A DNA stretch of 64,000 bases from Halobacillus sp. Marseille-Q1614 (GTDB lineage Bacteria > Bacillota > Bacilli > Bacillales > Halobacillaceae), in the NCBI RefSeq assembly GCF_902809865.1, contig NZ_CADDWH010000001.1, forward strand, positions 3,410,001-3,474,000, written 5' to 3'. Shown in pieces: positions 1-64,000 of this stretch (position 1 is its first letter; every line of letters starts with the position of its first letter). Position numbers and translations under genes: made by a program. Below the pieces are notes generated by a model. That model was not told the DNA's origin. It ran no database searches and saw only the letters and a program-made list of their open reading frames with translations.

Positions 1-1400
1 TCATCAGGGTTCTCGGAATACATACCGGTTGGTGAAAAGTAGCTCTGCGGGTCATAGCCCCAGTTGTAGTTATTATCCTGAGAATCATAGGTAAGCATTC
101 TCTCGGCACTTGCCGTTTCATCTGCAAAGTAATAGCTCATTACGGGAAGCAGCTGGATATGAGTGACCCCTAGGTCCTCAATATAATCGAGTTTTTCAAT
201 AAAAGCTTCAAATGTGCCAAATTGTGAAGACAGCTCGTCCTCTATGCTTGGATCTGAAGTGAAGTCACGAACATGAACCTCGTAGATAATAGCGTCTTCC
301 CGTTTTTCATAGCCTTCGATATCAGCATAATTCAGTTCAGGACCGATGTCTGAAGGGTTGACGATAGCTGCTTTTCCAATTGTATCGCTGGCATCGCTAT
401 TCCATGCAGCCATTGACTTAGCATAAGGATCTAAAGCTAATTTAGTTTCACCATTACGCTCTATTTCCAGATGATAGTAATAGCCGGTTAAATTGTTAAT
501 CCCAGTGTTTTCTTCATCCAGCTTCACAGACCAGACACCACGGTCACCAATCTGCATATCTACAGTTCCTGCTGCTTTATCCTGGTTGTCTTTATCGTAA
601 AGTTTAACAGCCACTCGATCGGCACGAGGAGACCAGAATTTCAAGGAAGCACTCCCGTCGCTATTAAGCTCAAGTCCCAGATCGTCGTCATAGCCATATT
701 TTTCGTCAATATAGCGCCAGCTTACGTTAGCAGACACTGATTTTTCTTTAAATGTTGCCTGGTAAGGAGCCAGTTCTTCATTGAATGCTCCTGTTATTAT
801 TACTTTTCCGTCTTTAAGAATTTCAATATTTTTATAGGGGACTTCTTCTTCATTTTTGTCCATAATCCTCAGCTCTTCACGAATCGTATCTTCATCGAGT
901 CCTTCTGAAGAAGAGAAATAAATTTCGATGGTTTGACCGTTGACTAACTGTGCTGATTTCATCTTAATTTCTGGAAGGTAGTCAGGATTGGTATAGACGG
1001 TATCATCTCCCTCACGAATATAGAGGTCGTCGTAATCATCTACATTACTAAATATTTTGTCGTTTCCATCTTTGTCTCCAGACTTTGTATTAACAACGAC
1101 TAAACCAAGGTTTTTTGCTTCCTCTGCTAATTCTACGTCCATGTATGCTCCTTGTTCCCCAACCTGTTGTTCTGAAAAGTTAGAAGCACCGGTCGGCCAT
1201 GGTCCCGACTGGTCGGAAGGAGCAGCCACATCTTCAAAAAGCCAGAGCCCCCAGTCTTCATAATTATCATCTTCCCGATCGTAGTGGATACGAACCGTGT
1301 CTTCAGAAGCTTCGGCACTCGTGGAGTCCGCCGAAAAAAATGGAACAAGACTTAACCCAAGAACTGCAGCCAATACTGGATAAAATTTTTTCTTCCGCAA
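1..1400 (-). CDS. pulA: Secreted type I pullulanase, N-terminal 466 residues (runs off the window start)
   Basis: Extracellular debranching enzyme that cleaves alpha-1,6 bonds of pullulan and starch. The reading frame starts at a TTG (1398-1400) behind a GAGGAGAGG ribosome site and stays open to base 1. Residues 1 to about 30 are a signal peptide (RKKK, hydrophobic core, then SADSTSA). Next comes a pullulanase-associated starch-binding domain (CBM41/PUD) with the WGLWLFEDV and GPWPTGA signatures, then beta-sandwich modules (FWSPRADRVAVKLYD), then the start of the GH13 barrel (IIYEVHVRDF). YNWGYDP at residues 445-451 is the type I pullulanase signature. The catalytic Asp/Glu/Asp residues lie outside the window. 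Two CcpA/LacI-type operators upstream suggest carbon control, and the glycogen operon lies 25 kb away. The family call is firm; the full length is unknown. Confidence 0.93.
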   Translation of the reverse strand, partial: MRKKKFYPVLAAVLGLSLVPFFSADSTSAEASEDTVRIHYDREDDNYEDWGLWLFEDVAAPSDQSGPWPTGASNFSEQQVGEQGAYMDVELAEEAKNLGLVVVNTKSGDKDGNDKIFSNVDDYDDLYIREGDDTVYTNPDYLPEIKMKSAQLVNGQTIEIYFSSSEGLDEDTIREELRIMDKNEEEVPYKNIEILKDGKVIITGAFNEELAPYQATFKEKSVSANVSWRYIDEKYGYDDDLGLELNSDGSASLKFWSPRADRVAVKLYDKDNQDKAAGTVDMQIGDRGVWSVKLDEENTGINNLTGYYYHLEIERNGETKLALDPYAKSMAAWNSDASDTIGKAAIVNPSDIGPELNYADIEGYEKREDAIIYEVHVRDFTSDPSIEDELSSQFGTFEAFIEKLDYIEDLGVTHIQLLPVMSYYFADETASAERMLTYDSQDNNYNWGYDPQSYFSPTGMYSENPD

Positions 1401-1423
1401 TAGAACCTCTCCTCTATAATTTA

Positions 1424-1437
1424 TGAAACCGCTTGCA
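1424..1437 (-). promoter_or_regulatory. cre-type operator upstream of pullulanase
   Basis: On the minus strand the 14 bases read TGCAAGCGGTTTCA. This matches the CcpA cre consensus TGNAANCGNTNNCA at every fixed position. It sits 24 bases upstream of the TTG start, where bound CcpA or a maltose-type LacI regulator would block transcription or elongation. The role is inferred. Confidence 0.7.
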
Positions 1438-1534
1438 TTAATTATAAGTTGAAATGTAATTAAATAACAATAAGATTTAATAGGGTTTTTAATAGATAAG
1501 ACTTAAGTAGTGCAATTACTTCACACAACAATTA

Positions 1535-1548
1535 AGCAAGCGTTTGCA
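1535..1548. promoter_or_regulatory. Second LacI/CcpA-type operator upstream of pullulanase
   Basis: AGCAAGCGTTTGCA is a near-perfect palindrome around a central CG and differs from the cre consensus by one terminal base. It lies 111 bases (centre to centre) from the cre site at 1424. Paired LacI-family sites of this kind are typical of maltose/maltodextrin regulators as well as CcpA; which protein binds cannot be told from sequence. Confidence 0.5.
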
Positions 1549-1679
1549 CAAAAGAAAAAATGCTTATCTGTAAAGGATTAGGAGATTTAGGGGTGAAGCT
1601 GCTGTGAAAGGTTTCTATAACATAAGTAATGGATATTTTTGAGTGGAAATAGACCTCGGGACCTCGGGGCCTTTAAATT

Positions 1680-1820
1680 TTAGCGAGGGGATTTACAGTG
1701 GCAGCAGCATTTATGACAGCAATGTTTTTTCTTAGGTCTTTTTTTAGCTGTACAACAACGTTGAGAAAAAGAATCGAGTTTGTCCTGATGTTTAGGTCTT
1801 TCTCTTTTTTTCCCATCCAT
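1680..1820 (-). CDS. Cys/His-rich basic micro-protein, 46 aa, unknown function
   Basis: I do not recognise a family. The ATG at 1818-1820 follows GGGAGG with 7-base spacing, and the frame ends in TAA at 1680-1682. The product is very basic (many Lys/Arg). It starts MDGKKRERPKHQD, has a CC pair at residues 22-23, and ends with a dense KKKHCCHKCCCHCKSPR tail: 8 Cys in total, with His interspersed. The spacing suits metal binding or disulfide cross-linking, as in some small spore-coat proteins, but that is only a guess. The KKRxRPK motif near the N-terminus recurs as KKRPKKK near residue 26. The good ribosome site and unusual composition argue for a real gene; no terminator is obvious beyond a GC-rich stretch at 1650-1672. 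Confidence 0.6.
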   Translation of the reverse strand: MDGKKRERPKHQDKLDSFSQRCCTAKKRPKKKHCCHKCCCHCKSPR

Positions 1821-1829
1821 TGTCATTCC

Positions 1830-2160
1830 TCCCTTCTCTCTATCTTATTCCTTGGTGGCTGGAAAGGTTTGTACAAGAGGCAATAAACCCATCGGCGACT
1901 GCGGGGAAGGGGGAGCCTGGTCCCCCGGAAGAGCTGCGGAAATCGAGTGAACAGGAAGTCTCTGAGCAGCCAGAGGAAGAAGCGGACATAGAAGAAGCAG
2001 AAGCAGTCACTCTAAAGAAGAAATCCCTCAGGAAAGCCTGAACTCCGTAAGCGCAAATAAAAAAGATCTTCTCCCTCGAGCTAAAACCACTTGCTTTTTT
2101 CACGGACTAATGCCCGAGCATTCTCGTGAAAACCTCACTGCTGGGTCTCGGATCGCTCTC
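1830..2160. other. Gap with a degenerate copy of the palindromic intergenic repeat
   Basis: No convincing gene. Bases about 1895-1955 (GACTGCGGGGAAG to GAGCTGCGGAAATCGAGTGA) resemble the type-1 intergenic repeats at 26.2 and 45.2 kb (GAGACTCCTGCAGGG to CTGCGGAAAGCGAGTGA). The next 90 bases are purine-rich and can be read as an acidic peptide on the plus strand, but that frame has only a TTG start without a ribosome site and overlaps the Cys-rich gene start, so I do not call it. Confidence 0.4.
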
Positions 2161-2170
2161 GAGGTAACTG

Positions 2171-2224
2171 AAAAAGACTCTGCTTCATCTGCCTCAAACT
2201 GCCTGGAAGAAGTAGAGTCTTTTT
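2171..2224. terminator. Bidirectional intrinsic terminator
   Basis: Arms AAAAAGACTCTGCTTC (2171-2186) and GAAGTAGAGTCTTTTT (2209-2224) pair over 16 positions with one G-T mismatch, with A-run and T-run flanks. It serves the end of the DUF4395 gene on the minus strand. Confidence 0.75.
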
Positions 2225-2261
2225 TGTGGTCTGACTAATTAGACAAACTGAAAAAACTTTT

Positions 2262-2672
2262 TCAGACTTGGTCACGCTTATATTTCCACATCATATACCG
2301 GTAGCGTATCGTGCAGCCTATGCAGTACCCAAACAGTGCAGCGCCCGCCGCTGCAATTACCATTATGCTGAAAGCCGATCCAATAATCACCGACCACTCA
2401 GTAAAAATAAACAGCATAGACAGGCCCAGGCAGATAGTAGCAATCCACTGATTGAAGAGCTGCTGATCTCTGTCTTCCGCCTCATATTGATCAATCGGCT
2501 TTTTCAGAAATTGTTTACCGAGCATGATGACAGGATTAGTTTTCACAGCTACAGTATAAACACCATTGATAAAAGGCAGAAGCAAAAGGGCGGGATGTAA
2601 AAGGAGTCCCGCTGCGGCAGTAACTATAATAAACGATTGGTTCAGCTGGACTAGAGGTTTTGGAATACTCAT
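2262..2672 (-). CDS. DUF4395 family membrane protein, 136 aa
   Basis: The protein has four hydrophobic segments in two hairpins, about residues 12-35 and 78-125. The MSIPKPLVQLNQ start and the GYCIGCTIRYRY motif near the C-terminus (a CxxxC-like pair) are hallmarks of DUF4395. Members are often encoded near thiol or thioredoxin genes, but the biochemical role is unknown and no such partner is adjacent here. The ATG is preceded by GGGGTG. It is transcribed alone, away from the BrkB-like gene at 2826. Confidence 0.85.
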   Translation of the reverse strand: MSIPKPLVQLNQSFIIVTAAAGLLLHPALLLLPFINGVYTVAVKTNPVIMLGKQFLKKPIDQYEAEDRDQQLFNQWIATICLGLSMLFIFTEWSVIIGSAFSIMVIAAAGAALFGYCIGCTIRYRYMMWKYKRDQV

Positions 2673-2825
2673 GTAGGCACCCCTTTTTTATAGTTTATTA
2701 TACAGAGTATTTTACTCGGAATAAAGTTATCAGCATAGCCAATTGTCATTTAATTGCCATGAACAGGTTAGAAAGGAAGAAGAAACGGGGATAGTCTTAT
2801 ACAACATTAGAGGAGGCTTATTTCT

Positions 2826-3659
2826 ATGAAAAAGGTTTTCAAATATGCTAAAAATGTATATTCAGAGTTTCAAAAAGATAATGTTCCCTTACTGGGAGCG
2901 GCTCAGGCTTATTACTATTTACTGGCCATTTTTCCACTGGCGATTCTGCTATTATCCATACTTCCTTATCTAAATATCAGTACGGAGCAGGCGATGAATT
3001 TTATGCGTGATGCTCTGCCTGGAGGAACGGCGAGTCTGATTGAAGATAATATTATTGAGCTGATTCAAACGCCAAATGGCGGCCTCTTAACAGTCGGTAT
3101 CCTCGGTACATTATGGTCAGCTTCTAACGGAGTTAATGCATTTATTCAATCATCCAATATTGCTTATGATGTAGAAGAGACCCGTTCTTTTATTAAAGTA
3201 CGTCTTATCTCTATTTTCCTGACACTTGGAATGATCATTACCATTGCAGTTGCTCTTGCCCTTCCGATCTTCGGGGAGGTTATTATTTCAATGGTCAGCA
3301 GCTTCTTAGGCCTGCCGGAACAAACGGTGATCGTGTTCCAAGTGCTGCGCTGGGTGATTAGTATCGTTGTGATGGTCTTAAGTTTAATGGCTCTTTATCA
3401 TTTCGCTCCTAACAAAACGTTCCCATTTAAAGAGATCGTACCTGGAGCTATCGCAGCAGCCGTTCTTTGGCAGCTTGTTTCCCTGGCATTTTCCTTTTAT
3501 GTCAGCAATTTCGCAAACTACTCTGCCACATATGGAAGCCTTGGTGGTGTGATTATCCTTATGCTTTGGTTCTTCATAACCGGTATTATTCTTATGGTTG
3601 GTGCTGAAATTAATGTCATCCGCCATAGAAGAAAGAAACGAAAAGCCCGTGCAGCATAA
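2826..3659 (+). CDS. YihY/BrkB family inner-membrane protein (YfkH-like), 277 aa
   Basis: Polytopic membrane protein of the YihY/virulence factor BrkB family, once misnamed RNase BN; its function is unresolved, with transport suggested. About six hydrophobic segments are visible. Family features are the N-terminal FQKDNVPLLGAAQAYYYLLAIFPL and the C-terminal YGSLGGVIILMLWFFITGIILMVGAEIN, each only partly quoted here as conserved blocks. Length is normal (about 270-300 aa) and the C-terminus is basic (RHRRKKRKARAA). The start is ATG behind GAGGAGG. It is monocistronic as far as the sequence shows, followed by a GC-rich repeat. Confidence 0.9.
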   Translation: MKKVFKYAKNVYSEFQKDNVPLLGAAQAYYYLLAIFPLAILLLSILPYLNISTEQAMNFMRDALPGGTASLIEDNIIELIQTPNGGLLTVGILGTLWSASNGVNAFIQSSNIAYDVEETRSFIKVRLISIFLTLGMIITIAVALALPIFGEVIISMVSSFLGLPEQTVIVFQVLRWVISIVVMVLSLMALYHFAPNKTFPFKEIVPGAIAAAVLWQLVSLAFSFYVSNFANYSATYGSLGGVIILMLWFFITGIILMVGAEINVIRHRRKKRKARAA

Positions 3660-3720
3660 AAAAGGTTTACATGCGTGAGATCATTGGAATACGACTTAAA
3701 GAAGATAGTGTGAAATAGAT

Positions 3721-3915
3721 GGAGGAGAGTCTTTTTCTGGCTTAGGAACTTCCAAAGAGCGAGGCCCCTTCCACGCCTGCGGAAGAACGAGTGAGCAGAG
3801 ATCGTCGAGCGTGGGTTTCGTGAGGAAGCTCGGGCGCACGTTCGCGGAAAGGGAAGGGGCCAGGGGCTTTCGCTCCTGGCGGCAAGAAAAAAGCTTGCGG
3901 AAAACCAGGGGTTTC
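3721..3915. repeat. GC-rich palindromic intergenic repeat A
   Basis: Non-coding block in the 400-base gap before the M48 protease. It contains a 10-base perfect inverted repeat GGCCCCTTCC (3763-3772) / GGAAGGGGCC (3852-3861). Its core, GAGGAAGCTCGGGCGCACG plus TTCGC, matches the reverse complement of repeat B at 5.4 kb. A and B thus flank the protease gene in opposite orientation. Related cores occur at 26.4 and 45.0 kb. Confidence 0.65.
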
Positions 3916-3926
3916 TCCACAAGCAG

Positions 3927-3952
3927 AGAGAGGCATTTAGCCTCTCTTTTTT
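3927..3952 (+). terminator. Intrinsic terminator
   Basis: Stem AGAGAGGC (3927-3934) / GCCTCTCT (3940-3947) with loop ATTTA, followed by a T run. It ends transcription of the BrkB-like gene and repeat A. Confidence 0.8.
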
Positions 3953-4059
3953 ATGCTGACCATTCAATCGCCTGATCAAATTTTTAAAAAGTGGTATAAA
4001 TAAAGAGAGAACTCGTACAAGTAGTAATAAGCGGTAAAAAGGCTTGAGGGGGAAGGCGA

Positions 4060-5319
4060 ATGAAAAAACGGTTTATGATCGGCCTGTTTATCTTATTTCC
4101 TATATACATTCTGCTCGTTTATTTATATTTATTCCATTGGACGACGCCTGGCGTTCCTGAAGCCTATCAGGGATCGGCAGCAGATCCGGCGACATTTATG
4201 ACGGGTGAGGAAATCGCGCTCAGCCAGGAATATTCAAGGTATCGGAATTTGCTTTTCTTCATTGGGCTGCCGCTTGAATTATTAATATATCTGGGGATTC
4301 TTGTTTTCGGCTGGTCTCCTGTATTTAAACAATTCGGTGAAAAAATCTCTCGTTTTTCTTTCATCAACATTCCTATTTACGTGCTGGTGCTTTCAACAGT
4401 GGTATATTTGATCAGCTTCCCGCTCGATTATATCGGCTACCGGCTGTCTTCCGCTTACGGCATTTCAACGCAAACCTTTTCAAGCTGGATGAGGGATGAA
4501 CTAATCAGCTTCTGGATTGGGTTTATCGTTATGGCTGTTTTAGTCACGGTCCTTTATCTGCTGATTAGAAAAGCTGCTAAGAGATGGTGGCTGTACGCAT
4601 GGGGGCTGCTAATTCCATTTTTCGCTTTTATGATGTATATCCAGCCCGTAGTAATCGATCCTTTATATAACGATTTTTCAGAGCTGCAGGATGCGGAGCT
4701 TGAAACGAAGATCCTGGCGTTAGCTGAAGAAGCGAACGTGCCGGCGGATCGTGTATATGAAGTCAATATGTCGGAAAAAACGAACAGCATGAACGCCTAT
4801 GTAAATGGGATAGGAGATAACCTGCGTATCGTTTTATGGGATACGACGCTAAACCGTTTAGATGACACGGAAACCCTTTTTATAATGGCTCATGAGATTG
4901 GTCACTACGTCATGAACCACCTGTACATGAATTTAACGGGCGTTATTTTCGCAAGCTTTATCGGCCTCTATTTGACATATCGGCTTTTACTTAAAGTGGT
5001 ACGGAAATGGGGAAATGATTTCGGAGTGAAAAGCGTGTCTGAGGTGTCTTCTCTGCCTGTTCTCTTGGTGCTGCTGTCTGCTATATCGATCGCGGCGACT
5101 CCTGTAGAACTGATGATTTCTCGGCAGGCGGAAAAGGCGGCTGACGAGTATGCGATTGAAATGACGGGTGATAGGGAAGCTGCGATTGGTTCCTTTCAAC
5201 AGCTGACGATTAACGGGCTTAGTGATGTGAATCCGCCGCTGCTCGTGAAATGGTTCCGTTACGGTCATCCGACGATGATGGAGAGGATTCATATGCTTGA
5301 GGAATACGAAGAAGAATAA
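4060..5319 (+). CDS. yhfN: M48 family zinc metalloprotease, Ste24/CAAX-protease type (YhfN-like), 419 aa
   Basis: Integral membrane zinc protease of the Ste24 branch of M48, close in length and layout to B. subtilis YhfN. The zinc site is HEIGH at residues 278-282, with the third ligand Glu358 in EKAADEYA, as in Ste24p. Hydrophobic segments lie near residues 5-25, 60-85, 100-120, 148-170, 180-200, 295-315 and 325-350. In bacteria these enzymes do not process prenylated proteins; roles in membrane protein quality control are presumed. The ATG at 4060 follows GAGGGGGAAGG. It is a single gene, ended by the terminator at 5321 and flanked by inverted repeats A and B. Confidence 0.92.
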   Translation: MKKRFMIGLFILFPIYILLVYLYLFHWTTPGVPEAYQGSAADPATFMTGEEIALSQEYSRYRNLLFFIGLPLELLIYLGILVFGWSPVFKQFGEKISRFSFINIPIYVLVLSTVVYLISFPLDYIGYRLSSAYGISTQTFSSWMRDELISFWIGFIVMAVLVTVLYLLIRKAAKRWWLYAWGLLIPFFAFMMYIQPVVIDPLYNDFSELQDAELETKILALAEEANVPADRVYEVNMSEKTNSMNAYVNGIGDNLRIVLWDTTLNRLDDTETLFIMAHEIGHYVMNHLYMNLTGVIFASFIGLYLTYRLLLKVVRKWGNDFGVKSVSEVSSLPVLLVLLSAISIAATPVELMISRQAEKAADEYAIEMTGDREAAIGSFQQLTINGLSDVNPPLLVKWFRYGHPTMMERIHMLEEYEEE

Positions 5320-5320
5320 G

Positions 5321-5360
5321 AAAAAGCCAAAAAGCCTGCCAGCTCTTTGGCTTTTTGGTT
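5321..5360. terminator. Bidirectional terminator between yhfN and desR
   Basis: AAAAAGCCAAA (5321-5331) pairs perfectly with TTTGGCTTTTT (5346-5356), leaving a 14-base loop. It starts one base after the yhfN stop. Confidence 0.85.
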
Positions 5361-5377
5361 TTATTTATCTTACTTCC

Positions 5378-5460
5378 AGCGGAGGGGAATGTACTCGCTT
5401 TTTCGCGGGCGAACGTGCGGGCTTCCTCGTGCGGGGTCTCGCCGGCACCTTCACACTCTC
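5378..5460. repeat. GC-rich palindromic intergenic repeat B
   Basis: The block runs from CAGCGGAGGGG through GGGCGAACGTGCGGGCTTCC to GGGGTCTCGCCGGCACC. The GGGCGAACG-N-GCTTCCTCG core is shared with repeat E (45.0 kb) and, inverted, with A (3.8 kb) and D (26.4 kb). It lies between the convergent yhfN and desR genes; no gene is supported. Confidence 0.6.
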
Positions 5461-5469
5461 CTTTTTCTA

Positions 5470-6069
5470 TCATTTAAACCAGCCTTTTTCACGAAAGCGG
5501 GAAATAGCTTCAATCCGATTCGATACTTCGAGCTTATCTAAAATAACAGAAATGTAGTTCCTTACCGTTCCTGTTGTAATATAAAGCTGCTTTGAGATTT
5601 CTTTCGTATCTTTTCCATCAGCCATCAGCTGAATGACTTGTTTTTCCCGTTCGGTTAACGGATTCTCATCCGAAAATGCCATATCGATCAGCTCAGGAGC
5701 GAACACCTTTTGTCCTTCCATGATCGTACGTATTGAGTTGGCGAGCTCTTCACTCGGACTGTCTTTTAACAGGTAGCCGCTGACTCCCGCTTTTCGGGCC
5801 CGTTCAAAATATCCGGCCCTTGCGAAGGTTGTCAGGATGATGATTTTACATGAGTGGTCTTTCAGTTCTTCTGCAGCGTCAAGCCCGTTTTTCATAGGCA
5901 TTTCAATATCCATTATACAAACATCCGGTTTCAGCTCCTTAACAAGCTCACAGGCTTCCTCCCCGTTTTTCGCGGTTCCGATCACTTCCATATCGTCTTC
6001 TAGATCAAGCAGAGAACCTAGAGCTCCCAACAGCAGTCTTTGATCCTCAGCGATAATTATACGAATCAT
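5470..6069 (-). CDS. desR: Response regulator DesR (cold/membrane-fluidity response)
   Basis: NarL/LuxR-type response regulator, 199 aa. The receiver domain covers residues 1-115, with phospho-acceptor Asp54 in MDIEMP, acidic pair E8/D9 and Lys102 in LLKDSP. The LuxR-type helix-turn-helix follows, about residues 135-190 (LTEREKQVIQLMADGKDTKE, then VRNYISVILDKLE). It overlaps desK by 4 bases (ATGA), so translation is coupled. In B. subtilis, phosphorylated DesR activates the desaturase gene des when membranes become too ordered. The neighbouring kinase and desaturase make the same role nearly certain here. Confidence 0.95.
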   Translation of the reverse strand: MIRIIIAEDQRLLLGALGSLLDLEDDMEVIGTAKNGEEACELVKELKPDVCIMDIEMPMKNGLDAAEELKDHSCKIIILTTFARAGYFERARKAGVSGYLLKDSPSEELANSIRTIMEGQKVFAPELIDMAFSDENPLTEREKQVIQLMADGKDTKEISKQLYITTGTVRNYISVILDKLEVSNRIEAISRFREKGWFK

Positions 6070-7199
6070 ACCGACTCCTCCTGTTTTTGATGTTGATTGA
6101 GGTACGGAACTCGAATTGTTATCCTCGTTCCCTTGTGAGAAGTAATATCCAGGCTGCCATTTACGAATTCCAGACGTTCTCTCATTCCCTGAAGCCCATG
6201 GCCTTCCAGGGAGATCTGCTTACTGTTAAATCCGGTACCATTATCCTTAATCTGCATTTCAAAATCCTCTGCCGTCTGCTTAAAGCTTAACTCGCACTCG
6301 GTGGCTTTACTATGCTTTACGACGTTTGTTACGGACTCTCTTAAGCACATGCTCAATACATTTTCCACTAAAGGCGGCGGGGAAGGAAGCTGTGTGTGAT
6401 CAACGCGAAATTTGATTTCAGCTGCTTCAAGCATCTGCTGGACGCGCAGGATTTCTTCTTCAAGCTTCGCGCGCCTCATGTTAGAAACCATCTCGCGGAC
6501 TTCATTTAATGCCGTTCTAGCGGTTTGGTTGATATCATGAATTTCCTTCTGGGCGGCTTCTGGTTTCTTTTCTATCAGTTTTCCGGCAAGGTCGCTTTTT
6601 AAACCGATTAAGGATAGCTTCTGTCCTAACGTATCGTGCAGATCGCGGGCGATGCGCTCTCTTTCTTCCACAACCATAAGCTGGGAGATTTTTTTATTCG
6701 CATCTTCCAGCTGTCCTTCGAGCTTCTCGCGTTTAATGCGGGAATACATCGTAAAGGGAAGCAGGATGACACCAATCACACAAATAATTACAAATGGCAG
6801 CTGTGGAAATAGGGCTTCATTTTGAGTAAGAAAAACGGTTGTAATGGCGGCAATCGTTGTGACAAGGTGTACGATATATAAAGTCAGGAAGCCGGAGAAT
6901 TTTTGGATACTTCCGATGAAAAAGGCAAGGAACAGTGCGAAATAGATATATCCGTACAATAGGGTCATCGTAATACTGATCGCCATTTCGATACTTACCC
7001 ATACATAGACGCTGCGGCTGTGAGAAATAAACGACAGGCGGTAAGATAAGAAAAACAGCAGAATCATCACGATCCCAAAGATGATTTCGATTAATGAAGA
7101 AGAACGGAAAATAAAAAAGAAAGGAAGTAAACAAAAGATAATCCATATATAAGTGCTGAGCCCTGTATTCTTAGGGATAATTTGATACCAATTTTGCAT
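6066..7199 (-). CDS. desK: Membrane thermosensor histidine kinase DesK
   Basis: HisKA_3-type sensor kinase, 377 aa. The membrane-embedded sensor (five hydrophobic segments, about residues 18-155) leads through a coiled coil (about 155-178) to the dimerisation helix with phospho-His188 in ERIARDLHDTLGQKLSLIG. That is the same residue number and context as I recall for B. subtilis DesK. The ATP lid shows DNGTGFN and GHGLQGMRERL. Polar residues near the N-terminal start of TM1 (NWYQIIPKNTG) would form the proposed hydration-sensing region. It is both kinase and phosphatase for DesR. It sits 85 bases downstream of des, with a stem-loop in the gap, so it may also have its own promoter. Confidence 0.95.
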   Translation of the reverse strand: MQNWYQIIPKNTGLSTYIWIIFCLLPFFFIFRSSSLIEIIFGIVMILLFFLSYRLSFISHSRSVYVWVSIEMAISITMTLLYGYIYFALFLAFFIGSIQKFSGFLTLYIVHLVTTIAAITTVFLTQNEALFPQLPFVIICVIGVILLPFTMYSRIKREKLEGQLEDANKKISQLMVVEERERIARDLHDTLGQKLSLIGLKSDLAGKLIEKKPEAAQKEIHDINQTARTALNEVREMVSNMRRAKLEEEILRVQQMLEAAEIKFRVDHTQLPSPPPLVENVLSMCLRESVTNVVKHSKATECELSFKQTAEDFEMQIKDNGTGFNSKQISLEGHGLQGMRERLEFVNGSLDITSHKGTRITIRVPYLNQHQKQEESV

Positions 7200-7240
7200 G
7201 ATGTTCTCCTTTTATTGAATATAACCTTATTTTAACAAAA

Positions 7241-7273
7241 GAAACCCTATTCGAGTAATGAAGAATAGGGTTC
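7241..7273 (-). terminator. Stem-loop between des and desK
   Basis: GAATAGGGTTC (7263-7273) pairs with GAAACCCTATTC (7241-7252), read on the minus strand, and is followed by a T-rich stretch. It could partly terminate des transcripts, which would let the enzyme and its sensors be expressed at different levels. Confidence 0.6.
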
Positions 7274-7284
7274 CTAAATACTTA

Positions 7285-8328
7285 TTATTTTTCAAAGCTT
7301 GTGTTTTTGTGGCTGATCGATACTTTAGGTTCATGCAGACGGTGCTTCACCTCTTTGAAGCTGACAAACGTTTTGTTCTTCGTATCATAGAGGCGGAAGC
7401 GGATCGATTTTAAGCTTGATGCCAGCGTAATCGTTGTCGCCTTATGTAAAGGCGGCGTAGATTCATGGGCTTCCTCAAGCTTATAGTTAGGAACTCTTGG
7501 GCTTAAGTGGTGAACATGGTGATAGCCGATACTGCCTGAGATCCACTGCAGGATTTTTGGCAGTTTGTAATAGGAACTTCCGTCCACTGCGGCTTTAACA
7601 AAGTCCCATTCTTTCTCATCTTCAAAATAGGAATCCTCGAACTGGTGCTGGACATAAAACAGCCAGATGCCAAGGAAACCAGCTACATAAAGAATTGGAA
7701 GCTGAATGATTAAGAAAGCCTCCCAGCCAATCGCGAAAATGAGTAAGCTGTAGAGTACGACAATTGAAGCGTTCGTTAAATAAGTGTTCATGCGTTCCTT
7801 GCGCTTGGCCCCTTTACGGTTAAAGCGGTTTGTAATACAAAACAGATAAATGGGCCCTAAGCCGAACATAACGAACGGGTTACGGTATAAACGATATGCC
7901 AGACGTTCTTTCAGAGAAGCTTCTTTATACTCTTCCACAGTCATAATCCAAATATCACCTGTGCCGCGCTTATCTAAGTTACTGCTCGTAGCGTGGTGAA
8001 TGGAGTGCTCTCTTTTCCATTTTTCAAAAGGGAAAAGGGTGATAATACCGGTAATTGTTCCAATGATTCGGTTCGCTTTTTTGTTATTGAAAAAGGACAT
8101 GTGCGTGCAATCGTGAAAAATAATGAAAATACGGACGACAAACGCTCCAGCTGCCATAGCAAAAGGAAGCGAAAGCCATACAGAAACAGATAGGCTTTGA
8201 TAGGCAAGGATCCATAGAATGACAAAGGGTACAATTGTATTTATTAATTGGAGAATGCCGGCTTTATTATCAGCCTTGGCAAAGGATGCTACGTCTTTTT
8301 TTAGTTCTGCCTGTTTACGTTGGCTCAT
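7285..8328 (-). CDS. des: Acyl-lipid fatty acid desaturase Des
   Basis: Membrane di-iron desaturase that inserts a cis double bond (delta-5 in B. subtilis Des) into phospholipid acyl chains to restore fluidity. Three histidine boxes are visible: HDCTHMSFF, EHSIHHATS and YHHVHHLSP. Hydrophobic pairs flank them. The frame opens at 8349, but the AAAGGAG ribosome site lies inside those first codons, so the ATG at 8326-8328 (MSQRKQAELKKD) is the likely start, giving 347 aa. It is first in the order des-desK-desR, exactly as in B. subtilis, with a palindromic operator upstream. Confidence 0.94.
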   Translation of the reverse strand: MSQRKQAELKKDVASFAKADNKAGILQLINTIVPFVILWILAYQSLSVSVWLSLPFAMAAGAFVVRIFIIFHDCTHMSFFNNKKANRIIGTITGIITLFPFEKWKREHSIHHATSSNLDKRGTGDIWIMTVEEYKEASLKERLAYRLYRNPFVMFGLGPIYLFCITNRFNRKGAKRKERMNTYLTNASIVVLYSLLIFAIGWEAFLIIQLPILYVAGFLGIWLFYVQHQFEDSYFEDEKEWDFVKAAVDGSSYYKLPKILQWISGSIGYHHVHHLSPRVPNYKLEEAHESTPPLHKATTITLASSLKSIRFRLYDTKNKTFVSFKEVKHRLHEPKVSISHKNTSFEK

Positions 8329-8399
8329 TTCATTACTCCTTTTATACATTTAATAATGTCTTCTAAGCATATAAGAAGCAAAAAAGGATTGTAAGACAC

Positions 8400-8440
8400 A
8401 AATGTCAGGTACCGGGTATGACATTTATCATGGGTAGTCA
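8400..8440 (-). promoter_or_regulatory. Candidate DesR operator upstream of des
   Basis: AAATGTCA (8400-8407) and TGACATTT (8419-8426) form a perfect 8-base inverted repeat. The second arm is followed by a further GTCA (8437-8440), so a second overlapping TGAC-N14-GTCA site is possible. B. subtilis DesR uses two adjacent sites upstream of des. Location (72-112 bases upstream of the chosen start) and symmetry support the call; binding is inferred. Confidence 0.5.
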
Positions 8441-8521
8441 ATTTTTAACTAAATTTTGAAAATATTCCGCCAAAACTATATAATGGACACTATCTTTTTT
8501 TAGAATGGAGATGGATAGAAC

Positions 8522-9940
8522 GTGGAATTGGGAAAAGAAGAATCGCAGCTTGAGAACCAGAAGGCGAAAAGATGGGAGATGCCTGATACATACGTCATTC
8601 TTTTTCTTGTATTATTACTGGCGGTTGTGGCTACATATTTTGTTCCTTCAGGATCGTTTGAAAGAGAAACGGTCAATGGAGTAGAGCGGGTCATACCAGA
8701 TACGTTCACATCGGTGGATGGAGAGCCGACTGGATTTATGGAAATATTTCTAGCTCTGCAGGGAGGTATGGTCGAGTCTGCCGGCTTAATTTTTCTCGTC
8801 TTGTTTGCCGGGGGAGCATTTGAAGTGATCGAAAGGTCCGGGGCGATAAAAGGCGGGATCTTAAGAGCGGTACATAAGACGAAAGGGAAAGAATTCTTTT
8901 TAATTGCGATTGTTTCTCTATTGTTTGCCATTGGGGGAGCTGTAGGAGCAATCGCTAATGCCGTTATTCCATTTGTAGCGATCGGCGTGATTATTGCGCG
9001 GGCGCTGAAGCTGGATGCAATGGTTGCTGTTGCCATTACGTTTGGGGCCACTTTTGCGGGGTTTAACGTAGGTTTTATGAATCCATATACGGTCGGGATT
9101 GCGCAGTCGATTGCCGATCTGCCACTGTTTTCGGGAATGGCGCTGCGTCTTATTGCCTTCGTCATCATCGTTGGCGTAACAATTTGGTACACATGGCGCT
9201 ATGCGAAAACCATATTAAAAGACCCTGACAAAAGCATGATTGGCATTTTAGATGCAAAAGAGGCATCATCAAAAGATTTAAAAGCCCCGTTTACAGGGAG
9301 ACATAAATTAATCTTAAGCTTCGTAGGTCTTGCTCTGGCTTTCTTTATATTTGCTACCATTCAATTTAAATGGACGACCGATCATATGGCTGCCTTCTTT
9401 ATCATTATCGGGCTTGTGTGCGGTATCATTGCCGGCATGAATTACAATAAAATTGCCCTGACGTTTCTTGATGGCTGTCAAAAGCTTGTCTATGGTGCAC
9501 TGATTATCGGTGTTGCCCGTGCCATTTTAATCGTTATGGAAAATGCACAGATTTTAGATACAGCAGTTAATGCCCTGGCAGTTCCGCTGGAAAGCTTAAG
9601 CCCTGTCATGGCAGCACTGGGAATGTTTGTGGCGAACGGACTGATGAACTTTCTTGTTCCTTCAGGGAGCGGCCAGGCGATGATTGCGATGCCGATTTTA
9701 GCCCCGCTGGCTGATATGGTTGGAGTTACCCGCCAGGTGGCTGTTCAGGCTTATCAGTTCGGAGATGGATTTACGAACAGTATTTTCCCGACTTCAGGCC
9801 CTTTAATGGCGAGTCTGGCCGTTGCCGGTGTTCCATGGATCAAATGGGCGAAATGGATGCTTCCGCTTCTGTTTATTTGGATAGCGATTGCGGTTGTCAT
9901 GCTGAGCATTGCGGTTCTCATTAATTGGGGACCTGTATAA
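8522..9940 (+). CDS. YfcC family carrier (C4-dicarboxylate/basic amino acid anaerobic carrier type), 472 aa
   Basis: Polytopic transporter with about 12 hydrophobic segments. The N-terminal MPDTYVILFLVLLLAVVATY followed by FVPSGSF, and the later NFLVPSGSGQAMIAMPILAP, are typical of the YfcC/DcuC-like carriers; substrates in this family are mostly unproven (arginine/ornithine or short peptides and dicarboxylates are proposed). The start is GTG at 8522 with GGAG upstream. It is monocistronic with a strong terminator. A paralogue at 38.1 kb shares the VPSGSGQA and VAVxAxQxGDG motifs. Confidence 0.85.
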   Translation: MELGKEESQLENQKAKRWEMPDTYVILFLVLLLAVVATYFVPSGSFERETVNGVERVIPDTFTSVDGEPTGFMEIFLALQGGMVESAGLIFLVLFAGGAFEVIERSGAIKGGILRAVHKTKGKEFFLIAIVSLLFAIGGAVGAIANAVIPFVAIGVIIARALKLDAMVAVAITFGATFAGFNVGFMNPYTVGIAQSIADLPLFSGMALRLIAFVIIVGVTIWYTWRYAKTILKDPDKSMIGILDAKEASSKDLKAPFTGRHKLILSFVGLALAFFIFATIQFKWTTDHMAAFFIIIGLVCGIIAGMNYNKIALTFLDGCQKLVYGALIIGVARAILIVMENAQILDTAVNALAVPLESLSPVMAALGMFVANGLMNFLVPSGSGQAMIAMPILAPLADMVGVTRQVAVQAYQFGDGFTNSIFPTSGPLMASLAVAGVPWIKWAKWMLPLLFIWIAIAVVMLSIAVLINWGPV

Positions 9941-9955
9941 GATTCTTCGAAAGCT

Positions 9956-9989
9956 AAAAAGCTCAGAGGTTAAAGCTCTGAGCTTTTTT
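9956..9989 (+). terminator. Intrinsic terminator after YfcC
   Basis: GCTCAGAG (9961-9968) pairs with CTCTGAGC (9976-9983), preceded by AAAAA and followed by TTTTTT. Confidence 0.9.
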
Positions 9990-10158
9990 CTAATTTACGA
10001 ACCTAATACTGTCATTCCTCACCATCAACCACCACACCTTTCCTCCATACACGGCCCCTTTATGTTATTTGAATTTCTTAAAATATCGCCAAGGTCTTTT
10101 TATTTTTGAGCTTTTTCGACATAATAAGAGTAACTATTCATTCTGGGAGGTCAGTTGT

Positions 10159-11022
10159 ATGAAACAGCCGGTCATTACAGTAATAGGAAGCCTTAACATG
10201 GATCTCCTGACGACGATTTCGAGGCTTCCTGATCAAGGCGAAACCAATTTCGGAGAATCTTTTTACATGAAGCCTGGCGGGAAAGGGGCCAATCAGGCTG
10301 TAGCAGCCGCACGTCTTGGCGCAAAGGTTTCTCTAATTGGAAAAGTCGGAAACGATTCAATAGGGGTAGAACTGATCCAGCATATGAAGCGTGAGAACGT
10401 TGATACGGGGCATATCGGAATTTCAAAAACAAAGGCAACGGGTGTCGCGAACATATTAATTAATGAAAGCGACAACCGCATTATGGTCGTATCCGGAGCG
10501 AACCAGGAAGTAACGCCAGATTATGCAGAGTCCTGTAAAGAAACGCTTCTGGCAAGTGATGTCGTCCTCAGCCAGCTGGAGGTTCCAGTGGAAACCGTTG
10601 AATGGGCAGCGGATTTTTGCCATAAAAACGAGATACCGTTTGTTTTGAACCCTGCTCCTGCTGTTCCTCTGTCCGCTTCCGTCTGGGAAAAGTGCAGTTA
10701 CATTACCCCAAACGAGCTGGAAGCTGCGCTGTTATTTCAAGAGCCGTCGTTTAGCGATCAGCTGATTACAACATTAGGTCCGCTTGGGGCTAAATATAAG
10801 ACACTGTTTATTCCGGGATATCCGGCTGAAGTAGTGGATACAACAGGCGCGGGCGATACGTTTAACGGGGCACTGGCTTTTTCGTTAGGTGTACGACTCT
10901 CGGTGGAGCAGGCGATCGCTTTTGCGAATGCGGCGGCTTCCTTTACAGTAGAGAAACTGGGGGCCCAGGCAGGCATGCCGACATATGAAAAAGTCGAGGA
11001 GCGCATGGGACTTAACGCCTAA
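10159..11022 (+). CDS. rbsK: Ribokinase (PfkB family)
   Basis: Phosphorylates D-ribose at O5 with ATP, feeding the pentose phosphate pathway. The chosen ATG (10159) has GGGAGG upstream and gives 287 aa. PfkB signature 1 region: GSLNMDLLTT, then GGKGANQAVAAARLG. Signature 2: DTTGAGDTFNGA with catalytic Asp233. This is slightly shorter than typical ribokinases (about 295-310). No ribose transporter or RbsR lies next to it, so a related sugar (for example deoxyribose) cannot be excluded. Confidence 0.85.
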   Translation: MKQPVITVIGSLNMDLLTTISRLPDQGETNFGESFYMKPGGKGANQAVAAARLGAKVSLIGKVGNDSIGVELIQHMKRENVDTGHIGISKTKATGVANILINESDNRIMVVSGANQEVTPDYAESCKETLLASDVVLSQLEVPVETVEWAADFCHKNEIPFVLNPAPAVPLSASVWEKCSYITPNELEAALLFQEPSFSDQLITTLGPLGAKYKTLFIPGYPAEVVDTTGAGDTFNGALAFSLGVRLSVEQAIAFANAAASFTVEKLGAQAGMPTYEKVEERMGLNA

Positions 11023-11082
11023 ACGTCTCATTTTCCTTTTATTTACCAAAAAAAATTGATACGATATCAACTACAATTTAAT

Positions 11083-11191
11083 TTCTTATCAAGAGAGGTC
11101 GAGGGTATGGCCCGCAGACACCTCAGCAACCTGTGTTTTCTTAACGCAAGGTGCTAATTCCACCAAGCTGTCCAGGCTTGGAAGATAAGAA
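11083..11191 (+). promoter_or_regulatory. SAM-I riboswitch (S-box) aptamer
   Basis: P1 is TTCTTATC (11083-11090) / GATAAGAA (11184-11191). Between the arms lie the conserved S-box segments GAGAGGTCGAGGG, TGGCCC, CCTCAGCAACC and GGTGCTAATTCC. The 3' half of P1 plus AGAG (ATAAGAAGAG, 11185-11194) is perfectly complementary to CTCTTCTTAT (11216-11225), which is the antiterminator. With SAM bound, P1 holds this strand and the terminator at 11214 forms, turning off the YxjG-type gene when SAM is plentiful. Confidence 0.95.
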
Positions 11192-11213
11192 GAGCCACAT
11201 GTTACATAAAGCC

Positions 11214-11243
11214 GTCTCTTCTTATTATAGAAGAGATTTTTTT
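11214..11243 (+). terminator. Riboswitch-controlled terminator
   Basis: TCTCTTC (11215-11221) pairs with GAAGAGA (11230-11236), followed by seven T residues. It is mutually exclusive with the 10-base antiterminator of the SAM riboswitch. Confidence 0.9.
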
Positions 11244-11273
11244 ATGGAAAATTATAAAGAGGAGAGGATACAA

Positions 11274-12377
11274 GTGATAAAAACAAATCAGGCTCCATTT
11301 AAAGCAGATCATGTCGGAAGCCTCCTTCGCCCGCAGCGGATTAAGGAAGCAAGACTGCAAAAGGAAAAAGGGAAAATTTCTGCCATAGAATTACGTAATA
11401 TAGAAGATGAAGAAATTACTAAGCTTGTGGAAAAGCAGAAGAAAGCCGGACTTCGGTCCATCACAGACGGCGACTTGCGCCGGTCCTGGTGGCACTTTGA
11501 CTTCCTCGAAGGATTGAAAGGAGTAGAAGGATTTAAACCAGAAGAAGGAATTCAGTTTAAAGGGGTGCAGACAAAAGCCCACTCTGTCCGAGTCTTGGAT
11601 AAAGTAGACTTTGACCAGCATCCGATGCTTGATGATTATAAATTTCTTCATTCCATTGTCGGACCTGATCACGTGGCGAAGTTTACAATTCCAAGCCCAA
11701 ACATGCTGTTCTTTAGAGGGGATATCAATCCTGAGATTTATCCGGATGAAGCCTCCCTGTTAAAAGATCTCACGCAGGCTTACCAAAAAGCGATTCAGGC
11801 TTTTTACGATGAAGGATGCCGCTATTTACAGCTGGACGATACCTCCTGGGCTGTCTTTTTCTCCGAAGAAGGCCGGCAGAAAATTAAAGAGCGCGGCCAT
11901 GAGCCTGAACAGCTTCGCCGGCTTTTCATTCAGGCAATTAATCATTCCATCGCCGGCCGACCGGACGATATGGTCATCACGATGCATATTTGCCGCGGTA
12001 ATTTCCGCTCGACTTATACCGCATCCGGAGGCTATGACACGATTGCAGAAACTCTGTTTAACGAACTTAATGTCGATGGGCTTTTCTTAGAGTACGATAC
12101 AGAACGTTCAGGCGGGTTACAGCCTCTAAGACAGCTTAAGCGCAAAGATTTGAAAATCGTGCTCGGGTTTATTACTTCTAAGTTTCCTGAGCTCGAAGAT
12201 AAGGAGAAAATAAAAGCAAGCTTGGAGGAAGCGGCTAAGCTGGTTCCAAAAGAGCAGCTATGTTTAAGTCCTCAATGTGGATTTGCATCTACAGAAGAAG
12301 GGAATATTATAACGGAAGAGGAGCAGTGGGCGAAGCTCCGTCACGTCGTTGAAATTGCCGAAGAAGTTTGGAATTAA
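11274..12377 (+). CDS. yxjG: MetE C-terminal-like methyltransferase, YxjG/YxjH type
   Basis: Cobalamin-independent methionine synthase-like barrel, 367 aa; S-box-controlled homologues YxjG and YxjH exist in B. subtilis. The frame opens upstream inside the riboswitch, but the AGAGGAGAGGA ribosome site sets a GTG start at 11274 (VIKTNQAPFKADHVGSLLRP). Conserved MetE-like residues appear in TDGDLRR, QLDDTSWA, MHICRGN and the zinc-ligand-like CLSPQCGF near the C-terminus. It probably methylates homocysteine from an alternative methyl donor, helping methionine supply; the donor is not established. It is followed after 49 bases by the gene at 12427, possibly on the same transcript. Confidence 0.9.
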   Translation: MIKTNQAPFKADHVGSLLRPQRIKEARLQKEKGKISAIELRNIEDEEITKLVEKQKKAGLRSITDGDLRRSWWHFDFLEGLKGVEGFKPEEGIQFKGVQTKAHSVRVLDKVDFDQHPMLDDYKFLHSIVGPDHVAKFTIPSPNMLFFRGDINPEIYPDEASLLKDLTQAYQKAIQAFYDEGCRYLQLDDTSWAVFFSEEGRQKIKERGHEPEQLRRLFIQAINHSIAGRPDDMVITMHICRGNFRSTYTASGGYDTIAETLFNELNVDGLFLEYDTERSGGLQPLRQLKRKDLKIVLGFITSKFPELEDKEKIKASLEEAAKLVPKEQLCLSPQCGFASTEEGNIITEEEQWAKLRHVVEIAEEVWN

Positions 12378-12426
12378 TTCGCTCAGGCAGCGGCAGCTTA
12401 GATAAAGTTGGATAGGAGTGAATGAG

Positions 12427-13446
12427 ATGGATCCGTTTTTAAAGCGGGTGGAGCCTTACTTCAGTACAAATGACGAAACGGTTTTAAAAATCATCATGCG
12501 TGCTTTAAGCGACCATCCAGGGATTCCTGACCGTTTGACAGCCGAGAGCTTAAAAAGAAGCAGGCTGGAAGGTCAGTACCCTTATATATCTTCGTTAAAT
12601 GGCGTCATTCTTGAAGAAGGTGCCATAGAAGAACTCATAAAGTGCCTACAAGATTTGCATCGAAAACATCTTTATCAGCCTCTGTTAGAAAAAATGGATG
12701 TGATGAGCCTCATTCAGCATAAAGAAGCCCTGCGTTTCTTTATAACAGAAGAGGCATGGAGCCATTACGAGAGAATTGCAAACTGTTCAGCGAAAGATGA
12801 ACTTTACTCCATTTATTCAGAATTGATTCAAATGCTTGATAAGCGCTTTGACCAGAAAACGTTTCAGCTGGCTAAAACGACGGTCGATTATATAGTGAAA
12901 AAGGGGTGGCTCGACGGCGAGGAAGCAGTGGGCGAGTTAGAAGAATCCCTCAAAGCGGCATCTGATGGATTCCGTGCTATTCTAAATGCTTATATCCTCC
13001 GTCATTTCCCTGAAGACCGGTATGTGTATCCGCTGGTTAAGGCTTTAAAGGCGGGCGGAGCCCTTTTAAGTGAAGCCGCTGCAGAAACGCTTTGTGCCTA
13101 TCAAACGAATGCAATCGTAGATGAAATCTATCCTCTTTGTAAGTCAGAGGATGAAATGCTGCCGCTGAGCATCCTGATAAAAACAAAAACTGAAGAAGCA
13201 TTAGAAGCCCTTCGGCAGTTGTATTCGGAAACAAAAGATCTGGAGTATAGGGAAGCCATTGTTGAAGGAATGTGCCTCCATTTTTCCGAAGACTGCCTTC
13301 ATGAAATCGAGGATTTTATAGAGCGGGGCCAGTTTACCGGATTAACCGATATGGATGATGTGACCTATGTTTATTATAAAGTCGTTGGCTTAGACAGCCT
13401 CAGCCTGCTGCTTTGGGAGGATCATGAAGAGCAGGAAAGCTCATAA
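12427..13446 (+). CDS. Hypothetical all-helical protein, 339 aa
   Basis: I do not recognise a named family. The sequence is soluble, acidic and almost entirely amphipathic helix, with pairs of about 35-residue helical hairpins in the C-terminal half (ALKAGGALLSEAAAETLCAY, then LRQLYSETKDLEYREAIVEG). That pattern resembles HEAT-like scaffold repeats. The ATG at 12427 has AGGAG eight bases upstream; an earlier GTG at 12418 is too close to that site. It lies downstream of the SAM-controlled yxjG with no terminator between, so it may respond to SAM too. A strong terminator follows at 13452. Confidence 0.75.
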   Translation: MDPFLKRVEPYFSTNDETVLKIIMRALSDHPGIPDRLTAESLKRSRLEGQYPYISSLNGVILEEGAIEELIKCLQDLHRKHLYQPLLEKMDVMSLIQHKEALRFFITEEAWSHYERIANCSAKDELYSIYSELIQMLDKRFDQKTFQLAKTTVDYIVKKGWLDGEEAVGELEESLKAASDGFRAILNAYILRHFPEDRYVYPLVKALKAGGALLSEAAAETLCAYQTNAIVDEIYPLCKSEDEMLPLSILIKTKTEEALEALRQLYSETKDLEYREAIVEGMCLHFSEDCLHEIEDFIERGQFTGLTDMDDVTYVYYKVVGLDSLSLLLWEDHEEQESS

Positions 13447-13451
13447 AAGAG

Positions 13452-13486
13452 AAGGACGATTTAGAAATGTTCTAAATCGTCCTTTG
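13452..13486 (+). terminator. Intrinsic terminator
   Basis: A 14-base perfect stem, 13452-13465 (AAGGACGATTTAGA) with 13471-13484, and a 5-base loop. It sits between convergent genes. Confidence 0.85.
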
Positions 13487-13502
13487 AGTATGTTATGAAA
13501 AA

Positions 13503-14048
13503 TTAATAATTGCTCATTTTTTCTTTTAAAACAGAAGCTGTGTGCAAGGCCGCTTTATCGTTATGAATCTCTCCCGGCTTATTGGCTTCCCCTAATATGT
13601 ATCCATTTAATGTGGTACCGAAAAATTGCAGAATATATTCAAACTGCTGAATGAGCGGAAGCCCCTTTACAGAAGGCTGATCGCCGCCGACTGCAATAAC
13701 GTAAACGTACTTGGATTTCATCCGGTCTTTAAAGTCTTTATATTTCTCTTCTCTGATCGACTGCGAAAAACGGTCAATAAAGGTTTTCATGATACACGTC
13801 ATGCTGTACCAGTAAATCGGTGTCGCAAAAATAAGCACCTCATGCTCCAGGATCTGATCAAAAATCCCACTGAAATCATCTGAGACGTCCTGGAAGCCTT
13901 CCTTCGAATGACGTGCATCCTGAATCGGCTGGATCTGTGAATCTCTTAAATAAATATGAGTGGTCTCATTCTCAGGGACAGATAATTTAGCAAGAGCCTC
14001 GGTGTTCCCATTTTGCCTGGTCGATCCATGAATAACCAAAATGTTCAT
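13503..14048 (-). CDS. Flavodoxin-fold NAD(P)H:FMN oxidoreductase (YwqN-like), 181 aa
   Basis: NADPH-dependent FMN reductase/flavodoxin_2 type protein. The FMN phosphate loop HGSTRQNGNTE is at residues 7-17, and the FMN-binding TPIYWYSMT loop lies near residue 95. MKTFIDRF follows, typical of the ArsH/YwqN group. Length equals that of B. subtilis YwqN as I recall it. A quinone or azo-type reductase or a stress role is likely; the substrate is unknown. ATG with GGAGGGAG upstream; the gene stands alone. Confidence 0.82.
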   Translation of the reverse strand: MNILVIHGSTRQNGNTEALAKLSVPENETTHIYLRDSQIQPIQDARHSKEGFQDVSDDFSGIFDQILEHEVLIFATPIYWYSMTCIMKTFIDRFSQSIREEKYKDFKDRMKSKYVYVIAVGGDQPSVKGLPLIQQFEYILQFFGTTLNGYILGEANKPGEIHNDKAALHTASVLKEKMSNY

Positions 14049-14245
14049 AGTACTCCCTCCTTTGACTAGATATTAATACCATATACTAAGTTTTAATAAA
14101 TGGGTACCAGGTGCCAGGAGAAAAAGAAAAAAGTTTTTGAAACTGGGACTGGAAAAATGAGAAAAATATTCTTTCCTCTTCTGCCATGAAACCATAGGAT
14201 GTTTTCAAGCGTATTATAAGAAAACTTATGACGGAGGAAATAAAA

Positions 14246-14947
14246 ATGAGCGATCAATCCGTGCTCCGCGTCAATCAGTGCACCGTCAATATCCGGGAGC
14301 AGCCATTTCTTACTGACATCACATTTGAAGTTCCAAAAGGAATAATCACGGCCCTTGTCGGCCATAACGGGGCAGGGAAATCTACATTAATGAAAACAAT
14401 TATTGGCAGTCTTGAACGCACCGAGGGAAGTATCCAGATCGCTGGCATCGACCAGGATGAAAACTATTCAGACTATAAATATCAGTTCAGCTATATCCCG
14501 GAAGAACCCCTTCTTCTGTCTGAACTGACGGTGTTTCAGCACTTTCAGCTTTATCAAAAGAGCTATGATATCCCGGACGAAGTTTTCATTCCCCGTGCCA
14601 ATAAATACGCAGAAGCTTTTGAGCTCATGGACAAACTCGATGAATACCCAGAGTCTTTATCAAAAGGAATGAGGCAGAAGGCGCAGACGATTTGTGCGCT
14701 GCTTCCTGATGCACCGCTCCTTTTAATTGACGAACCCTTCATTGGCTTGGATATTTACGCAGGCGCCTATCTCATTGAAGTCCTTCAGGAAAGAAAAGCA
14801 GCAGGAACGAGTATATTGCTGACGACGCACCAGCTGGAAAAGGTGCGTGATCTTGCCGATGAATTTGTCATGCTGAATAGCGGGGCCGTCTCTCAAGCAG
14901 GCGCCATTGAGCAATTTGAAACGCTCGATCGGAGGGAATCCCGATGA
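14246..14947 (+). CDS. ABC transporter ATPase, EcsA-like, 233 aa
   Basis: Cytoplasmic ATPase of a membrane ABC exporter. Walker A GHNGAGKST, signature LSKGMRQKA (a variant of LSGGQ with KGM, as in EcsA), Walker B LLLIDEPFIGLD, and H-loop TTHQLE. The ATG at 14246 follows GGAGGAAAT; an upstream ATG at 14228 lies before that site. It overlaps the permease gene by 4 bases. EcsA affects protein secretion and regulated proteolysis in B. subtilis. The hit and ecsC genes of the classical locus are absent, so this may be a paralogue. Confidence 0.85.
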   Translation: MSDQSVLRVNQCTVNIREQPFLTDITFEVPKGIITALVGHNGAGKSTLMKTIIGSLERTEGSIQIAGIDQDENYSDYKYQFSYIPEEPLLLSELTVFQHFQLYQKSYDIPDEVFIPRANKYAEAFELMDKLDEYPESLSKGMRQKAQTICALLPDAPLLLIDEPFIGLDIYAGAYLIEVLQERKAAGTSILLTTHQLEKVRDLADEFVMLNSGAVSQAGAIEQFETLDRRESR

Positions 14948-16353
14948 ACCTTTCGACATGGGAGGTGTACAGGTGGGTACGCGGCCAGCGTTTTAAAAAA
15001 AAGTTCAAGTTATATAAACAGGCGTTTCTCGTCACTTTGGATTGGACAATTTTAATCTATATGTTGATCTTCAGTGCTGCTTTCCTTTTCATGCTGGCTG
15101 ACTGGCTGAAACAGTTCATGCCGCTTGTGGAAAGCTGGCAGATGAATGTTGAGCAATGGCTCTGGATTCTGCCTTCTGCTTTATTGGTGAAAGCCGTTTT
15201 ACAATCATTTCTTCACTCAGGCTTAGCTTTTACAACGTCTGAATTAAAGCTCAGCATGCTCCCTCATACGAGAAAGGACCTGCTCTGGCAGATGGCTTTA
15301 GAACGAGGGGGGTGGCAGCTGCTCGGTATGTTTGGGCTGGCTTTTACCGTCGCTGTTCTCACGCCCTTTACTTTTCCATTTGCGTTCCGCCTGGCCGCCA
15401 TTTACTGTCTCTTTTTCACATTGACGATCGTGATCCAGTGGAAATTGTATTCAGTATCTAAGTGGAAGAAGCTTATGTGGATGATCTTTGTCATTGCTTC
15501 GGTTGCTGGAATTCGCGGATTGACCGGATATTTCGAGTGGAATCAATCTTTTGCCGGCTTGAGTTTAGGCCTGATTCTCTTAGGAGTAAATGTCTGCCTG
15601 CTTCCGTATCTTCTCCATCAAGTGGACTGGGGGCGTGTGGTTGAGGTGAATGATGCGCGCGTATGGAATATTCGTTTGGTCAGTCAGATGACAAAGGTGG
15701 AAATTAAGCCGCCGAAAAGATACGGGATTGTGCAGACTTATTTTAGAAGAAAGCGGGCCAGGCAAAGGTTTAACCAGGTTTCTCAGCTTTATCACCGGTT
15801 GTGGCGTCATTATTTTCTTCAGAACTTCGGTTACGTGTGGAAAACGATGGGCGTGTGTATCCTCGTCTTAGGAATTCTTCCATATCAGGCTTCGTGGATC
15901 ATATATATCGCCGCCCCCATTGCCTTATTTGTTTACGTCGAGGTTGCTGCCAGCTTATACATTGACCAGTTTAATGCCCAGCCTTTATTAGCGGTTATTC
16001 CCATTGAAGAAGAAGGCTGGCAGGAAAGCTTCTTTCACTGGGGTGCCTGGGGACTTGTGCCTTTGATCGTTGTCTTTTTTATAACGGCGTGGATCACTGG
16101 GGGTAGCACGCTGTTTCTGGTCATCCAGACAGGATGTGCAGCCGCCTGGGGATTGATTGACTTTAAGCAGCAGTTGAAGGAGAGAACCCGGGTTTTTCTT
16201 AGAAAAAGAGTAAATCAGCAAGACTGGCTGCGCCTGACGGGTTATGTATTTCTAGGCCTTGGCCTCTATTTTCCTCCAGCGCTGCTGGGATTATTTTTGC
16301 CGATGTGGATGAATCGAAAAATAAATCTCATGTTTCTTCGCCCCAAGGTTTAG
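14944..16353 (+). CDS. ABC transporter permease, EcsB-like, 469 aa
   Basis: Partner permease of the preceding ATPase, translated from an overlapping ATGA. The N-terminus is basic and cytoplasmic (WVRGQRFKKKFKLYKQ), followed by about ten hydrophobic segments, with a long charged cytoplasmic loop in the middle (about residues 235-290, KVEIKPPKRYGIVQTYFRRK). This arrangement matches EcsB, but the protein is longer than the roughly 408-residue B. subtilis EcsB. Substrate unknown. Confidence 0.8.
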   Translation: MNLSTWEVYRWVRGQRFKKKFKLYKQAFLVTLDWTILIYMLIFSAAFLFMLADWLKQFMPLVESWQMNVEQWLWILPSALLVKAVLQSFLHSGLAFTTSELKLSMLPHTRKDLLWQMALERGGWQLLGMFGLAFTVAVLTPFTFPFAFRLAAIYCLFFTLTIVIQWKLYSVSKWKKLMWMIFVIASVAGIRGLTGYFEWNQSFAGLSLGLILLGVNVCLLPYLLHQVDWGRVVEVNDARVWNIRLVSQMTKVEIKPPKRYGIVQTYFRRKRARQRFNQVSQLYHRLWRHYFLQNFGYVWKTMGVCILVLGILPYQASWIIYIAAPIALFVYVEVAASLYIDQFNAQPLLAVIPIEEEGWQESFFHWGAWGLVPLIVVFFITAWITGGSTLFLVIQTGCAAAWGLIDFKQQLKERTRVFLRKRVNQQDWLRLTGYVFLGLGLYFPPALLGLFLPMWMNRKINLMFLRPKV

Positions 16354-16398
16354 ATTTAGGTTTTATTAATCGATAGAGTCGATGTTATACAGAAAAAA

Positions 16399-16489
16399 CA
16401 AGGGAACCTGCGAAACTCCTGCGGAAAAACTAGCCGGCCCCCATATTCTATGGAGCCGTTTGAAAGCGAGGAAGGTTTCCTTTTTTTCG
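16399..16489. repeat. Palindromic intergenic repeat J acting as terminator
   Basis: The outer arms AAGGGAACCT (16400-16409) and AGGTTTCCTT (16473-16482, with one G-T pair) are followed by a T run. Inside are the family motifs GAAACTCCTGCGGA and GAAAGCGAGG. This is a copy of the type-1 repeat whose ends form the terminator of the EcsAB-like operon. The rest of the gap to 16714 is AT-rich leader for pgsB; no further gene is seen. Confidence 0.65.
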
Positions 16490-16714
16490 TAGAAAGAAAT
16501 AAATATTTCTAAAATAATTCCTCTAAACACTGACATAATCTGCTAACAACCGACACAAAAATTTGATCACGATGGAATATTATATGGTTGAAAAATAAAA
16601 GATTGTAAAATTAGTAATTAGGGTAAGAGATATTATGTTACGATAAAAATCGGGAAAAAAGTTCTATTTTTAATATTTTTGTAGGAAATTTAACAATTTA
16701 CAGGGGGACAACCT

Positions 16715-17992
16715 ATGAGTGAATTAATATATCTGATGATCTTTGCGGTGTTGGTCGTTGTGTTAGGGTTGCGGGAGAGACAGTCACTGGACCGCCGGTT
16801 AAAAAGGATTCCCACCCGGATTCTAGTTAATGGTATCCGTGGGAAATCAACGGTTACCAGACTCGTAATGGGGATTTTAAAAGAAAACGGCGATAGAGTA
16901 GTAGGTAAGACCACCGGAACCTCTGCACGTATGTTTTATTGGGATCAGGAAGAAGAGGAACCAATTGTCAGAAGCCTTCAAGGTCCGAACATCAGTGAGC
17001 AGATGCATATGGTCAAAAAGGTTGTAAAGAAAAGAGCGGACGCCTTCGTCAGTGAATGTATGGCGGTTAATCCAACTTACCAGGAGGTGTTTCAGAAAAG
17101 GCTCGTGAAATCAAACATTACAATTATCACCAATGTGATTGAAGACCACCTCGATGTCATGGGTCCTACATTAGACGACATCGCACGAGCGTTTAGTTCT
17201 ACCATTCCGTATAATGGATATGTCGTTATACCAGAAACACCTTACCAGTCATATTTTGAAAAGATTGCTGAAAGTCGGGGCAGTCAAGTGGTTGTCGCTG
17301 ATGAAAGTCTGATAGATGAAGATTATTTGAAAAAGTTTCCGTTTATGATCTTCCCGCAGAATGCAGCCTTAGCTTTAGCTGTAGCGGACATATTAAAAAT
17401 AGATCGAGACACGGCTCTTCAGGGAATGCTGACGGCGCCGGTTGATCCGGGGGCAATGCGGGTTCACCATTTAGGCGATCCACATGCGCCTAAATACTTT
17501 TTCAATGGATTTGCGGCTAATGATGTTACATCGACTCTTAATATCTGGGAACGGGTTAAAGATTTAGGTTATCCAATGGATGACGTCACGGTTATCGTGA
17601 ACTGCCGTCATGACCGGGTAGAGAGAACGATTGAATTTGCTGAAAAAGTGCTGCCGAAATTGGATATCGATCGTCTTGTCCTAATTGGACGGGAGGTTCA
17701 CCCGATTTTGACAGCTTATGATGAAGGGAAAATTTTAGCAAGATATCTGGTAAACCTGGAAAAACAGCCGATAGAAGAAGCCTTGGAATATATCGAAGGC
17801 TTGCCTGCTCATGCCGTCATTTATGGCATTGGAAACATTCACGGGGGCGGGGACGAGCTGGCAGAAGCGATGGAAGCCAGAGAGAGCTCGCCTGCTCAAA
17901 TCAAAGAAGTATACAAAGAGGAAGAGAAGAAAGAGAAATACTCTTACTCCGCGACTGGGGCTGAAAACAGCTTTCAGGCAAATAAGTATTAG
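16715..17992 (+). CDS. pgsB: Poly-gamma-glutamate synthase subunit PgsB/CapB
   Basis: ATP-dependent amide ligase that polymerises glutamate through gamma-carboxyl bonds, working with PgsC at the membrane. After an N-terminal hydrophobic segment (residues about 2-20) comes the P-loop GIRGKST at residues 40-46, then TTGTSARM and SECMAVNP motifs as in Mur-ligase relatives. At 425 aa it is about 30 residues longer than the usual 393 because of a charged tail (YKEEEKKEKYSYSATGAENS). ATG with GGGGGA upstream. It is the first gene of pgsB-pgsC-pgsA-capD. Confidence 0.96.
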   Translation: MSELIYLMIFAVLVVVLGLRERQSLDRRLKRIPTRILVNGIRGKSTVTRLVMGILKENGDRVVGKTTGTSARMFYWDQEEEEPIVRSLQGPNISEQMHMVKKVVKKRADAFVSECMAVNPTYQEVFQKRLVKSNITIITNVIEDHLDVMGPTLDDIARAFSSTIPYNGYVVIPETPYQSYFEKIAESRGSQVVVADESLIDEDYLKKFPFMIFPQNAALALAVADILKIDRDTALQGMLTAPVDPGAMRVHHLGDPHAPKYFFNGFAANDVTSTLNIWERVKDLGYPMDDVTVIVNCRHDRVERTIEFAEKVLPKLDIDRLVLIGREVHPILTAYDEGKILARYLVNLEKQPIEEALEYIEGLPAHAVIYGIGNIHGGGDELAEAMEARESSPAQIKEVYKEEEKKEKYSYSATGAENSFQANKY

Positions 17993-18013
17993 AATAAAGG
18001 GGTTGGACGTACA

Positions 18014-18463
18014 GTGTTCGGTACGGATTTATATATAGCCATTGTTATTGGGGTTTTATTAAGTTTGTTATATGCAGAAAAAACAGGCATTGTCCCGGCA
18101 GGATTAGTTGTCCCTGGGTATATTGCCTTAATTTTTGACCAGGTTATGTATGTGCTTGTCGTAGCTTTAATCAGTTTGATTACATATCTGCTGGTGACAC
18201 AGGTGCTTTCAAGATTTACAGTTTTATACGGACGGAGAAAGTTCGCAGCTATGCTGACAGTAGGGGTTCTGCTTAAGATGTCTATGGACTATCTCTACCC
18301 ATTGACCCCGTTTCCGGTGATGGAGCTCAGGGGTATCGGGGTTATCGTGCCCGGACTGATTGCCAACTCCATTCAAAAGCAGGGCGTCATTCCTACGTTT
18401 AGTTCTACTTTTGTGATTGCCTTCTTTACGTTTGTATGTATTACGGTCTATCACTTGATCTAG
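18014..18463 (+). CDS. pgsC: Poly-gamma-glutamate synthase subunit PgsC/CapC
   Basis: Small membrane partner of PgsB, 149 aa (normal length), with four to five hydrophobic segments. Conserved N-terminal block YAEKTGIVPAGLVVPGYIAL. The start is GTG at 18014. It lies 21 bases after pgsB and 12 before pgsA, so it is in one operon. Confidence 0.95.
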   Translation: MFGTDLYIAIVIGVLLSLLYAEKTGIVPAGLVVPGYIALIFDQVMYVLVVALISLITYLLVTQVLSRFTVLYGRRKFAAMLTVGVLLKMSMDYLYPLTPFPVMELRGIGVIVPGLIANSIQKQGVIPTFSSTFVIAFFTFVCITVYHLI

Positions 18464-18475
18464 GGGAGTTTACTT

Positions 18476-19744
18476 ATGAAAGAAACAAAATTGAAGTCAT
18501 TCATGCAGGTGTGGATTAAAAAGCACCAGCAGAGAGCAGTCCCGCATTCTATTATTCTGGCGGTGCTCTTAGCGATTCCATTCTTTGCCCATGCAAAAAT
18601 CGATGAATCTGATCCGCCATCTAATACAAGACCTGATAATGTAGATTACCGTGTTTCAATGGTCGGAGATATGATGCTTGGGCGCCACGTGCAGGAGGCA
18701 GCGGACAGAAGCGGTGAGCCGATCAGCCGTGTTTTTGAATATGTAAAGCCATATTTTCAAGAATCAGATTATTCTACAGGAAACTTTGAAAATCCTATTA
18801 TTGATTCTTCTAATCCGAAAATAGAAAGCCAGATGGAGGATTATGAGCTTCATAATAAAGATATCCACCTCTATGCTGAAAAGGGAGCAGAGCAGGCGGT
18901 CGTGGATGCAGGTTTTGATTCAGTCAACATGGCTAACAACCATACGATGGATTATGGCAGCCTGTCGTTAACGGAAACCTTAAAGCATATGAGTGATGTT
19001 GATCTTGATTTACTTGGGATCGGGGAAGTACTGGATTCCGGTGAAGCCCGGGGTGATGTGGAAAATCCTGAGAGTATGCAAGAGGAAGATGTAAAGGATG
19101 CCGGTGAAATCAATTATTTTGATATCAACGAGAATTACACAGCAGCTATTCTTGGATTTACAGATGTCTACGTAAGCGGGTACAGTGCCGGAGATTATGT
19201 AGGCGGTGTACTGACCAATGATGGGTTAAATGTTCTTCAAGATAGAATTAGAGAAGCGAAGGAACAAGCTGATATCGTTATCGTTCATGCTCACTGGGGC
19301 GACGAATATCAAGTAGGATCCAACCGACAGCAGGAAAATTTAGCCTGGCTGATGACAGACATAGGGGCGGATATTATTATCGGCCACCATTCCCACGTGC
19401 TTGAACCGGTGAGTATTGTGAAAACAGCGAATAACACCTCTCTTGTCATGAACAGTTTAGGGAATTTCGTTTTTGACCAGGGGTGGTCCCGTACAAAGGA
19501 ATCGGCACTGGCCCAGCTTGATTTCCTTCAGGATGGAAGCGTTGATCTATCCTTTATTCCAATGCAAATTTCAGATACTAGGCCAAGAGAGACATCAGGA
19601 ATATTAAAACCATATCGTGATTACAGAATATACCGCACACTGCGAAAGGAATTAGATAAAGACCTGTGGCGTGTAGAAGACGGCCGCTTGAAAATTGACG
19701 TTGAGAAAGCAGGCGTGCTTGACTACCGGGGGTCTGCATCATGA
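18476..19744 (+). CDS. pgsA: Poly-gamma-glutamate export/synthesis protein PgsA/CapA
   Basis: CapA-type metallophosphoesterase-fold protein, 422 aa, anchored by one N-terminal segment (residues about 24-40) with the main domain outside. Motifs: MVGDMMLGRHV near residue 61, NFENP, NMANNHTMDYG, HAHWGDEYQ and IIGHHSHVLEP. These are the conserved metal-site-like blocks of the family. It is needed for PGA chain extension or export together with PgsBC. It overlaps the next gene by 4 bases. Confidence 0.95.
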   Translation: MKETKLKSFMQVWIKKHQQRAVPHSIILAVLLAIPFFAHAKIDESDPPSNTRPDNVDYRVSMVGDMMLGRHVQEAADRSGEPISRVFEYVKPYFQESDYSTGNFENPIIDSSNPKIESQMEDYELHNKDIHLYAEKGAEQAVVDAGFDSVNMANNHTMDYGSLSLTETLKHMSDVDLDLLGIGEVLDSGEARGDVENPESMQEEDVKDAGEINYFDINENYTAAILGFTDVYVSGYSAGDYVGGVLTNDGLNVLQDRIREAKEQADIVIVHAHWGDEYQVGSNRQQENLAWLMTDIGADIIIGHHSHVLEPVSIVKTANNTSLVMNSLGNFVFDQGWSRTKESALAQLDFLQDGSVDLSFIPMQISDTRPRETSGILKPYRDYRIYRTLRKELDKDLWRVEDGRLKIDVEKAGVLDYRGSAS

Positions 19745-21582
19745 AGAACTATAAGAACTATTTAAGAATTACTAACATTACAGCGATCCTTGTTTTTATT
19801 GGCTTAGTGGCGTGGAATTATTATTTTGAAGATGAATTTGATGCCTTCCGTGAACCTTATCAGGATCAGCAGGCTTCAGAAACTATTGAAGTCAATACAG
19901 AGGATGAGAACGCATTTGTCTACGGGGTAAGTGCCCTGCATCCTCTTGCTGTTGAGGCAGGAATGGAAGTATTAAATAATGGCGGAAATGCCGCTGAAGC
20001 AGCTATTGCCGTTTCCTTTACATTAGGTGTAGTAGAGCCTTACGGTTCAGGAATCGGCGGCGGCGGCCAGATGATTGTTCATGAACCTGGAAAAAAAGCC
20101 ATGACATATGACTACCGCGAAGCAGCTCCCGTCAGCGGCTCCTGGCCTGAACGGGGAGTGGCAATTCCTGGTTTTGTAAAAGGAATGGAAGCCCTCTATG
20201 AAGATTATGGCGAAAATGTAGAATGGGAAAGCTTACTGGATCAGGCGATTACTTACGGTGAAGAAGGATTCTCGGTTGGACGAATCTTTAACGAACAAAT
20301 TCAGAGCTCAAACCGTTATCTGCAAATGCCTCCTGAACAAAGGGAATTGTACTATCCGCAGGGGCAGCCAATCCCGATGAATGAAACACTCGTTCAAAAG
20401 GAATTAGCTGAAACCTTAAAGGTCATACAGCAGCAAGGAGCCGACGGATTCTATGGCGGAGAGCTCGGTGCTCAATTAACAGCTGAACTTGGCCTTCAGG
20501 AAGGAGACTTGGCTTCCTATGAAGTAGCCAGAAGAGAAGCGCCGTCTGGAACATTTAAAGGACAAACCGTATATGCCGGGTCTTCACCGACTTCAGGGAT
20601 TATTGTCATCCAGGCGCTGAAAATGATGGAGCACTTAGAAGGAAATCTGGATCAGGTCATTAAACAAGAGTTTGCGGATCAAAACGGCCAGATCCCTGCC
20701 TTCCTGCAGGATGGACTGCCGGAAGATATGGAAGATTTAGTGAACAACCCTAAATGGAAGCCAGTATATATCCATCTAATCAACAAAATGTCTGATGCGG
20801 TCTACTCAGATCGAGTCGATACACTGGGTGACCCACAGTTTGTAAATGTAGATCAGCAGGAGCTGACGTCTGATGCCTATGTGGAAAGTCTTTTCCAGGA
20901 AGAGTTTCAGAATGGTGACGGATTGACTAGCTCCAATGACTGGTTTAGCAGTCCAAATGATTACAGTGATTCACGCAACACTACACACTTTGTAGTTGTA
21001 GATAAAGACGGCATGATGGCATCGGCAACGAACTCATTAGGGGAGTTCTTCGGTTCCGGCCGCTATTCGAACGGCTTTTTCTGGAATAACCAGCTGAATA
21101 ACTTCGATACCGCAGAAGGATCGATGAACGAATACCAGCCTGGCAAACGTCCGCGTTCTTTCGTTTCTCCGATGATATTCGAGGAAGATGGAGAAGCTGT
21201 GTTAGGACTGGGATCTCCTGGCGGCTCCAGAATCCCGGCTATGCTTTTCCAAACTATACTTCAGTATGAATATGGATTAGATGATAATAATGAAAAGCTG
21301 ACGCTGCAGGATGCGATTATGAGATCACGCTTCTATACAGAAGATAACGTCGTTCATTTAGAAAACATGATCGCTCCTGAATCTGTAGAGATTTTGCGGA
21401 GTGAATTAAATTATTCAGTTATTGAACACAATTCCCCGCTTTTCTATGGTGGAATTCAGGGCCTCGGCCTTCGAACTGAGGGTAGTGTGCAGGAAATGTA
21501 CGGCGGCGGCGACCGCAGACGTTTGGGTACATGGCAGATTGCCGATCAGGAAGGCCTTGTAGAAAACGAAACCGATCAATAA
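19741..21582 (+). CDS. capD: Membrane-anchored gamma-glutamyltransferase, CapD-like
   Basis: N-terminal nucleophile hydrolase of the gamma-glutamyltransferase family, 613 aa. An N-terminal hydrophobic anchor (residues about 10-27) replaces the cleavable signal of ordinary GGT. The autoprocessing site is before Thr414 in NTTHFVVVD, which would become the catalytic N-terminus of the small subunit. GSGIGGGG and SPGGSRIPAM are substrate-site blocks. Translational coupling to pgsA places it in the PGA operon. In B. anthracis, CapD transfers PGA to peptidoglycan; in B. subtilis, GGT trims PGA. Either fits, anchoring being suggested by the operon position. A separate capE/pgsE gene was not seen. Confidence 0.9.
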   Translation: MKNYKNYLRITNITAILVFIGLVAWNYYFEDEFDAFREPYQDQQASETIEVNTEDENAFVYGVSALHPLAVEAGMEVLNNGGNAAEAAIAVSFTLGVVEPYGSGIGGGGQMIVHEPGKKAMTYDYREAAPVSGSWPERGVAIPGFVKGMEALYEDYGENVEWESLLDQAITYGEEGFSVGRIFNEQIQSSNRYLQMPPEQRELYYPQGQPIPMNETLVQKELAETLKVIQQQGADGFYGGELGAQLTAELGLQEGDLASYEVARREAPSGTFKGQTVYAGSSPTSGIIVIQALKMMEHLEGNLDQVIKQEFADQNGQIPAFLQDGLPEDMEDLVNNPKWKPVYIHLINKMSDAVYSDRVDTLGDPQFVNVDQQELTSDAYVESLFQEEFQNGDGLTSSNDWFSSPNDYSDSRNTTHFVVVDKDGMMASATNSLGEFFGSGRYSNGFFWNNQLNNFDTAEGSMNEYQPGKRPRSFVSPMIFEEDGEAVLGLGSPGGSRIPAMLFQTILQYEYGLDDNNEKLTLQDAIMRSRFYTEDNVVHLENMIAPESVEILRSELNYSVIEHNSPLFYGGIQGLGLRTEGSVQEMYGGGDRRRLGTWQIADQEGLVENETDQ

Positions 21583-21595
21583 AAGAAGCTGTAAA

Positions 21596-21629
21596 AGACT
21601 GTCGAGTAACTCTCGACAGTCTTTTTTTG
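21596..21629 (+). terminator. Terminator of the PGA operon
   Basis: AGACTGTCGAG (21596-21606) pairs perfectly with CTCGACAGTCT (21612-21622), followed by TTTTTTT. Confidence 0.92.
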
Positions 21630-21699
21630 AGTTGATAGAAACTTTTAATGCTTTATTTTTAACATTTTGAAATAAAATTTCTAAACAATAAACATTTTA

Positions 21700-21728
21700 T
21701 TGACAAAATAGTTCAAAGGAAATATGAT
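21700..21728 (+). promoter_or_regulatory. Sigma-A promoter of the murQ operon
   Basis: TTGACA (21700-21705), a 17-base spacer, then TATGAT (21723-21728). Near-consensus and correctly placed 127 bases before murQ. Confidence 0.8.
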
Positions 21729-21769
21729 GAAGGCAGTCATATAATTGTCATAATTTTAGAAAATTAAAA

Positions 21770-21783
21770 TTAAAGCGTTTACA
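21770..21783 (+). promoter_or_regulatory. cre-like operator downstream of the murQ promoter
   Basis: TTAAAGCGTTTACA matches TGNAANCGNTNNCA except for T at position 2. It lies about 45-55 bases after the -10 box, a roadblock position typical of CcpA repression. Confidence 0.6.
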
Positions 21784-21855
21784 AAGAAACTTCTAATCTA
21801 TTTATCTTCCACATATGAATTCATAGATATTAAAGGTAAGGAGAAGATCGGGCTC

Positions 21856-22770
21856 ATGGAGTTATCGAAGTTAACGACGGAACAACGAAACAAGAATAGT
21901 TATGGTCTAGACCAAATGACAATCATGGAAGCCTTACATACGATCAACAATGAAGATAAAAAAGTAGCCGAAGCCGTAGAAGCTGTCCTTCCTAAGATTA
22001 ATACATCGATTGAGCGAATCTATGAATCTTTAGCTGATGGGGGACGGTTGTTTTATGTGGGAGCAGGCACGAGTGGAAGATTAGGGGTTCTCGATGCTTC
22101 TGAATGTCCTCCTACCTTTATGACACCGCCCGACATGGTTCAGGCTGTGATGGCCGGCGGAAGTGATGCTTTCTTTAACGCAGCTGAAGGGTCTGAAGAT
22201 AATGAGAGCCAGGGAGCGGCTGATTTAAAAGCACGCCGGCTTAAGGCGGGCGATGTTGTCGTTGGGATTACTGCGAGCGGCCGCACCCCTTACCCTATAG
22301 GTGCATTAAAATATGCAAAACAAATCGGAGCCTATTCGATCTCATTGTCCTGTAATGAAAAGTCACTGATCAGCCAGTATGCTGACTGTGACATCGAAGT
22401 AGTCGTAGGGCCCGAAGTTTTGACGGGGTCTACCCGGATGAAAGCCGCTACCGCCCATAAGATGATACTTAATATGATTAGCACTACAACGATGATTCAG
22501 CTTGGAAAAGTGCACGAGAACCTCATGGTAGATGTTCACGCCAGCAACTATAAATTGTTGGAGCGGGCAAAGCGGACGATCATGGAGATTACAAACGCAA
22601 GTTATGATCAAGCAGAAAAAACGCTGACCCAAACCAATAATGCCGTGAAGCCGGCTGTTGTTATGATCGAAACAGGAGCAAGCTGTGAAGAAGCTGAGCG
22701 GGCGATTAAAGAATCCAAAGGGTATGTAAGAGAAGCGATTGCCATGATTTTAAAACAGCAGCGCACATAG
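21856..22770 (+). CDS. murQ: N-acetylmuramic acid 6-phosphate etherase
   Basis: Cleaves the lactyl ether of MurNAc-6-phosphate to GlcNAc-6-phosphate and D-lactate in cell-wall recycling. 304 aa, the usual length. SIS-domain motifs are clear: [20 protein letters not shown] near residue 70, the AAEGSEDN block with the catalytic Glu, ITASGRTPY, and [13 protein letters not shown]. The C-terminal three-helix part ends in an UBA-like segment. ATG with AAGGAGAAG upstream. It is first in an operon with a sugar ABC importer. No MurNAc PTS (murP) or kinase is adjacent, so the phosphorylation step must be encoded elsewhere. Confidence 0.95.
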
Positions 22771-22890
22771 CTCTGTTAAACGGTGGTGCTGAAATGCAAC
22801 CGAGTATTTTATTCTTAGAAACTACATTAGTAGCCTGAAGCTATTGATGCGTTTCATATACTTAACAATTTTTAAAAAGGGGGAAGTAAC

Positions 22891-24237
22891 TTGAAGAAGC
22901 TGTGTAAAGGGCCAATTGCGATGTTATGGACAGGCTTATTGATGCTGATTCTCGTTGTAGGCTGTTCATCTGATGAATCATCTTCGGAAGAGAGCGGAGG
23001 CAGTTCATCCGACGGGTCAGGAGAAGGGGGAGTCTCCGGAGAGCTTGAACTTCAATACTTTGTCGGCGGATATGGGGATTCCTGGTGGAAAGAAGTCATA
23101 GCAGATTTTCAGGAAGAATATCCGGATGTGTCTGTTGTAGAGCATGCTGGACCTAACATAAACGATGAAATGAGATCCCGCTGGGTTTCGGGCGATCCGC
23201 CTGATGTTGTGTACATCGACGGTGCAGGATCCAGTGAAACTCAGATGGTAGAAGACGGCCAGCTGATGAATCTGACTGACTGGGTAGAGGAGATCGAAGT
23301 TGATGGCGATCCGCTTATGGATAGCTTCCTTGTAGAACCGGCTACTTATGACGGTGACATTTACTCCCTGCCTTTAGTATTTGATACGTGGGGAACGTGG
23401 TACAACAAAAAAATGTTTGAAGAAAAAGGCTACGAAGTTCCAACTGACTTTGACAGCTTTATGAGTACAATGGGTGAAATTCAGGAAGGTGAAGATATCG
23501 CACCTTTCGTTACAACAGGACAGCATCCTTATTACTTCTTACGCGGTGTGCTTTACCCGGCATTTGGCGCAGCAGGTGGAGATGAGCTGCTTTCAGATGT
23601 TATTACGGGAGCTGAAGGTGCCTGGACGAGCGAGCCTGTTCTTGAAGTTATGAAAAAAGTAGAAGAAATGCAGAAAGCCGGCTATATTGATGACGGGTTT
23701 GGTGCTTTAAACCATACACAGTCTCAAATGGACTTCCTGCTTGGAGATAACGCGTTTATTCCTGTAGGCTTCTGGCTTCCAAATGAAATGAAGAATGATG
23801 TGCCGGAAGATTTCAGCTTTGGATTTATTCCTTCTCCTATGCAGAATGAAGGAGAGGCTTTCTCCATTGTGCCTGACCTGCGTCCGCTGGCGATTGCAGA
23901 AGGAGCTGAAAACCCTGAAGCTGCAAAAGCTTTCGTCGAGTTTGTTTTCTCAAGAGAATATGCCAAACTATTCTCTGAGCATACTGGGGCGATCATGAAC
24001 TTAAATGGTGTAGATCTTGCTAAGAGTGAAGGGGTTCCTGACTACCTGATCGAAGCAAACAAAATGATCAACGACCCAGAACAAGTTCAATTGAATAACA
24101 AGCCTCACCCAATGAGTGCAGATCTTGAAGAGCCAATTAGTAATTCACTGGTATCTTTAATGCTCGGAAACATTACCGCTGAAGAATTCACTGAAGAAGC
24201 AGAGAAGGCAGCGGCCGAGTATCGTAACAGCAATTAG
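22891..24237 (+). CDS. Sugar ABC transporter substrate-binding lipoprotein
   Basis: Family 1 extracellular solute-binding protein, 448 aa. Lipoprotein signal peptide with lipobox VVGC; Cys25 is followed by a Ser/Gly/Glu-rich linker. The mature part has the typical fold markers PPDVVYIDG, LPLVFDTWGTWYNKKMFEE and MDFLLGDNAFIPVGFWLPNE. It captures an oligosaccharide outside the membrane. The murQ context points to a MurNAc- or GlcNAc-containing muropeptide sugar, which is inference. The strongly acidic composition fits a halophile's surface proteins. Confidence 0.88.
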   Translation: MKKLCKGPIAMLWTGLLMLILVVGCSSDESSSEESGGSSSDGSGEGGVSGELELQYFVGGYGDSWWKEVIADFQEEYPDVSVVEHAGPNINDEMRSRWVSGDPPDVVYIDGAGSSETQMVEDGQLMNLTDWVEEIEVDGDPLMDSFLVEPATYDGDIYSLPLVFDTWGTWYNKKMFEEKGYEVPTDFDSFMSTMGEIQEGEDIAPFVTTGQHPYYFLRGVLYPAFGAAGGDELLSDVITGAEGAWTSEPVLEVMKKVEEMQKAGYIDDGFGALNHTQSQMDFLLGDNAFIPVGFWLPNEMKNDVPEDFSFGFIPSPMQNEGEAFSIVPDLRPLAIAEGAENPEAAKAFVEFVFSREYAKLFSEHTGAIMNLNGVDLAKSEGVPDYLIEANKMINDPEQVQLNNKPHPMSADLEEPISNSLVSLMLGNITAEEFTEEAEKAAAEYRNSN

Positions 24238-24246
24238 GTGACTGAC

Positions 24247-24290
24247 GATATGGAATATAGGGGCACAGCCTTTATATTCCATATCTTATT
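24247..24290 (+). promoter_or_regulatory. Intercistronic stem-loop between binding protein and permease genes
   Basis: GATATGGAATATA (24247-24259) pairs perfectly with TATATTCCATATC (24273-24285). There is no long T run, so RNA stabilisation or partial processing, giving excess binding protein over permease, is likelier than full termination. Confidence 0.65.
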
Positions 24291-24311
24291 TCATAAAGAA
24301 AGAGTGATTGG

Positions 24312-25205
24312 GTGGTACAGTCTAAAAAGCAAAAATACACTTTTTTAGCCTTTTGTTTAGTTCCGACGTTTGTTATGTTTTCGATTTTTACCCTTTATCC
24401 TTTGTTTAATGGGTTATATTCTTCCTTCTTTGATTGGTCTGGAGCCTCACAAGAAAAAACCTTCGTTGGATTTGATAATTACATACAGTTGCTTAACGAC
24501 AGCATTATTCCCCGCACCATCTACCACGATTACTTTTTAGTAGCAACAAAGGTAGTAGGGATTATGGTACTTGCTCTCTTCTTTGCTGTAGCACTTACGC
24601 AGCTCAAGATAAAAGAAGCGCCTTTTTACCGGATTATTTTCTTCTTTCCTAATATTATGTCAGTGGTCGTTATCGGGATCTTATGGTCCTTTATCTATAA
24701 CCCGAGTCTTGGATTAGTAAATTCAGGCTTGACAGCAATCGGCCTCGAAAGCTGGACGCGTCCGTGGCTTGGAAGCGAGGACTGGGCACTGCCAAGCTTG
24801 GTTCTTCCGTCTGTCTGGGCCGGGATCGGATTATTCATGCTTATGCTGATGGGCGGGATTGCAAACGTATCTAAAAGCTATTATGAAGCAGCTGAAATTG
24901 ACGGTGCCAATGAATGGCAGCAATTCTGGAAGGTCACTCTGCCTCTCGTCTGGCCGCAAATTAAAATTTCTATTTTGTATATCGTTATTACTACACTGAA
25001 TGGCTCTTTTATTATCGTTCAAGTTATGACCGGCGGGGGACCTAATAATTCCACTCACGTCATGGGCTCCTACTTGTACCAGCAGGCCTTTAAACAGTTT
25101 AATTTTGGTTATGGAGCAACGATTGGGGTTATGATCCTCATTCTGTCATTAATCACTGTTCTCATTTTGCAATTCTTTATGAGACGTGAGCGTGTGGAAT
25201 ACTAG
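24312..25205 (+). CDS. Sugar ABC transporter permease (MalF/UgpA type)
   Basis: Binding-protein-dependent transport permease, 297 aa, with six hydrophobic segments. The EAA loop is EAAEIDGANEWQQFWKVTLP near residue 194, which docks the ATPase. The start is GTG at 24312 with a weak ribosome site. It pairs with the permease 17 bases downstream. Confidence 0.9.
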   Translation: MVQSKKQKYTFLAFCLVPTFVMFSIFTLYPLFNGLYSSFFDWSGASQEKTFVGFDNYIQLLNDSIIPRTIYHDYFLVATKVVGIMVLALFFAVALTQLKIKEAPFYRIIFFFPNIMSVVVIGILWSFIYNPSLGLVNSGLTAIGLESWTRPWLGSEDWALPSLVLPSVWAGIGLFMLMLMGGIANVSKSYYEAAEIDGANEWQQFWKVTLPLVWPQIKISILYIVITTLNGSFIIVQVMTGGGPNNSTHVMGSYLYQQAFKQFNFGYGATIGVMILILSLITVLILQFFMRRERVEY

Positions 25206-25222
25206 TAAGGAGGGAAAGATCT

Positions 25223-26071
25223 GTGCATCGTAAACGAAGTGTCAGTCAAATACTCGGAAGGGCTGGAGTTCGGATCCCGTTAATTCTTTGGTCTCTTGCC
25301 GTTTTGTATCCAATTATATGGATGTTTATTGGTTCTTTTAAATCGAATGGTGAAATATATGCCAATCCCTGGGGGCTGCCGGAAGAATTTAAGCTCGATA
25401 ACTTTATACAGGCATGGACGGAATTCAGCATTGATACGAGTGTCTTCAACAGCTTGATCGTTACTGTACTCGGAGCGCTGCTTACATTGGTGATGGCGAT
25501 ACCTACTGCCTATGCTATAGAGAGGATTCGGTTTAAAGGGAGCCAAGTTCTTTTTACCATATATGTCTCCGCTATGATGATTCCGATGGTGCTCGGGTGG
25601 ATTCCACTGTTCTTCTTATTGCAGCAGTTTAACTTGCTCAACAATATTTACGGCCTGGCCATTGTCTATGCGGTAAGCCAGCTTCCCTTTACAATCTTTG
25701 TTCTTACGAGCTTTATGGGGACGATTCCTAAATCACTGGAAGAATCGGCCTCTATTGACGGCCTTTCTCCGTATGGCATCCTGTTAAAAATCATTACGCC
25801 TTTATCGATGTCGGGGATCATTACCGTCACTATTATGAATGCGATTCAGTTCTGGAATGAATATTTTATGGCGTTGATTTTCCTGCAGACAGAAGAGAAT
25901 TATACGCTTGCTTTGGCTATCGATTATATCAGCAGCGAGGCGCAGTATACGAATGCATGGGGCACGCTTTTTGCGAGTCTCGTGATCGCTATAGTGCCGG
26001 TGATCATTTTATACGCAATCTTCCAGCAGCGAATTGCTAAAGGAATGACTGAAGGAGCAATTAAAGGTTAG
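25223..26071 (+). CDS. Sugar ABC transporter permease (MalG/UgpE type)
   Basis: Second permease of the importer, 282 aa, six hydrophobic segments, EAA loop EESASIDGLSPYGILLKIITP (only its start is diagnostic) near residue 173. GTG start behind AAGGAGGG. The operon ends here without an ATPase gene, so a shared MsmX-type ATPase encoded elsewhere would be required. Confidence 0.9.
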   Translation: MHRKRSVSQILGRAGVRIPLILWSLAVLYPIIWMFIGSFKSNGEIYANPWGLPEEFKLDNFIQAWTEFSIDTSVFNSLIVTVLGALLTLVMAIPTAYAIERIRFKGSQVLFTIYVSAMMIPMVLGWIPLFFLLQQFNLLNNIYGLAIVYAVSQLPFTIFVLTSFMGTIPKSLEESASIDGLSPYGILLKIITPLSMSGIITVTIMNAIQFWNEYFMALIFLQTEENYTLALAIDYISSEAQYTNAWGTLFASLVIAIVPVIILYAIFQQRIAKGMTEGAIKG

Positions 26072-26103
26072 TTTTTGCATGAATTCTATATCACCCAAAT
26101 GAA

Positions 26104-26130
26104 AGAAAGCCGTTTTTGGCTTTCTTTTCT
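26104..26130 (+). terminator. Terminator of the murQ-ABC operon
   Basis: AGAAAGCC (26104-26111) pairs with GGCTTTCT (26118-26125) and is followed by T-rich sequence. Confidence 0.8.
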
Positions 26131-26147
26131 TTTGGCTTAAAAGGTTT

Positions 26148-26315
26148 GTTCCGCTTATGAAAAATGGAGCCAAGGGGTCTGGGAAATCACTCGCTTTCCG
26201 CAGGGAGCCGCCGAGCCACCTCGTTTCACATCGGGGGTCTCGCCCTTAGCTCTTTCACCCTGCAGGAGTCTCGCAATTTCCCAGCCCCCTTCACCAAGTT
26301 ATTGAAAAACGGAAC
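26148..26315. repeat. Palindromic intergenic repeat C (type 1)
   Basis: Bounded by GTTCCG (26148-26153) and CGGAAC (26310-26315). Inside are the inverted family motifs GGGAAATCACTCGCTTTCCG, CAGGGAGCCGCCGAGCC, and CCCTGCAGGAGTCTCGCAAT. It is nearly identical by eye to the reverse complement of repeat F at 45.19-45.33 kb, apart from an insertion of about 28 bases near 26218-26250. Non-coding. Confidence 0.8.
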
Positions 26316-26354
26316 ACCCAGATTCTTGTCTAAGGTTCTCTAATGGAAGAATAA

Positions 26355-26519
26355 GTTCCGTTACTCTAATCTTCATAAAGCCCAGGGGAAACGGTGAGAC
26401 TCCAATGGGATAACAGAACAGGGTGAGATCCCGGATGGCTTTGCCCGAGGAAGGTCAGCGTTCGCCCATGGAAGCGATCCGTTTCCCTTGCCCTTTTCTC
26501 TAGTTAGATTGAACGGAAC
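26355..26519. repeat. Palindromic intergenic repeat D (type 2)
   Basis: Bounded by GTTCCG (26355-26360) and CGGAAC (26514-26519). The core runs CAGGGGAAACGGTGAGACTC, CCCGAGGAAGGTCAGCG, TTCGCCCATGGAAGCG, CCGTTTCCC. It closely matches the reverse complement of repeat E at 45.0 kb. C and D together form a composite repeated in opposite orientation at 44.98-45.33 kb. Confidence 0.8.
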
Positions 26520-26767
26520 ATTTTCTCCCTTTAGACACCAATATATTTCCTAACAGTATTTTATGAGTCAGTGAGAAGTTAGAGTAAATTTCTATTAAAA
26601 TGTTTCAGATTATTCAATTAAAGGTAAAAAAAGTAATATGAAGCGCTTCCATTGTGAAATCGACAAAATCGGACATAATTTTCAGATTTTTTTAACAGAA
26701 TTTAATTGTAATCGTTAACTTAACATTTTATGCTTAGTAGTAAGCAATTTAAGCAGGAGGTGATGGC
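26520..26767 (+). promoter_or_regulatory. Leader region of the glycogen operon
   Basis: AT-rich 248 bases with no gene. TGAAGCGCTTCCA at 26639-26651 is a palindromic LacI/CcpA-like sequence, one base shorter than a cre site. The region ends in the strong ribosome site GGAGGTGAT directly before glgB. No confident promoter hexamers could be assigned. Confidence 0.4.
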
Positions 26768-28678
26768 GTGTTAGATACAGCAACATTTGAGCATGATATT
26801 TTTCTATTTCATCAAGGGAATCTTCGATATAGTTATCAGCTTCTCGGGGCTCACCCTTATGAGCAGGATGGAAAAGAAGGCATCCGATTCGCCGTTTGGG
26901 CACCACATGCCAAACAGGTAAGCGTAGTGGGCGATTTTAACCAATGGGATGGCCGACAGCATCCCATGACGAAAGTCAATGAAAACGGGATATGGCAAGT
27001 ATTTATTCCGGAACTGGAAAAAGGGACAATTTACAAATATGAGATTTTAACCCCGCATGGGCACCTTCAACTAAAAGCTGATCCATATGGCTTTTCCAGT
27101 GAAGTAAGGCCCAATACTGCCTCAATAGTTTACCCTCTTACTGATTATAATTGGAATGATAAACAGTGGATGAAGAGGCGTGAAAGCTTAAATATATATG
27201 AAACACCGATTTCTATATATGAGCTTCACCTCGGATCGTGGAAGAATATTGAAGAGGAAGTGTACTACACATACAGGGAATATGCCGATATGGTTATTCC
27301 ATATGTGAAGGAGCTTGGCTATACCCATATTGAATTACTGCCGATTACAGAGCACCCTTTTGACCGCTCTTGGGGATACCAGACGACAGGGTACTATGCA
27401 CCTACTTCAAGGTACGGCACACCGGATGACTTTAAGTATTTCGTCGATCAGTGCCACCAGAACGGCATAGGCGTAATTCTTGACTGGGTTCCTGCTCATT
27501 TCTGTAAAGATGAGCATGGTCTGCGCAGGTTTGATGGAGAGGCCTTATATGAATATGAGGATGCTAAAAAAGCAGAAAAGCCTCAATGGGGCACACTGAC
27601 GTTTGATTTTGGCAGAAATGAAGTTCAAAGCTTTTTGATTTCTAATGCTATTTACTGGCTGAAAGAGTTCCATCTCGACGGACTTAGAGTTGATGCTGTT
27701 GCCAGTATGCTTTACCTCGACTTTGGAAAAGAGGAAGGCCAATGGGATTTAAATGAGCACGGCGGCCGTGAGAACCTTGAAGCGGTAGGTTTTATTAAAA
27801 AGCTGAATGAAGCCATTTTTGAAGAAGTGCCGCATGTTCTAATGATGGCCGAAGAATCTACTTCCTGGCCTTTAGTCAGTGCTCCTACTTACATAGGGGG
27901 ACTTGGCTTTAATTATAAATGGAACATGGGCTGGATGAACGACATGCTCAAGTATGTGGAGATGGATCCGATCTACAGGAAACATCACCATCATTTAATA
28001 ACATTTTCTTTGTTCTATGCATTCAATGAGAATTTTGTATTGCCGATCTCGCATGACGAAGTGGTCCATGGGAAGAAATCTCTCTTGAATAAAATGCCGG
28101 GAGATTACTGGCAGAAGTTCGCTAACTTAAGAGCGTTCCTTGCTTTTATGTACGCACACCCAGGGAAGAAGCTTCTCATGATGGGTACAGAATTTGGCCA
28201 GTTCGATGAATGGAAAGACTTAGAAGACCTGGATTGGGAACTGCTCGATTATGAAGCCCATTCTTCAACTCTTGAATTTACAAAGCAGCTTCACCAGTTT
28301 TACCAGGATATGCCCGCGCTGTGGGAGCTCGATCATAAGGAAGAAGGTTTCTTCTGGATCGATCCTAATAACTATGAACAAAGTATTGTTTCTTTCGCAA
28401 GGAACAGCCGGAAATCATCCGATCAGCTGATCGTTGTTTGCAACTTTACGCCTCAGGTTTACCACAGCTATAAGGTAGGCGTTCCCGAAGAGGGGGAATA
28501 TGAAGAGATTTTCAACAGCGACGCTGAGCATTTTGGGGGATCCGGGCAGATCAACGGCCTTACCTTATCTACCATTAATGAACCATGGCAAGAACAAAGC
28601 CAGCATGTGGAAATGACCATTCCTCCACTTGCCGTCAGCTTTCTAAAACGAACAACATCATCAAAGGAGGACAAATAA
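26768..28678 (+). CDS. glgB: 1,4-alpha-glucan branching enzyme
   Basis: Introduces alpha-1,6 branches into glycogen. 636 aa. N-terminal CBM48 domain ([20 protein letters not shown]), then the GH13 barrel with region I DWVPAHF, region [13 protein letters not shown] (nucleophile Asp), region III MMAEEST (acid/base Glu) and region [14 protein letters not shown]-terminal beta-sandwich follows. GTG start at 26768 behind GGAGGTGAT. It is the first gene of glgBCDAP; its stop overlaps the glgC start by one base (TAATG). Confidence 0.97.
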
Positions 28679-29841
28679 TGAAAGGTAAAGAATGCGTGGC
28701 TATGCTGCTAGCAGGTGGACAGGGCACAAGATTAAAATCTTTGACGAAAAAGATCGCAAAACCCGCTGTATATTTTGGAGGAAAGTATCGAATTATAGAC
28801 TTTCCACTTAGTAACTGCACGAATTCTGGGATCGATACCGTTGGCGTGCTTACTCAATACGAACCCCTCATCTTAAATAACTACATTGGAATCGGATCTT
28901 CGTGGGATCTGGATAGAAGCTACGGAGGTGTATCCGTGCTTCCGCCTTATATGCAGTCTGAAGGCGGCGGATGGTATACAGGGACAGCCAATGCGATTTA
29001 TCGAAACATAGATTTCCTCGATAGATTTGATCCGGAACACGTTCTCATACTTTCAGGGGACCACATTTACAAAATGGATTATAACGACATGCTTGAGGAC
29101 CATATTAGAACAGAAGCGGATGCTACGATCTCTGTCCTTGAAGTACCGTGGAACGAAGCGAGCCGCTTTGGAATTATGAACACAGACGATGATGGAAGAA
29201 TCATAGAGTTTGATGAGAAGCCTGAGTTCCCGCTCAGCAACCTGGCTTCTATGGGTGTTTATATTTTCAAATGGGATGTGTTAAAACGTTACCTGCTCGA
29301 GGATGAGGAAAAGGAAGGCTCCTCCCATGACTTTGGTAAAGACATCATTCCGGCACTCCTTAACGACCGTAAGCTTCTCAATGCTTATACGTTTGACGGA
29401 TACTGGAAGGACGTAGGAACCGTCGACAGCCTCTGGGAAGCGAATATGGATTTATTAAGTGAAGAGCCTGAATTAAACTTAAGCGACAACAACTGGCGTA
29501 TTTATTCTAAAAACCCAAATCAGCCTGCTCAGTATATTTCTTCGCAAGCAACAGTTAAAAACTCACTAATTAATGAAGGCTGCCGTATCTATGGAAATAT
29601 TGATACTTCTGTCGTCTTCTATGGTGTCAGAGTAGACGAAGGGACAGAAGTGAGGGATTCTGTGATTATGCCGAATGTGAAGATTGGGAAGAACGTGAAG
29701 ATTAACCGCGCGATTATTTCAGAAGGCAGCGTCATTGAAGACGGAGCTATTATCGGAGACGATAATCCAAACAGCGCGATCACACTAATTGCAGAAGAAG
29801 GCAGCGTAATGGCATCAAGCTACGCAACAATTATTAAATAA
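28678..29841 (+). CDS. glgC: Glucose-1-phosphate adenylyltransferase, catalytic subunit
   Basis: Makes ADP-glucose from ATP and glucose-1-phosphate, the committed step of glycogen synthesis. 387 aa from the ATG at 28678, which follows AAAGGAGG. Nucleotide-binding [20 protein letters not shown], then FDFP-type [10 protein letters not shown], substrate block GMVP-equivalent [10 protein letters not shown], and a C-terminal left-handed beta-helix (hexapeptide repeats from about residue 290). It works with GlgD as a GlgCD heteromer, as in other Bacillaceae. Confidence 0.97.
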
Positions 29842-29852
29842 GGGGTGAAGGT

Positions 29853-30959
29853 ATGGACCGGATCGCAGGAATTATAAATTTGGACCATGAACAAGATTTA
29901 CTAGAAGAATTGACTTACTTTCGATGCGGAGCGGCCGTCCCTTTTGCCGGACGTTACCGAATGATAGATTTTACAATTTCAAATATGACGAATTCCCGGA
30001 TGGATTCCATCGCAGTATTTGCCAGAAGAAAGTACCGTTCACTTATGGACCATCTTGAGCAGGGCAAAGCATGGGATTTAGACCGTAAACGCGGCGGGCT
30101 GTTTATCCTGCCGCCGGACTGGAATGATCCAACCGATATTTCCCGGGGGGATCTCCAGCATTTTCATAACAATATAGATTTTATTAACCGGACGTATGCG
30201 GATTACATTGTCGTCTCTGGTTCCCAAAACATCTGCAACATTGACTATCGAGATGTAGTAGAATCTCATAAACGATCAGGCGCTGATGTAACGGTTGTTT
30301 ATAAAAAGGTGCGGGAGCTCTACCCTGAATACAACCTGTCTCATAAACTTACGATTGATGACAGCGGTCATGTGATGGCGATTCACAATGACCAGCAGGG
30401 TACGAACGTGTATATGGATATGTATATCATCGAGAAAGAATATCTTCATTATCTTGTAGAAAACTGCATTGCTCATGGCTGCTCACATTTATTCTTAGAT
30501 GGAATTAAAGGCAGACTGCCGGATATTAATATCAATGCCTATGAATATGAAGGAAGCTTATCGCTCGTTAATTCAGTCGAAAGCTACTTTAGAAATAGCA
30601 AAGAGCTGCTTGATGAGCACAATCACGACGAATTATTTAAAGATGAATCTCCTATTTATACAAAAGTTAAAAATGAGCCTCCATCCAAGTATTTGGGTTC
30701 ATCAAGTGTTAATAACACGCTTGTAGCTAATGGCTGTATCATCGATGGAGAAGTAGAAGATAGTATTTTATTTAGAGGAGTGCGGGTAGGAAAAGGCGCT
30801 GTCATTAAGAATTCAATCATTATGCAGAGGTGTGATATTGAAGAAAACGCTGTGCTGGAAAACGTTATTTTAGATAAAGATTGTTCGATCTCGCCTGGAC
30901 GTACCTTAATTGGTGCTCCTGAAAAACCTTTTGTCGTTGCCAAACGAAAAACGATGTAA
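29853..30959 (+). CDS. glgD: Glucose-1-phosphate adenylyltransferase regulatory subunit GlgD
   Basis: Paralogue of GlgC, 368 aa. It lacks the glycine-rich LAGGQGTRL nucleotide loop at the N-terminus (GIINLDHEQDLLEELTYFRC instead) but keeps the GRYRMIDFTISNMTNSRMD region and the beta-helix. It is therefore the non-catalytic, activity-tuning partner. It lies 11 bases after glgC. A terminator-like hairpin follows before glgA. Confidence 0.95.
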   Translation: MDRIAGIINLDHEQDLLEELTYFRCGAAVPFAGRYRMIDFTISNMTNSRMDSIAVFARRKYRSLMDHLEQGKAWDLDRKRGGLFILPPDWNDPTDISRGDLQHFHNNIDFINRTYADYIVVSGSQNICNIDYRDVVESHKRSGADVTVVYKKVRELYPEYNLSHKLTIDDSGHVMAIHNDQQGTNVYMDMYIIEKEYLHYLVENCIAHGCSHLFLDGIKGRLPDININAYEYEGSLSLVNSVESYFRNSKELLDEHNHDELFKDESPIYTKVKNEPPSKYLGSSSVNNTLVANGCIIDGEVEDSILFRGVRVGKGAVIKNSIIMQRCDIEENAVLENVILDKDCSISPGRTLIGAPEKPFVVAKRKTM

Positions 30960-30966
30960 ATAAGAT

Positions 30967-31008
30967 AAAAGGGGCTGTCTGAACGCATGTGTCCGGCAGC
31001 CTCTTTTC
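30967..31008 (+). terminator. Hairpin between glgD and glgA
   Basis: AAAAGGGGCTGTC (30967-30979) pairs with GGCAGCCTCTTTT (30995-31007), with G-T wobbles, followed by a short T run. As it sits inside the operon, it probably gives partial termination and lower glgAP expression. Confidence 0.65.
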
Positions 31009-31040
31009 ATTATTCAATGTTTAAAGGAGTGGAAAGTTTA

Positions 31041-32471
31041 GTGAACATTTTGATGATTGGGTCGGAATGTACCCCTTTTGTAAAAACTGGAGGATTAGCG
31101 GATGTGCTGGGTTCGCTGCCCCGGGCTCTTCAAGAACAAGGACATGACGTGCGCATTGTACTGCCAAAATATGAAAATATGAGTGATGAGTGGAAGATGC
31201 AGCTGAATACATTGGATACGTTCAACGTGGAGCTGGGCTGGCGTAATCAATATGCAGGTGTACAATTCATAGAACACGAAGGAATTCCTACTTACTTTAT
31301 TGATAATGAGTACTATTTCAAGCGTTCGAACTTGTATGGATATGACGATGAAGCGGAGCGGTTTGTGTTTTTTAATAAAGCGATTATGGAAATGGTAAGA
31401 AAAATGGACTGGAAGCCGGATGTGCTGCACTGCCATGATTGGCAGTCTGGATTAATTCCTGTACTGCTGCATACTCATTATGGAAATAATCCTTACTTTC
31501 ATGATATGAAAACTGTCTTTACGATCCACAATTTAAAGTATCAGGGTATCTATCCTGACGCGGTTTTATATGATCTGCTAGGCTTCGACAGCAACATGAT
31601 GACAGCACAGGGTCTTGAATTTTTCGGCAACATTAATTTTATGAAAGGCGCACTCAATTACGCGGATCATATCACAACTGTGAGCGAAACATACGCAAAA
31701 GAGATTCAAACTCCTTATTATGGGGAAAACCTAGATGGAGTACTCAGAGAGCGCTCAGAAATTTTATCAGGAATAGTAAATGGGATCGATGATCAAGCAT
31801 ACAATCCTTTAAAAGACGAAAGTTTAGCTTTTCCTTATCGCAGTTCACTTGTCAAAAAATCTCTTAACAAGATGTGGCTTCAAGAGGAGTTAGGCTTGCC
31901 TGTTCGGAAGGATGTTCCTATGATTGGGGTCGTTTCCCGTCTGGTTGAACAAAAAGGCTTTGATTTAGTCGCCAGAGTCATTAGTGAATTACTGGAGCAA
32001 GAAGACATTCAAATTGTTGTCCTGGGGACAGGCGAAACAGAGTATGAGGATATGTTTCAATGGGCACAATCCAAGTATCCGACGAAGCTGTCCGCGAATA
32101 TTATGTTCAGTGACGCCCTCTCCCGTCAAATTTACGCAGCCAGTGATCTATTCTTAATGCCTTCACGTTTTGAACCGTGTGGAATCGGCCAGCTGATCGC
32201 TCTCCGTTATTTATCCGCACCGATCGTACGTGAAACAGGCGGGCTGGCAGATACTGTCCAGCCATTTGATGAAACGACAGGAGAAGGCAACGGATTCACT
32301 TTTACTAACTACAACGCTCACGACATGTTGTTTACGATCCGCAGAGCGGTTGAAATGTATCGAGACCCGGCCGCTTGGAAACAGCTTGTGAAAAACATGG
32401 GTAAAAGCCAGTTCCCGTGGAAGTACTCCGCAAGCCAGTACAGCGAATTGTATGAGGCAACGTTAGAGTAG
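31041..32471 (+). CDS. glgA: Glycogen synthase (ADP-glucose type, GT5)
   Basis: Transfers glucose from ADP-glucose to the growing alpha-1,4 chain. The longer frame starts inside the upstream hairpin; the AAAGGAGTGG site sets a GTG at 31041, giving 476 aa and the classic N-terminus ILMIGSECTPFVKTGGLADV with the KTGGL ADP-glucose motif. The C-terminal Rossmann domain carries SRFEPCGIGQLIALRY and ETGGLADTV. Confidence 0.96.
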   Translation: MNILMIGSECTPFVKTGGLADVLGSLPRALQEQGHDVRIVLPKYENMSDEWKMQLNTLDTFNVELGWRNQYAGVQFIEHEGIPTYFIDNEYYFKRSNLYGYDDEAERFVFFNKAIMEMVRKMDWKPDVLHCHDWQSGLIPVLLHTHYGNNPYFHDMKTVFTIHNLKYQGIYPDAVLYDLLGFDSNMMTAQGLEFFGNINFMKGALNYADHITTVSETYAKEIQTPYYGENLDGVLRERSEILSGIVNGIDDQAYNPLKDESLAFPYRSSLVKKSLNKMWLQEELGLPVRKDVPMIGVVSRLVEQKGFDLVARVISELLEQEDIQIVVLGTGETEYEDMFQWAQSKYPTKLSANIMFSDALSRQIYAASDLFLMPSRFEPCGIGQLIALRYLSAPIVRETGGLADTVQPFDETTGEGNGFTFTNYNAHDMLFTIRRAVEMYRDPAAWKQLVKNMGKSQFPWKYSASQYSELYEATLE

Positions 32472-32496
32472 TGAGGTAATGAATGGAGGAGACCGT

Positions 32497-34935
32497 ATGT
32501 TCAGCGGTAAAGAGGAATTTAAACAAGCTTTTTCTGAAAAACTCGAAACGAACTTAGGAAAAAAGGTAGAATCAGCAACAGAGGACGACGCCTATCGGGC
32601 TCTTGGCTCATTGCTCTCAGACAAAATCAATAAAAATTGGCTGGAAACAAATAAGCAATATGATGAAAGCCAGGAAAAACAAGTTTACTATTTTTCCATG
32701 GAGTTCCTCATGGGACGTTTACTCGGCAATAACTTAATTAATATGCAGCTGTACGGAATAGTCAAAGATGGATTGAAGGATCTTGGATTATCGATCTCCG
32801 ACCTGGAAGAGCAGGAATGCGATGCAGGTCTTGGAAACGGAGGATTAGGCCGTTTAGCTGCTTGTTTCCTGGATTCCCTTGCTTCCTTAAGCATCGCTGG
32901 ACATGGGTACGGCATCCGCTATAAATATGGAATGTTCGATCAAAAAATTATCGATGGATATCAGGTAGAGCTGCCGGATGGCTGGCTTTCTAAAGAATAT
33001 GTGTGGGAAGTCAAGCGTCCTGAAGAAGCTGTCAGCGTCTACTTTGGCGGTGAAGTCGATATGGTTGCCGGCAAAGACGGCAAGCTGGAGTTCAAAATGA
33101 ACAATTACGAACAGGTACGAGCTATGCCTTATGACGTGCCGGTGGTGGGCTATAACAATACGACAGTCAATACGCTGCGCTTATGGTCCGCCGAGCCTAC
33201 AGAAGTGGATACACTGCTTAAATCCGCGCCTGATGAGAACTATGAGAACTTCCTTGACAACAAACGGTCTCTAGAAGAAATTTCAGGGTTTCTCTATCCG
33301 GACGATTCTCATGAAGACGGGAAACGACTGCGTTTAAAGCAGGAATATTTCCTCGTCTCAGCCGGAGTGCAGGATTCCGTCCGCCGTTTTGAGCGAAGCG
33401 GCCTTCCGTGGAGCGACTTTCCTGACCATGCCGCCCTGCACATCAATGATACACACCCGGCCCTCGTCATTCCTGAATTAATGAGAGTGTTAATGGATGA
33501 TAAAGGACTTGGCTGGAAAGAAGCCTGGGACATTACCCAGTCATCGGTTTCCTACACGAATCATACGACACTGAGTGAAGCTCTTGAAGTATGGCCGGTA
33601 GGTATGGTGCGATCGCTTCTGCCGCGAATCTTTATGATCATTGAAGAAATAAACGAACGTTTCTGCCAGTCTCTGTGGGAAAAGCACCCGGGCGAGTTTG
33701 ACCGGATTGCCAGCCTTGCGATTATTGCAGACGGTTATGTGAAGATGGCTCACCTGTCTATCGTCGGCAGCCACAGCATTAATGGAGTTGCGAAGCTGCA
33801 TACGGAAATCTTGAAAAAGCGCGAAATGAAAATCTTTTACGATACGTTCCCTGAGCGTTTTAACAATAAGACAAACGGCATCACGCACAGACGCTGGCTT
33901 ATGCATGCCAATCAGCCGCTTTCGAACTTAATCACGGAATCTATCGGCGAGCAGTGGAAGACTCAGCCTGAACGCCTGCAGGACCTTTTACACTATCAAG
34001 AAAGCTCGTCTTTCTTAAAAGAGTTAAACAGCATTAAACAGATGAAAAAGGAAGAGTTAGCTCAGTTTATTCAAGGGTACAGCCAAATAACGGTAGATCC
34101 ATCTTCTATTTTCGATGTGCAGATCAAACGTCTGCATGGATATAAACGTCAGCTGCTAAATGCCCTTCATATTATGCACTTATATAATAAATTAAAAGAA
34201 AATCCGAATTTATCTATGACACCTCGGACATTTATTTTTGGCGCCAAGGCGGCTCCAAGCTATCATTTTGCGAAAAAGGTCATTAAGCTGATTCATACCA
34301 TTGCTGATGTAGTTAACTCAGATCCTGCGGTAAACGGCACGTTAAAAGTCGTGTTTTTACACAACTATTCTGTTTCCCTTGCGGAACGTATCATACCAGC
34401 AACGAATGTTAGTGAACAAATCTCTACGGCCAGTAAAGAGGCCTCAGGCACAGGAAATATGAAGCTGATGATGAACGGAGCATTGACGCTGGGAACAATG
34501 GATGGCGCCAATGTAGAAATCCACGAACTCGTCGGTGATGAAAATATTTATACGTTCGGGCTGACTTCTGAGGAAGTGCTTGAATTCTATAGAAACGGAT
34601 CCTATCGTTCTTATGAAGTGTATGAGCAGGAGAGCAGTGTAAAGAAAGCAGTAGATCTCCTGGTAGGTCACGGACCGTTTGCTAAAGGCGGCCATGAATT
34701 TCAGGATCTGTATGACCATTTGATCACTTACAATGATGAATACTTTCTCCTGAAAGACTTTCCGAGTTATATGGCCACTCATGAACAGATTGGCAAGGAT
34801 TATCTGAAGACAGAAGAATGGACGAAGAGAAGCCTGATTAATATTGCGAACTCCGGCAAGTTTTCAAGTGATCGAACGATTCAGGAGTATGCCACAGATA
34901 TTTGGAATATCGAATCTTCAGGAGTATTAAAGTAA
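32497..34935 (+). CDS. glgP: Glycogen phosphorylase
   Basis: PLP-dependent enzyme releasing glucose-1-phosphate from glycogen. 812 aa from the ATG at 32497, which follows GGAGGA; an earlier in-frame ATG at 32479 precedes that site. Motifs: ECDAGLGNGGLGRLAACFLD, NDTHPAL, NGITHRRWL, and the PLP-lysine block EASGTGNMKLMMNGALTLGT. It is one operon with the synthesis genes, as in B. subtilis, so synthesis and breakdown are co-expressed. Confidence 0.97.
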   Translation: MFSGKEEFKQAFSEKLETNLGKKVESATEDDAYRALGSLLSDKINKNWLETNKQYDESQEKQVYYFSMEFLMGRLLGNNLINMQLYGIVKDGLKDLGLSISDLEEQECDAGLGNGGLGRLAACFLDSLASLSIAGHGYGIRYKYGMFDQKIIDGYQVELPDGWLSKEYVWEVKRPEEAVSVYFGGEVDMVAGKDGKLEFKMNNYEQVRAMPYDVPVVGYNNTTVNTLRLWSAEPTEVDTLLKSAPDENYENFLDNKRSLEEISGFLYPDDSHEDGKRLRLKQEYFLVSAGVQDSVRRFERSGLPWSDFPDHAALHINDTHPALVIPELMRVLMDDKGLGWKEAWDITQSSVSYTNHTTLSEALEVWPVGMVRSLLPRIFMIIEEINERFCQSLWEKHPGEFDRIASLAIIADGYVKMAHLSIVGSHSINGVAKLHTEILKKREMKIFYDTFPERFNNKTNGITHRRWLMHANQPLSNLITESIGEQWKTQPERLQDLLHYQESSSFLKELNSIKQMKKEELAQFIQGYSQITVDPSSIFDVQIKRLHGYKRQLLNALHIMHLYNKLKENPNLSMTPRTFIFGAKAAPSYHFAKKVIKLIHTIADVVNSDPAVNGTLKVVFLHNYSVSLAERIIPATNVSEQISTASKEASGTGNMKLMMNGALTLGTMDGANVEIHELVGDENIYTFGLTSEEVLEFYRNGSYRSYEVYEQESSVKKAVDLLVGHGPFAKGGHEFQDLYDHLITYNDEYFLLKDFPSYMATHEQIGKDYLKTEEWTKRSLINIANSGKFSSDRTIQEYATDIWNIESSGVLK

Positions 34936-34958
34936 ATACAGATGAAGGAGGACTGCAT

Positions 34959-36878
34959 GTGAAGCAGATGGATGTTTATCATAATAGTTTCGACTCTAAA
35001 TATAGAGAACCCTTTGGGGCTGCTCCTAAAGGATCTAACGTAACACTTACTATCGACGTGCCTAACCGCCAGCATGTTTCGCGTGTTGTTCTTCATTACA
35101 TCTATGATAAAACAGATAAAGAACACACCGCAGAAATGGATGTATATAGCGAAGAGCATCATTACGATTCATTTGAAACGACGATCACTATGCCGGAACA
35201 GCCGCAGCTCGTTTGGTATTACTTTGAGATCGTCACGAAAGATAAAACTTTTTATTATGGACGGGTAAACATTGAAGAGAGCGGAGAAGGGGTGCTTTAT
35301 GAGCAGGTGCCACCTTCCTGGCAGATTACAGTCTATGATTCTAGTTATGATACTCCATCGTGGTGGAGGCATGCCACGATGTATCAGATTTTTCCTGACC
35401 GGTTTCATAGAGAAGGACCGCCCGAATTAAGCAAAGCGCCGAAAACGAGTCTCATGCACTCTCACTGGGAAAATGATCCTTACTACATTCGAGATGAAGA
35501 TGGCGGAGTTGTGCGCTGGGATTTCTTCGGGGGCACCCTTCAAGGAATCATCAGCAAGCTGGATTATATCCAATCCCTGGGCACCACAGTGATTTATTTA
35601 AACCCGATCTTCGAAGCCGAGAGCAATCACCGTTATGATACGGGGGATTACCATAAGATTGATCCTCTTCTTGGTACAAAAGAAGACTTTGAGGAGCTGA
35701 TCGATAAGGCGGCCGAACGTGGAATTGAAATTATGCTGGATGGTGTATTCAGTCATACGGGCAGCAACAGCATTTATTTTAACCAAAGGGGTGAATATGA
35801 CTCACTGGGAGCCTACCAGTCTAAAGATTCACCTTATTATCCATGGTATAAGTTTCATAAACACCCAGATGAATATGAAGCCTGGTGGGGTGTTGGAACG
35901 CTGCCAACGCTCAATAAAGAAGAGAAAAGCTATCAGAACTTTCTAGTCCATGATGAAAACAGCGTCATTAAAGCATGGCAGAATTCCGGATTAAATCATT
36001 GGCGTCTCGACGTAGCAGATGAACTGACGGATGACCTGATCCGTCAAATCTATCAGCAATTAAAGAAAAAGGACAAATCGAGCGTACTGCTCGGTGAAGT
36101 CTGGGAAGACGCTTCTAACAAATCCGCGTATGGAAAACGCCGCGATTATTTCCTCGGCGGAGTATTGGATTCCGTCATGAACTACCCGCTTCGTGATTTA
36201 ATGCTTGGTTTTGTACAGGGGGAAGTGGATGCCTTATATATCGACAGACGTTTGCAGACCCTGCAGGAACATTATCCGAAAGCTTATTTCTATGCACTGA
36301 TGAATATGCTTTCGAGCCATGATGTAGAAAGAGTTCAAACGATGCTTGACAGCTTTCTCCCTGAAGACATGGAGCAGGAGAAGCGTGAAGAAACAATTTA
36401 CGCACAGGTTAAAGCTCTTAGTCTATGGCTCTATGTTTTCCCGGGCATCCCGTCTCTCTATTATGGAGATGAAGCCGGGCTGACCGGAGGCAGTGATCCG
36501 GATAACCGCAAGCCTTATCCGTGGGGAAGAGAAAACGAGGATCTTCTTTCATGGTACAAAACGATTGGTTCCTGGCGTAAAGACCATCAGGCTCTGAGGA
36601 CGGGCAGCTGGCGTGCTCACGCTCCTCACGCAGATGTATATGCTTTTGAACGCTGGATTGATAATGAAGTTGATTATTTCGGAGAAAAAGCCCCTAATGA
36701 ACATTTGATCTATGTTTTTAATCGAAATCTTACCGATACCATTGAAATTGATATTCCTGCACGCAGAGGAAAATGGCAGCATATGGAGAATAAAAAGCGG
36801 GTGTTTCAGTCGAAAGACGACAAGATCACTCTACCCCTCAAGCCTTCTGAATCTATGCTCCTGCGTCATATGCATTAA
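34959..36878 (+). CDS. GH13 alpha-glucan hydrolase (neopullulanase/cyclomaltodextrinase type), cytoplasmic
   Basis: 639 aa from a GTG at 34959 behind GGAGG; no signal peptide. An N-terminal CBM34-like beta domain (about residues 1-130) precedes the barrel. Region I DGVFSHTG; region II RLDVADE with nucleophile Asp351; region III GEVWED with acid Glu380; region IV SSHDVERV with Asp455. These fit the GH13_20 group that degrades maltodextrins, pullulan or cyclodextrins. As last gene of the glg operon it takes the place held by the pullulanase amyX in B. subtilis and probably processes limit dextrins left by GlgP. The exact linkage preference is not visible. Confidence 0.88.
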   Translation: MKQMDVYHNSFDSKYREPFGAAPKGSNVTLTIDVPNRQHVSRVVLHYIYDKTDKEHTAEMDVYSEEHHYDSFETTITMPEQPQLVWYYFEIVTKDKTFYYGRVNIEESGEGVLYEQVPPSWQITVYDSSYDTPSWWRHATMYQIFPDRFHREGPPELSKAPKTSLMHSHWENDPYYIRDEDGGVVRWDFFGGTLQGIISKLDYIQSLGTTVIYLNPIFEAESNHRYDTGDYHKIDPLLGTKEDFEELIDKAAERGIEIMLDGVFSHTGSNSIYFNQRGEYDSLGAYQSKDSPYYPWYKFHKHPDEYEAWWGVGTLPTLNKEEKSYQNFLVHDENSVIKAWQNSGLNHWRLDVADELTDDLIRQIYQQLKKKDKSSVLLGEVWEDASNKSAYGKRRDYFLGGVLDSVMNYPLRDLMLGFVQGEVDALYIDRRLQTLQEHYPKAYFYALMNMLSSHDVERVQTMLDSFLPEDMEQEKREETIYAQVKALSLWLYVFPGIPSLYYGDEAGLTGGSDPDNRKPYPWGRENEDLLSWYKTIGSWRKDHQALRTGSWRAHAPHADVYAFERWIDNEVDYFGEKAPNEHLIYVFNRNLTDTIEIDIPARRGKWQHMENKKRVFQSKDDKITLPLKPSESMLLRHMH

Positions 36879-36879
36879 C

Positions 36880-36915
36880 AAAAAGGGTCAGCCGCTAATG
36901 GCTGACCCTTTTTAT
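36880..36915. terminator. Bidirectional terminator of the glg operon and iadA
   Basis: AAAAAGGGTCAGCC (36880-36893) pairs perfectly with GGCTGACCCTTTTT (36900-36913). It overlaps the iadA stop codon and ends both convergent transcripts. Confidence 0.92.
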
Positions 36916-38078
36916 TCAAATGTCCCTTTGACAACTATTTCTTTATGTTCGAGCATAATCTGTCCCATGGCAATAACGGCATCAATTTCCATCGTATCTT
37001 CTTCTAATAGCACAATATCAGCATCTTTTCCTTCCTCTACTTTTCCTTTATTTGAAAGACCAAGAATATCAGCAGGGTTTGAAGTGACCAGCTTTAACGC
37101 ATGAGCTGTATCTATTCCGTTCTTAACGGTATCGAGATAAGCCTCGTATAGAGAGCTTATTTTTCCAACCTTTAAGCCGATAAGCTCTCCTTTTTTATTA
37201 AAATCAGGCAGGCTTCCCTGGGCATCAGAGGTAAACGTCATCTGCTCGATGGGAACCCCTGCATCAAGCATTTCTCTTACAGCGTGGCTGCACTTTACTT
37301 CCCCTTCTTCTAAAAATTTAGGGATCGTGCTTGTCGTGAAATCTACATATCCTCCCTTTTTGGCAAATTGAATCCCAGCCTCAAAGAGTTGGCGTGTTCG
37401 GTTGATATGGGTAGGGTAAAATTGAGTGATCGGGATATCTGTCTCTTCCACAACCTGGTCAATCAACGATAAATGTGAGGAGCTGTCGCCTATATGAATG
37501 TTGACAATCCCTTTTTTGCCTGCAAGCATTCCGCCAATCCGTGCCTGGGAAGCAATCCTTGCTAATTCCTCGACACTTGGCTGGGAGGACCTGTGATCCG
37601 CAATAGCGATTTCGCCTGCACCTATGAGAAGGTCTACGAGCAGGAGGTCATCTTCTATTTTTCCTGTAAGAGTGCGTACAGGGACCTGGTAGGATCCTGT
37701 ATGAGCATAGCAGGAAATCCCTTCTTCCTGCAGCATCCTTGCCTTGGCGATGAGGTTGGTCATTGTCCGGGTAGTTCCATCTGTACCGATCACTCCAACG
37801 ACCGTGGTGACGCCGCTTTGAGTGGCATCCGTAAGTTTAAGCTCAGGTGTCCGGGTATGAAAGCCTCCTTCTCCACCGCCCCCTGCAATATGGACGTGAC
37901 CATCGATAAACCCGGGAACAAGAACCTTCCCGGTTCCATCAATAACTTGAATAGAATCACAGTGACTTATGCTGATATTATCACTGATCTTCGCTATACG
38001 CTTATCGGCAATTAGAATATCTTTAACACCGGCATATTCCGGCTGATAAACTTTAGCTTGTTTAATGAGCTTTAACAT
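36912..38078 (-). CDS. iadA: Isoaspartyl dipeptidase (beta-aspartyl peptidase)
   Basis: Amidohydrolase-superfamily binuclear zinc peptidase cleaving beta-aspartyl dipeptides that arise from damaged proteins. 388 aa. Metal ligands appear in GFIDGHVHIAGGGGEGGF, the conserved TTVVGVIGTDG block, IADHRSSQPS, NIHIGDSSSHL, and FTSDAQGSLPDF near the C-terminus. It lies 23 bases downstream of a YfcC carrier, under the sigma-54 promoter at 39.63 kb. The pair would import and hydrolyse dipeptides or related acidic compounds. Confidence 0.94.
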   Translation of the reverse strand: MLKLIKQAKVYQPEYAGVKDILIADKRIAKISDNISISHCDSIQVIDGTGKVLVPGFIDGHVHIAGGGGEGGFHTRTPELKLTDATQSGVTTVVGVIGTDGTTRTMTNLIAKARMLQEEGISCYAHTGSYQVPVRTLTGKIEDDLLLVDLLIGAGEIAIADHRSSQPSVEELARIASQARIGGMLAGKKGIVNIHIGDSSSHLSLIDQVVEETDIPITQFYPTHINRTRQLFEAGIQFAKKGGYVDFTTSTIPKFLEEGEVKCSHAVREMLDAGVPIEQMTFTSDAQGSLPDFNKKGELIGLKVGKISSLYEAYLDTVKNGIDTAHALKLVTSNPADILGLSNKGKVEEGKDADIVLLEEDTMEIDAVIAMGQIMLEHKEIVVKGTFE

Positions 38079-38101
38079 GAAAGAAACCCCCTACCTATTA
38101 G

Positions 38102-39589
38102 TTAAAAATTAATCAGGACGGCAGCTATTATAAAAAGGCTGGATAAGCCAACTAAGAGCAGCTGAAACTTAATAATAAATTTAAACCATAATCCCCAGTC
38201 AAGACGTGCCGCTCCAAGACTTCCCATAAGAGCAGCAGAGGTAGGTACTATGATATTTGTTAACCCGTCACCCAGCTGAAAGGCAAGGACGGCGACCTGT
38301 CGTGTGACACCTGCAATATCAGCAAGCGGGGCCATCAGCGGCATCGTTAAGGCAGCCTGGCCTGAACCAGAAACGACAAAGAAATTGAAGATCGATTGAA
38401 AGATGTACATAAACCAGGCAGACAGCACTTCTGGCATTCCGTTGAACACCTGTCCGGCTGAATAGAGAATAGTATTTAGTACTGAAGCAGAAGCTGGATC
38501 ATCGCCGCCAAGAATAATAATAATTCCCTTGGCCATCCCAACAACCAGGGCAGCGGGAAGCAAGTCTTTTGCTCCTTGGGCAAATCCTTCAGCAATATCA
38601 TTTACTCTCATGTTATTTAGCTTAAAAATAACCCCAATAACCCCGGCGACAAGACCTATCGTGAAAAATTGGCTCGCAATTTCCGGAATATAGTAGGCGT
38701 TTTGAATAACCCCCCAAATAATCCAGACTATCCCGGCTGCGACGGTCAGGATGACAAGCAGGTGTCCTTTTTTAAAGTTGACGTCTAAATCTTTATGTTC
38801 AAAATCCTTTCGGAAGTATTCATCTGAGGCATAAGCGAGAGATCTTGCTGGGTTTTTTTTAACCTTATTTGCATATCTCCACGTGTACAACGTTCCGATG
38901 ACTGTAAAAACAAGCCACATTATGATACGAAATGGGGAACCGGATAGGACAGGAACATCCGAAACTCCTTGGGCAATAGCAACACCGAATGGATTCATCC
39001 ATGAAGTGGCAAATCCGATCTGTGTAGCCACATATGTGATCATTACTCCGGTTATTGCATCATAGCCGAGTGCAACAACTAAAGGAACAAGTATCATCGC
39101 AAAAGCAATCGCTTCTTCACCCATTCCAAATACAGCTCCACCGAGTGAAAATAAAAAGAACAGGATGGGAATAATTAGAGCTTCCTTTCCTTTTGTCTTA
39201 TCAATTACAGAAAGGATGCCTTCTTCAATGGCTCGTGTTCTCATAATAATGCCGAAAGCACCACCGATAATTATAATGAAGGCTACTACACCGACAGCAG
39301 ACCCCCATTTATCCCCGCTGACGAGTCCTTCAAAAACATAGTTGAGGAGCCCCGCTCCTCCTCCACCTTCAAATAAGGAGGTTTCAGTCCCTTCTCCACC
39401 TTCTGTCGAAAAGCTTTCTGGGATAAGCACTGTTCTCGTTTCCTCCGTACCCGAATTGTTATAGGTCATTTCTTCAGTTTCAAAACTTCCTGCAGGAACA
39501 AGATAGGTAAGGATAGCTGCGAATAGTACGACGAAGAATATAATGACGTACGTGTGCGGCATTTCCCAAGCTTTTTTTCGTTTTTGCAT
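38102..39589 (-). CDS. YfcC family carrier, sigma-54-dependent, 495 aa
   Basis: Polytopic carrier, about 12 hydrophobic segments, related to the protein at 8522 (shared WEMPHTYVI/WEMPDTYVI start, VVSGSGQAALTMPLMAP, and VAVLAFQLGDG). The frame is open to 39667, but the -24/-12 promoter at 39629-39645 lies inside that extension and GGGGGGG precedes the ATG at 39587-39589, so MQKRKKAWEMP is the true start. Genetic linkage with iadA suggests uptake of (iso)aspartyl peptides or their amino acids; this is inference. Confidence 0.88.
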   Translation of the reverse strand: MQKRKKAWEMPHTYVIIFFVVLFAAILTYLVPAGSFETEEMTYNNSGTEETRTVLIPESFSTEGGEGTETSLFEGGGGAGLLNYVFEGLVSGDKWGSAVGVVAFIIIIGGAFGIIMRTRAIEEGILSVIDKTKGKEALIIPILFFLFSLGGAVFGMGEEAIAFAMILVPLVVALGYDAITGVMITYVATQIGFATSWMNPFGVAIAQGVSDVPVLSGSPFRIIMWLVFTVIGTLYTWRYANKVKKNPARSLAYASDEYFRKDFEHKDLDVNFKKGHLLVILTVAAGIVWIIWGVIQNAYYIPEIASQFFTIGLVAGVIGVIFKLNNMRVNDIAEGFAQGAKDLLPAALVVGMAKGIIIILGGDDPASASVLNTILYSAGQVFNGMPEVLSAWFMYIFQSIFNFFVVSGSGQAALTMPLMAPLADIAGVTRQVAVLAFQLGDGLTNIIVPTSAALMGSLGAARLDWGLWFKFIIKFQLLLVGLSSLFIIAAVLINF

Positions 39590-39628
39590 TTTGGTTCCCC
39601 CCCAATATTTTTCATTCATCGTTATAGA

Positions 39629-39645
39629 TGCAAAATTTGTGCCAA
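39629..39645 (-). promoter_or_regulatory. Sigma-54 (-24/-12) promoter of the yfcC-iadA operon
   Basis: On the minus strand: TTGGCAC (39645-39639), AAATT, TTGCA (39633-39629). TGGCAC-N5-TTGCA matches the TGGCACG-N4-TTGCW consensus except for A in place of the G after TGGCAC. The GC of -12 is about 42 bases from the ATG. The divergent activator and the sigL gene nearby make this a very strong call. Confidence 0.93.
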
Positions 39646-39667
39646 CTTTATTTTCTGAATATTTCAA

Positions 39668-39716
39668 GTGTTAATGGGCTTATTGTGTTAATCTGGTTGT
39701 AAAGGGTTCTTATTGT
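39668..39716. promoter_or_regulatory. Candidate enhancer (UAS) repeats for the sigma-54 activator
   Basis: GTGTTAAT occurs at 39668-39675 and 39685-39692, and CTTATTGT at 39679-39686 and 39709-39716 (30 bases apart, about three helical turns). They lie just upstream of the -24/-12 promoter between the divergent genes, where the enhancer-binding protein should bind. Inferred. Confidence 0.45.
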
Positions 39717-39736
39717 TAGGGCCAAAAAGGATGAAG

Positions 39737-41761
39737 ATGGTTATGAACAATCACTTAACACTAATTACAGGTACTCCAGAAACAAAAGCGGCTCTTCATC
39801 GTCAGCTTGAGAATATAATGGGTGAAATCATTGAAATAACAAGTTACGCAGCAGATGAATTTTTACCGGATGTCATTCATGAAGATTTGATCGTTTACTC
39901 TTCAGAGTTGATCGAAAGAGAAGCTGGTCATATTGCAGGAGAGAGCTGTACGACACTCACAGCACAGCGGGCTATAAACTACCAGCATATTGACGCCCTG
40001 TTTCACCTTCCTGAAGGCAGTAAAGTGCTATGTGTAAATGATACCCGGCAGATGACCGAGCAGACGATTGATACATTAGAAAAAATCGGATTGAACCATA
40101 TTTCTTATCTTCCGTATTATCCAGGCCTGAAAAAAGGGTGGGAAGGCATAAAGGTGGCGGTGACCCCGGGAGAGGTTCCTATTATTCCAAGGGGAATCGA
40201 GCGTGTGGTGGATATCGGGGTCCGATTGATCGATATTACTACTTTAATTGATATTTTGGATCACTTTCAATTGAAGGAACAGCTGGGAGGCCTAATATCG
40301 AGCCGCTATACGGGTAAAATTATTGACCTGAGTAAAAAGGTTGTCCAAATGAACCGTAAAACCGAGACTTTAAATGAGCATCTGAAACAAGTTGTTGATG
40401 GAGTAAACGATGGCATCATGGCTGTAGACCATAACGGGAAAATCACTGTGTTTAATCCATTCATGGAGGAGTACACAGGTATATCATCTGAACAGGCGGC
40501 AGGGAAGAGCCTTTCTCAGCTTTTTAAGCAGCATGATCTCTTGCAATTCCTATCACAGCCCCAGCAAGAAGGAAGGTTTTTTACGATCAACACTTACAAT
40601 GTGATGGTATATCGCTATCAATGGGAAGATACAAACAGTGTAATTTTTATTTTTAAGAATACAGATGAAACGATTTCAATGGAAAAAGCCGCTCGAAAGC
40701 AGCTGACAAAGACAGGCTATATTGCAAAATATCATTTTTCGGATATTATCGGGAAGAGCCCGTCGATTGAACAAACGAAATCCATAGCTAAGAAGCTGGC
40801 CCAATCAGATCTTCCTGTACTGATTCAAGGAGAGAGCGGTACAGGGAAAGAATTGTTTGCCAGCGCCATTCATAATCATTCTGAAAATAAGCTGGAGCCT
40901 TTTCTAGCTGTGAATTTCAGTGCTCTGCCAGAAGACCTGCTTGAAAGTGAGCTCTTTGGTTATGAAGAGGGAGCATTTACAGGTGCAAAAAAAGGCGGGA
41001 AGAAGGGATTGTTTGAGCAGGCGGACGGAGGCACTATTTTTCTTGATGAAATCGGCGATATTAGCTTAAAGCTGCAAGCTCGCCTTCTTAGGGTCATTCA
41101 GGAAAAAGAAGTAAGGAAAATCGGCGGCAATAAAAATATTCCTATTCACGTGCGTGTCATCGCAGCAACAAATAAAAATCTCTTAGAATTAATTGAAGCA
41201 GGAGAGTTCCGGGAAGATCTATACCACCGGCTTAAGGTATTATACCTTCAAGTTCCCTCGCTTAGAAAAAGGAAAGACGATATTCCAGTTCTTGTAAGTC
41301 AATTTCTCATCGAAAATGGAAAACGGGAAAAACAAATTAGTCCGCCCTTAATGGATCGATTAAAGTCTTATAACTGGTACGGAAATGTTAGAGAGCTCCA
41401 AAATACGATATCGTATTTAATAACCGTTTCAGAAGGGGGGAAAATTACAAGTGAGGATCTGCCACAATCCGAATTTTTCCAGAAGGGTGAGAGAAAAGGT
41501 AAACAGCAGGGGAAGCTTGATCAGAGAAAGCATGAAATCGTCTTATCCATTTTACTTGAGCTTAATAACTCATATAAAAGCGCCAGCAGGAAGAAGATAA
41601 GCGAACACAGTAATTTCCTGGGAAACCCCCTCTCAGAACAGCAAGTACGAAAAATAGTAAAGGAACTTGAGGAACTGGGGTATGCAAGGGTTAAAAGGGG
41701 GAGAGCCGGCACGGAAATTACATCGGCAGGCCAAAGCTATTTAAACGAACTTCTGCTCTAA
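39737..41761 (+). CDS. Sigma-54 enhancer-binding activator (PrpR_N-PAS-AAA+) with a non-Fis C-terminus
   Basis: About 674 aa; start uncertain among ATGs at 39731, 39737 and 39743 behind AAAAAGG. The N-terminal sensor is PrpR_N-like (residues about 1-190, with the IPRGIERVVDIG block), followed by a PAS domain (GVNDGIMAVDHNGKITVFNP). The AAA+ domain shows Walker A GESGTGKE, the sigma-54 contact loop GAFTGA at residues 412-417 and DEIGDI. After NWYGNVRELQN the expected Fis helix-turn-helix is missing. Instead there is a winged-helix-like tail (ISEHSNF, EQQVRKIVKELEELGYARVK, GTEITSAGQSYL). It presumably activates the divergent yfcC-iadA operon. Confidence 0.92.
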   Translation: MVMNNHLTLITGTPETKAALHRQLENIMGEIIEITSYAADEFLPDVIHEDLIVYSSELIEREAGHIAGESCTTLTAQRAINYQHIDALFHLPEGSKVLCVNDTRQMTEQTIDTLEKIGLNHISYLPYYPGLKKGWEGIKVAVTPGEVPIIPRGIERVVDIGVRLIDITTLIDILDHFQLKEQLGGLISSRYTGKIIDLSKKVVQMNRKTETLNEHLKQVVDGVNDGIMAVDHNGKITVFNPFMEEYTGISSEQAAGKSLSQLFKQHDLLQFLSQPQQEGRFFTINTYNVMVYRYQWEDTNSVIFIFKNTDETISMEKAARKQLTKTGYIAKYHFSDIIGKSPSIEQTKSIAKKLAQSDLPVLIQGESGTGKELFASAIHNHSENKLEPFLAVNFSALPEDLLESELFGYEEGAFTGAKKGGKKGLFEQADGGTIFLDEIGDISLKLQARLLRVIQEKEVRKIGGNKNIPIHVRVIAATNKNLLELIEAGEFREDLYHRLKVLYLQVPSLRKRKDDIPVLVSQFLIENGKREKQISPPLMDRLKSYNWYGNVRELQNTISYLITVSEGGKITSEDLPQSEFFQKGERKGKQQGKLDQRKHEIVLSILLELNNSYKSASRKKISEHSNFLGNPLSEQQVRKIVKELEELGYARVKRGRAGTEITSAGQSYLNELLL

Positions 41762-41829
41762 GCTGAGCTTGAAAATCAGCGTAAAATCAAGGAAAATAAA
41801 CGTAACGACAAAATGAAAAGAGGGGCAGC

Positions 41830-43092
41830 ATGAAGCTCGAGTTAAGCCATAATCAGTCGACCCGTTTGAAAATGACGAAGGAGCTGCGCCAGGCCATATC
41901 CTTATTACAATATTCTTCTAAGGATATGGTGGAATTTATAAGAGAGCAGGCTTTAGAAAATCCGCTGCTTGAAGTAGAAGAAAGGCAGCCCTCCTCTTAT
42001 ATGGCAAAAGCGGGGGATGTGGAAGACTTCCCTGATCAGGATAAAGACTGGCGCCAGAAGTTAATGGAACAGGTTCAATTTTTAGAACGGCCCTCAGAGG
42101 AGAAAAGAGTTATTCTTTTGTTGATTGAAACGCTCGATGAGCATGGTTTTCTTCCTTACTCTCTTCATAAACTTGCTGAACTTTTTCAGCTTTCCGAAGA
42201 ACTGGTGCGTCAAGGGGTGGAACAGCTCAAACAGCTGGATCCGGGAGGTTTAGGCTGCAGAGGTTTCTCGGATTACTTACTTTTTCAAATTGAGGATTCA
42301 CATCCTTTAGCTCCAGTCATGCAAAAGCTGATCACTGATCACCTTGAAGATGTAGCTGAGGGGAAGTACAAATACTTAGCTCTGCAGCTGGAAGTAGAAG
42401 AAACAGTGATAGAAGAGGCGGTCCAGTCTATCCAGGATCTTCAGCCGCGCCCTCTGCTTACCTCTTCTGCACGGCCGGAATACATCATTCCTGATTTTTA
42501 TTTAATTAAATCAGGCGGCTGTTATGAGGTTCACATCAATGATGGAATCATGCCGAGGGTGCGTTTGAATTCGTTGTACAGCGAATATAAGGATCTCGGT
42601 GAAGATTTTATAAAAGAAGCTTATAATCAGGCTTCCTGGCTTCTGAGAAGCATAGACAGACGGCAGACGACGATGAGAACAGTCGCTCAAAGCATAGTGG
42701 ATAAGCAGACCGGTTTCTTTGATAGAGCCGAAGAGCCATTTAAACCGCTGACGCTTCGATTAATCGCTGAGGAGCTCGGCATCCATGAATCAACAGTCAG
42801 CCGCACCATTGCTTCTAAATATATCGAAACAGATACAGGTCCTATACCGTTGACGATGTTTTTTACATCCAGTCTATCTAACTCGCAAGGTGAGGATGTA
42901 TCCTCTTCGCACGTTAAGGACTTGATCCTTCAATATATTAAAGAAGAGGACAAGCGAAGGCCGTTATCAGACCAGAAAATTAAAGAACGACTGCAACAGG
43001 AGCACCATATTCAGGTGTCCCGCCGAACGATCGCTAAATACAGGGAAGGCCTTCATATTCTTTCTTCTGTAAAAAGAAAGCACCAGGCTTGA
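41830..43092 (+). CDS. sigL: RNA polymerase sigma-54 factor
   Basis: Sigma-54 (RpoN/SigL), 420 aa. N-terminal activator-interacting region I starts LELSHNQSTRLKMTKELRQA; an acidic middle region follows; the core-binding domain is in the centre. The C-terminal DNA-binding part has the helix-turn-helix LGIHESTVSRTIASKYIET and the RpoN box RRTIAKYREG. It is recruited to -24/-12 promoters and needs an AAA+ activator such as the one encoded just upstream. ATG behind AGAGGGG; the gene is 68 bases after the activator gene. Confidence 0.96.
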   Translation: MKLELSHNQSTRLKMTKELRQAISLLQYSSKDMVEFIREQALENPLLEVEERQPSSYMAKAGDVEDFPDQDKDWRQKLMEQVQFLERPSEEKRVILLLIETLDEHGFLPYSLHKLAELFQLSEELVRQGVEQLKQLDPGGLGCRGFSDYLLFQIEDSHPLAPVMQKLITDHLEDVAEGKYKYLALQLEVEETVIEEAVQSIQDLQPRPLLTSSARPEYIIPDFYLIKSGGCYEVHINDGIMPRVRLNSLYSEYKDLGEDFIKEAYNQASWLLRSIDRRQTTMRTVAQSIVDKQTGFFDRAEEPFKPLTLRLIAEELGIHESTVSRTIASKYIETDTGPIPLTMFFTSSLSNSQGEDVSSSHVKDLILQYIKEEDKRRPLSDQKIKERLQQEHHIQVSRRTIAKYREGLHILSSVKRKHQA

Positions 43093-43125
43093 AACAACAA
43101 TGACAAATAAAGGAGATTATCAAAT

Positions 43126-44025
43126 ATGAATTCATATATACAAGAACAAATTCGCACGTATCAGGAAAAAAATAAGCAAACAGGACGTCTTTTAATTAAA
43201 TGTCCTGACCAGCCTGGGATCGTCTCTGCTGTCACACAGTTTTTGCATAAGCATGAGGCCAATATTATCGAGTCCAACCAGTATACGACAGATCCGCATA
43301 ACGGACTGTTCTTTATGAGGATAGAATTTGATTCGCCGCGCCTCCCTGAAGAAGAAGGTGTCCTGCGCGAGAAGTTCGGAGAGATCGGTGATCAGTTTAA
43401 TATGACGTGGACGTTAAAAGGAGCTTACGATATTAAGAAAACCGCAATTTTTGCTTCAAAAGAGCTTCACTGTCTGCGCGAACTTCTTCTTGAGTGGCAG
43501 AGCGGTGATTTAATTGCCGACATTAGAATGGTCGTCAGTAACCACGAAGATGCGAAAGAGCTGGTAGAATCATTTAACCTGCCGTTTTATCACATTCCGG
43601 CGAATAAACATATTCGCAAGCAGGTAGAAGAGCAGCAGCTCCAGCTTTTAAAGGAGCATGATATTGATGTGATTGTGCTGGCCCGCTACATGCAGATTCT
43701 AACACCTGATTTCGTAGCGGCCCACCCGTTTAGGATTATTAACATCCACCATTCGTTCCTTCCTGCATTTATCGGGGCAAACCCTCACAAGCGTGCCCAT
43801 GAAAGAGGAGTGAAGCTGATTGGAGCCACGTCTCATTACGTAACAAATGACTTGGATGAAGGACCGATTATTGAACAGGACATTATGCGCGTTGATCACC
43901 GTGACAGCGTAGACGACCTGAAGAAAATGGGACGTTCGGTTGAGCGTAGTGTACTTGCACGTGGAGTGAAATGGCACTTAGAGGACCGCCTGATCGTTCA
44001 CGAAAATAAAACCATTGTTTTTTAA
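43126..44025 (+). CDS. purU: Formyltetrahydrofolate deformylase
   Basis: Hydrolyses 10-formyl-THF to formate and THF, balancing one-carbon pools and supplying formate to PurT. 299 aa: N-terminal ACT domain (LLIKCPDQPGIVSAVTQFL), then the formyltransferase fold with VLARYMQILTP, NIHHSFLPAFIGANPH (catalytic Asn/His) and GATSHYVTNDLDEGPII. It lies 33 bases after sigL, possibly cotranscribed. Confidence 0.95.
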   Translation: MNSYIQEQIRTYQEKNKQTGRLLIKCPDQPGIVSAVTQFLHKHEANIIESNQYTTDPHNGLFFMRIEFDSPRLPEEEGVLREKFGEIGDQFNMTWTLKGAYDIKKTAIFASKELHCLRELLLEWQSGDLIADIRMVVSNHEDAKELVESFNLPFYHIPANKHIRKQVEEQQLQLLKEHDIDVIVLARYMQILTPDFVAAHPFRIINIHHSFLPAFIGANPHKRAHERGVKLIGATSHYVTNDLDEGPIIEQDIMRVDHRDSVDDLKKMGRSVERSVLARGVKWHLEDRLIVHENKTIVF

Positions 44026-44046
44026 ATAGACAGCGGGGTGCTCTAG

Positions 44047-44940
44047 TTGCAAAAACAAGTTCCGTTCTTTATGGTGCTGTTTGCCGCGGCACTATGGGGA
44101 ACCACCGGAACAGCTCAGACCTTTTTGACGAACAGCCATCCTATATCTGTAGGGGCGATGCGTTTAGCTGTTGGCGGGTTATTTTTACTAATAGTCGCAA
44201 TAGGTATAAAGAAGTTCTCATTCAGGAGGCTGCCTCGTAAACCATTGATATTTGCTGCTCTCTGCATGGCTGGCTACCAGCCTTTTTTCTTTTCGGCCGT
44301 GAATATGACTGGAGTTGCCATTGGTACAGTGGTAGGCATTGGAAGTGCACCAATTATGGCAGGGCTGATGGACTGGCTGTTTCTCAAGCGGAAAAAAACG
44401 GCGCGGTGGTGGCTGGCGACATTACTTTCTATTTTAGGCTGCTTTGTTCTCTTTTTAAATGGGGAAGCTGTCGTTATACAGCCCTTAGGTATTCTATTTG
44501 CTTTGGCGGCAGGCCTTTCTTTTGCAGGCTATACGCTGCTAAGTGAAAGGCTTATAGGGTATGAATCCCCAGTCTCGGTCACAGCAGTTATCTTCTGTAT
44601 GAGTGCTGTTATATTAAGCCCGTTTCTATTGATTTTCGATATTTCATGGGTGCTTCAGTCAAATGGAATGCTCGTCAGCCTCCACCTTGGTATTGCTGCA
44701 ACAGGGGTGGCTTACCTTTTATTTTCAAAAGGGCTTGTACGTGTACCTGGGTCTACCGCTGTCACTCTGTCAATAGTAGAACCTTTGACTGCTGCACTGC
44801 TAGGGGTGTTTATCGTAGGGGAAAGCTTCTCATTTCTCTCCTGGATGGGAATGATCTTTATTTTCCTAGGCCTGACGATTTTGTCCCTTCCGGCTGGAGT
44901 GTTTAAAAATAGGGAAGCTAAGCTTAGGAATATTTCTTAA
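44047..44940 (+). CDS. EamA/DMT family transporter, 297 aa
   Basis: Ten hydrophobic segments in two EamA repeats (AALWGTTGTAQTFL at the start of the first; AAGLSFAGYTLLSERL at the start of the second). It is probably an exporter of amino acids or metabolites; substrate unknown. TTG start at 44047 with GGGGTG upstream. It lies 21 bases after purU, so likely the same transcript. Confidence 0.87.
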   Translation: MQKQVPFFMVLFAAALWGTTGTAQTFLTNSHPISVGAMRLAVGGLFLLIVAIGIKKFSFRRLPRKPLIFAALCMAGYQPFFFSAVNMTGVAIGTVVGIGSAPIMAGLMDWLFLKRKKTARWWLATLLSILGCFVLFLNGEAVVIQPLGILFALAAGLSFAGYTLLSERLIGYESPVSVTAVIFCMSAVILSPFLLIFDISWVLQSNGMLVSLHLGIAATGVAYLLFSKGLVRVPGSTAVTLSIVEPLTAALLGVFIVGESFSFLSWMGMIFIFLGLTILSLPAGVFKNREAKLRNIS

Positions 44941-44981
44941 GATGCGATGCTCATTATAAAAAAGCTTCGAATAGAAGAATT

Positions 44982-45146
44982 GTTCCCTTCACAGTCAATA
45001 GAGAAACGGGCCGGGGGAAACGATCCGCTTTCCATGGGCGAACGGTGAGCTTCCTCGGGCTATGCCCTCAGGGACTCAACCTGTTCTGTTATACCATTGG
45101 AGTCTCACCGTTTCCCCTGACCCTTTACCGTAATGAGAACGAACGG
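44982..45146. repeat. Palindromic intergenic repeat E (type 2), inverted copy of D
   Basis: GGGGAAACGATCCGCTTTCC, GGGCGAACGGTGAGCTTCC, TCGGGC, GGAGTCTCACCGTTTCCCC. Outer inverted repeat GGGGAAACG/CGTTTCCCC. Its reverse complement matches repeat D (26.36-26.52 kb) closely, including ACTCCAATGG and AACAGAACAGG. Non-coding. Confidence 0.78.
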
Positions 45147-45192
45147 CAAGTAGGAATTTCTTTTTTCATCAATGAATTTTAGGAAATAGAGC

Positions 45193-45333
45193 GTTCCGTT
45201 TTTTCAATTACTTGGTGAAGGGGCGGGGAAATTGCGAGACTCCTGCAGGGTGAAGAGCCAGAGGCTCGGCGGCTCCCTGCGGAAAGCGAGTGATTTCACC
45301 AGCCCCCTTGGTTCCATTTTTGATAAACGGAAC
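45193..45333. repeat. Palindromic intergenic repeat F (type 1), inverted copy of C
   Basis: Bounded by GTTCCG (45193-45198) and CGGAAC (45328-45333). Inside: GCGAGACTCCTGCAGGG, hairpin GAGCC-AGA-GGCTC, CTCCCTGCGGAAAGCGAGTG. Near-identical to the reverse complement of C, but without C's insertion. CCTGCAGGG and CCCTGCGG can pair around the GAGCC/GGCTC hairpin. Confidence 0.8.
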
Positions 45334-45354
45334 TCCTTTTTCCATCCTTTAAAG

Positions 45355-45470
45355 AGAGAAGGGAACAAGGAAATTGTGAGACTCCTGCAGGGAGAAAGAG
45401 CCAGAGGCTCGGCTGCTCCCCGCTAAAAAGCGAGTAAATTCCCAGCCCTCTTGATACAATTTTGCTAAAT
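45355..45470. repeat. Palindromic intergenic repeat G (type 1), third copy in tandem
   Basis: AAGGAAATTGTGAGACTCCT, GAGCCAGAGGCTCGGC, AAAGCGAGTAAATTCCCAGC. Same order and orientation as F, just downstream of it, but more diverged and without the terminal CGGAAC. Together E, F and G fill most of the 636-base gap after the EamA gene; no gene is seen there. Confidence 0.75.
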
Positions 45471-45501
45471 GAAAACTCGTTTATATATCGTTTTAAACAT
45501 C

Positions 45502-45548
45502 AAAAGGCTGTCCCAGTAAGTCTGTTTAGACTTCGGGACAGCCTTTTG
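45502..45548. terminator. Strong bidirectional terminator
   Basis: AAAAGGCTGTCCC (45502-45514) pairs perfectly with GGGACAGCCTTTT (45535-45547), and an inner AAGTCT/AGACTT pair extends the hairpin. Confidence 0.88.
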
Positions 45549-45576
45549 TTATATGAAAAGGGGGAGGCCTTTTGAT

Positions 45577-46400
45577 TTAGACAGTTTTAGGATTCTGGTT
45601 GAAGCAGCGCTTATACATCCACTTATAGTCATCAAGCTTGATGTCACGCGGATTACCTGCTGTTTGTGGTTCACCCATCGCTGCGTCTGCAAAACGGTCA
45701 ATTGCTTTTTTATCTGTAGGTACACCTTGGTCTGCAAGGTTAGGTACATCAAGATCTTCAACAAGCTCGTACATCCAGCTGGCTGCTTTAGCTGCTTCTT
45801 CCGTTGACATCTGATAAGTGTCGATGCCGAATGCCAGCGCCATACGTGCGAACTTTTCAGGGGTATCTTTCCAGTTAAACTCCATTACAGGCCCCATCAT
45901 AGCTGCTGCACACTGACCGTGTGCTACTGGGATGATCCCGTCTAGAGACTGACTCATAGCGTGAGCCACACCAGCAGATTCACTTCCATATGAAAGTCCT
46001 GCAAGCATTGCTGCTTGAGCCATTACGTAACGAGCTTCAAGGCCTGTACCGTCTGCATAAGGACGACAAATATATTTCGCACCAGAGTCAGTGATCAGCT
46101 GAGCGAATTTCATAGTGTAGCCCTTCGATCACGTGAGCCAGTGCATCAATACCTGTCATTGCCGTTACATGTGGAGGCATAGATGTGGGAAGCTCAGGAT
46201 CAATGATTGTAAGGTGGGCTGCGGTTAATGGCCCTACAGTGTTGAATGTGAATTCACGATCTTCATCAGTGATAACTGGCCGCTGAGTAACTTCAGATCA
46301 AGTATCTTCTGTAGTTGGGAGCGTAGTTAGTGGCAGAATACGGTTTTTAAGTTGTTTTTTACCTTCCACCGCTTTATAGTCCAGTACAGAACCTTTCGCC
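45577..46400 (-). pseudogene. Decayed iron-containing alcohol dehydrogenase (possible gbsB-type choline dehydrogenase remnant)
   Basis: Read on the minus strand, an Fe-ADH is recognisable but broken. Residues like GSVLDYKAVEGKKQL and LPTTEDT are followed by an in-frame TGA (46298-46300) exactly where the conserved glycine of TTAGTGSEVTQ belongs. SEVTQRPVITDEDREF, IDPELPTSMPP and TGIDALAHVIEG follow. Near 46113-46125 the frame shifts, and the C-terminal half is open (45577-46113: LEARYVMAQAAMLAG, VAHAMSQSLDG, VPVAHGQ-like IIPVAHGQ, GPVMEFNW). The NAD-binding N-terminal third is missing. The divergent gbsR makes GbsB, the Fe-ADH of B. subtilis choline oxidation, the likely ancestor. At least three lesions are visible. 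Confidence 0.82.
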
Positions 46401-46440
46401 ATTAATTAACATACATTGCTGTTCCATACGTTGTACTCCT

Positions 46441-46491
46441 TTATCAACAAATCGTTTAATTTGTTAATAAATTATTTAACGTTCTTAACAA
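46441..46491. promoter_or_regulatory. Overlapping inverted repeats upstream of gbsR
   Basis: TTATCAACAAA (46441-46451) mirrors TTTGTTAATAA (46460-46470) with one mismatch, and TTGTTAA (46461-46467) mirrors TTAACAA (46485-46491). They lie between the pseudogene remnant and gbsR, where GbsR or another regulator may have controlled the divergent gene. Inferred. Confidence 0.4.
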
Positions 46492-46589
46492 TATCAGTTT
46501 GAAAAAATGTTGTCAAAGGAAATAGAAAAATAAAAAATCTATAGCCTATGAGCTGGTAAGGCTTAAAGCACATTAAAAGAATTTTATTT

Positions 46590-46617
46590 TTGACAAGCTC
46601 GAATAATTCGTTAAGAT
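46590..46617 (+). promoter_or_regulatory. Sigma-A promoter of gbsR
   Basis: TTGACA (46590-46595), 16-base spacer, TAAGAT (46612-46617), 59 bases upstream of the ATG. Confidence 0.65.
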
Positions 46618-46676
46618 AAAGTTTGTAAAGAAAAAACTTCACAAATTTAACTCTTATGACCGAGAGGAGGTCGTAA

Positions 46677-47240
46677 ATGGCTTACAATCAAGAGGAAAAG
46701 GCACGAGCTTCCATTGATGAGGCCAAATCATTGGTCATTGATTCAATTGCGGAGACGATGGATTTATATGGGGTTACCCGAAGTGCAGGAACTTTATATG
46801 GGACCATGTACTTTGAAAAAGATATGACGCTCGATGAAATGCGGGAGAAGCTCGGAATGAGCAAGCCCAGTATGAGTACAGGAGTGAAGAAGCTTCAGGA
46901 ATATGACATCGTGAAAAAGACGTTCCGCAAAGGCACGCGCAGGCAGACGTATGTAGCTGAAAAAGATTTCTTTCAGTTTTTTGCGAACTTTTTTTCGAAA
47001 AAGTGGCTGCGCGAAGCAAAGGTTAACTTAAGTGCTATTTATAAGGCTCAAAAAGAGCTCGAACAGATATTGGCGGACGATAACCTTGATGAAGACTTGC
47101 GGGAAGAAGCTGAACGGGCTTATCACCAAATGGAGGCTTCCATCCCTTATTATCACTGGCTGCAAAAATTAGTTGTTTCTATCGAGAGTGGAGAGCTTTT
47201 TGATAAGATTCCGATAGACGAAGAGCCAAAAAATAAGTAA
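46677..47240 (+). CDS. gbsR: Choline-responsive repressor GbsR
   Basis: GbsR/MarR-type winged-helix regulator, 187 aa. Wing-helix region about residues 20-85: DLYGVTRSAGTLYGTMYF, LDEMREKLGMSKPSMSTGVK, and VKKTFRKGTRRQTYVAEKDF. The C-terminal helical domain carries aromatic residues (YYHWLQKL) that could form a choline box. In B. subtilis, GbsR represses gbsAB and the choline importer opuB and is released by choline. Here gbsA is absent, the Fe-ADH is broken, and the only intact neighbour is the symporter at 47359. ATG behind GAGGAGG. Confidence 0.9.
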   Translation: MAYNQEEKARASIDEAKSLVIDSIAETMDLYGVTRSAGTLYGTMYFEKDMTLDEMREKLGMSKPSMSTGVKKLQEYDIVKKTFRKGTRRQTYVAEKDFFQFFANFFSKKWLREAKVNLSAIYKAQKELEQILADDNLDEDLREEAERAYHQMEASIPYYHWLQKLVVSIESGELFDKIPIDEEPKNK

Positions 47241-47262
47241 AAACAGAAGATACGCCTTTCGA

Positions 47263-47299
47263 AAATAACGGACTGTTATTTGCGGGAGACGTACGCCTT
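47263..47299 (+). promoter_or_regulatory. Candidate GbsR operator between gbsR and the symporter
   Basis: AAATAAC (47263-47269) and GTTATTT (47275-47281) form a 7-base perfect inverted repeat. The direct repeat TACGCCTT (47251-47258, 47292-47299) flanks it. The position fits an operator controlling the symporter gene; not verified. Confidence 0.4.
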
Positions 47300-47358
47300 T
47301 TATAACTTACAGAAAATTCAGAAAAATTACGACTGAGTAACTGATAGGAGTGAAGCTA

Positions 47359-48990
47359 ATGAAAGATCAACCGAATAATAATTCCTTTATAAAAAATAAT
47401 GCAGCAGCGATTATTTTAGTTTCGATATTGGCACTATTCACAGTTTATATTGCCTTTACTAGTGAAAACATCCAGTGGGGCGGTTTCATTGCGATGATTG
47501 TCTTTTACGCATTTGTCTATTATATCGGTGCTGTTATGGCTTCGAAAAAATCGACTTCGCTTTCGGACATGATGGTTGCAAAACGCAGTATGCCTTTAGG
47601 TGTGGCGATGTTTACAATGTCTGCAACGTGGGTTGGAGGCGGTTATGTTAATGGTACCGCAGAATCTACTTATGTGGACGGTCTGGTATGGGCTCAGGCT
47701 CCATGGGGGTATGCTCTAAGTTTAATTATCGGTGGTATATTCTTTGCCAGAAAGATGCGCCGCTACGAATTTATGACAATTATTGATCCGCTTGAACAGC
47801 GGTTTGGAAAGAAGATGGCTGGAGTCCTGTACATTCCTGCCTTACTGGGAGAAATGTTCTGGAGTGCAGCGATCTTAACTGCTTTAGGTACTACTTTCGG
47901 GACAATTTTAAACATAGATTTTACCACATCTATTATTCTTTCCGGTGTTATTGCTATAGCTTATACTGTTGCCGGAGGCATGTGGGCCGTTGCCTATACG
48001 GATGTCTTCCAGATGGCTATTCTATTAATTGGTTTATTTCTAGTCCTTCCTTTTGCGTTAGGGCACGTCGGAGGGATAGGGAAGGCATGGGGGAGCTACT
48101 CGGCAGAACTTGGATCTTATGCGAACCTATTTCCTCCGTTAGATGCACTGAGCGATCCTGAATGGGGGAATTACCTCTGGAATTGGCTCGACTTTGCTTT
48201 ATTATTGATTTTCGGGGGTATCGCCTGGCAGGTTTACTTCCAGCGTGTACTTTCCGCACGTGACGAAAAAACAGCGATGTGGCTGTCAATCACAGCTGGT
48301 GTTATTTGCATGATTGCAGCTGTTCCAGCAGTAATTGTTGGAGTTGTAGGGTTTAACATTGATTGGGCGGCAATGGGACTTCCTGCGCCAGACAACGCGT
48401 CTGTCATTCTCCCGCACGTCCTGCGTTATTTAACACCTGAACTTGTTGCCGCGATAGGTCTTGGAGCATTAGCCGCCGCGGTTATGTCTTCCATGGACTC
48501 TTCCATTTTATCTGCCTCTTCTATGGCGTCATGGAACATTTATCGCCCATTAATTAACCCTAAGGCTGACGATGCTAAGCTTAAGAAAGTGATTAAGCGC
48601 ACGATTATTATTGTCGGTGTCGGTGCGATGATTATTGCCATGAATGTTCAAAGTGTTTATACGCTGTGGTACTTGGCGTCAGACTTAGTCTATACCATTC
48701 TGTTCCCACAGCTGACAATGGCGCTGTTCTATAAAAACGCCAACCTTTATGGATCAATTGCTGGTTTCTGTACAGCTCTGTTCTTAAGACTTGGAGGAGG
48801 AGAGCCTGCCTTAGGACTTCCTGTAATCCTGCCGTATCCAATGGTCGAGGACGGAATTGTCCTATTCCCATTCCGTACACTTGCTTGTATTTCAGCGTTC
48901 GTCATGATTTTTGTTGTGTCAGAATTAACGAAGAAGAAATGCAAGCCGCAGTCTCTCATTCTGCCTTCTGAGAAGAAAAAATCTGCATAA
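47359..48990 (+). CDS. Sodium:solute symporter of the CHT1 (high-affinity choline transporter) type
   Basis: SSS-family carrier, 543 aa, about 13 hydrophobic segments. It resembles animal CHT1 (SLC5A7) more than PutP/OpuE: SATWVGGGYVNGTAESTYV, LVWAQAPWGYALSLI, IPALLGEMFWSAAI, TVAGGMWAVAYTDVFQMA, GGIAWQVYFQRVLSARD and GLGALAAAVMSSMDSSILSA line up block by block with CHT1 as I recall it. A Na+-driven choline uptake role fits the gbsR neighbour 119 bases upstream. The start is the ATG at 47359 with AGGAG eight bases before it; a GTG at 47350 touches that site. Confidence 0.87.
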   Translation: MKDQPNNNSFIKNNAAAIILVSILALFTVYIAFTSENIQWGGFIAMIVFYAFVYYIGAVMASKKSTSLSDMMVAKRSMPLGVAMFTMSATWVGGGYVNGTAESTYVDGLVWAQAPWGYALSLIIGGIFFARKMRRYEFMTIIDPLEQRFGKKMAGVLYIPALLGEMFWSAAILTALGTTFGTILNIDFTTSIILSGVIAIAYTVAGGMWAVAYTDVFQMAILLIGLFLVLPFALGHVGGIGKAWGSYSAELGSYANLFPPLDALSDPEWGNYLWNWLDFALLLIFGGIAWQVYFQRVLSARDEKTAMWLSITAGVICMIAAVPAVIVGVVGFNIDWAAMGLPAPDNASVILPHVLRYLTPELVAAIGLGALAAAVMSSMDSSILSASSMASWNIYRPLINPKADDAKLKKVIKRTIIIVGVGAMIIAMNVQSVYTLWYLASDLVYTILFPQLTMALFYKNANLYGSIAGFCTALFLRLGGGEPALGLPVILPYPMVEDGIVLFPFRTLACISAFVMIFVVSELTKKKCKPQSLILPSEKKKSA

Positions 48991-48999
48991 AATGATGAG

Positions 49000-49040
49000 A
49001 AAAACCTGTTTCCTCTATTTGAGAGGGAATAGGTTTTTTT
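49000..49040 (+). terminator. Terminator after the symporter
   Basis: AAAAACCTGTTTCCTCT (49000-49016) pairs with AGAGGGAATAGGTTTTT (49022-49038), with a few wobbles, followed by T residues. Confidence 0.85.
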
Positions 49041-49057
49041 CTATGTTAACCCGATAG

Positions 49058-49137
49058 TGAAACGAGGGGGCTCGGCAGCTCACCGCTAAAAGCTAGTGAT
49101 TTCCCAGCCCCCTTTCTCTTTTATTCGTAAACGGAAC
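49058..49137. repeat. Half copy of the palindromic intergenic repeat (H, type 1)
   Basis: GGGGGCTCGGCAGCTCACCG, AAGCTAGTGATTTCCCAGCC, then CGGAAC at 49132-49137. It corresponds to the 3' half of repeat F only, a truncated copy. Confidence 0.65.
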
Positions 49138-49164
49138 TCGCTTGCCTTTTTTCTAATGCAGCTA

Positions 49165-50229
49165 TTAATTTGGTGATAAATTGAGCTGATAGGTATGTAG
49201 GAGTTCCATAAGAGTAGGAAGGTAGTTTCCATCTCTTCCAGTAACAGAATCCGCAGCTGTCAATGAATTGAGTACGGCTTCTTCCACAGCTTCTCCTGCT
49301 GCACGAAAAGCATGATCGATCTCTTCCTCATGGATTGTGCTAATAGAAAGAAGCTCGCCGTCTGGCTCATGGGGGATCTTTGCAGCTGTCGAAAATCCGA
49401 TAGCGATATCACCGCTTCCGTTGGAAATGATGCTCCCTGTGCGCGAAAGGCCGGTGACACTCCGCTTAAGAATCCGGTTAAGCTGTCGTTGAGAAACGGG
49501 AAGGTCACAGGCAACAATGATCATAACGGAACCCTTATCGGGAGTTTCATGAGCTTTTATCTTCTGGCTCAGCTTTTTTCCTATAGGATGGCCACTTATC
49601 GATAAGTCACTAAGCTTGCCAAAGTTGGTAATCACTAATACTCCGACTGTGTACGTGCCATGGGGTAAATGAATCACACGTGATGAAGTACCGACTCCCC
49701 CTTTTAAGGAATAGCAGACCATGCCTGTTCCTGCTCCGACTGATCCCTCTTTTACGTCCTTGGAAGCTTCATTTAATGCCTGCCTTACGTGCTCATTTTT
49801 AACAGGTTGAGCACGTATGTCATTAAGAATCATATCGTTACATTCACCAATGACCGGATTTACGGTCCCTGTCGTCCGGCCAATTTGCGGATGGCGCTCA
49901 AGCATATAATCGATAACGGCTTCGGCAGCTGTTCCGATACTTAATGTATTAGTCAGGACGATAGGGGTCTCTAATGATCCGAGCTCATTTAACTGGATTG
50001 TCCCCATAGTTTTGCCAAACCCATTTATAACGTGAGAGGAAGCTATAAGCTTTTCTTCAAACAGACTGTCTTGATGGGGGACGATTGCTGTAACTCCGGT
50101 CTGCTTATCCCCATCACTTAATGTAACCTGTCCGACTGTAACTCCTTCTACATCCGTTATGGAATTTACCGGTCCAGCATCAAGTTCTCCTATTTTAATT
50201 CCAAGGTCACGAATTCGAGCAGTCCTCAC
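49165..50229 (-). CDS. P1/S58 family peptidase (DmpA-like aminopeptidase)
   Basis: Self-processing N-terminal nucleophile aminopeptidase of the DmpA/BapA type, 354 aa. Family blocks: NSITDVEGVTVGQVTL, TNTLSIGTAAEAV, NPVIGECND, GSVGAGTGMVCYSLKGGVGT, and DKGSVMIIVACDLPVS, where the Gly-Ser bond is the expected autocleavage site and Ser the nucleophile. Substrates in the family are N-terminal D- or beta-amino acyl peptides. It is transcribed divergently from gltB across a TnrA box, suggesting nitrogen control. ATG behind AAGGAGGAA. Confidence 0.88.
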   Translation of the reverse strand: MRTARIRDLGIKIGELDAGPVNSITDVEGVTVGQVTLSDGDKQTGVTAIVPHQDSLFEEKLIASSHVINGFGKTMGTIQLNELGSLETPIVLTNTLSIGTAAEAVIDYMLERHPQIGRTTGTVNPVIGECNDMILNDIRAQPVKNEHVRQALNEASKDVKEGSVGAGTGMVCYSLKGGVGTSSRVIHLPHGTYTVGVLVITNFGKLSDLSISGHPIGKKLSQKIKAHETPDKGSVMIIVACDLPVSQRQLNRILKRSVTGLSRTGSIISNGSGDIAIGFSTAAKIPHEPDGELLSISTIHEEEIDHAFRAAGEAVEEAVLNSLTAADSVTGRDGNYLPTLMELLHTYQLNLSPN

Positions 50230-50315
50230 ATGAATTTCCTCCTTGCATTTTTATGAGTAATTATACAGAAAAAAGCATATATATTGCATAAAATAGAATT
50301 TATTTCCAAAATTTC

Positions 50316-50370
50316 AAGCGTCAAGAAGACTTTTGTCAAATTTTTTTACAAAAAAATGATGACGCTTTCA
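50316..50370. promoter_or_regulatory. TnrA/GlnR box nested in a larger inverted repeat, with a cre-like site
   Basis: TGTCAAATTTTTTTACA (50334-50350) matches TGTNANATTTTNTNACA at every fixed position. It lies centrally within an outer inverted repeat AAGCGTCA (50316-50323) / TGACGCTT (50360-50367). The right outer arm also forms TGAAAGCGTCATCA (minus strand, 50370-50357), a cre with one mismatch. The site lies between the divergent P1 peptidase gene and gltB, about 105 bases from the former and 240 from the latter. TnrA is known to repress gltAB in B. subtilis. Confidence 0.75.
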
Positions 50371-50441
50371 TATAATTCGTAAATTCTGAAAACTCCAATC
50401 ATTGCAGGCGATTTCGGGCAAAACCAAAAAATCTGAATTTT

Positions 50442-50512
50442 TTGATTAAACCGCTCGAAAGCCTCTATAATCGCATTCTCTACGTGAAAAGTCGTTTTCT
50501 TCATGCTATACT
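50442..50512 (+). promoter_or_regulatory. Promoter region of gltB
   Basis: TTGATT (50442-50447), 18-base spacer, TATAAT (50466-50471). A second -10-like TATACT is at 50507-50512 without a good -35. I could not recognise a GltC box. Confidence 0.55.
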
Positions 50513-50589
50513 AGTTACAAACTGAAAAAAACAGAATTTTGTCACTTTTGCGCAGAACTTCGATGAATAGTTAATGAGGGGGAACATAT

Positions 50590-53500
50590 ATGCAAAAACA
50601 CGGATATCCAATCCCACAAGGATTATATCATCCAGAGAACGAACATGAAGCTTGCGGCATTGGGATGCTTGCAAATATTGATGGAACAAAATCACATAGC
50701 ATTGTGGAAAACGCCATTACCATTCTCTGTAACTTAGAACACCGCGGAGGCCAGGCGGCCGATGTCAGCACAGGGGACGGAGCAGGAATCTTAACTCAAA
50801 TTCCTCATTACTTTTTCGAGAAGCAGTGTGAAAAAGAAGATATTGAGCTACCTCCTGAGGGCCAGTATGGAGTCGGAATGGTATTTCTTCCGGAGGATCA
50901 CCAGTCTCGTATGCACTGTAAGAGAGTATTTGAGAGGATCGTTGAAGAAGAAGGGCAGCAATTCCTGGGCTGGCGTACGGTTCCGATCAATGACTCTTTT
51001 GTAGGAAAAGACGCGAAAAAGACAAAGCCGTTCATCCGTCAGGCTTTTATCGCTCCTGCGGAAGGAATTACGGAGCATTTAGATATAGAACGCCGCTTAT
51101 ACATTATTAGAAAGCGTGCCGAAATTGAAATGGCTAAGGAAGAAGGGTATGACGATTTCTATATCAGCAGCCTTTCTTCCAGAACTATCGTATATAAAGG
51201 AATGCTCATTCCAGAGCAGCTGGACTCTTTTTATATCGACTTGAACCACCCAGACTTTAAGACCGCTTTAGCCCTGGTCCACTCTCGTTTCAGTACGAAC
51301 ACATTTCCAAGCTGGAAGAGATCTCACCCGAACCGTTTTACGATTCACAACGGGGAATTCAACACCCTCCGTGGAAACGTAAACTGGATGAGAGCGAGAC
51401 AGGAACTTTGCAGCTCTTCACACTTCAGTGATGAAGATTTAGAAAAGCTGCTGCCTGTTATTGATTCAAATGGAAGTGACTCTTCCATGTTTGATAACGC
51501 TTTTGAATTCTTATATTTATCTGGACGCTCTCTTGCGCATACAGCGATGATGATGGTTCCGGAGCCGTGGGCAAATGATGATTCCATTCATCCGAAAAAG
51601 CGTGACTTTTACGAGTATCACAGCTGCTTAATGGAGCCTTGGGACGGACCGGCAGCCTTGGCTTATACCGACGGAAAGAAGATCGGTGCCTGCCTTGACC
51701 GTAATGGTCTGCGTCCTGCCCGTTATTATGTCACAAAAGACGGCATGATCGTGCTTGGATCAGAAGTGGGCGCATTAGATATTTTTGCTGATGACATTCT
51801 TTATAAAGATCGTCTTCACCCAGGAAAGATGCTGTTAGTCGACCTGGAAAAAGGAGAAATCATTCCTGATGAAGAAATCAAGCTTGAAGTTGCCAGCCAG
51901 GAGCCTTATGGCGAGTGGCTGAAGGAATATAAAATGGACTTAGAAGAACTTCCAAAGGCAAAAGAAGAGCCGAATCATAAGGTTGAAAGTTTAATTGACC
52001 ATCAGCTTGCATTTGGCTATACCACAGAAGAGCTCAACAAAATCTTGAAGCCTCTCGTTTCCGGCGGAAAAGATCCTGTAGGCTCTATGGGATATGACTC
52101 CCCGCTTGCTGTTCTTTCTAAGAAGCCTCAACTGCTTTACAGCTATTTCAAACAGCTGTTTGCACAAGTTACAAACCCTCCAATTGACGCAATTCGTGAA
52201 AAGATTATTACGATGGTTGAAACGACGATTGGAGCCGAAGGAAACCTTGTTGATCCAAAACCGGAAAGCTGCCGCAAAATCCGCTTGGCGACTCCGGTGC
52301 TTAGAAACGACCAGCTGGAGCAGCTGCGCCAGCAGGATCTTAACGGCTTTAAAACGAACACTCTTTCTATTTTGTTTGACGCTAAAGAAGACGGGAACGA
52401 AATGGAAAAAGCACTGGAGGAGCTGTTTGTTAAAGCGGATGAAGAAATTGCGAGCGGCACCACACTATTAATTTTATCCGACCGCGGAGTTAATAAGAGC
52501 AAAGCCGCTATTCCGGCACTTCTTGCGGTTTCAGGACTTCACCACCACCTCATCCGTCAGGGTACTCGTACAAAAGTAAGCCTGCTTCTTGAGTCTGGTG
52601 AGCCTCGCGAAGTGCACCATTTTGCGACATTGTTAGGTTATGGAGCGGAAGGAATCAACCCTTATCTTGCGTTTGATTCAATAAGTGATCTTATGGATAA
52701 AGGGTCCCTGGATGTGGATACTCTTGATATTGCGGTCAATCGCTATATCAATGCGGTTACGGATGGTGTGATTAAAGTCCTATCTAAAATGGGTATCTCG
52801 ACTATCCAAAGTTACCGCGGAGCTCAAATTTTTGAAGCTGTCGGTATTCACCCTGACGTTATTAACCGTTATTTCACTCGTACGTCTTCACGCTTAGGCG
52901 GGATCGGCATGGATATTATTGAAAAAGAAGTATTGATGCGTCACGCCAATGCGTATGGCGACGAGCGTAAGAGTGATAAGAAGCTCGATGCCGGTGACGA
53001 TTATCAGTACCGTGCCAATGGTGAAGATCATCAGTACAATCCAAAAACTATTCATACGCTGCAGCACGCATGTCGTACGAATGATTATGATCTATTTAAG
53101 TCGTACTCTAAGATGCTGACAGATGAAACGAATAATCTGCAGTCGCTGCGCGGTTTGATTTCGTTTAAGGAACGCCCATCAATTCCTATTGATGAAGTTG
53201 AATCTGTAGAAGATATCTGCAAGAGATTCAAGACAGGTGCGATGTCTTATGGTTCCATCAGTAAGGAAGCACACGAAGCGCTTGCCATTGCGATGAACCG
53301 TGTAGGCGGACGAAGCAATACAGGGGAGGGCGGAGAAGACCCTGACCGTTTTACTCCAGATGAAAACGGAGATTCCCGCCGAAGCTCCATTAAACAGGTA
53401 GCTTCCGGCCGTTTCGGTGTTACCAGTCATTATCTTGTCAATGCTGATGAGATTCAGATTAAAATTGCCCAAGGTGCGAAGCCGGGAGAAGGCGGACACC

Positions 53501-55173
53501 TGCCAGGCAAGAAAGTTTATCCGTGGGTTGCTGAGGTTCGTGGATCTACCACAGGTGTAGAACTTATTTCACCTCCTCCGCACCATGACATCTATTCGAT
53601 TGAGGACTTGGCTGAATTGATTCATAACCTGAAGAACGCCAACCCTAAAGCGCGTATCAGCGTTAAGCTCGTTTCTGCCGTTGGTGTAGGAACTATTGCT
53701 GCAGGGGTAGCCAAAGGACGTGCCGACCTAGTGCTGATCAGCGGATATGACGGCGGTACAGGAGCAGCCCCTCGAACAAGCTTGAAGCATACTGGTCTTC
53801 CGTGGGAAATCGGCTTAGCTGAAACCCATCAGACGCTTATGCTTAACCGTCTCCGTGACCGTATTGTTGTAGAGACAGACGGTAAGATGATGACGGGCCG
53901 AGATGTAATTGTGGCTACTCTGCTTGGAGCTGAAGAATATGGCTTCTCCACAGCCCCGCTCGTTGTCCTTGGCTGTGTCATGATGAGAGTTTGTCACCTA
54001 AACACATGTCCAGTAGGTATCGCTACACAGGATCCTGAATTAAGAAAGAAATATGCAGGTGACCCTGAACACGTAGCGAACTTCATGCGATTCATCGCAC
54101 AGGAAGCCAGAGAGATTATGGCTGAACTAGGTTTCCGTACGATTAATGAAATGATTGGCCGTACAGATATCCTTCAGACCAATGACAATATCGATCACTG
54201 GAAAGCTAAAGGTGTAGATATTTCGGCCCTTCTGTTTAAGCCTGAAATGGATGAAGAAGTCGGCCGTTATGCTACAGAAAAGCAGAATCATGGCTTAGAA
54301 AAAACAATCGATAATGAAGAGCTTCTGCCTATGTTTAAAGACGCCATCGAAAAAGGTGAACGTGTCACAGGCACAGGCTCAATCCGCAACATTCACCGTG
54401 TAACAGGAACAATTTTAGGAAGCGAAATCCCCCGCCGTTTTGGTGAAGAAGGCCTTCCAGAGGATACAGTTGATCTAACGTTTAAAGGTTCAGCAGGACA
54501 AAGCTTCGGAGCCTTTATTCCTAAAGGGATGACACTTCGATTAGTTGGAGACGCCAATGACTATGTTGGTAAAGGTCTGTCCGGCGGTAAAATTATCGTT
54601 CGTCCATCCAAGAAATCAACCTTTGTTCCTGAAGAGAATACAATCGCAGGAAACGTATGCTTCTATGGAGCTTCTGAAGGAAGAGCTTTCGTTAACGGAC
54701 TTGCAGGCGAGCGTTTCTGTGTCCGTAATAGTGGAGCAGAAGTTGTCGTCGAAGGAGTAGGAGACCACGGCTGTGAATATATGACAGGCGGTAAAGTGGT
54801 TGTTTTAGGAGGTACAGGCCGTAATTTTGCGGCAGGTATGTCCGGAGGAACGGCTTATGTCCTTGATGAGGCGGATAATTTCATTGCCAAGTGCAATACA
54901 GAACTTGTCCAGGTAGCGCCAATAGAAGATGATGAAGAAATCACAGAGCTTTATAAGTTAATCCAGCAGCATGTCGAGTATACGGACAGCCCGAAAGGCC
55001 AGAGAATTCTAGACAATTGGGAAGAAGTTCTTCCTAAATTCAAACGAGTAATTCCTGAAGCGTACCTTAACATGCAGCAGAGAATAAAAGTGCTTAAAGA
55101 AAGCGGACTTAGCAAGTTTGATGCTGAAATGACGGCTTTTGAAGAAAGCACAAAAGAACCAGTAAAAGCTTAA
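50590..55173 (+). CDS. gltB: Glutamate synthase (NADPH) large subunit
   Basis: Transfers the amide of glutamine to 2-oxoglutarate, giving two glutamates. 1527 aa. A 21-residue propeptide precedes the N-terminal nucleophile Cys22 (HEACGIGM) of the class II glutaminase domain. The central and FMN-binding synthase domains follow ([16 protein letters not shown], then [27 protein letters not shown]). The 3Fe-4S cysteines are Cys1129, Cys1135 and Cys1140 in [12 protein letters not shown]. The C-terminal GXGXG beta-helix ends the protein ([20 protein letters not shown]). It is equivalent to GltA in B. subtilis naming. No gltC regulator is adjacent. Confidence 0.98.
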
Positions 55174-55199
55174 CTAATATTACAACAGGAGGGGATTCG

Positions 55200-56687
55200 A
55201 TGGGAAAGCCAACTGGGTTTATGGAGTACAATCGGCAGACACTGAAAGAACGGGATCCTGCTGAGCGTACGAAAGACTGGGAGGACTATACACTTCCTCT
55301 GACTGATGAAGAAGTCCAATTACAGGGAGCACGCTGCATGGACTGCGGTGTGCCTACCTGCCAGACGGGAATGGAAATTAACAAATCAACGACAGGTTGT
55401 CCTGTCTATCACCTGATTCCTGAATGGAATGACCTTGTTTATAACGGCCAGTGGAAAGAAGCCTTGAAAAAAGAACACGAAATGAACAACTTCCCGGAAT
55501 TCACGGGGTTCGCCTGCCCGGCACCGTGTGAAGGGGCTTGTGTACTTGGGATTAACGAGCCTCCGGTAGCCATCCGTACAGTTGAACGCTCTATTATTGA
55601 AAAAGGCTTTGAAAACGGCTGGGTGAAACCAGAGCCTCCAAAGCAGCGTACAGGAAAGCATGTAGCAGTTGTAGGATCAGGACCAGCGGGCTTAGCGGCA
55701 GCTGCCCAGTTAAACAAAGCTGGTCACTTTGTAACAGTATATGAGCGTAATGATCGTGTAGGCGGACTATTAACATATGGAATTCCTGAAATGAAACTTC
55801 CTTATTCGATTGTTAAACGCCGTATAGATATTTTAGAGCAAGAAGGCATTAAGTTTGTTACGAATACAGAAGTCGGCCGTCATTTCCCGGTTTCTCGCCT
55901 TCGTGAAGAATATGATGCGGTTATCCTTTGCGGAGGTGCTACAGTTCACCGCAACATCGAAGTTGAAGGCAGAAGCTTAAAAGGAATTCACTATGCAATG
56001 GATTTCCTTCATTCCAATACGAAGAGCTTATTAGATTCTGACCTTAAAGATGGCAACTATATCTCCGCTAAAGACAGAGACGTTATCGTTATCGGCGGTG
56101 GAGATACTGGTACTGACTGTCTGGCTACTTCTGTCAGACATAACTGTAAGAGCCTGACACAGTTTGATATTTATGATAAGAAGAGTGAAGACCGAGATGA
56201 CCTGACGAACCCTTGGCCGCAGTATCCGATCGTTCACCGCGTTGAATACGGCCATAACGAAGCAGCAGCAAACCTCGGGCGCGATCCAAGAGCATATGCG
56301 GTGATGACGAAGAAATTTGTCGGAGACGAAAACGGCCGTGTTAAAGAGGTTCACACAGTTAATGTTGAACTAATTTTCGACGAGCATGGCAACCGCGAAC
56401 GCCGTGAAATCCCAGGTACCGAAAAAGTATGGAAAGCCGATCTTGTCCTGCTTGCTATCGGATTTAGCGGTCCAGACCAGGATCTTATCGAAAAAATTGG
56501 AGTGGAAACGACAGAACGCACCAACATTAAAGCAGAGCATGAAGATTACAGAACAAACGTAGAGGGCGTTTTTGCAGCAGGAGATATGCGCAGAGGCCAA
56601 AGCTTGATCGTTTGGGCTATCAACGAAGGACGCGGAGCAGCGCGAGAGTGTGACCGCTACTTGATGGGTTCCACTGTTTTACCATAA
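55200..56687 (+). CDS. gltD: Glutamate synthase small subunit
   Basis: FAD- and NADPH-binding subunit that passes electrons through two 4Fe-4S clusters to the large subunit. 495 aa. N-terminal cluster cysteines in CMDCGVPTC and [11 protein letters not shown]; first dinucleotide fold [17 protein letters not shown]; second [21 protein letters not shown]-terminal [22 protein letters not shown] behind AGGAGGGG, 26 bases after gltB. It is named GltB in B. subtilis. Confidence 0.97.
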
Positions 56688-56700
56688 AACGGATACAGAA

Positions 56701-56734
56701 GAACTAGACTTAATAACAGTCTAGTTCTTTTTTT
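56701..56734 (+). terminator. Terminator of gltBD
   Basis: GAACTAGACT (56701-56710) pairs perfectly with AGTCTAGTTC (56718-56727), followed by TTTTTTT. Confidence 0.92.
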
Positions 56735-56754
56735 GTGTTGAAAAAAATCCAGCT

Positions 56755-56782
56755 TTGAGGATTTTGATGGAATTTGTATAAT
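56755..56782 (+). promoter_or_regulatory. Promoter of the 22-aa membrane peptide gene
   Basis: TTGAGG (56755-56760), 16-base spacer, TATAAT (56777-56782), followed 65 bases later by the start codon. Confidence 0.6.
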
Positions 56783-56847
56783 TCTTGTTTGAGAGACAGA
56801 TAAATAAGGTAAGTAAAGAGTAATACAACTTGCAGGGAGGATTCAGG

Positions 56848-56916
56848 ATGATTCGTACAATTTTAATGATTATAGGCGCAATCGTAGTTATAGGATTTAT
56901 TTTATCAATGCTATAA
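56848..56916 (+). CDS. 22-residue hydrophobic membrane peptide
   Basis: ATG at 56848 behind GGGAGGATTCAGG; the peptide begins MIRTILMIIGAIVVIG and ends FILSML, one transmembrane helix with a single Arg near the N-terminus. It has its own promoter (56755) and its own terminator (56932), so it is a complete small transcription unit between gltD and the BCCT gene. No family is recognised. It may modulate a membrane protein or act as a stress peptide; a leader peptide is unlikely because a terminator separates it from the next gene. Confidence 0.6.
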   Translation: MIRTILMIIGAIVVIGFILSML

Positions 56917-56931
56917 AAAACATGGAAAGAG

Positions 56932-56961
56932 CTCAACCTTAATGAAAAGGTTGAGTTTTTT
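56932..56961 (+). terminator. Terminator of the micro-gene
   Basis: CTCAACCTT (56932-56940) pairs with AAGGTTGAG (56947-56955), followed by TTTTTT. Confidence 0.88.
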
Positions 56962-56993
56962 ACGTTTGAGGTACTTTCCCTTAAAATGATCCA

Positions 56994-57009
56994 TTCAAGG
57001 AGCCTTGAA
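56994..57009. promoter_or_regulatory. Palindrome upstream of the BCCT transporter
   Basis: TTCAAGG-AG-CCTTGAA is a 16-base perfect palindrome ending 25 bases before the ATG. It could be an operator or a small RNA hairpin; which is unknown. Confidence 0.35.
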
Positions 57010-57034
57010 TTAAAAAAGTTACAGAGGTGATGGA

Positions 57035-58531
57035 ATGAAAAAGGTTTCAGCAGTATTTTGGGTATCTCTTTTTATATGTGGAATTGTTGTAGTATTTGGG
57101 GGAATTTCTCCAGATAAGCTGCAAACTATTACAGCCAGCATAACCGGCTTCTTTTCGGACATATTTGGCTGGTATTACTTATTAATCGTTGTCTTAATGC
57201 TTTTATTTTGTACATATTTAATCTTCTCAAGACTTGGTAAAATCAAGCTTGGAAAAAAAGATGACGAGCCGGCGTTCAGCCTTCCTACGTGGTTTGCAAT
57301 GTTATTTAGCGCCGGAATGGGAATGGGCCTTGTATTCTGGACAACAGCGGAACCGGCTTCCCATGCATTTTCAGCTCCGCCGGCTGCAGAGGCAGGTTCA
57401 GGTCAGGCTATAAAAGACGCACTGAAATATTCTTTCTTTCACTGGGGTGTCCACGCGTGGGCGGTTTATGGGGTGGTTGCTCTTTCTCTGGCTTATTTCA
57501 AATTTCATAACGGCTATAAAGGATTGATCAGCGCAACGCTTATCCCTTTATTCGGAAAGAAGAGTATGAGTGGCTGGCCGGGTAAGATTATCGACATCTT
57601 AGCGGTTGTAGCTACGGTTGTAGGGGTAGCCTCTACACTAGGGTTCGGTTCTGCGCAAATTAAAGAAGGGCTTGTCTTTCTGTTCAATTTACCTAATACG
57701 TTTGGCCTTCAGCTCATTGTGTTAGTTGTTTCCACCTTACTCTTTATCGTTTCTGCATGGACGGGAATCAGCAGGGGCATTAAGTATTTGAGTAACATAA
57801 ATATGGGGCTTGGTTTCCTGCTGATGCTGATGCTGTTTATTATCGGACCGACAGTCTTAATTTTAAATATGTTTACTTCTACGCTTGGAGCGTATTTAAC
57901 AGATTTCTTCAACATGAGCTTCCGGCTTGCCCCTTTAGATGAGGAAAACCGGACGTGGATCAATAACTGGACGATCTTTTACTGGGCCTGGTGGATATCC
58001 TGGTCTCCGTTTGTGGGGATCTTCATTGCACGAATATCTAAAGGCCGTACGATTAAAGAATTTATGCTTGGTGTACTCATTGTCCCGTCAATCGTCTGCT
58101 TCATTTTCTTTGCAGTTTTCGGCGTTTCTGCCCTGGATTTAGAGCAAAAAGGAATTGCCTTAATCTCAGAATTCCCTATGGAAACGGCGACTTTTGGGAT
58201 GCTGGCCCAATATCCATTAGGGTTCTTAATGTCGATACTCACTATTTTTGTAGTTGCGATTTTCTTCATCACTTCTGCAGATTCAGCAACATTCGTATTA
58301 GGAATGTTAAGTACAGGAGGCACCTTAAACCCACCGAGTGCTGTAAAAATCATCTGGGGTGTTGTTCTCTCAGCAATGGCAGCGAGTGTCGTATATTTTG
58401 GAGGTACGGCAGGTTTGCAGAACGTCCTGATCATAGCAGCTCTCCCTTTTTCTGTGGTAATCCTGCTTATGGGGGCATCCTTCTTTAAGGCAGCCCGCAG
58501 TGAAATATCTACAAATGTGAAAAGAAAGTAA
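57035..58531 (+). CDS. BCCT family betaine/choline/carnitine transporter (OpuD-like)
   Basis: Sodium- or proton-coupled uptake of compatible solutes. 498 aa, 12 hydrophobic segments. The glycine stretch GMGMGLVFW with TAEPASH marks the ion/substrate site. The TM8 signature FYWAWWISWSPFVGIFIARISKG (quoted only in part as WAWWISWSPFVG) contains the substrate-binding tryptophans. The C-terminal tail is short (KAARSEISTNVKRK), without the long osmosensing helix of BetP. Glycine betaine is the most likely substrate, in keeping with the osmoprotection theme around gbsR. Confidence 0.92.
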   Translation: MKKVSAVFWVSLFICGIVVVFGGISPDKLQTITASITGFFSDIFGWYYLLIVVLMLLFCTYLIFSRLGKIKLGKKDDEPAFSLPTWFAMLFSAGMGMGLVFWTTAEPASHAFSAPPAAEAGSGQAIKDALKYSFFHWGVHAWAVYGVVALSLAYFKFHNGYKGLISATLIPLFGKKSMSGWPGKIIDILAVVATVVGVASTLGFGSAQIKEGLVFLFNLPNTFGLQLIVLVVSTLLFIVSAWTGISRGIKYLSNINMGLGFLLMLMLFIIGPTVLILNMFTSTLGAYLTDFFNMSFRLAPLDEENRTWINNWTIFYWAWWISWSPFVGIFIARISKGRTIKEFMLGVLIVPSIVCFIFFAVFGVSALDLEQKGIALISEFPMETATFGMLAQYPLGFLMSILTIFVVAIFFITSADSATFVLGMLSTGGTLNPPSAVKIIWGVVLSAMAASVVYFGGTAGLQNVLIIAALPFSVVILLMGASFFKAARSEISTNVKRK

Positions 58532-58638
58532 GAAGAAGCTCATCGATTTTTCAGCCGGTGAGTTTTTTATGATAAATCGACAGTATTAGTTAATAGATAC
58601 AAGGATATAAAAGGAAAGAAAAGAATTATAAATATATA

Positions 58639-58666
58639 TTTACATCAGTGGATTTTTTGGTATGAT
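58639..58666 (+). promoter_or_regulatory. Promoter of the 52-aa gene
   Basis: TTTACA (58639-58644), 16-base spacer, TATGAT (58661-58666). Confidence 0.55.
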
Positions 58667-58720
58667 ATAGAGGGATTTAGTCATAAATCGCTATATTTTG
58701 CAAGAAAGGGGATACAGCAT

Positions 58721-58879
58721 ATGCTTACATCTCTTTATTTGGTTTCACTGACTGTTTTACTCACCTTTTTAATTATGTTTGCCGTGGACAATATTCAAAC
58801 GGCTCGCAAAAGAAGAAAAAAGGCGGTTCAAAATACAGATCAAGTTACACCAGCGCTGGAACTACACCAGCAGGGGTAG
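58721..58879 (+). CDS. Small single-pass membrane protein, 52 aa, unknown
   Basis: ATG at 58721 behind AAAGGGG, stop TAG at 58877-58879. Residues 3-22 form one hydrophobic helix (LTVLLTFLIMFAV), followed by a basic stretch TARKRRKKA that would keep the C-terminus inside, and a polar tail (LELHQQG). It has its own promoter and terminator. No family recognised; the small size and unit structure resemble other Bacillaceae micro-proteins. Confidence 0.6.
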   Translation: MLTSLYLVSLTVLLTFLIMFAVDNIQTARKRRKKAVQNTDQVTPALELHQQG

Positions 58880-58917
58880 TATATTATAGATAAGTTAAGC
58901 AATTATTTTTAGGATTT

Positions 58918-58957
58918 AGCTTGCAGGGAGACTTAGGTTTCTGTGCAAGCTTCTTTT
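58918..58957 (+). terminator. Terminator of the 52-aa gene
   Basis: AGCTTGCA (58918-58925) pairs with TGCAAGCT (58944-58951), followed by TCTTTTT. Confidence 0.75.
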
Positions 58958-58979
58958 TATGTCTATATAAAACAGGTGA

Positions 58980-59215
58980 AATAAGTTTCATCCACTTCTG
59001 CAAAACGCAGAGAGAGTGAAGACTGCGAAGACTCCTGAGGGAAAATGGTCGATCAGAGACCCCTCAGGCGAGGTTTGGAGGCTCTAATAATAAAAGTTGT
59101 TCGATTAAGGTCGGCACGTTCTGCGCCAACATCGAACGAACCCGCATCGTGTGGGGCCGCGGAAAGTGAAACGGTCTTTCGCTCCGGAAGCCAAGGTGTT
59201 TTCTGTTTTTAAGTC
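58980..59215. repeat. Palindromic intergenic repeat I (long, with insertion)
   Basis: GCGAAGACTCCTGAGGG, GACCCCTCAGGCGAGG (CCTGAGGG pairs with CCCCTCAGG), then a stretch near 59080-59150 with no counterpart in the shorter copies, then GCCGCGGAAAGTGAAACGG. This is the most expanded member of the family, filling the 398-base gap before the dipeptidase gene. Nothing coding is seen in the gap. Confidence 0.6.
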
Positions 59216-59277
59216 AGCAGTGAAAGTTAACAGAGCTTTATATATAATAAAAGGAAGACATAAAGGAGGCGGATCGA

Positions 59278-60633
59278 ATGAAAGAACAAGTGCAATTACA
59301 TAAAGATCAGTTTATTGATGAATTAAAACAGTTCCTCCAGATTCCAAGCATCTCAGCTCTGTCTGAGCACAAACAAGATGTCCAAAAGGCAGCCAAGTGG
59401 CTGGCAAATTCATTAGAAAAGATAGGAATGGAGAATGTTGAAGTTATTGAAACAGACGGGCACCCAATCGTGTATGGAGACTGGCTTCATGCCGAAGGAA
59501 AGCCAACCGTTTTAGTGTATGGGCACTACGACGTTCAGCCTTCGGATCCCTTAGAACTGTGGGAAACACCTCCGTTTGACCCGGTTGTTCGTGATGGAAA
59601 AATCTTTGCCCGCGGCGCTACAGATGATAAGGGTCAGCTGATGATTCACGTCAAAGCGGCTGAGCTTTTAATGAAAGAGAATAATGGAAAACTTCCGATA
59701 AACATGAAGTTCTGCATAGAAGGTGAAGAAGAAGTCGCAAGCCCTAACTTGTCTCCTTTTATCCAAAATAACAAAGAAAAGCTGTCAGCTGATGCAGTGG
59801 TTGTTTCGGATACTTCTTTTATTAATAAAAAACAGCCCGCAATTTGCACATCGCTTAGAGGAGCGCTTGCTTTAGAAATAAAGCTCAAGACGGCAAACAC
59901 GGATCTGCACTCCGGTTCTTACGGCGGAGGTGTGCCAAATGCGGTTCATTCGATCGTCCGCTTGTTAGAATCTCTGCATGATGAAAAAGGGAAAGTAAAG
60001 GTAAAAGGCTTTTACAAAGGCGTGCCTGAGCCTGCAGGTGACCTGCGAAAAGAAGTCGCGGAAATTCCGTTTGACGAAGAAGAGATGAGAAATGAGCTTG
60101 AAATAGAAGAGTTATATGGAGAAGAAGGGTTTACCTTTAATGAGCGGACAGGCATAAGGCCAACTCTTGAAATCAATGGAGTCGGCGGAGGCTTTCAGGG
60201 AGAAGGGTTAAAAACGATTGTCCCAAGTGAAGCGGTCGCTAAAATCAGCTGCCGGCTCGTAGGGGAACAGGATCCAAGCGAAGTATATGACAGAATCCTG
60301 GAACACGTAGAAAAGTATAAGCCGTCCGGCAGCCGTGTGACGATCCAAAAGCTCATACAGGCGCATCCCGTATCTTTGGATTCAAAAGACCCGATGATTC
60401 AAAAAGCGGCTGATGCTTATGAAAAGGTATACGGCGTCCGTCCTTTATTTCCAAAAGAAGGAGGCTCTATCCCTATCGTAGAAGTGTTTGCGCGCGTCCT
60501 GGACGCCCCTGTCGTCCTCATGGGCTTTGGTTTAAATACAGAGAACCTTCATGCGCCTAATGAACATTTTCATTTAGAGAACTTTACAAAAGGTATAGAA
60601 ACCGTTTGCGAATATTTGTCCGATTTATCTTAA
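59278..60633 (+). CDS. M20 family dipeptidase
   Basis: Zinc-dependent M20/M28-type peptidase of the carnosinase/CNDP-like group, 451 aa. Metal ligands and catalytic residues are visible: GHYDVQP (His and Asp), GATDDKGQ (bridging Asp), EGEEEVAS (catalytic Glu and ligand Glu), VVSDTS (ligand Asp) and the C-terminal NEHFH. The central dimerisation domain carries DLHSGSYGG. It probably hydrolyses dipeptides released from peptide uptake. ATG behind GGAGGCGG. Its stop overlaps the stop of the convergent zinc-ribbon gene. Confidence 0.92.
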   Translation: MKEQVQLHKDQFIDELKQFLQIPSISALSEHKQDVQKAAKWLANSLEKIGMENVEVIETDGHPIVYGDWLHAEGKPTVLVYGHYDVQPSDPLELWETPPFDPVVRDGKIFARGATDDKGQLMIHVKAAELLMKENNGKLPINMKFCIEGEEEVASPNLSPFIQNNKEKLSADAVVVSDTSFINKKQPAICTSLRGALALEIKLKTANTDLHSGSYGGGVPNAVHSIVRLLESLHDEKGKVKVKGFYKGVPEPAGDLRKEVAEIPFDEEEMRNELEIEELYGEEGFTFNERTGIRPTLEINGVGGGFQGEGLKTIVPSEAVAKISCRLVGEQDPSEVYDRILEHVEKYKPSGSRVTIQKLIQAHPVSLDSKDPMIQKAADAYEKVYGVRPLFPKEGGSIPIVEVFARVLDAPVVLMGFGLNTENLHAPNEHFHLENFTKGIETVCEYLSDLS

Positions 60634-60782
60634 GAGCTTCCTGTAGGGGAGTTCTTTTTTTCTTTTTCTTCACAGTCAAAACAGCGCAGCTTTTGATCCT
60701 CCCCAATCACACCATTTAAAAAACCGTCTTCACAGTGTACTTCCTTATCGCACAATACACATTTTCCTACCGGTTCTCTCAT
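60630..60782 (-). CDS. Small zinc-ribbon protein, 50 aa, unknown
   Basis: ATG at 60780-60782 behind GGAGGG with 6-base spacing; TAA at 60630-60632. Cys8 and Cys11 (CVLC), Cys17 and the pair Cys34/Cys37 (CFDC) form a CxxC...CxxC zinc ribbon; the tail is charged (EEKEKKNS). Function unknown; such micro-proteins often bind RNA or partner proteins. The stop codon overlaps that of the convergent dipeptidase gene by 3 bases. Confidence 0.72.
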   Translation of the reverse strand: MREPVGKCVLCDKEVHCEDGFLNGVIGEDQKLRCFDCEEKEKKNSPTGSS

Positions 60783-60819
60783 AGTAATCCCTCCTAGTTA
60801 AAATTATAGCGCATTATAA

Positions 60820-60847
60820 AACCCAGGGCAGCCCACAACCCTGGGTT
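60820..60847 (-). terminator. Terminator of the LLM oxidoreductase gene
   Basis: ACCCAGGG (60821-60828) pairs with CCCTGGGT (60839-60846); on the minus strand the stem is followed by TTTTATAA. Confidence 0.8.
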
Positions 60848-60854
60848 AAAAAGT

Positions 60855-61865
60855 TTATTTTACAATGTTAGAAACGATTTCATAAGAACGCAGTCTTGCT
60901 TCATGATCATAAATCTGGGAAGCAATAATCATTTCATCAGCCTGCGTATCATCAAGGAAGTTTTGCAGCTCGGTGCGTACTTTTTCTGGACCGCCGATAA
61001 TTGACGCACCGAGCTGCTGCTGAAGCGCATGTTTCTCGTGTTCCATCCAGATTTCATCCATATTATTAACCGGAGGCTGAAGCAGCTTATTCGTGTTTCT
61101 TATGATGTTTAAGAACTGCTGGTAGAGAGAGGTAGCCAGTCGCTCGGCTTCTTCATCCGTATCAGCAGCAATGACGTTGACTCCTACCATGGCGTATGGT
61201 TCCTCCAGCGTTTCTGACGGCTTAAAGCTTCTGCGGTACAAATCAAGGGCCCCAAGCGTATTGTTCGGGGAGAAGTGGCTGGCGAATGAGAATGGCAGAC
61301 CTAGATGTCCGGAAAGCTGGGCACTAAAGCCGCTTGAGCCTAAGAGCCAAATTGGAATATCAAGCCCTTCACCAGGAAATGCCCGTACTCTGCCTAACCC
61401 TGTTGAAAGCTCAGGGTTAAAATAACCGCGCAGTTCCTCGACCATCGCCGGGAAGTTCTCCGCATTGCTGTCTAAGTTGCGTCTTAGGGCGTGAGCCGTC
61501 GTCTGGTCGGTTCCGGGAGCTCGCCCCAGTCCTAGGTCGATTCTTCCCGGAAACAGCGTCTCAAGCGTCCCAAATTGCTCTGCAATGATAAGTGGTGCAT
61601 GGTTAGGAAGCATAATGCCGCCGGAGCCCACCCGTATCGTTGACGTATGGTGAGCTACATGGCTGATCGCAACCGCAGTAGCCGAACTCGCAATCGCCGG
61701 CATGTTATGGTGTTCAGCCATCCAGTATCTAGTATAGCCCCATTTTTCTGCGTGCTGCGCTAAATCAGCGGAATTATGAAAAGATTCAGCAGCACTGCCG
61801 CCTTCTTTGACAGCGGCTAAATCCAAAACAGAATATTTTATATCTTGTAAATGTTTGTTTGTCAT
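60855..61865 (-). CDS. LLM class flavin-dependent oxidoreductase (luciferase-like)
   Basis: Bacterial luciferase-like monooxygenase of the YhbW/MsnO8 type, 336 aa from the ATG at 61863-61865 ([16 protein letters not shown]) behind AAGGAAG. Markers: [59 protein letters not shown]. It uses FMNH2 and oxygen; the physiological substrate is unknown. The gene stands alone. Confidence 0.9.
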
Positions 61866-62114
61866 AGAAACATCTTCCTTTATAAGGTTTATTCCCGTCC
61901 ATCGTATCAATTTTATTTCGGGACTCAAAAGAATTTGCTTAAAGGAAGTTGTCTTGTTCTTAATAGGTTGGCAAAAGTTATCAGGGTTACTGTGGGTTCG
62001 AGGTTAAAAGCAACTCTACAGTTTTTAGAAAGGGTTAACTGCTATAACCATCCTTGATTCATAGCAGTAAAATCATTAACATAAAGACTAAATGACGAAG
62101 AACAGGAGGTCACA

Positions 62115-63311
62115 ATGACCAAAGAAACCGTTTTAAAAATAAAGCAAAAGCAGGCCGATAAATATCACAAAGGCTATCCGCTAATCTCTGCGAGTGCAGT
62201 AGCAGACAGCAGACCGCTGCAAAAAGAAGGCCAGATTATTAAGCTGACAGATGAAAGAGGGAAGTTTATCGGCCGCGGGTATTATGGCAATCAAAATAAA
62301 GGGCTCGGCTGGGTGCTGACGCAGAAAGAAGATGTATTCATAGACCAGAAATTCTTTGATCAGGCGATTCAAACGGCTCTCAACTATAGAAAAAAGCTTT
62401 TTAAAGACCCTGAAACAACTGCTTTTCGAGTTTTTAACGGAGAAGGCGATGGGGCAGGGGGGCTTACGATTGATTATTTTGATGGCTATTACTTAATCAA
62501 TTGGTATAGTGAAGGGGTTTATTCTTTCCGTTCCTTTGTCCTTCATTCTCTAGAGCAGCTGGTGGATTATAAAGCGATTTATGAGAAGAAACGCTTTGGC
62601 AAGCAGGGGCAGTATATCGATGATGATGAGTTTGTCGCAGGCGAGAGAGGGGATTTCCCTATCATAGTTAAAGAGAATGACGTTCAGTTTGCGGTTTACC
62701 TTAATGAAGGCGCGATGGTAGGCGTTTTTCTTGATCAGCGCGAAGTAAGGAAAAGAATCCGAGACTATTATTCTGAAGGGAAGAGGGTGCTAAATACTTT
62801 CTCCTACACAGGAGCTTTCTCCCTCTTTTCAGCTCTTGGTGGAGCCTCTCACACCACCAGCGTAGACCTTGCTAATCGCAGCTATGCCAAGACTATAGAG
62901 AACTTCAGCTTAAACGGCATTGATTATGAAGCACATGATATCATTGTGGAAGATGTCTTTAAGTACTATAAATACGCGAATCGTAAGCAATTAAGCTTTG
63001 ACTTAGTTATTCTCGATCCCCCAAGCTTTGCTAGGGCTAAGAAAACTACCTTTAGGGCAGAGAAAGACTACACAGAGCTCCTAAAGCAGACTATTTCTAT
63101 TACTGAATGGAACGGGACAATCATTGCTTCCACCAACTGCAGTAAATTCAATATGAAGAAATTCAAAAGCTTTGTTGATCGCGCTTTTAAGGAAAGCGGA
63201 CATCAATATACTATATTAGAAGAATTCTCTCTCCCTCATGATTTCAGGACCATCTCTTCATTTCCAGAAGGAAATTATCTAAAAGTCATATTTATTAGAA
63301 AATCTAGTTAA
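62115..63311 (+). CDS. Class I SAM-dependent rRNA large-subunit methyltransferase (RlmI/RlmK-like, YwbD-type)
   Basis: 398 aa. N-terminal PUA domain (residues about 1-75: GHPLI-like KGYPLISASAV, IGRGYYGNQNKGLGW), then an RlmI-like middle domain (VFNGEGDGAGGLTIDYFDGY) and a Rossmann methyltransferase with SAM motif NTFSYTGAFSLFSALGGA and catalytic-loop DLVILDPPSFAR. C5-methylcytosine modification of 23S rRNA is the activity of E. coli RlmI; the exact base here is not known. ATG behind AGGAGGT. Confidence 0.9.
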   Translation: MTKETVLKIKQKQADKYHKGYPLISASAVADSRPLQKEGQIIKLTDERGKFIGRGYYGNQNKGLGWVLTQKEDVFIDQKFFDQAIQTALNYRKKLFKDPETTAFRVFNGEGDGAGGLTIDYFDGYYLINWYSEGVYSFRSFVLHSLEQLVDYKAIYEKKRFGKQGQYIDDDEFVAGERGDFPIIVKENDVQFAVYLNEGAMVGVFLDQREVRKRIRDYYSEGKRVLNTFSYTGAFSLFSALGGASHTTSVDLANRSYAKTIENFSLNGIDYEAHDIIVEDVFKYYKYANRKQLSFDLVILDPPSFARAKKTTFRAEKDYTELLKQTISITEWNGTIIASTNCSKFNMKKFKSFVDRAFKESGHQYTILEEFSLPHDFRTISSFPEGNYLKVIFIRKSS

Positions 63312-63342
63312 TGAGCTGCATTTTTGCAGCTCATTTTTTTAT
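63311..63342 (+). terminator. Terminator after the methyltransferase
   Basis: ATGAGCTGCA (63311-63320) pairs perfectly with TGCAGCTCAT (63325-63334), followed by TTTTTTT. Confidence 0.9.
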
Positions 63343-63369
63343 GAAAAATCCAACTCTGTTTTTTTACTT

Positions 63370-63575
63370 TATTGTTTGCAAATTAGTATACTTGTTTACA
63401 ATTATGTACTCTTGTACACGCTATTGGATGCAATTGCACTCAGTTTTGTATACTTGAAAACAAAAATGTACGCATATTGATATATAAGCATGTGTACGTA
63501 TTTGTTTACAAGTATACAAAAACCGTAGAAATGTAAACGAAAAATGTAAAATTGTATGCAAATACGAATACGTAA
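63370..63575. repeat. Iterated AT-rich repeat array, centromere-like (parC-like) candidate
   Basis: The motif AGTATACTTGTTTACA (63385-63400) recurs as TTTTGTATACTTGAAAACA (63444-63462) and inverted as TGTTTACAAGTATACAAAA (63503-63521). Between and after them lie TGTACTCTTGTACA, ATGTACGCATAT, ATGTGTACGTATT, and two ATGTAAA copies (63530 and 63544). The block is non-coding, directly upstream of a ParM-like gene. In ParMRC and Alp systems the ParR-binding centromere sits exactly there and is built of such iterons. Confidence 0.6.
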
Positions 63576-63584
63576 ATAGTCACA

Positions 63585-63613
63585 TTGACTTATGGGGTCT
63601 GATCTAATATGTT
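63585..63613 (+). promoter_or_regulatory. Promoter of the ParM-like gene
   Basis: TTGACT (63585-63590), 17-base spacer, TATGTT (63608-63613), between the repeat array and the AAAGGAGAG ribosome site. Confidence 0.6.
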
Positions 63614-63669
63614 TAATAGTAGAGCTAGCAAAACTAGCAAATCTTTCTATTAAAGGAGAGCTTATCAAA

Positions 63670-64000
63670 ATGACAAGAACAAGAATTGCTGCAGTTGACG
63701 TGGGGAATGACGCAGTAAAAGCGAATTTTGGAAAATTAGAATCTGAACTATATATTCCTAATGTAATCGCCAGAGATTTAGAAGACCGTCCAGTTATAGG
63801 TATTGAAGACTTAGATGAGAAGGAGCCGATTGATAACCTACATATCCGCGTTCATTCTCCTGCCTTAAAGGAAAATAACGCAATTTACCGTGTAGGAAAC
63901 CTGGCCGCTAAAAGTGATAATTCTACAGAATTGGATCCAGGAAGCAGTAAATCTGAAGAAGATCAGACACTGATTATGCTGTTTGCCTCTATTGCATTAG
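63670..64000 (+). CDS. ParM/StbA-type actin-like protein, N-terminal 110 residues (runs off the window end)
   Basis: Actin-superfamily ATPase that polymerises into filaments to move DNA in plasmid segregation. ATG at 63670 behind AAAGGAGAG. The phosphate-1 loop VDVGNDAVKA is at residues 9-18 (DxGNxxxK as in ParM, Alp7A and AlfA), followed by YIPNVIARDL and the YRVGNLAAKS block, both typical of the ALP_N domain. Phosphate-2 and adenosine motifs lie outside the window. A chromosomal relative, an integrated element, or a plasmid-derived cassette are all possible; the downstream ParR-like adaptor cannot be seen. Confidence 0.82.
   Translation, partial: MTRTRIAAVDVGNDAVKANFGKLESELYIPNVIARDLEDRPVIGIEDLDEKEPIDNLHIRVHSPALKENNAIYRVGNLAAKSDNSTELDPGSSKSEEDQTLIMLFASIAL

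Follow-up and report, generated by a model that had tools for sequence, protein, structure and literature searches.

Segregation by actin-type (ParMRC) systems is regarded as a plasmid device. Chromosomal pairs, the cParMRs, are known in Desulfitobacterium, Clostridium botulinum, Moorella, Bacillus tropicus and others (PMC12270681, JBC 2025). The cParMs of Desulfitobacterium and C. botulinum polymerise, Cb-cParR binds its own cparC in vitro, and conservation in several Bacillus species has been described with the function left open (PMC12270681). According to the same 2025 paper, no part in chromosome segregation has so far been shown for ParCMR (PMC12270681). While chromosomal ParMs themselves were already reported in 2025, in the open literature, of which coverage was partial, no paper was found that describes the distribution and fixed position of the class-wide, origin-linked cassette presented here.

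The window, i.e. the whole stretch of DNA analysed, comprises 64,000 nucleotides of the 3.98 Mb genome of Halobacillus sp. Marseille-Q1614 (G000:C1:3410001-3474000); coordinates given for L003 become window coordinates by adding 50000. The cassette at its right end is composed of an array, a promoter, a ribosome-binding site, a parM-like actin gene, a parR-like gene and a terminator, in this order. Its left border is a terminator-like hairpin belonging to the SAM methyltransferase gene that precedes it (63310..63335, + strand; 11-pair stem and T tail). The parC-like iteron array follows at 63380..63567 (no strand assigned) with approximately eight 20-bp units, recognised by a weight matrix and by the upstream arrays of relatives. 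Downstream are a likely sigma-A type promoter TTGACT-17-TATGTT (63585..63613, + strand), found by consensus scan and with a similar stretch in relatives, and the ribosome-binding site AAAGGAG (63652..63658, + strand), read from the sequence 11 bp 5' of the ATG. Consensus scans for promoters score near chance here (8 found vs 5.6 +/- 2.6 in shuffles), and this promoter is plausible, the surrounding stretch looking conserved in relatives. The actin gene (P0001, 392 aa, + strand) occupies 63670..64000 with its first 331 bp and continues to L003:14848; the parR-like gene (P0002, 191 aa) is found at L003:14858-15433 and its terminator at L003:15439-15470.

A preliminary description had named an array, a promoter and an ALP_N actin in this region, and all three are at the places it gave. 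Its AGTATACTTGTTTACA-type units are found direct at 63385 and 63448 and inverted at 63503, and the array is present, the proposed limits of 63370-63575 being slightly too wide. It had also read the whole as a ParMRC/Alp layout, to be abandoned if no small DNA-binding gene followed or if relatives keeping the actin gene had no array. The predicted small gene of DNA-binding type is present directly downstream, 9 bp beyond the actin stop codon, and every relative examined retains the array, so that neither objection applies and the layout was correctly recognised.

P0001 is an actin-fold NTPase of the ParM/Alp group: it matches the domains ALP_N (E=4.4e-9) and Alp7A_like_C (E=1.2e-35) and the PHROG 691 'partition protein' (E=1.6e-40), and the nucleotide-binding motifs DVGND..K, DIGGLSTD and GGG are invariant in the actin alignment, whose mean column identity is 86%. 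The closest named genome by actin is that of Halobacillus massiliensis (97% identical), and dN/dS is ~0.015 against the nearest named relative, to which the estimate is restricted since synonymous sites are saturated beyond it. The AlphaFold model (pLDDT 44) is too poor to read the ParM-type closed beta-barrel subdomain. The actin profile search of the PDB returned no match at E<=0.01, and sequence and profile searches gave marginal matches only, the best being Dh-cParM1 (E=0.05).

The same genome encodes a second, diverged Alp-type actin (P0003, 28% identical; L005:8776-9963, - strand, at ~2.54 Mb of G000:C1) with a partner gene for 127 aa (L005:8389-8769), and this pair adjoins DUF7852-type proteins resembling spore-coat proteins. 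As second matches, at ~28-31%, are present in many genomes of the family, P0003 and its partner may be another conserved chromosomal actin pair.

Comparison of P0002 with 31 relatives shows a conserved N-terminal half (ERGQ[S/A]ITFR[V/L]PSDTPDH...), a variable acidic linker in the middle and, encoded in the last 15 codons, a C-terminal peptide, D-LG[D/G]F[L/F]--MNK, which is almost invariant and ends mostly in MNK. A strand-helix-helix is predicted at 14-56, in an order that would fit a ribbon-helix-helix; the AlphaFold model is of low confidence (pLDDT 55). No Pfam, NCBIfam or PHROGs family was matched at a meaningful E-value, and the PDB gave no match. The identification of P0002 as a ParR is one of anatomy and context, not of profile match, and both suit it: a putative DNA-binding head, a flexible tail and a short, presumably actin-binding end make up an anatomy fitting ParR, and the gene adjoins the actin gene, with a gap of 5-19 bp, in 80/80 loci of the best 80 among 446 relatives. 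Across the order, the genomes that have it are precisely the 148 with the strong actin match, and it is immediately adjacent in 148/148. Two kinds of candidate short actin-binding motif are seen when plasmid relatives are included, D-LG[D/G]F[L/F]--MNK in the chromosomal proteins and NFAKxTFLNFDDDD or similar in those of plasmids.

The unit of the array is GTATACATGTATACAAWWWT, with two half-sites separated by 8 bp and a period of ~20-21 bp, as described by a 20-bp weight matrix. The half-sites are GTNNAC pairs (GTATAC-type), and with this period the units are roughly helically phased. The matrix was learned from 75 loci of other species, and the window and five loci held out from it also score. 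In the window 14 strand matches fall within 63380-63567 against 11 in the other ~63.8 kb, where there is never more than one per 250 bp. An array of 3-8 sites is found 5' of the actin gene in every one of the best 80 loci among the 446, the site density elsewhere in these loci being 0.096 per kb, and exact TGTNNACA half-sites average 4.5 per locus in 81 loci versus 0.38 in dinucleotide shuffles. Repeats of 20 bp are also what the ParR of pSK41 binds (PMC9426499).

Within its own genome 5 of the 21 matches to the unit pattern are inside the array, there is no second cluster, and the total stays below the control count. Where tested, there is a single array cluster per chromosome: in 26 genomes from 18 genera, this one included, the sites cluster at the cassette only, and the possibility of centromere sites scattered over the chromosome was rejected on these grounds. 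A possible central spacer separating the two arms of the array, CATATTGATATATAAGCATGTG (63472..63493, + strand), is a weak feature, matching at 19/22 positions a spacer recurrent in many relatives; the claim of a conserved central spacer was dropped because shuffled controls score too often. Genome G051 carries two complete arrays flanking its parMR operon (L149:2657-2775 and 4785-4904), the second downstream of parR and away from the parMR promoter, with an exact parS site ~3-4 kb away.

The place of the array directly 5' of the promoter would also be that of an operator, and it is conceivable that it is nothing else, the small protein autoregulating the operon while the actin does a chromosome-independent job such as cell shape or protein positioning. 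The closest plasmid relatives, with few half-sites beside or overlapping the promoter, agree with this. However, about eight 20-bp iterons over ~190 bp are much longer than a simple operator needs, the array ends ~20 bp 5' of the -35 box, G051 has its second array on the far side of parR, and the fixed origin-proximal location and strand described below would not be expected for a diffusible function. We consider an operator-only role rather unlikely.

Orthologs of the actin were detected in all 11 genomes of the genus, in 40 of the 44 genomes of the family sample (85-100% identity; G037, of the same sample, has a 41% relative only) and in 148 of 299 genomes across the order (74-100% identity). 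In these 299 genomes the orthologs are set apart by a gap, the next actin matches being at <=42%. Orthologs of 76-79% identity also occur in the families f49 and f72 of the class. Among named genomes, 446 stretches with a gene for a relative of the query were found; represented in the best 80 are, among others, Halobacillus, Virgibacillus, Oceanobacillus, Lentibacillus, Metabacillus, Peribacillus, Mesobacillus, Fictibacillus, Pseudalkalibacillus and Sporosarcina. The Bacillus subtilis control genome gave no ALP_N match and, as about half of the order is likewise without it, the cassette is not universally required. In the tree the chromosomal actins are apart from four plasmid sequences and grouped largely by genus, in a topology whose root placement is unreliable owing to the long plasmid branches. 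The cassette is vertically inherited in Bacilli and is neither a plasmid remnant nor a prophage or an island.

A ParMRC layout is typical of plasmids, and the preliminary description had proposed, among other readings, an integrated element or the edge of a prophage. The cassette is on the main 3.9-Mb contig with ordinary chromosomal flanks (M20 peptidase, luciferase-like monooxygenase, SAM methyltransferase, HxlR regulator, two-component system, cytochrome oxidase); no integrase was recognised among the ORFs listed for ~10 kb of upstream and ~14 kb of downstream sequence, nor were linked replication, integration or phage genes among those listed around the cassette. Phage records contain weak actin fragments of 23-24% only. 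On the order-wide vertical distribution, the flanks and the plasmid actins, which are at most 44% identical, a mobile element or prophage was rejected, and an integrated plasmid, conjugative element or prophage edge can be given hardly any weight.

The position of the cassette relative to the origin is conserved. In 30/30 measurable genomes it is found left of dnaA at a distance of 36-327 kb (median 94 kb) and, again in 30/30, on the strand opposite to dnaA, a combination which makes it co-directional with replication on that arm; in the Halobacillus genome the distance is 259 kb. The flanking genes vary, the best-conserved neighbour being common to only 19 of 81 loci. By comparison, 27 genomes have the adjacent methyltransferase gene, and in 9 of these it is either distant from dnaA, by hundreds of kb and up to ~2 Mb, or on the opposite arm. 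All these counts come from genomes which are not phylogenetically independent, and the origin-proximal position may in part be due to slow rearrangement of an ancestral location. All 16 genomes tested have exact parS sites, most of which share the origin region with the cassette, some being less than 10 kb from it (G051, G208, G297). ParABS is therefore probably present alongside the cassette.

We think it probable that the cassette is a chromosomal ParMRC system, vertical in Bacilli and fixed near the origin, with ParR binding the array and actin filaments acting on the origin region. Filament formation, binding of ParR to parC and the cellular role are what we infer from the sequences. The ribbon-helix-helix-like protein would form a helically phased complex on the iterons upstream, its conserved peptide D-LG[D/G]F[L/F]--MNK at the C-terminus would dock on the end of the actin filament, and nucleotide-driven filament growth would push, pull or anchor the origin-proximal left arm. 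Bound beside the promoter, ParR could also autoregulate the operon, and the whole cassette would act beside ParABS and not as its replacement. Near-invariance of the cassette across the group, even though it is absent from B. subtilis, suggests an actin motor acting on the chromosome itself. Of the proposals in the preliminary description, that of a chromosomal system of actin filaments is supported, its new cargo being likely the origin-proximal chromosome region.

Sporulation could be the process which this machinery serves, for instance by capture or anchoring of the origin at the pole in asymmetric division, a reading which overlaps with a chromosomal ParMRC. The cassette was found in 0/12 genomes without spoIVA as against 148/287 with spoIVA (Fisher p=4e-4), and part of the losses are in families f1, f13 and f25, whose spore-formers often keep it. 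On the other hand, the 12 spoIVA-less genomes are smallish and come from few lineages, so that independence is poor, 139 spore-formers are also without the cassette, and the promoter resembles the vegetative type. With so few lineages on one side and so many spore-formers without it on the other, the link is only a hint: a sporulation-specific machine is somewhat unlikely, while a chromosomal ParMRC whose role matters most in sporulation is possible, if faintly indicated.

Taken further, the chromosomal ParMRC reading leads to a possible centromere of the chromosome that is driven by actin: in many Bacilli, ParM-type filaments would move or tether one origin-proximal parC. Beside ParABS-SMC there would thus be a second engine for segregation or positioning, which may matter most at forespore chromosome capture and is absent from B. 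subtilis and asporogenous lineages. We advance this tentatively and with more doubt than the chromosomal ParMRC system as such. A near-invariant ParMRC fixed beside oriC in roughly one half of the genomes sampled from the order, yet missing from B. subtilis, would have escaped work in that model. Whether actin filaments can segregate the chromosome of a bacterium becomes a question for direct test, with a single array as the defined site, defined proteins and numerous hosts that are harmless and culturable.

Among known systems the plasmid ParMR pairs of pBM69 (B. methanolicus), Paenibacillus pHD05, the 45-kb plasmids of polymyxa and the 25-27 kb plasmids of B. subtilis have actins of the same family, with 41-44% identity over 93-94%. 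Their related ParR-like gene is adjacent as well (26-41% over the N-terminal half), its product being shorter than P0002 and different in its C-terminal motif. Most have similar GTATAC half-sites, yet only few of them; in L139, L140 and L142 (pBM69, pHD05 and a plasmid of B. subtilis MH-1) GTATAC-type half-sites are beside or overlapping the promoters. With similar half-sites on host and plasmids, cross-talk between their ParR proteins is conceivable.

Since related ParMR pairs and half-sites similar to GTATAC are in use on plasmids of these hosts, the cassette might be a captured plasmid-type par locus kept against or with incoming plasmids, through incompatibility or anti-plasmid interference. 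In Bacillus, Peribacillus, Paenibacillus and Pseudalkalibacillus, plasmids encode actins of 41-44% identity next to a related ParR, and most of the plasmid loci read have half-sites of a similar kind upstream. In C. perfringens plasmids ParR-parC specificity sets incompatibility (PMC9426499). Defence, however, predicts patchy presence and fast change, whereas the actin is nearly invariant and its position fixed, and the tails of plasmid ParR proteins (NFAKxTFLNFDDDD) differ. We regard such a captured locus as very improbable and retain the chromosomal ParMRC.

Less close are two other actin systems. Alp7A/Alp7R of the B. subtilis plasmid pLS20 resembles P0001 by domain match only, through the Pfam domain Alp7A_like_C noted above, and Alp7A is plasmid-borne, unlike the chromosomal P0001. 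AlpAC of the Corynebacterium prophage CGP3 reportedly serves viral DNA transport (PMC4446434, PMC5539076); it shares with the cassette an actin-like protein and a DNA-binding adaptor on specific DNA sites in a chromosome-resident element, and differs in its prophage function and its unrelated lineage and sites.

The cParMRs are like the cassette described here in having a ParM-type actin and an adjacent ParR-like gene on the chromosome, and in being highly conserved within a genus. The present cassette differs in that its conservation extends through many families of the class. For the clostridial cParMRs no conserved cparC was found, while here a parC-type array is conserved with the genes, and the range of distance from oriC, the arm and the strand are fixed.
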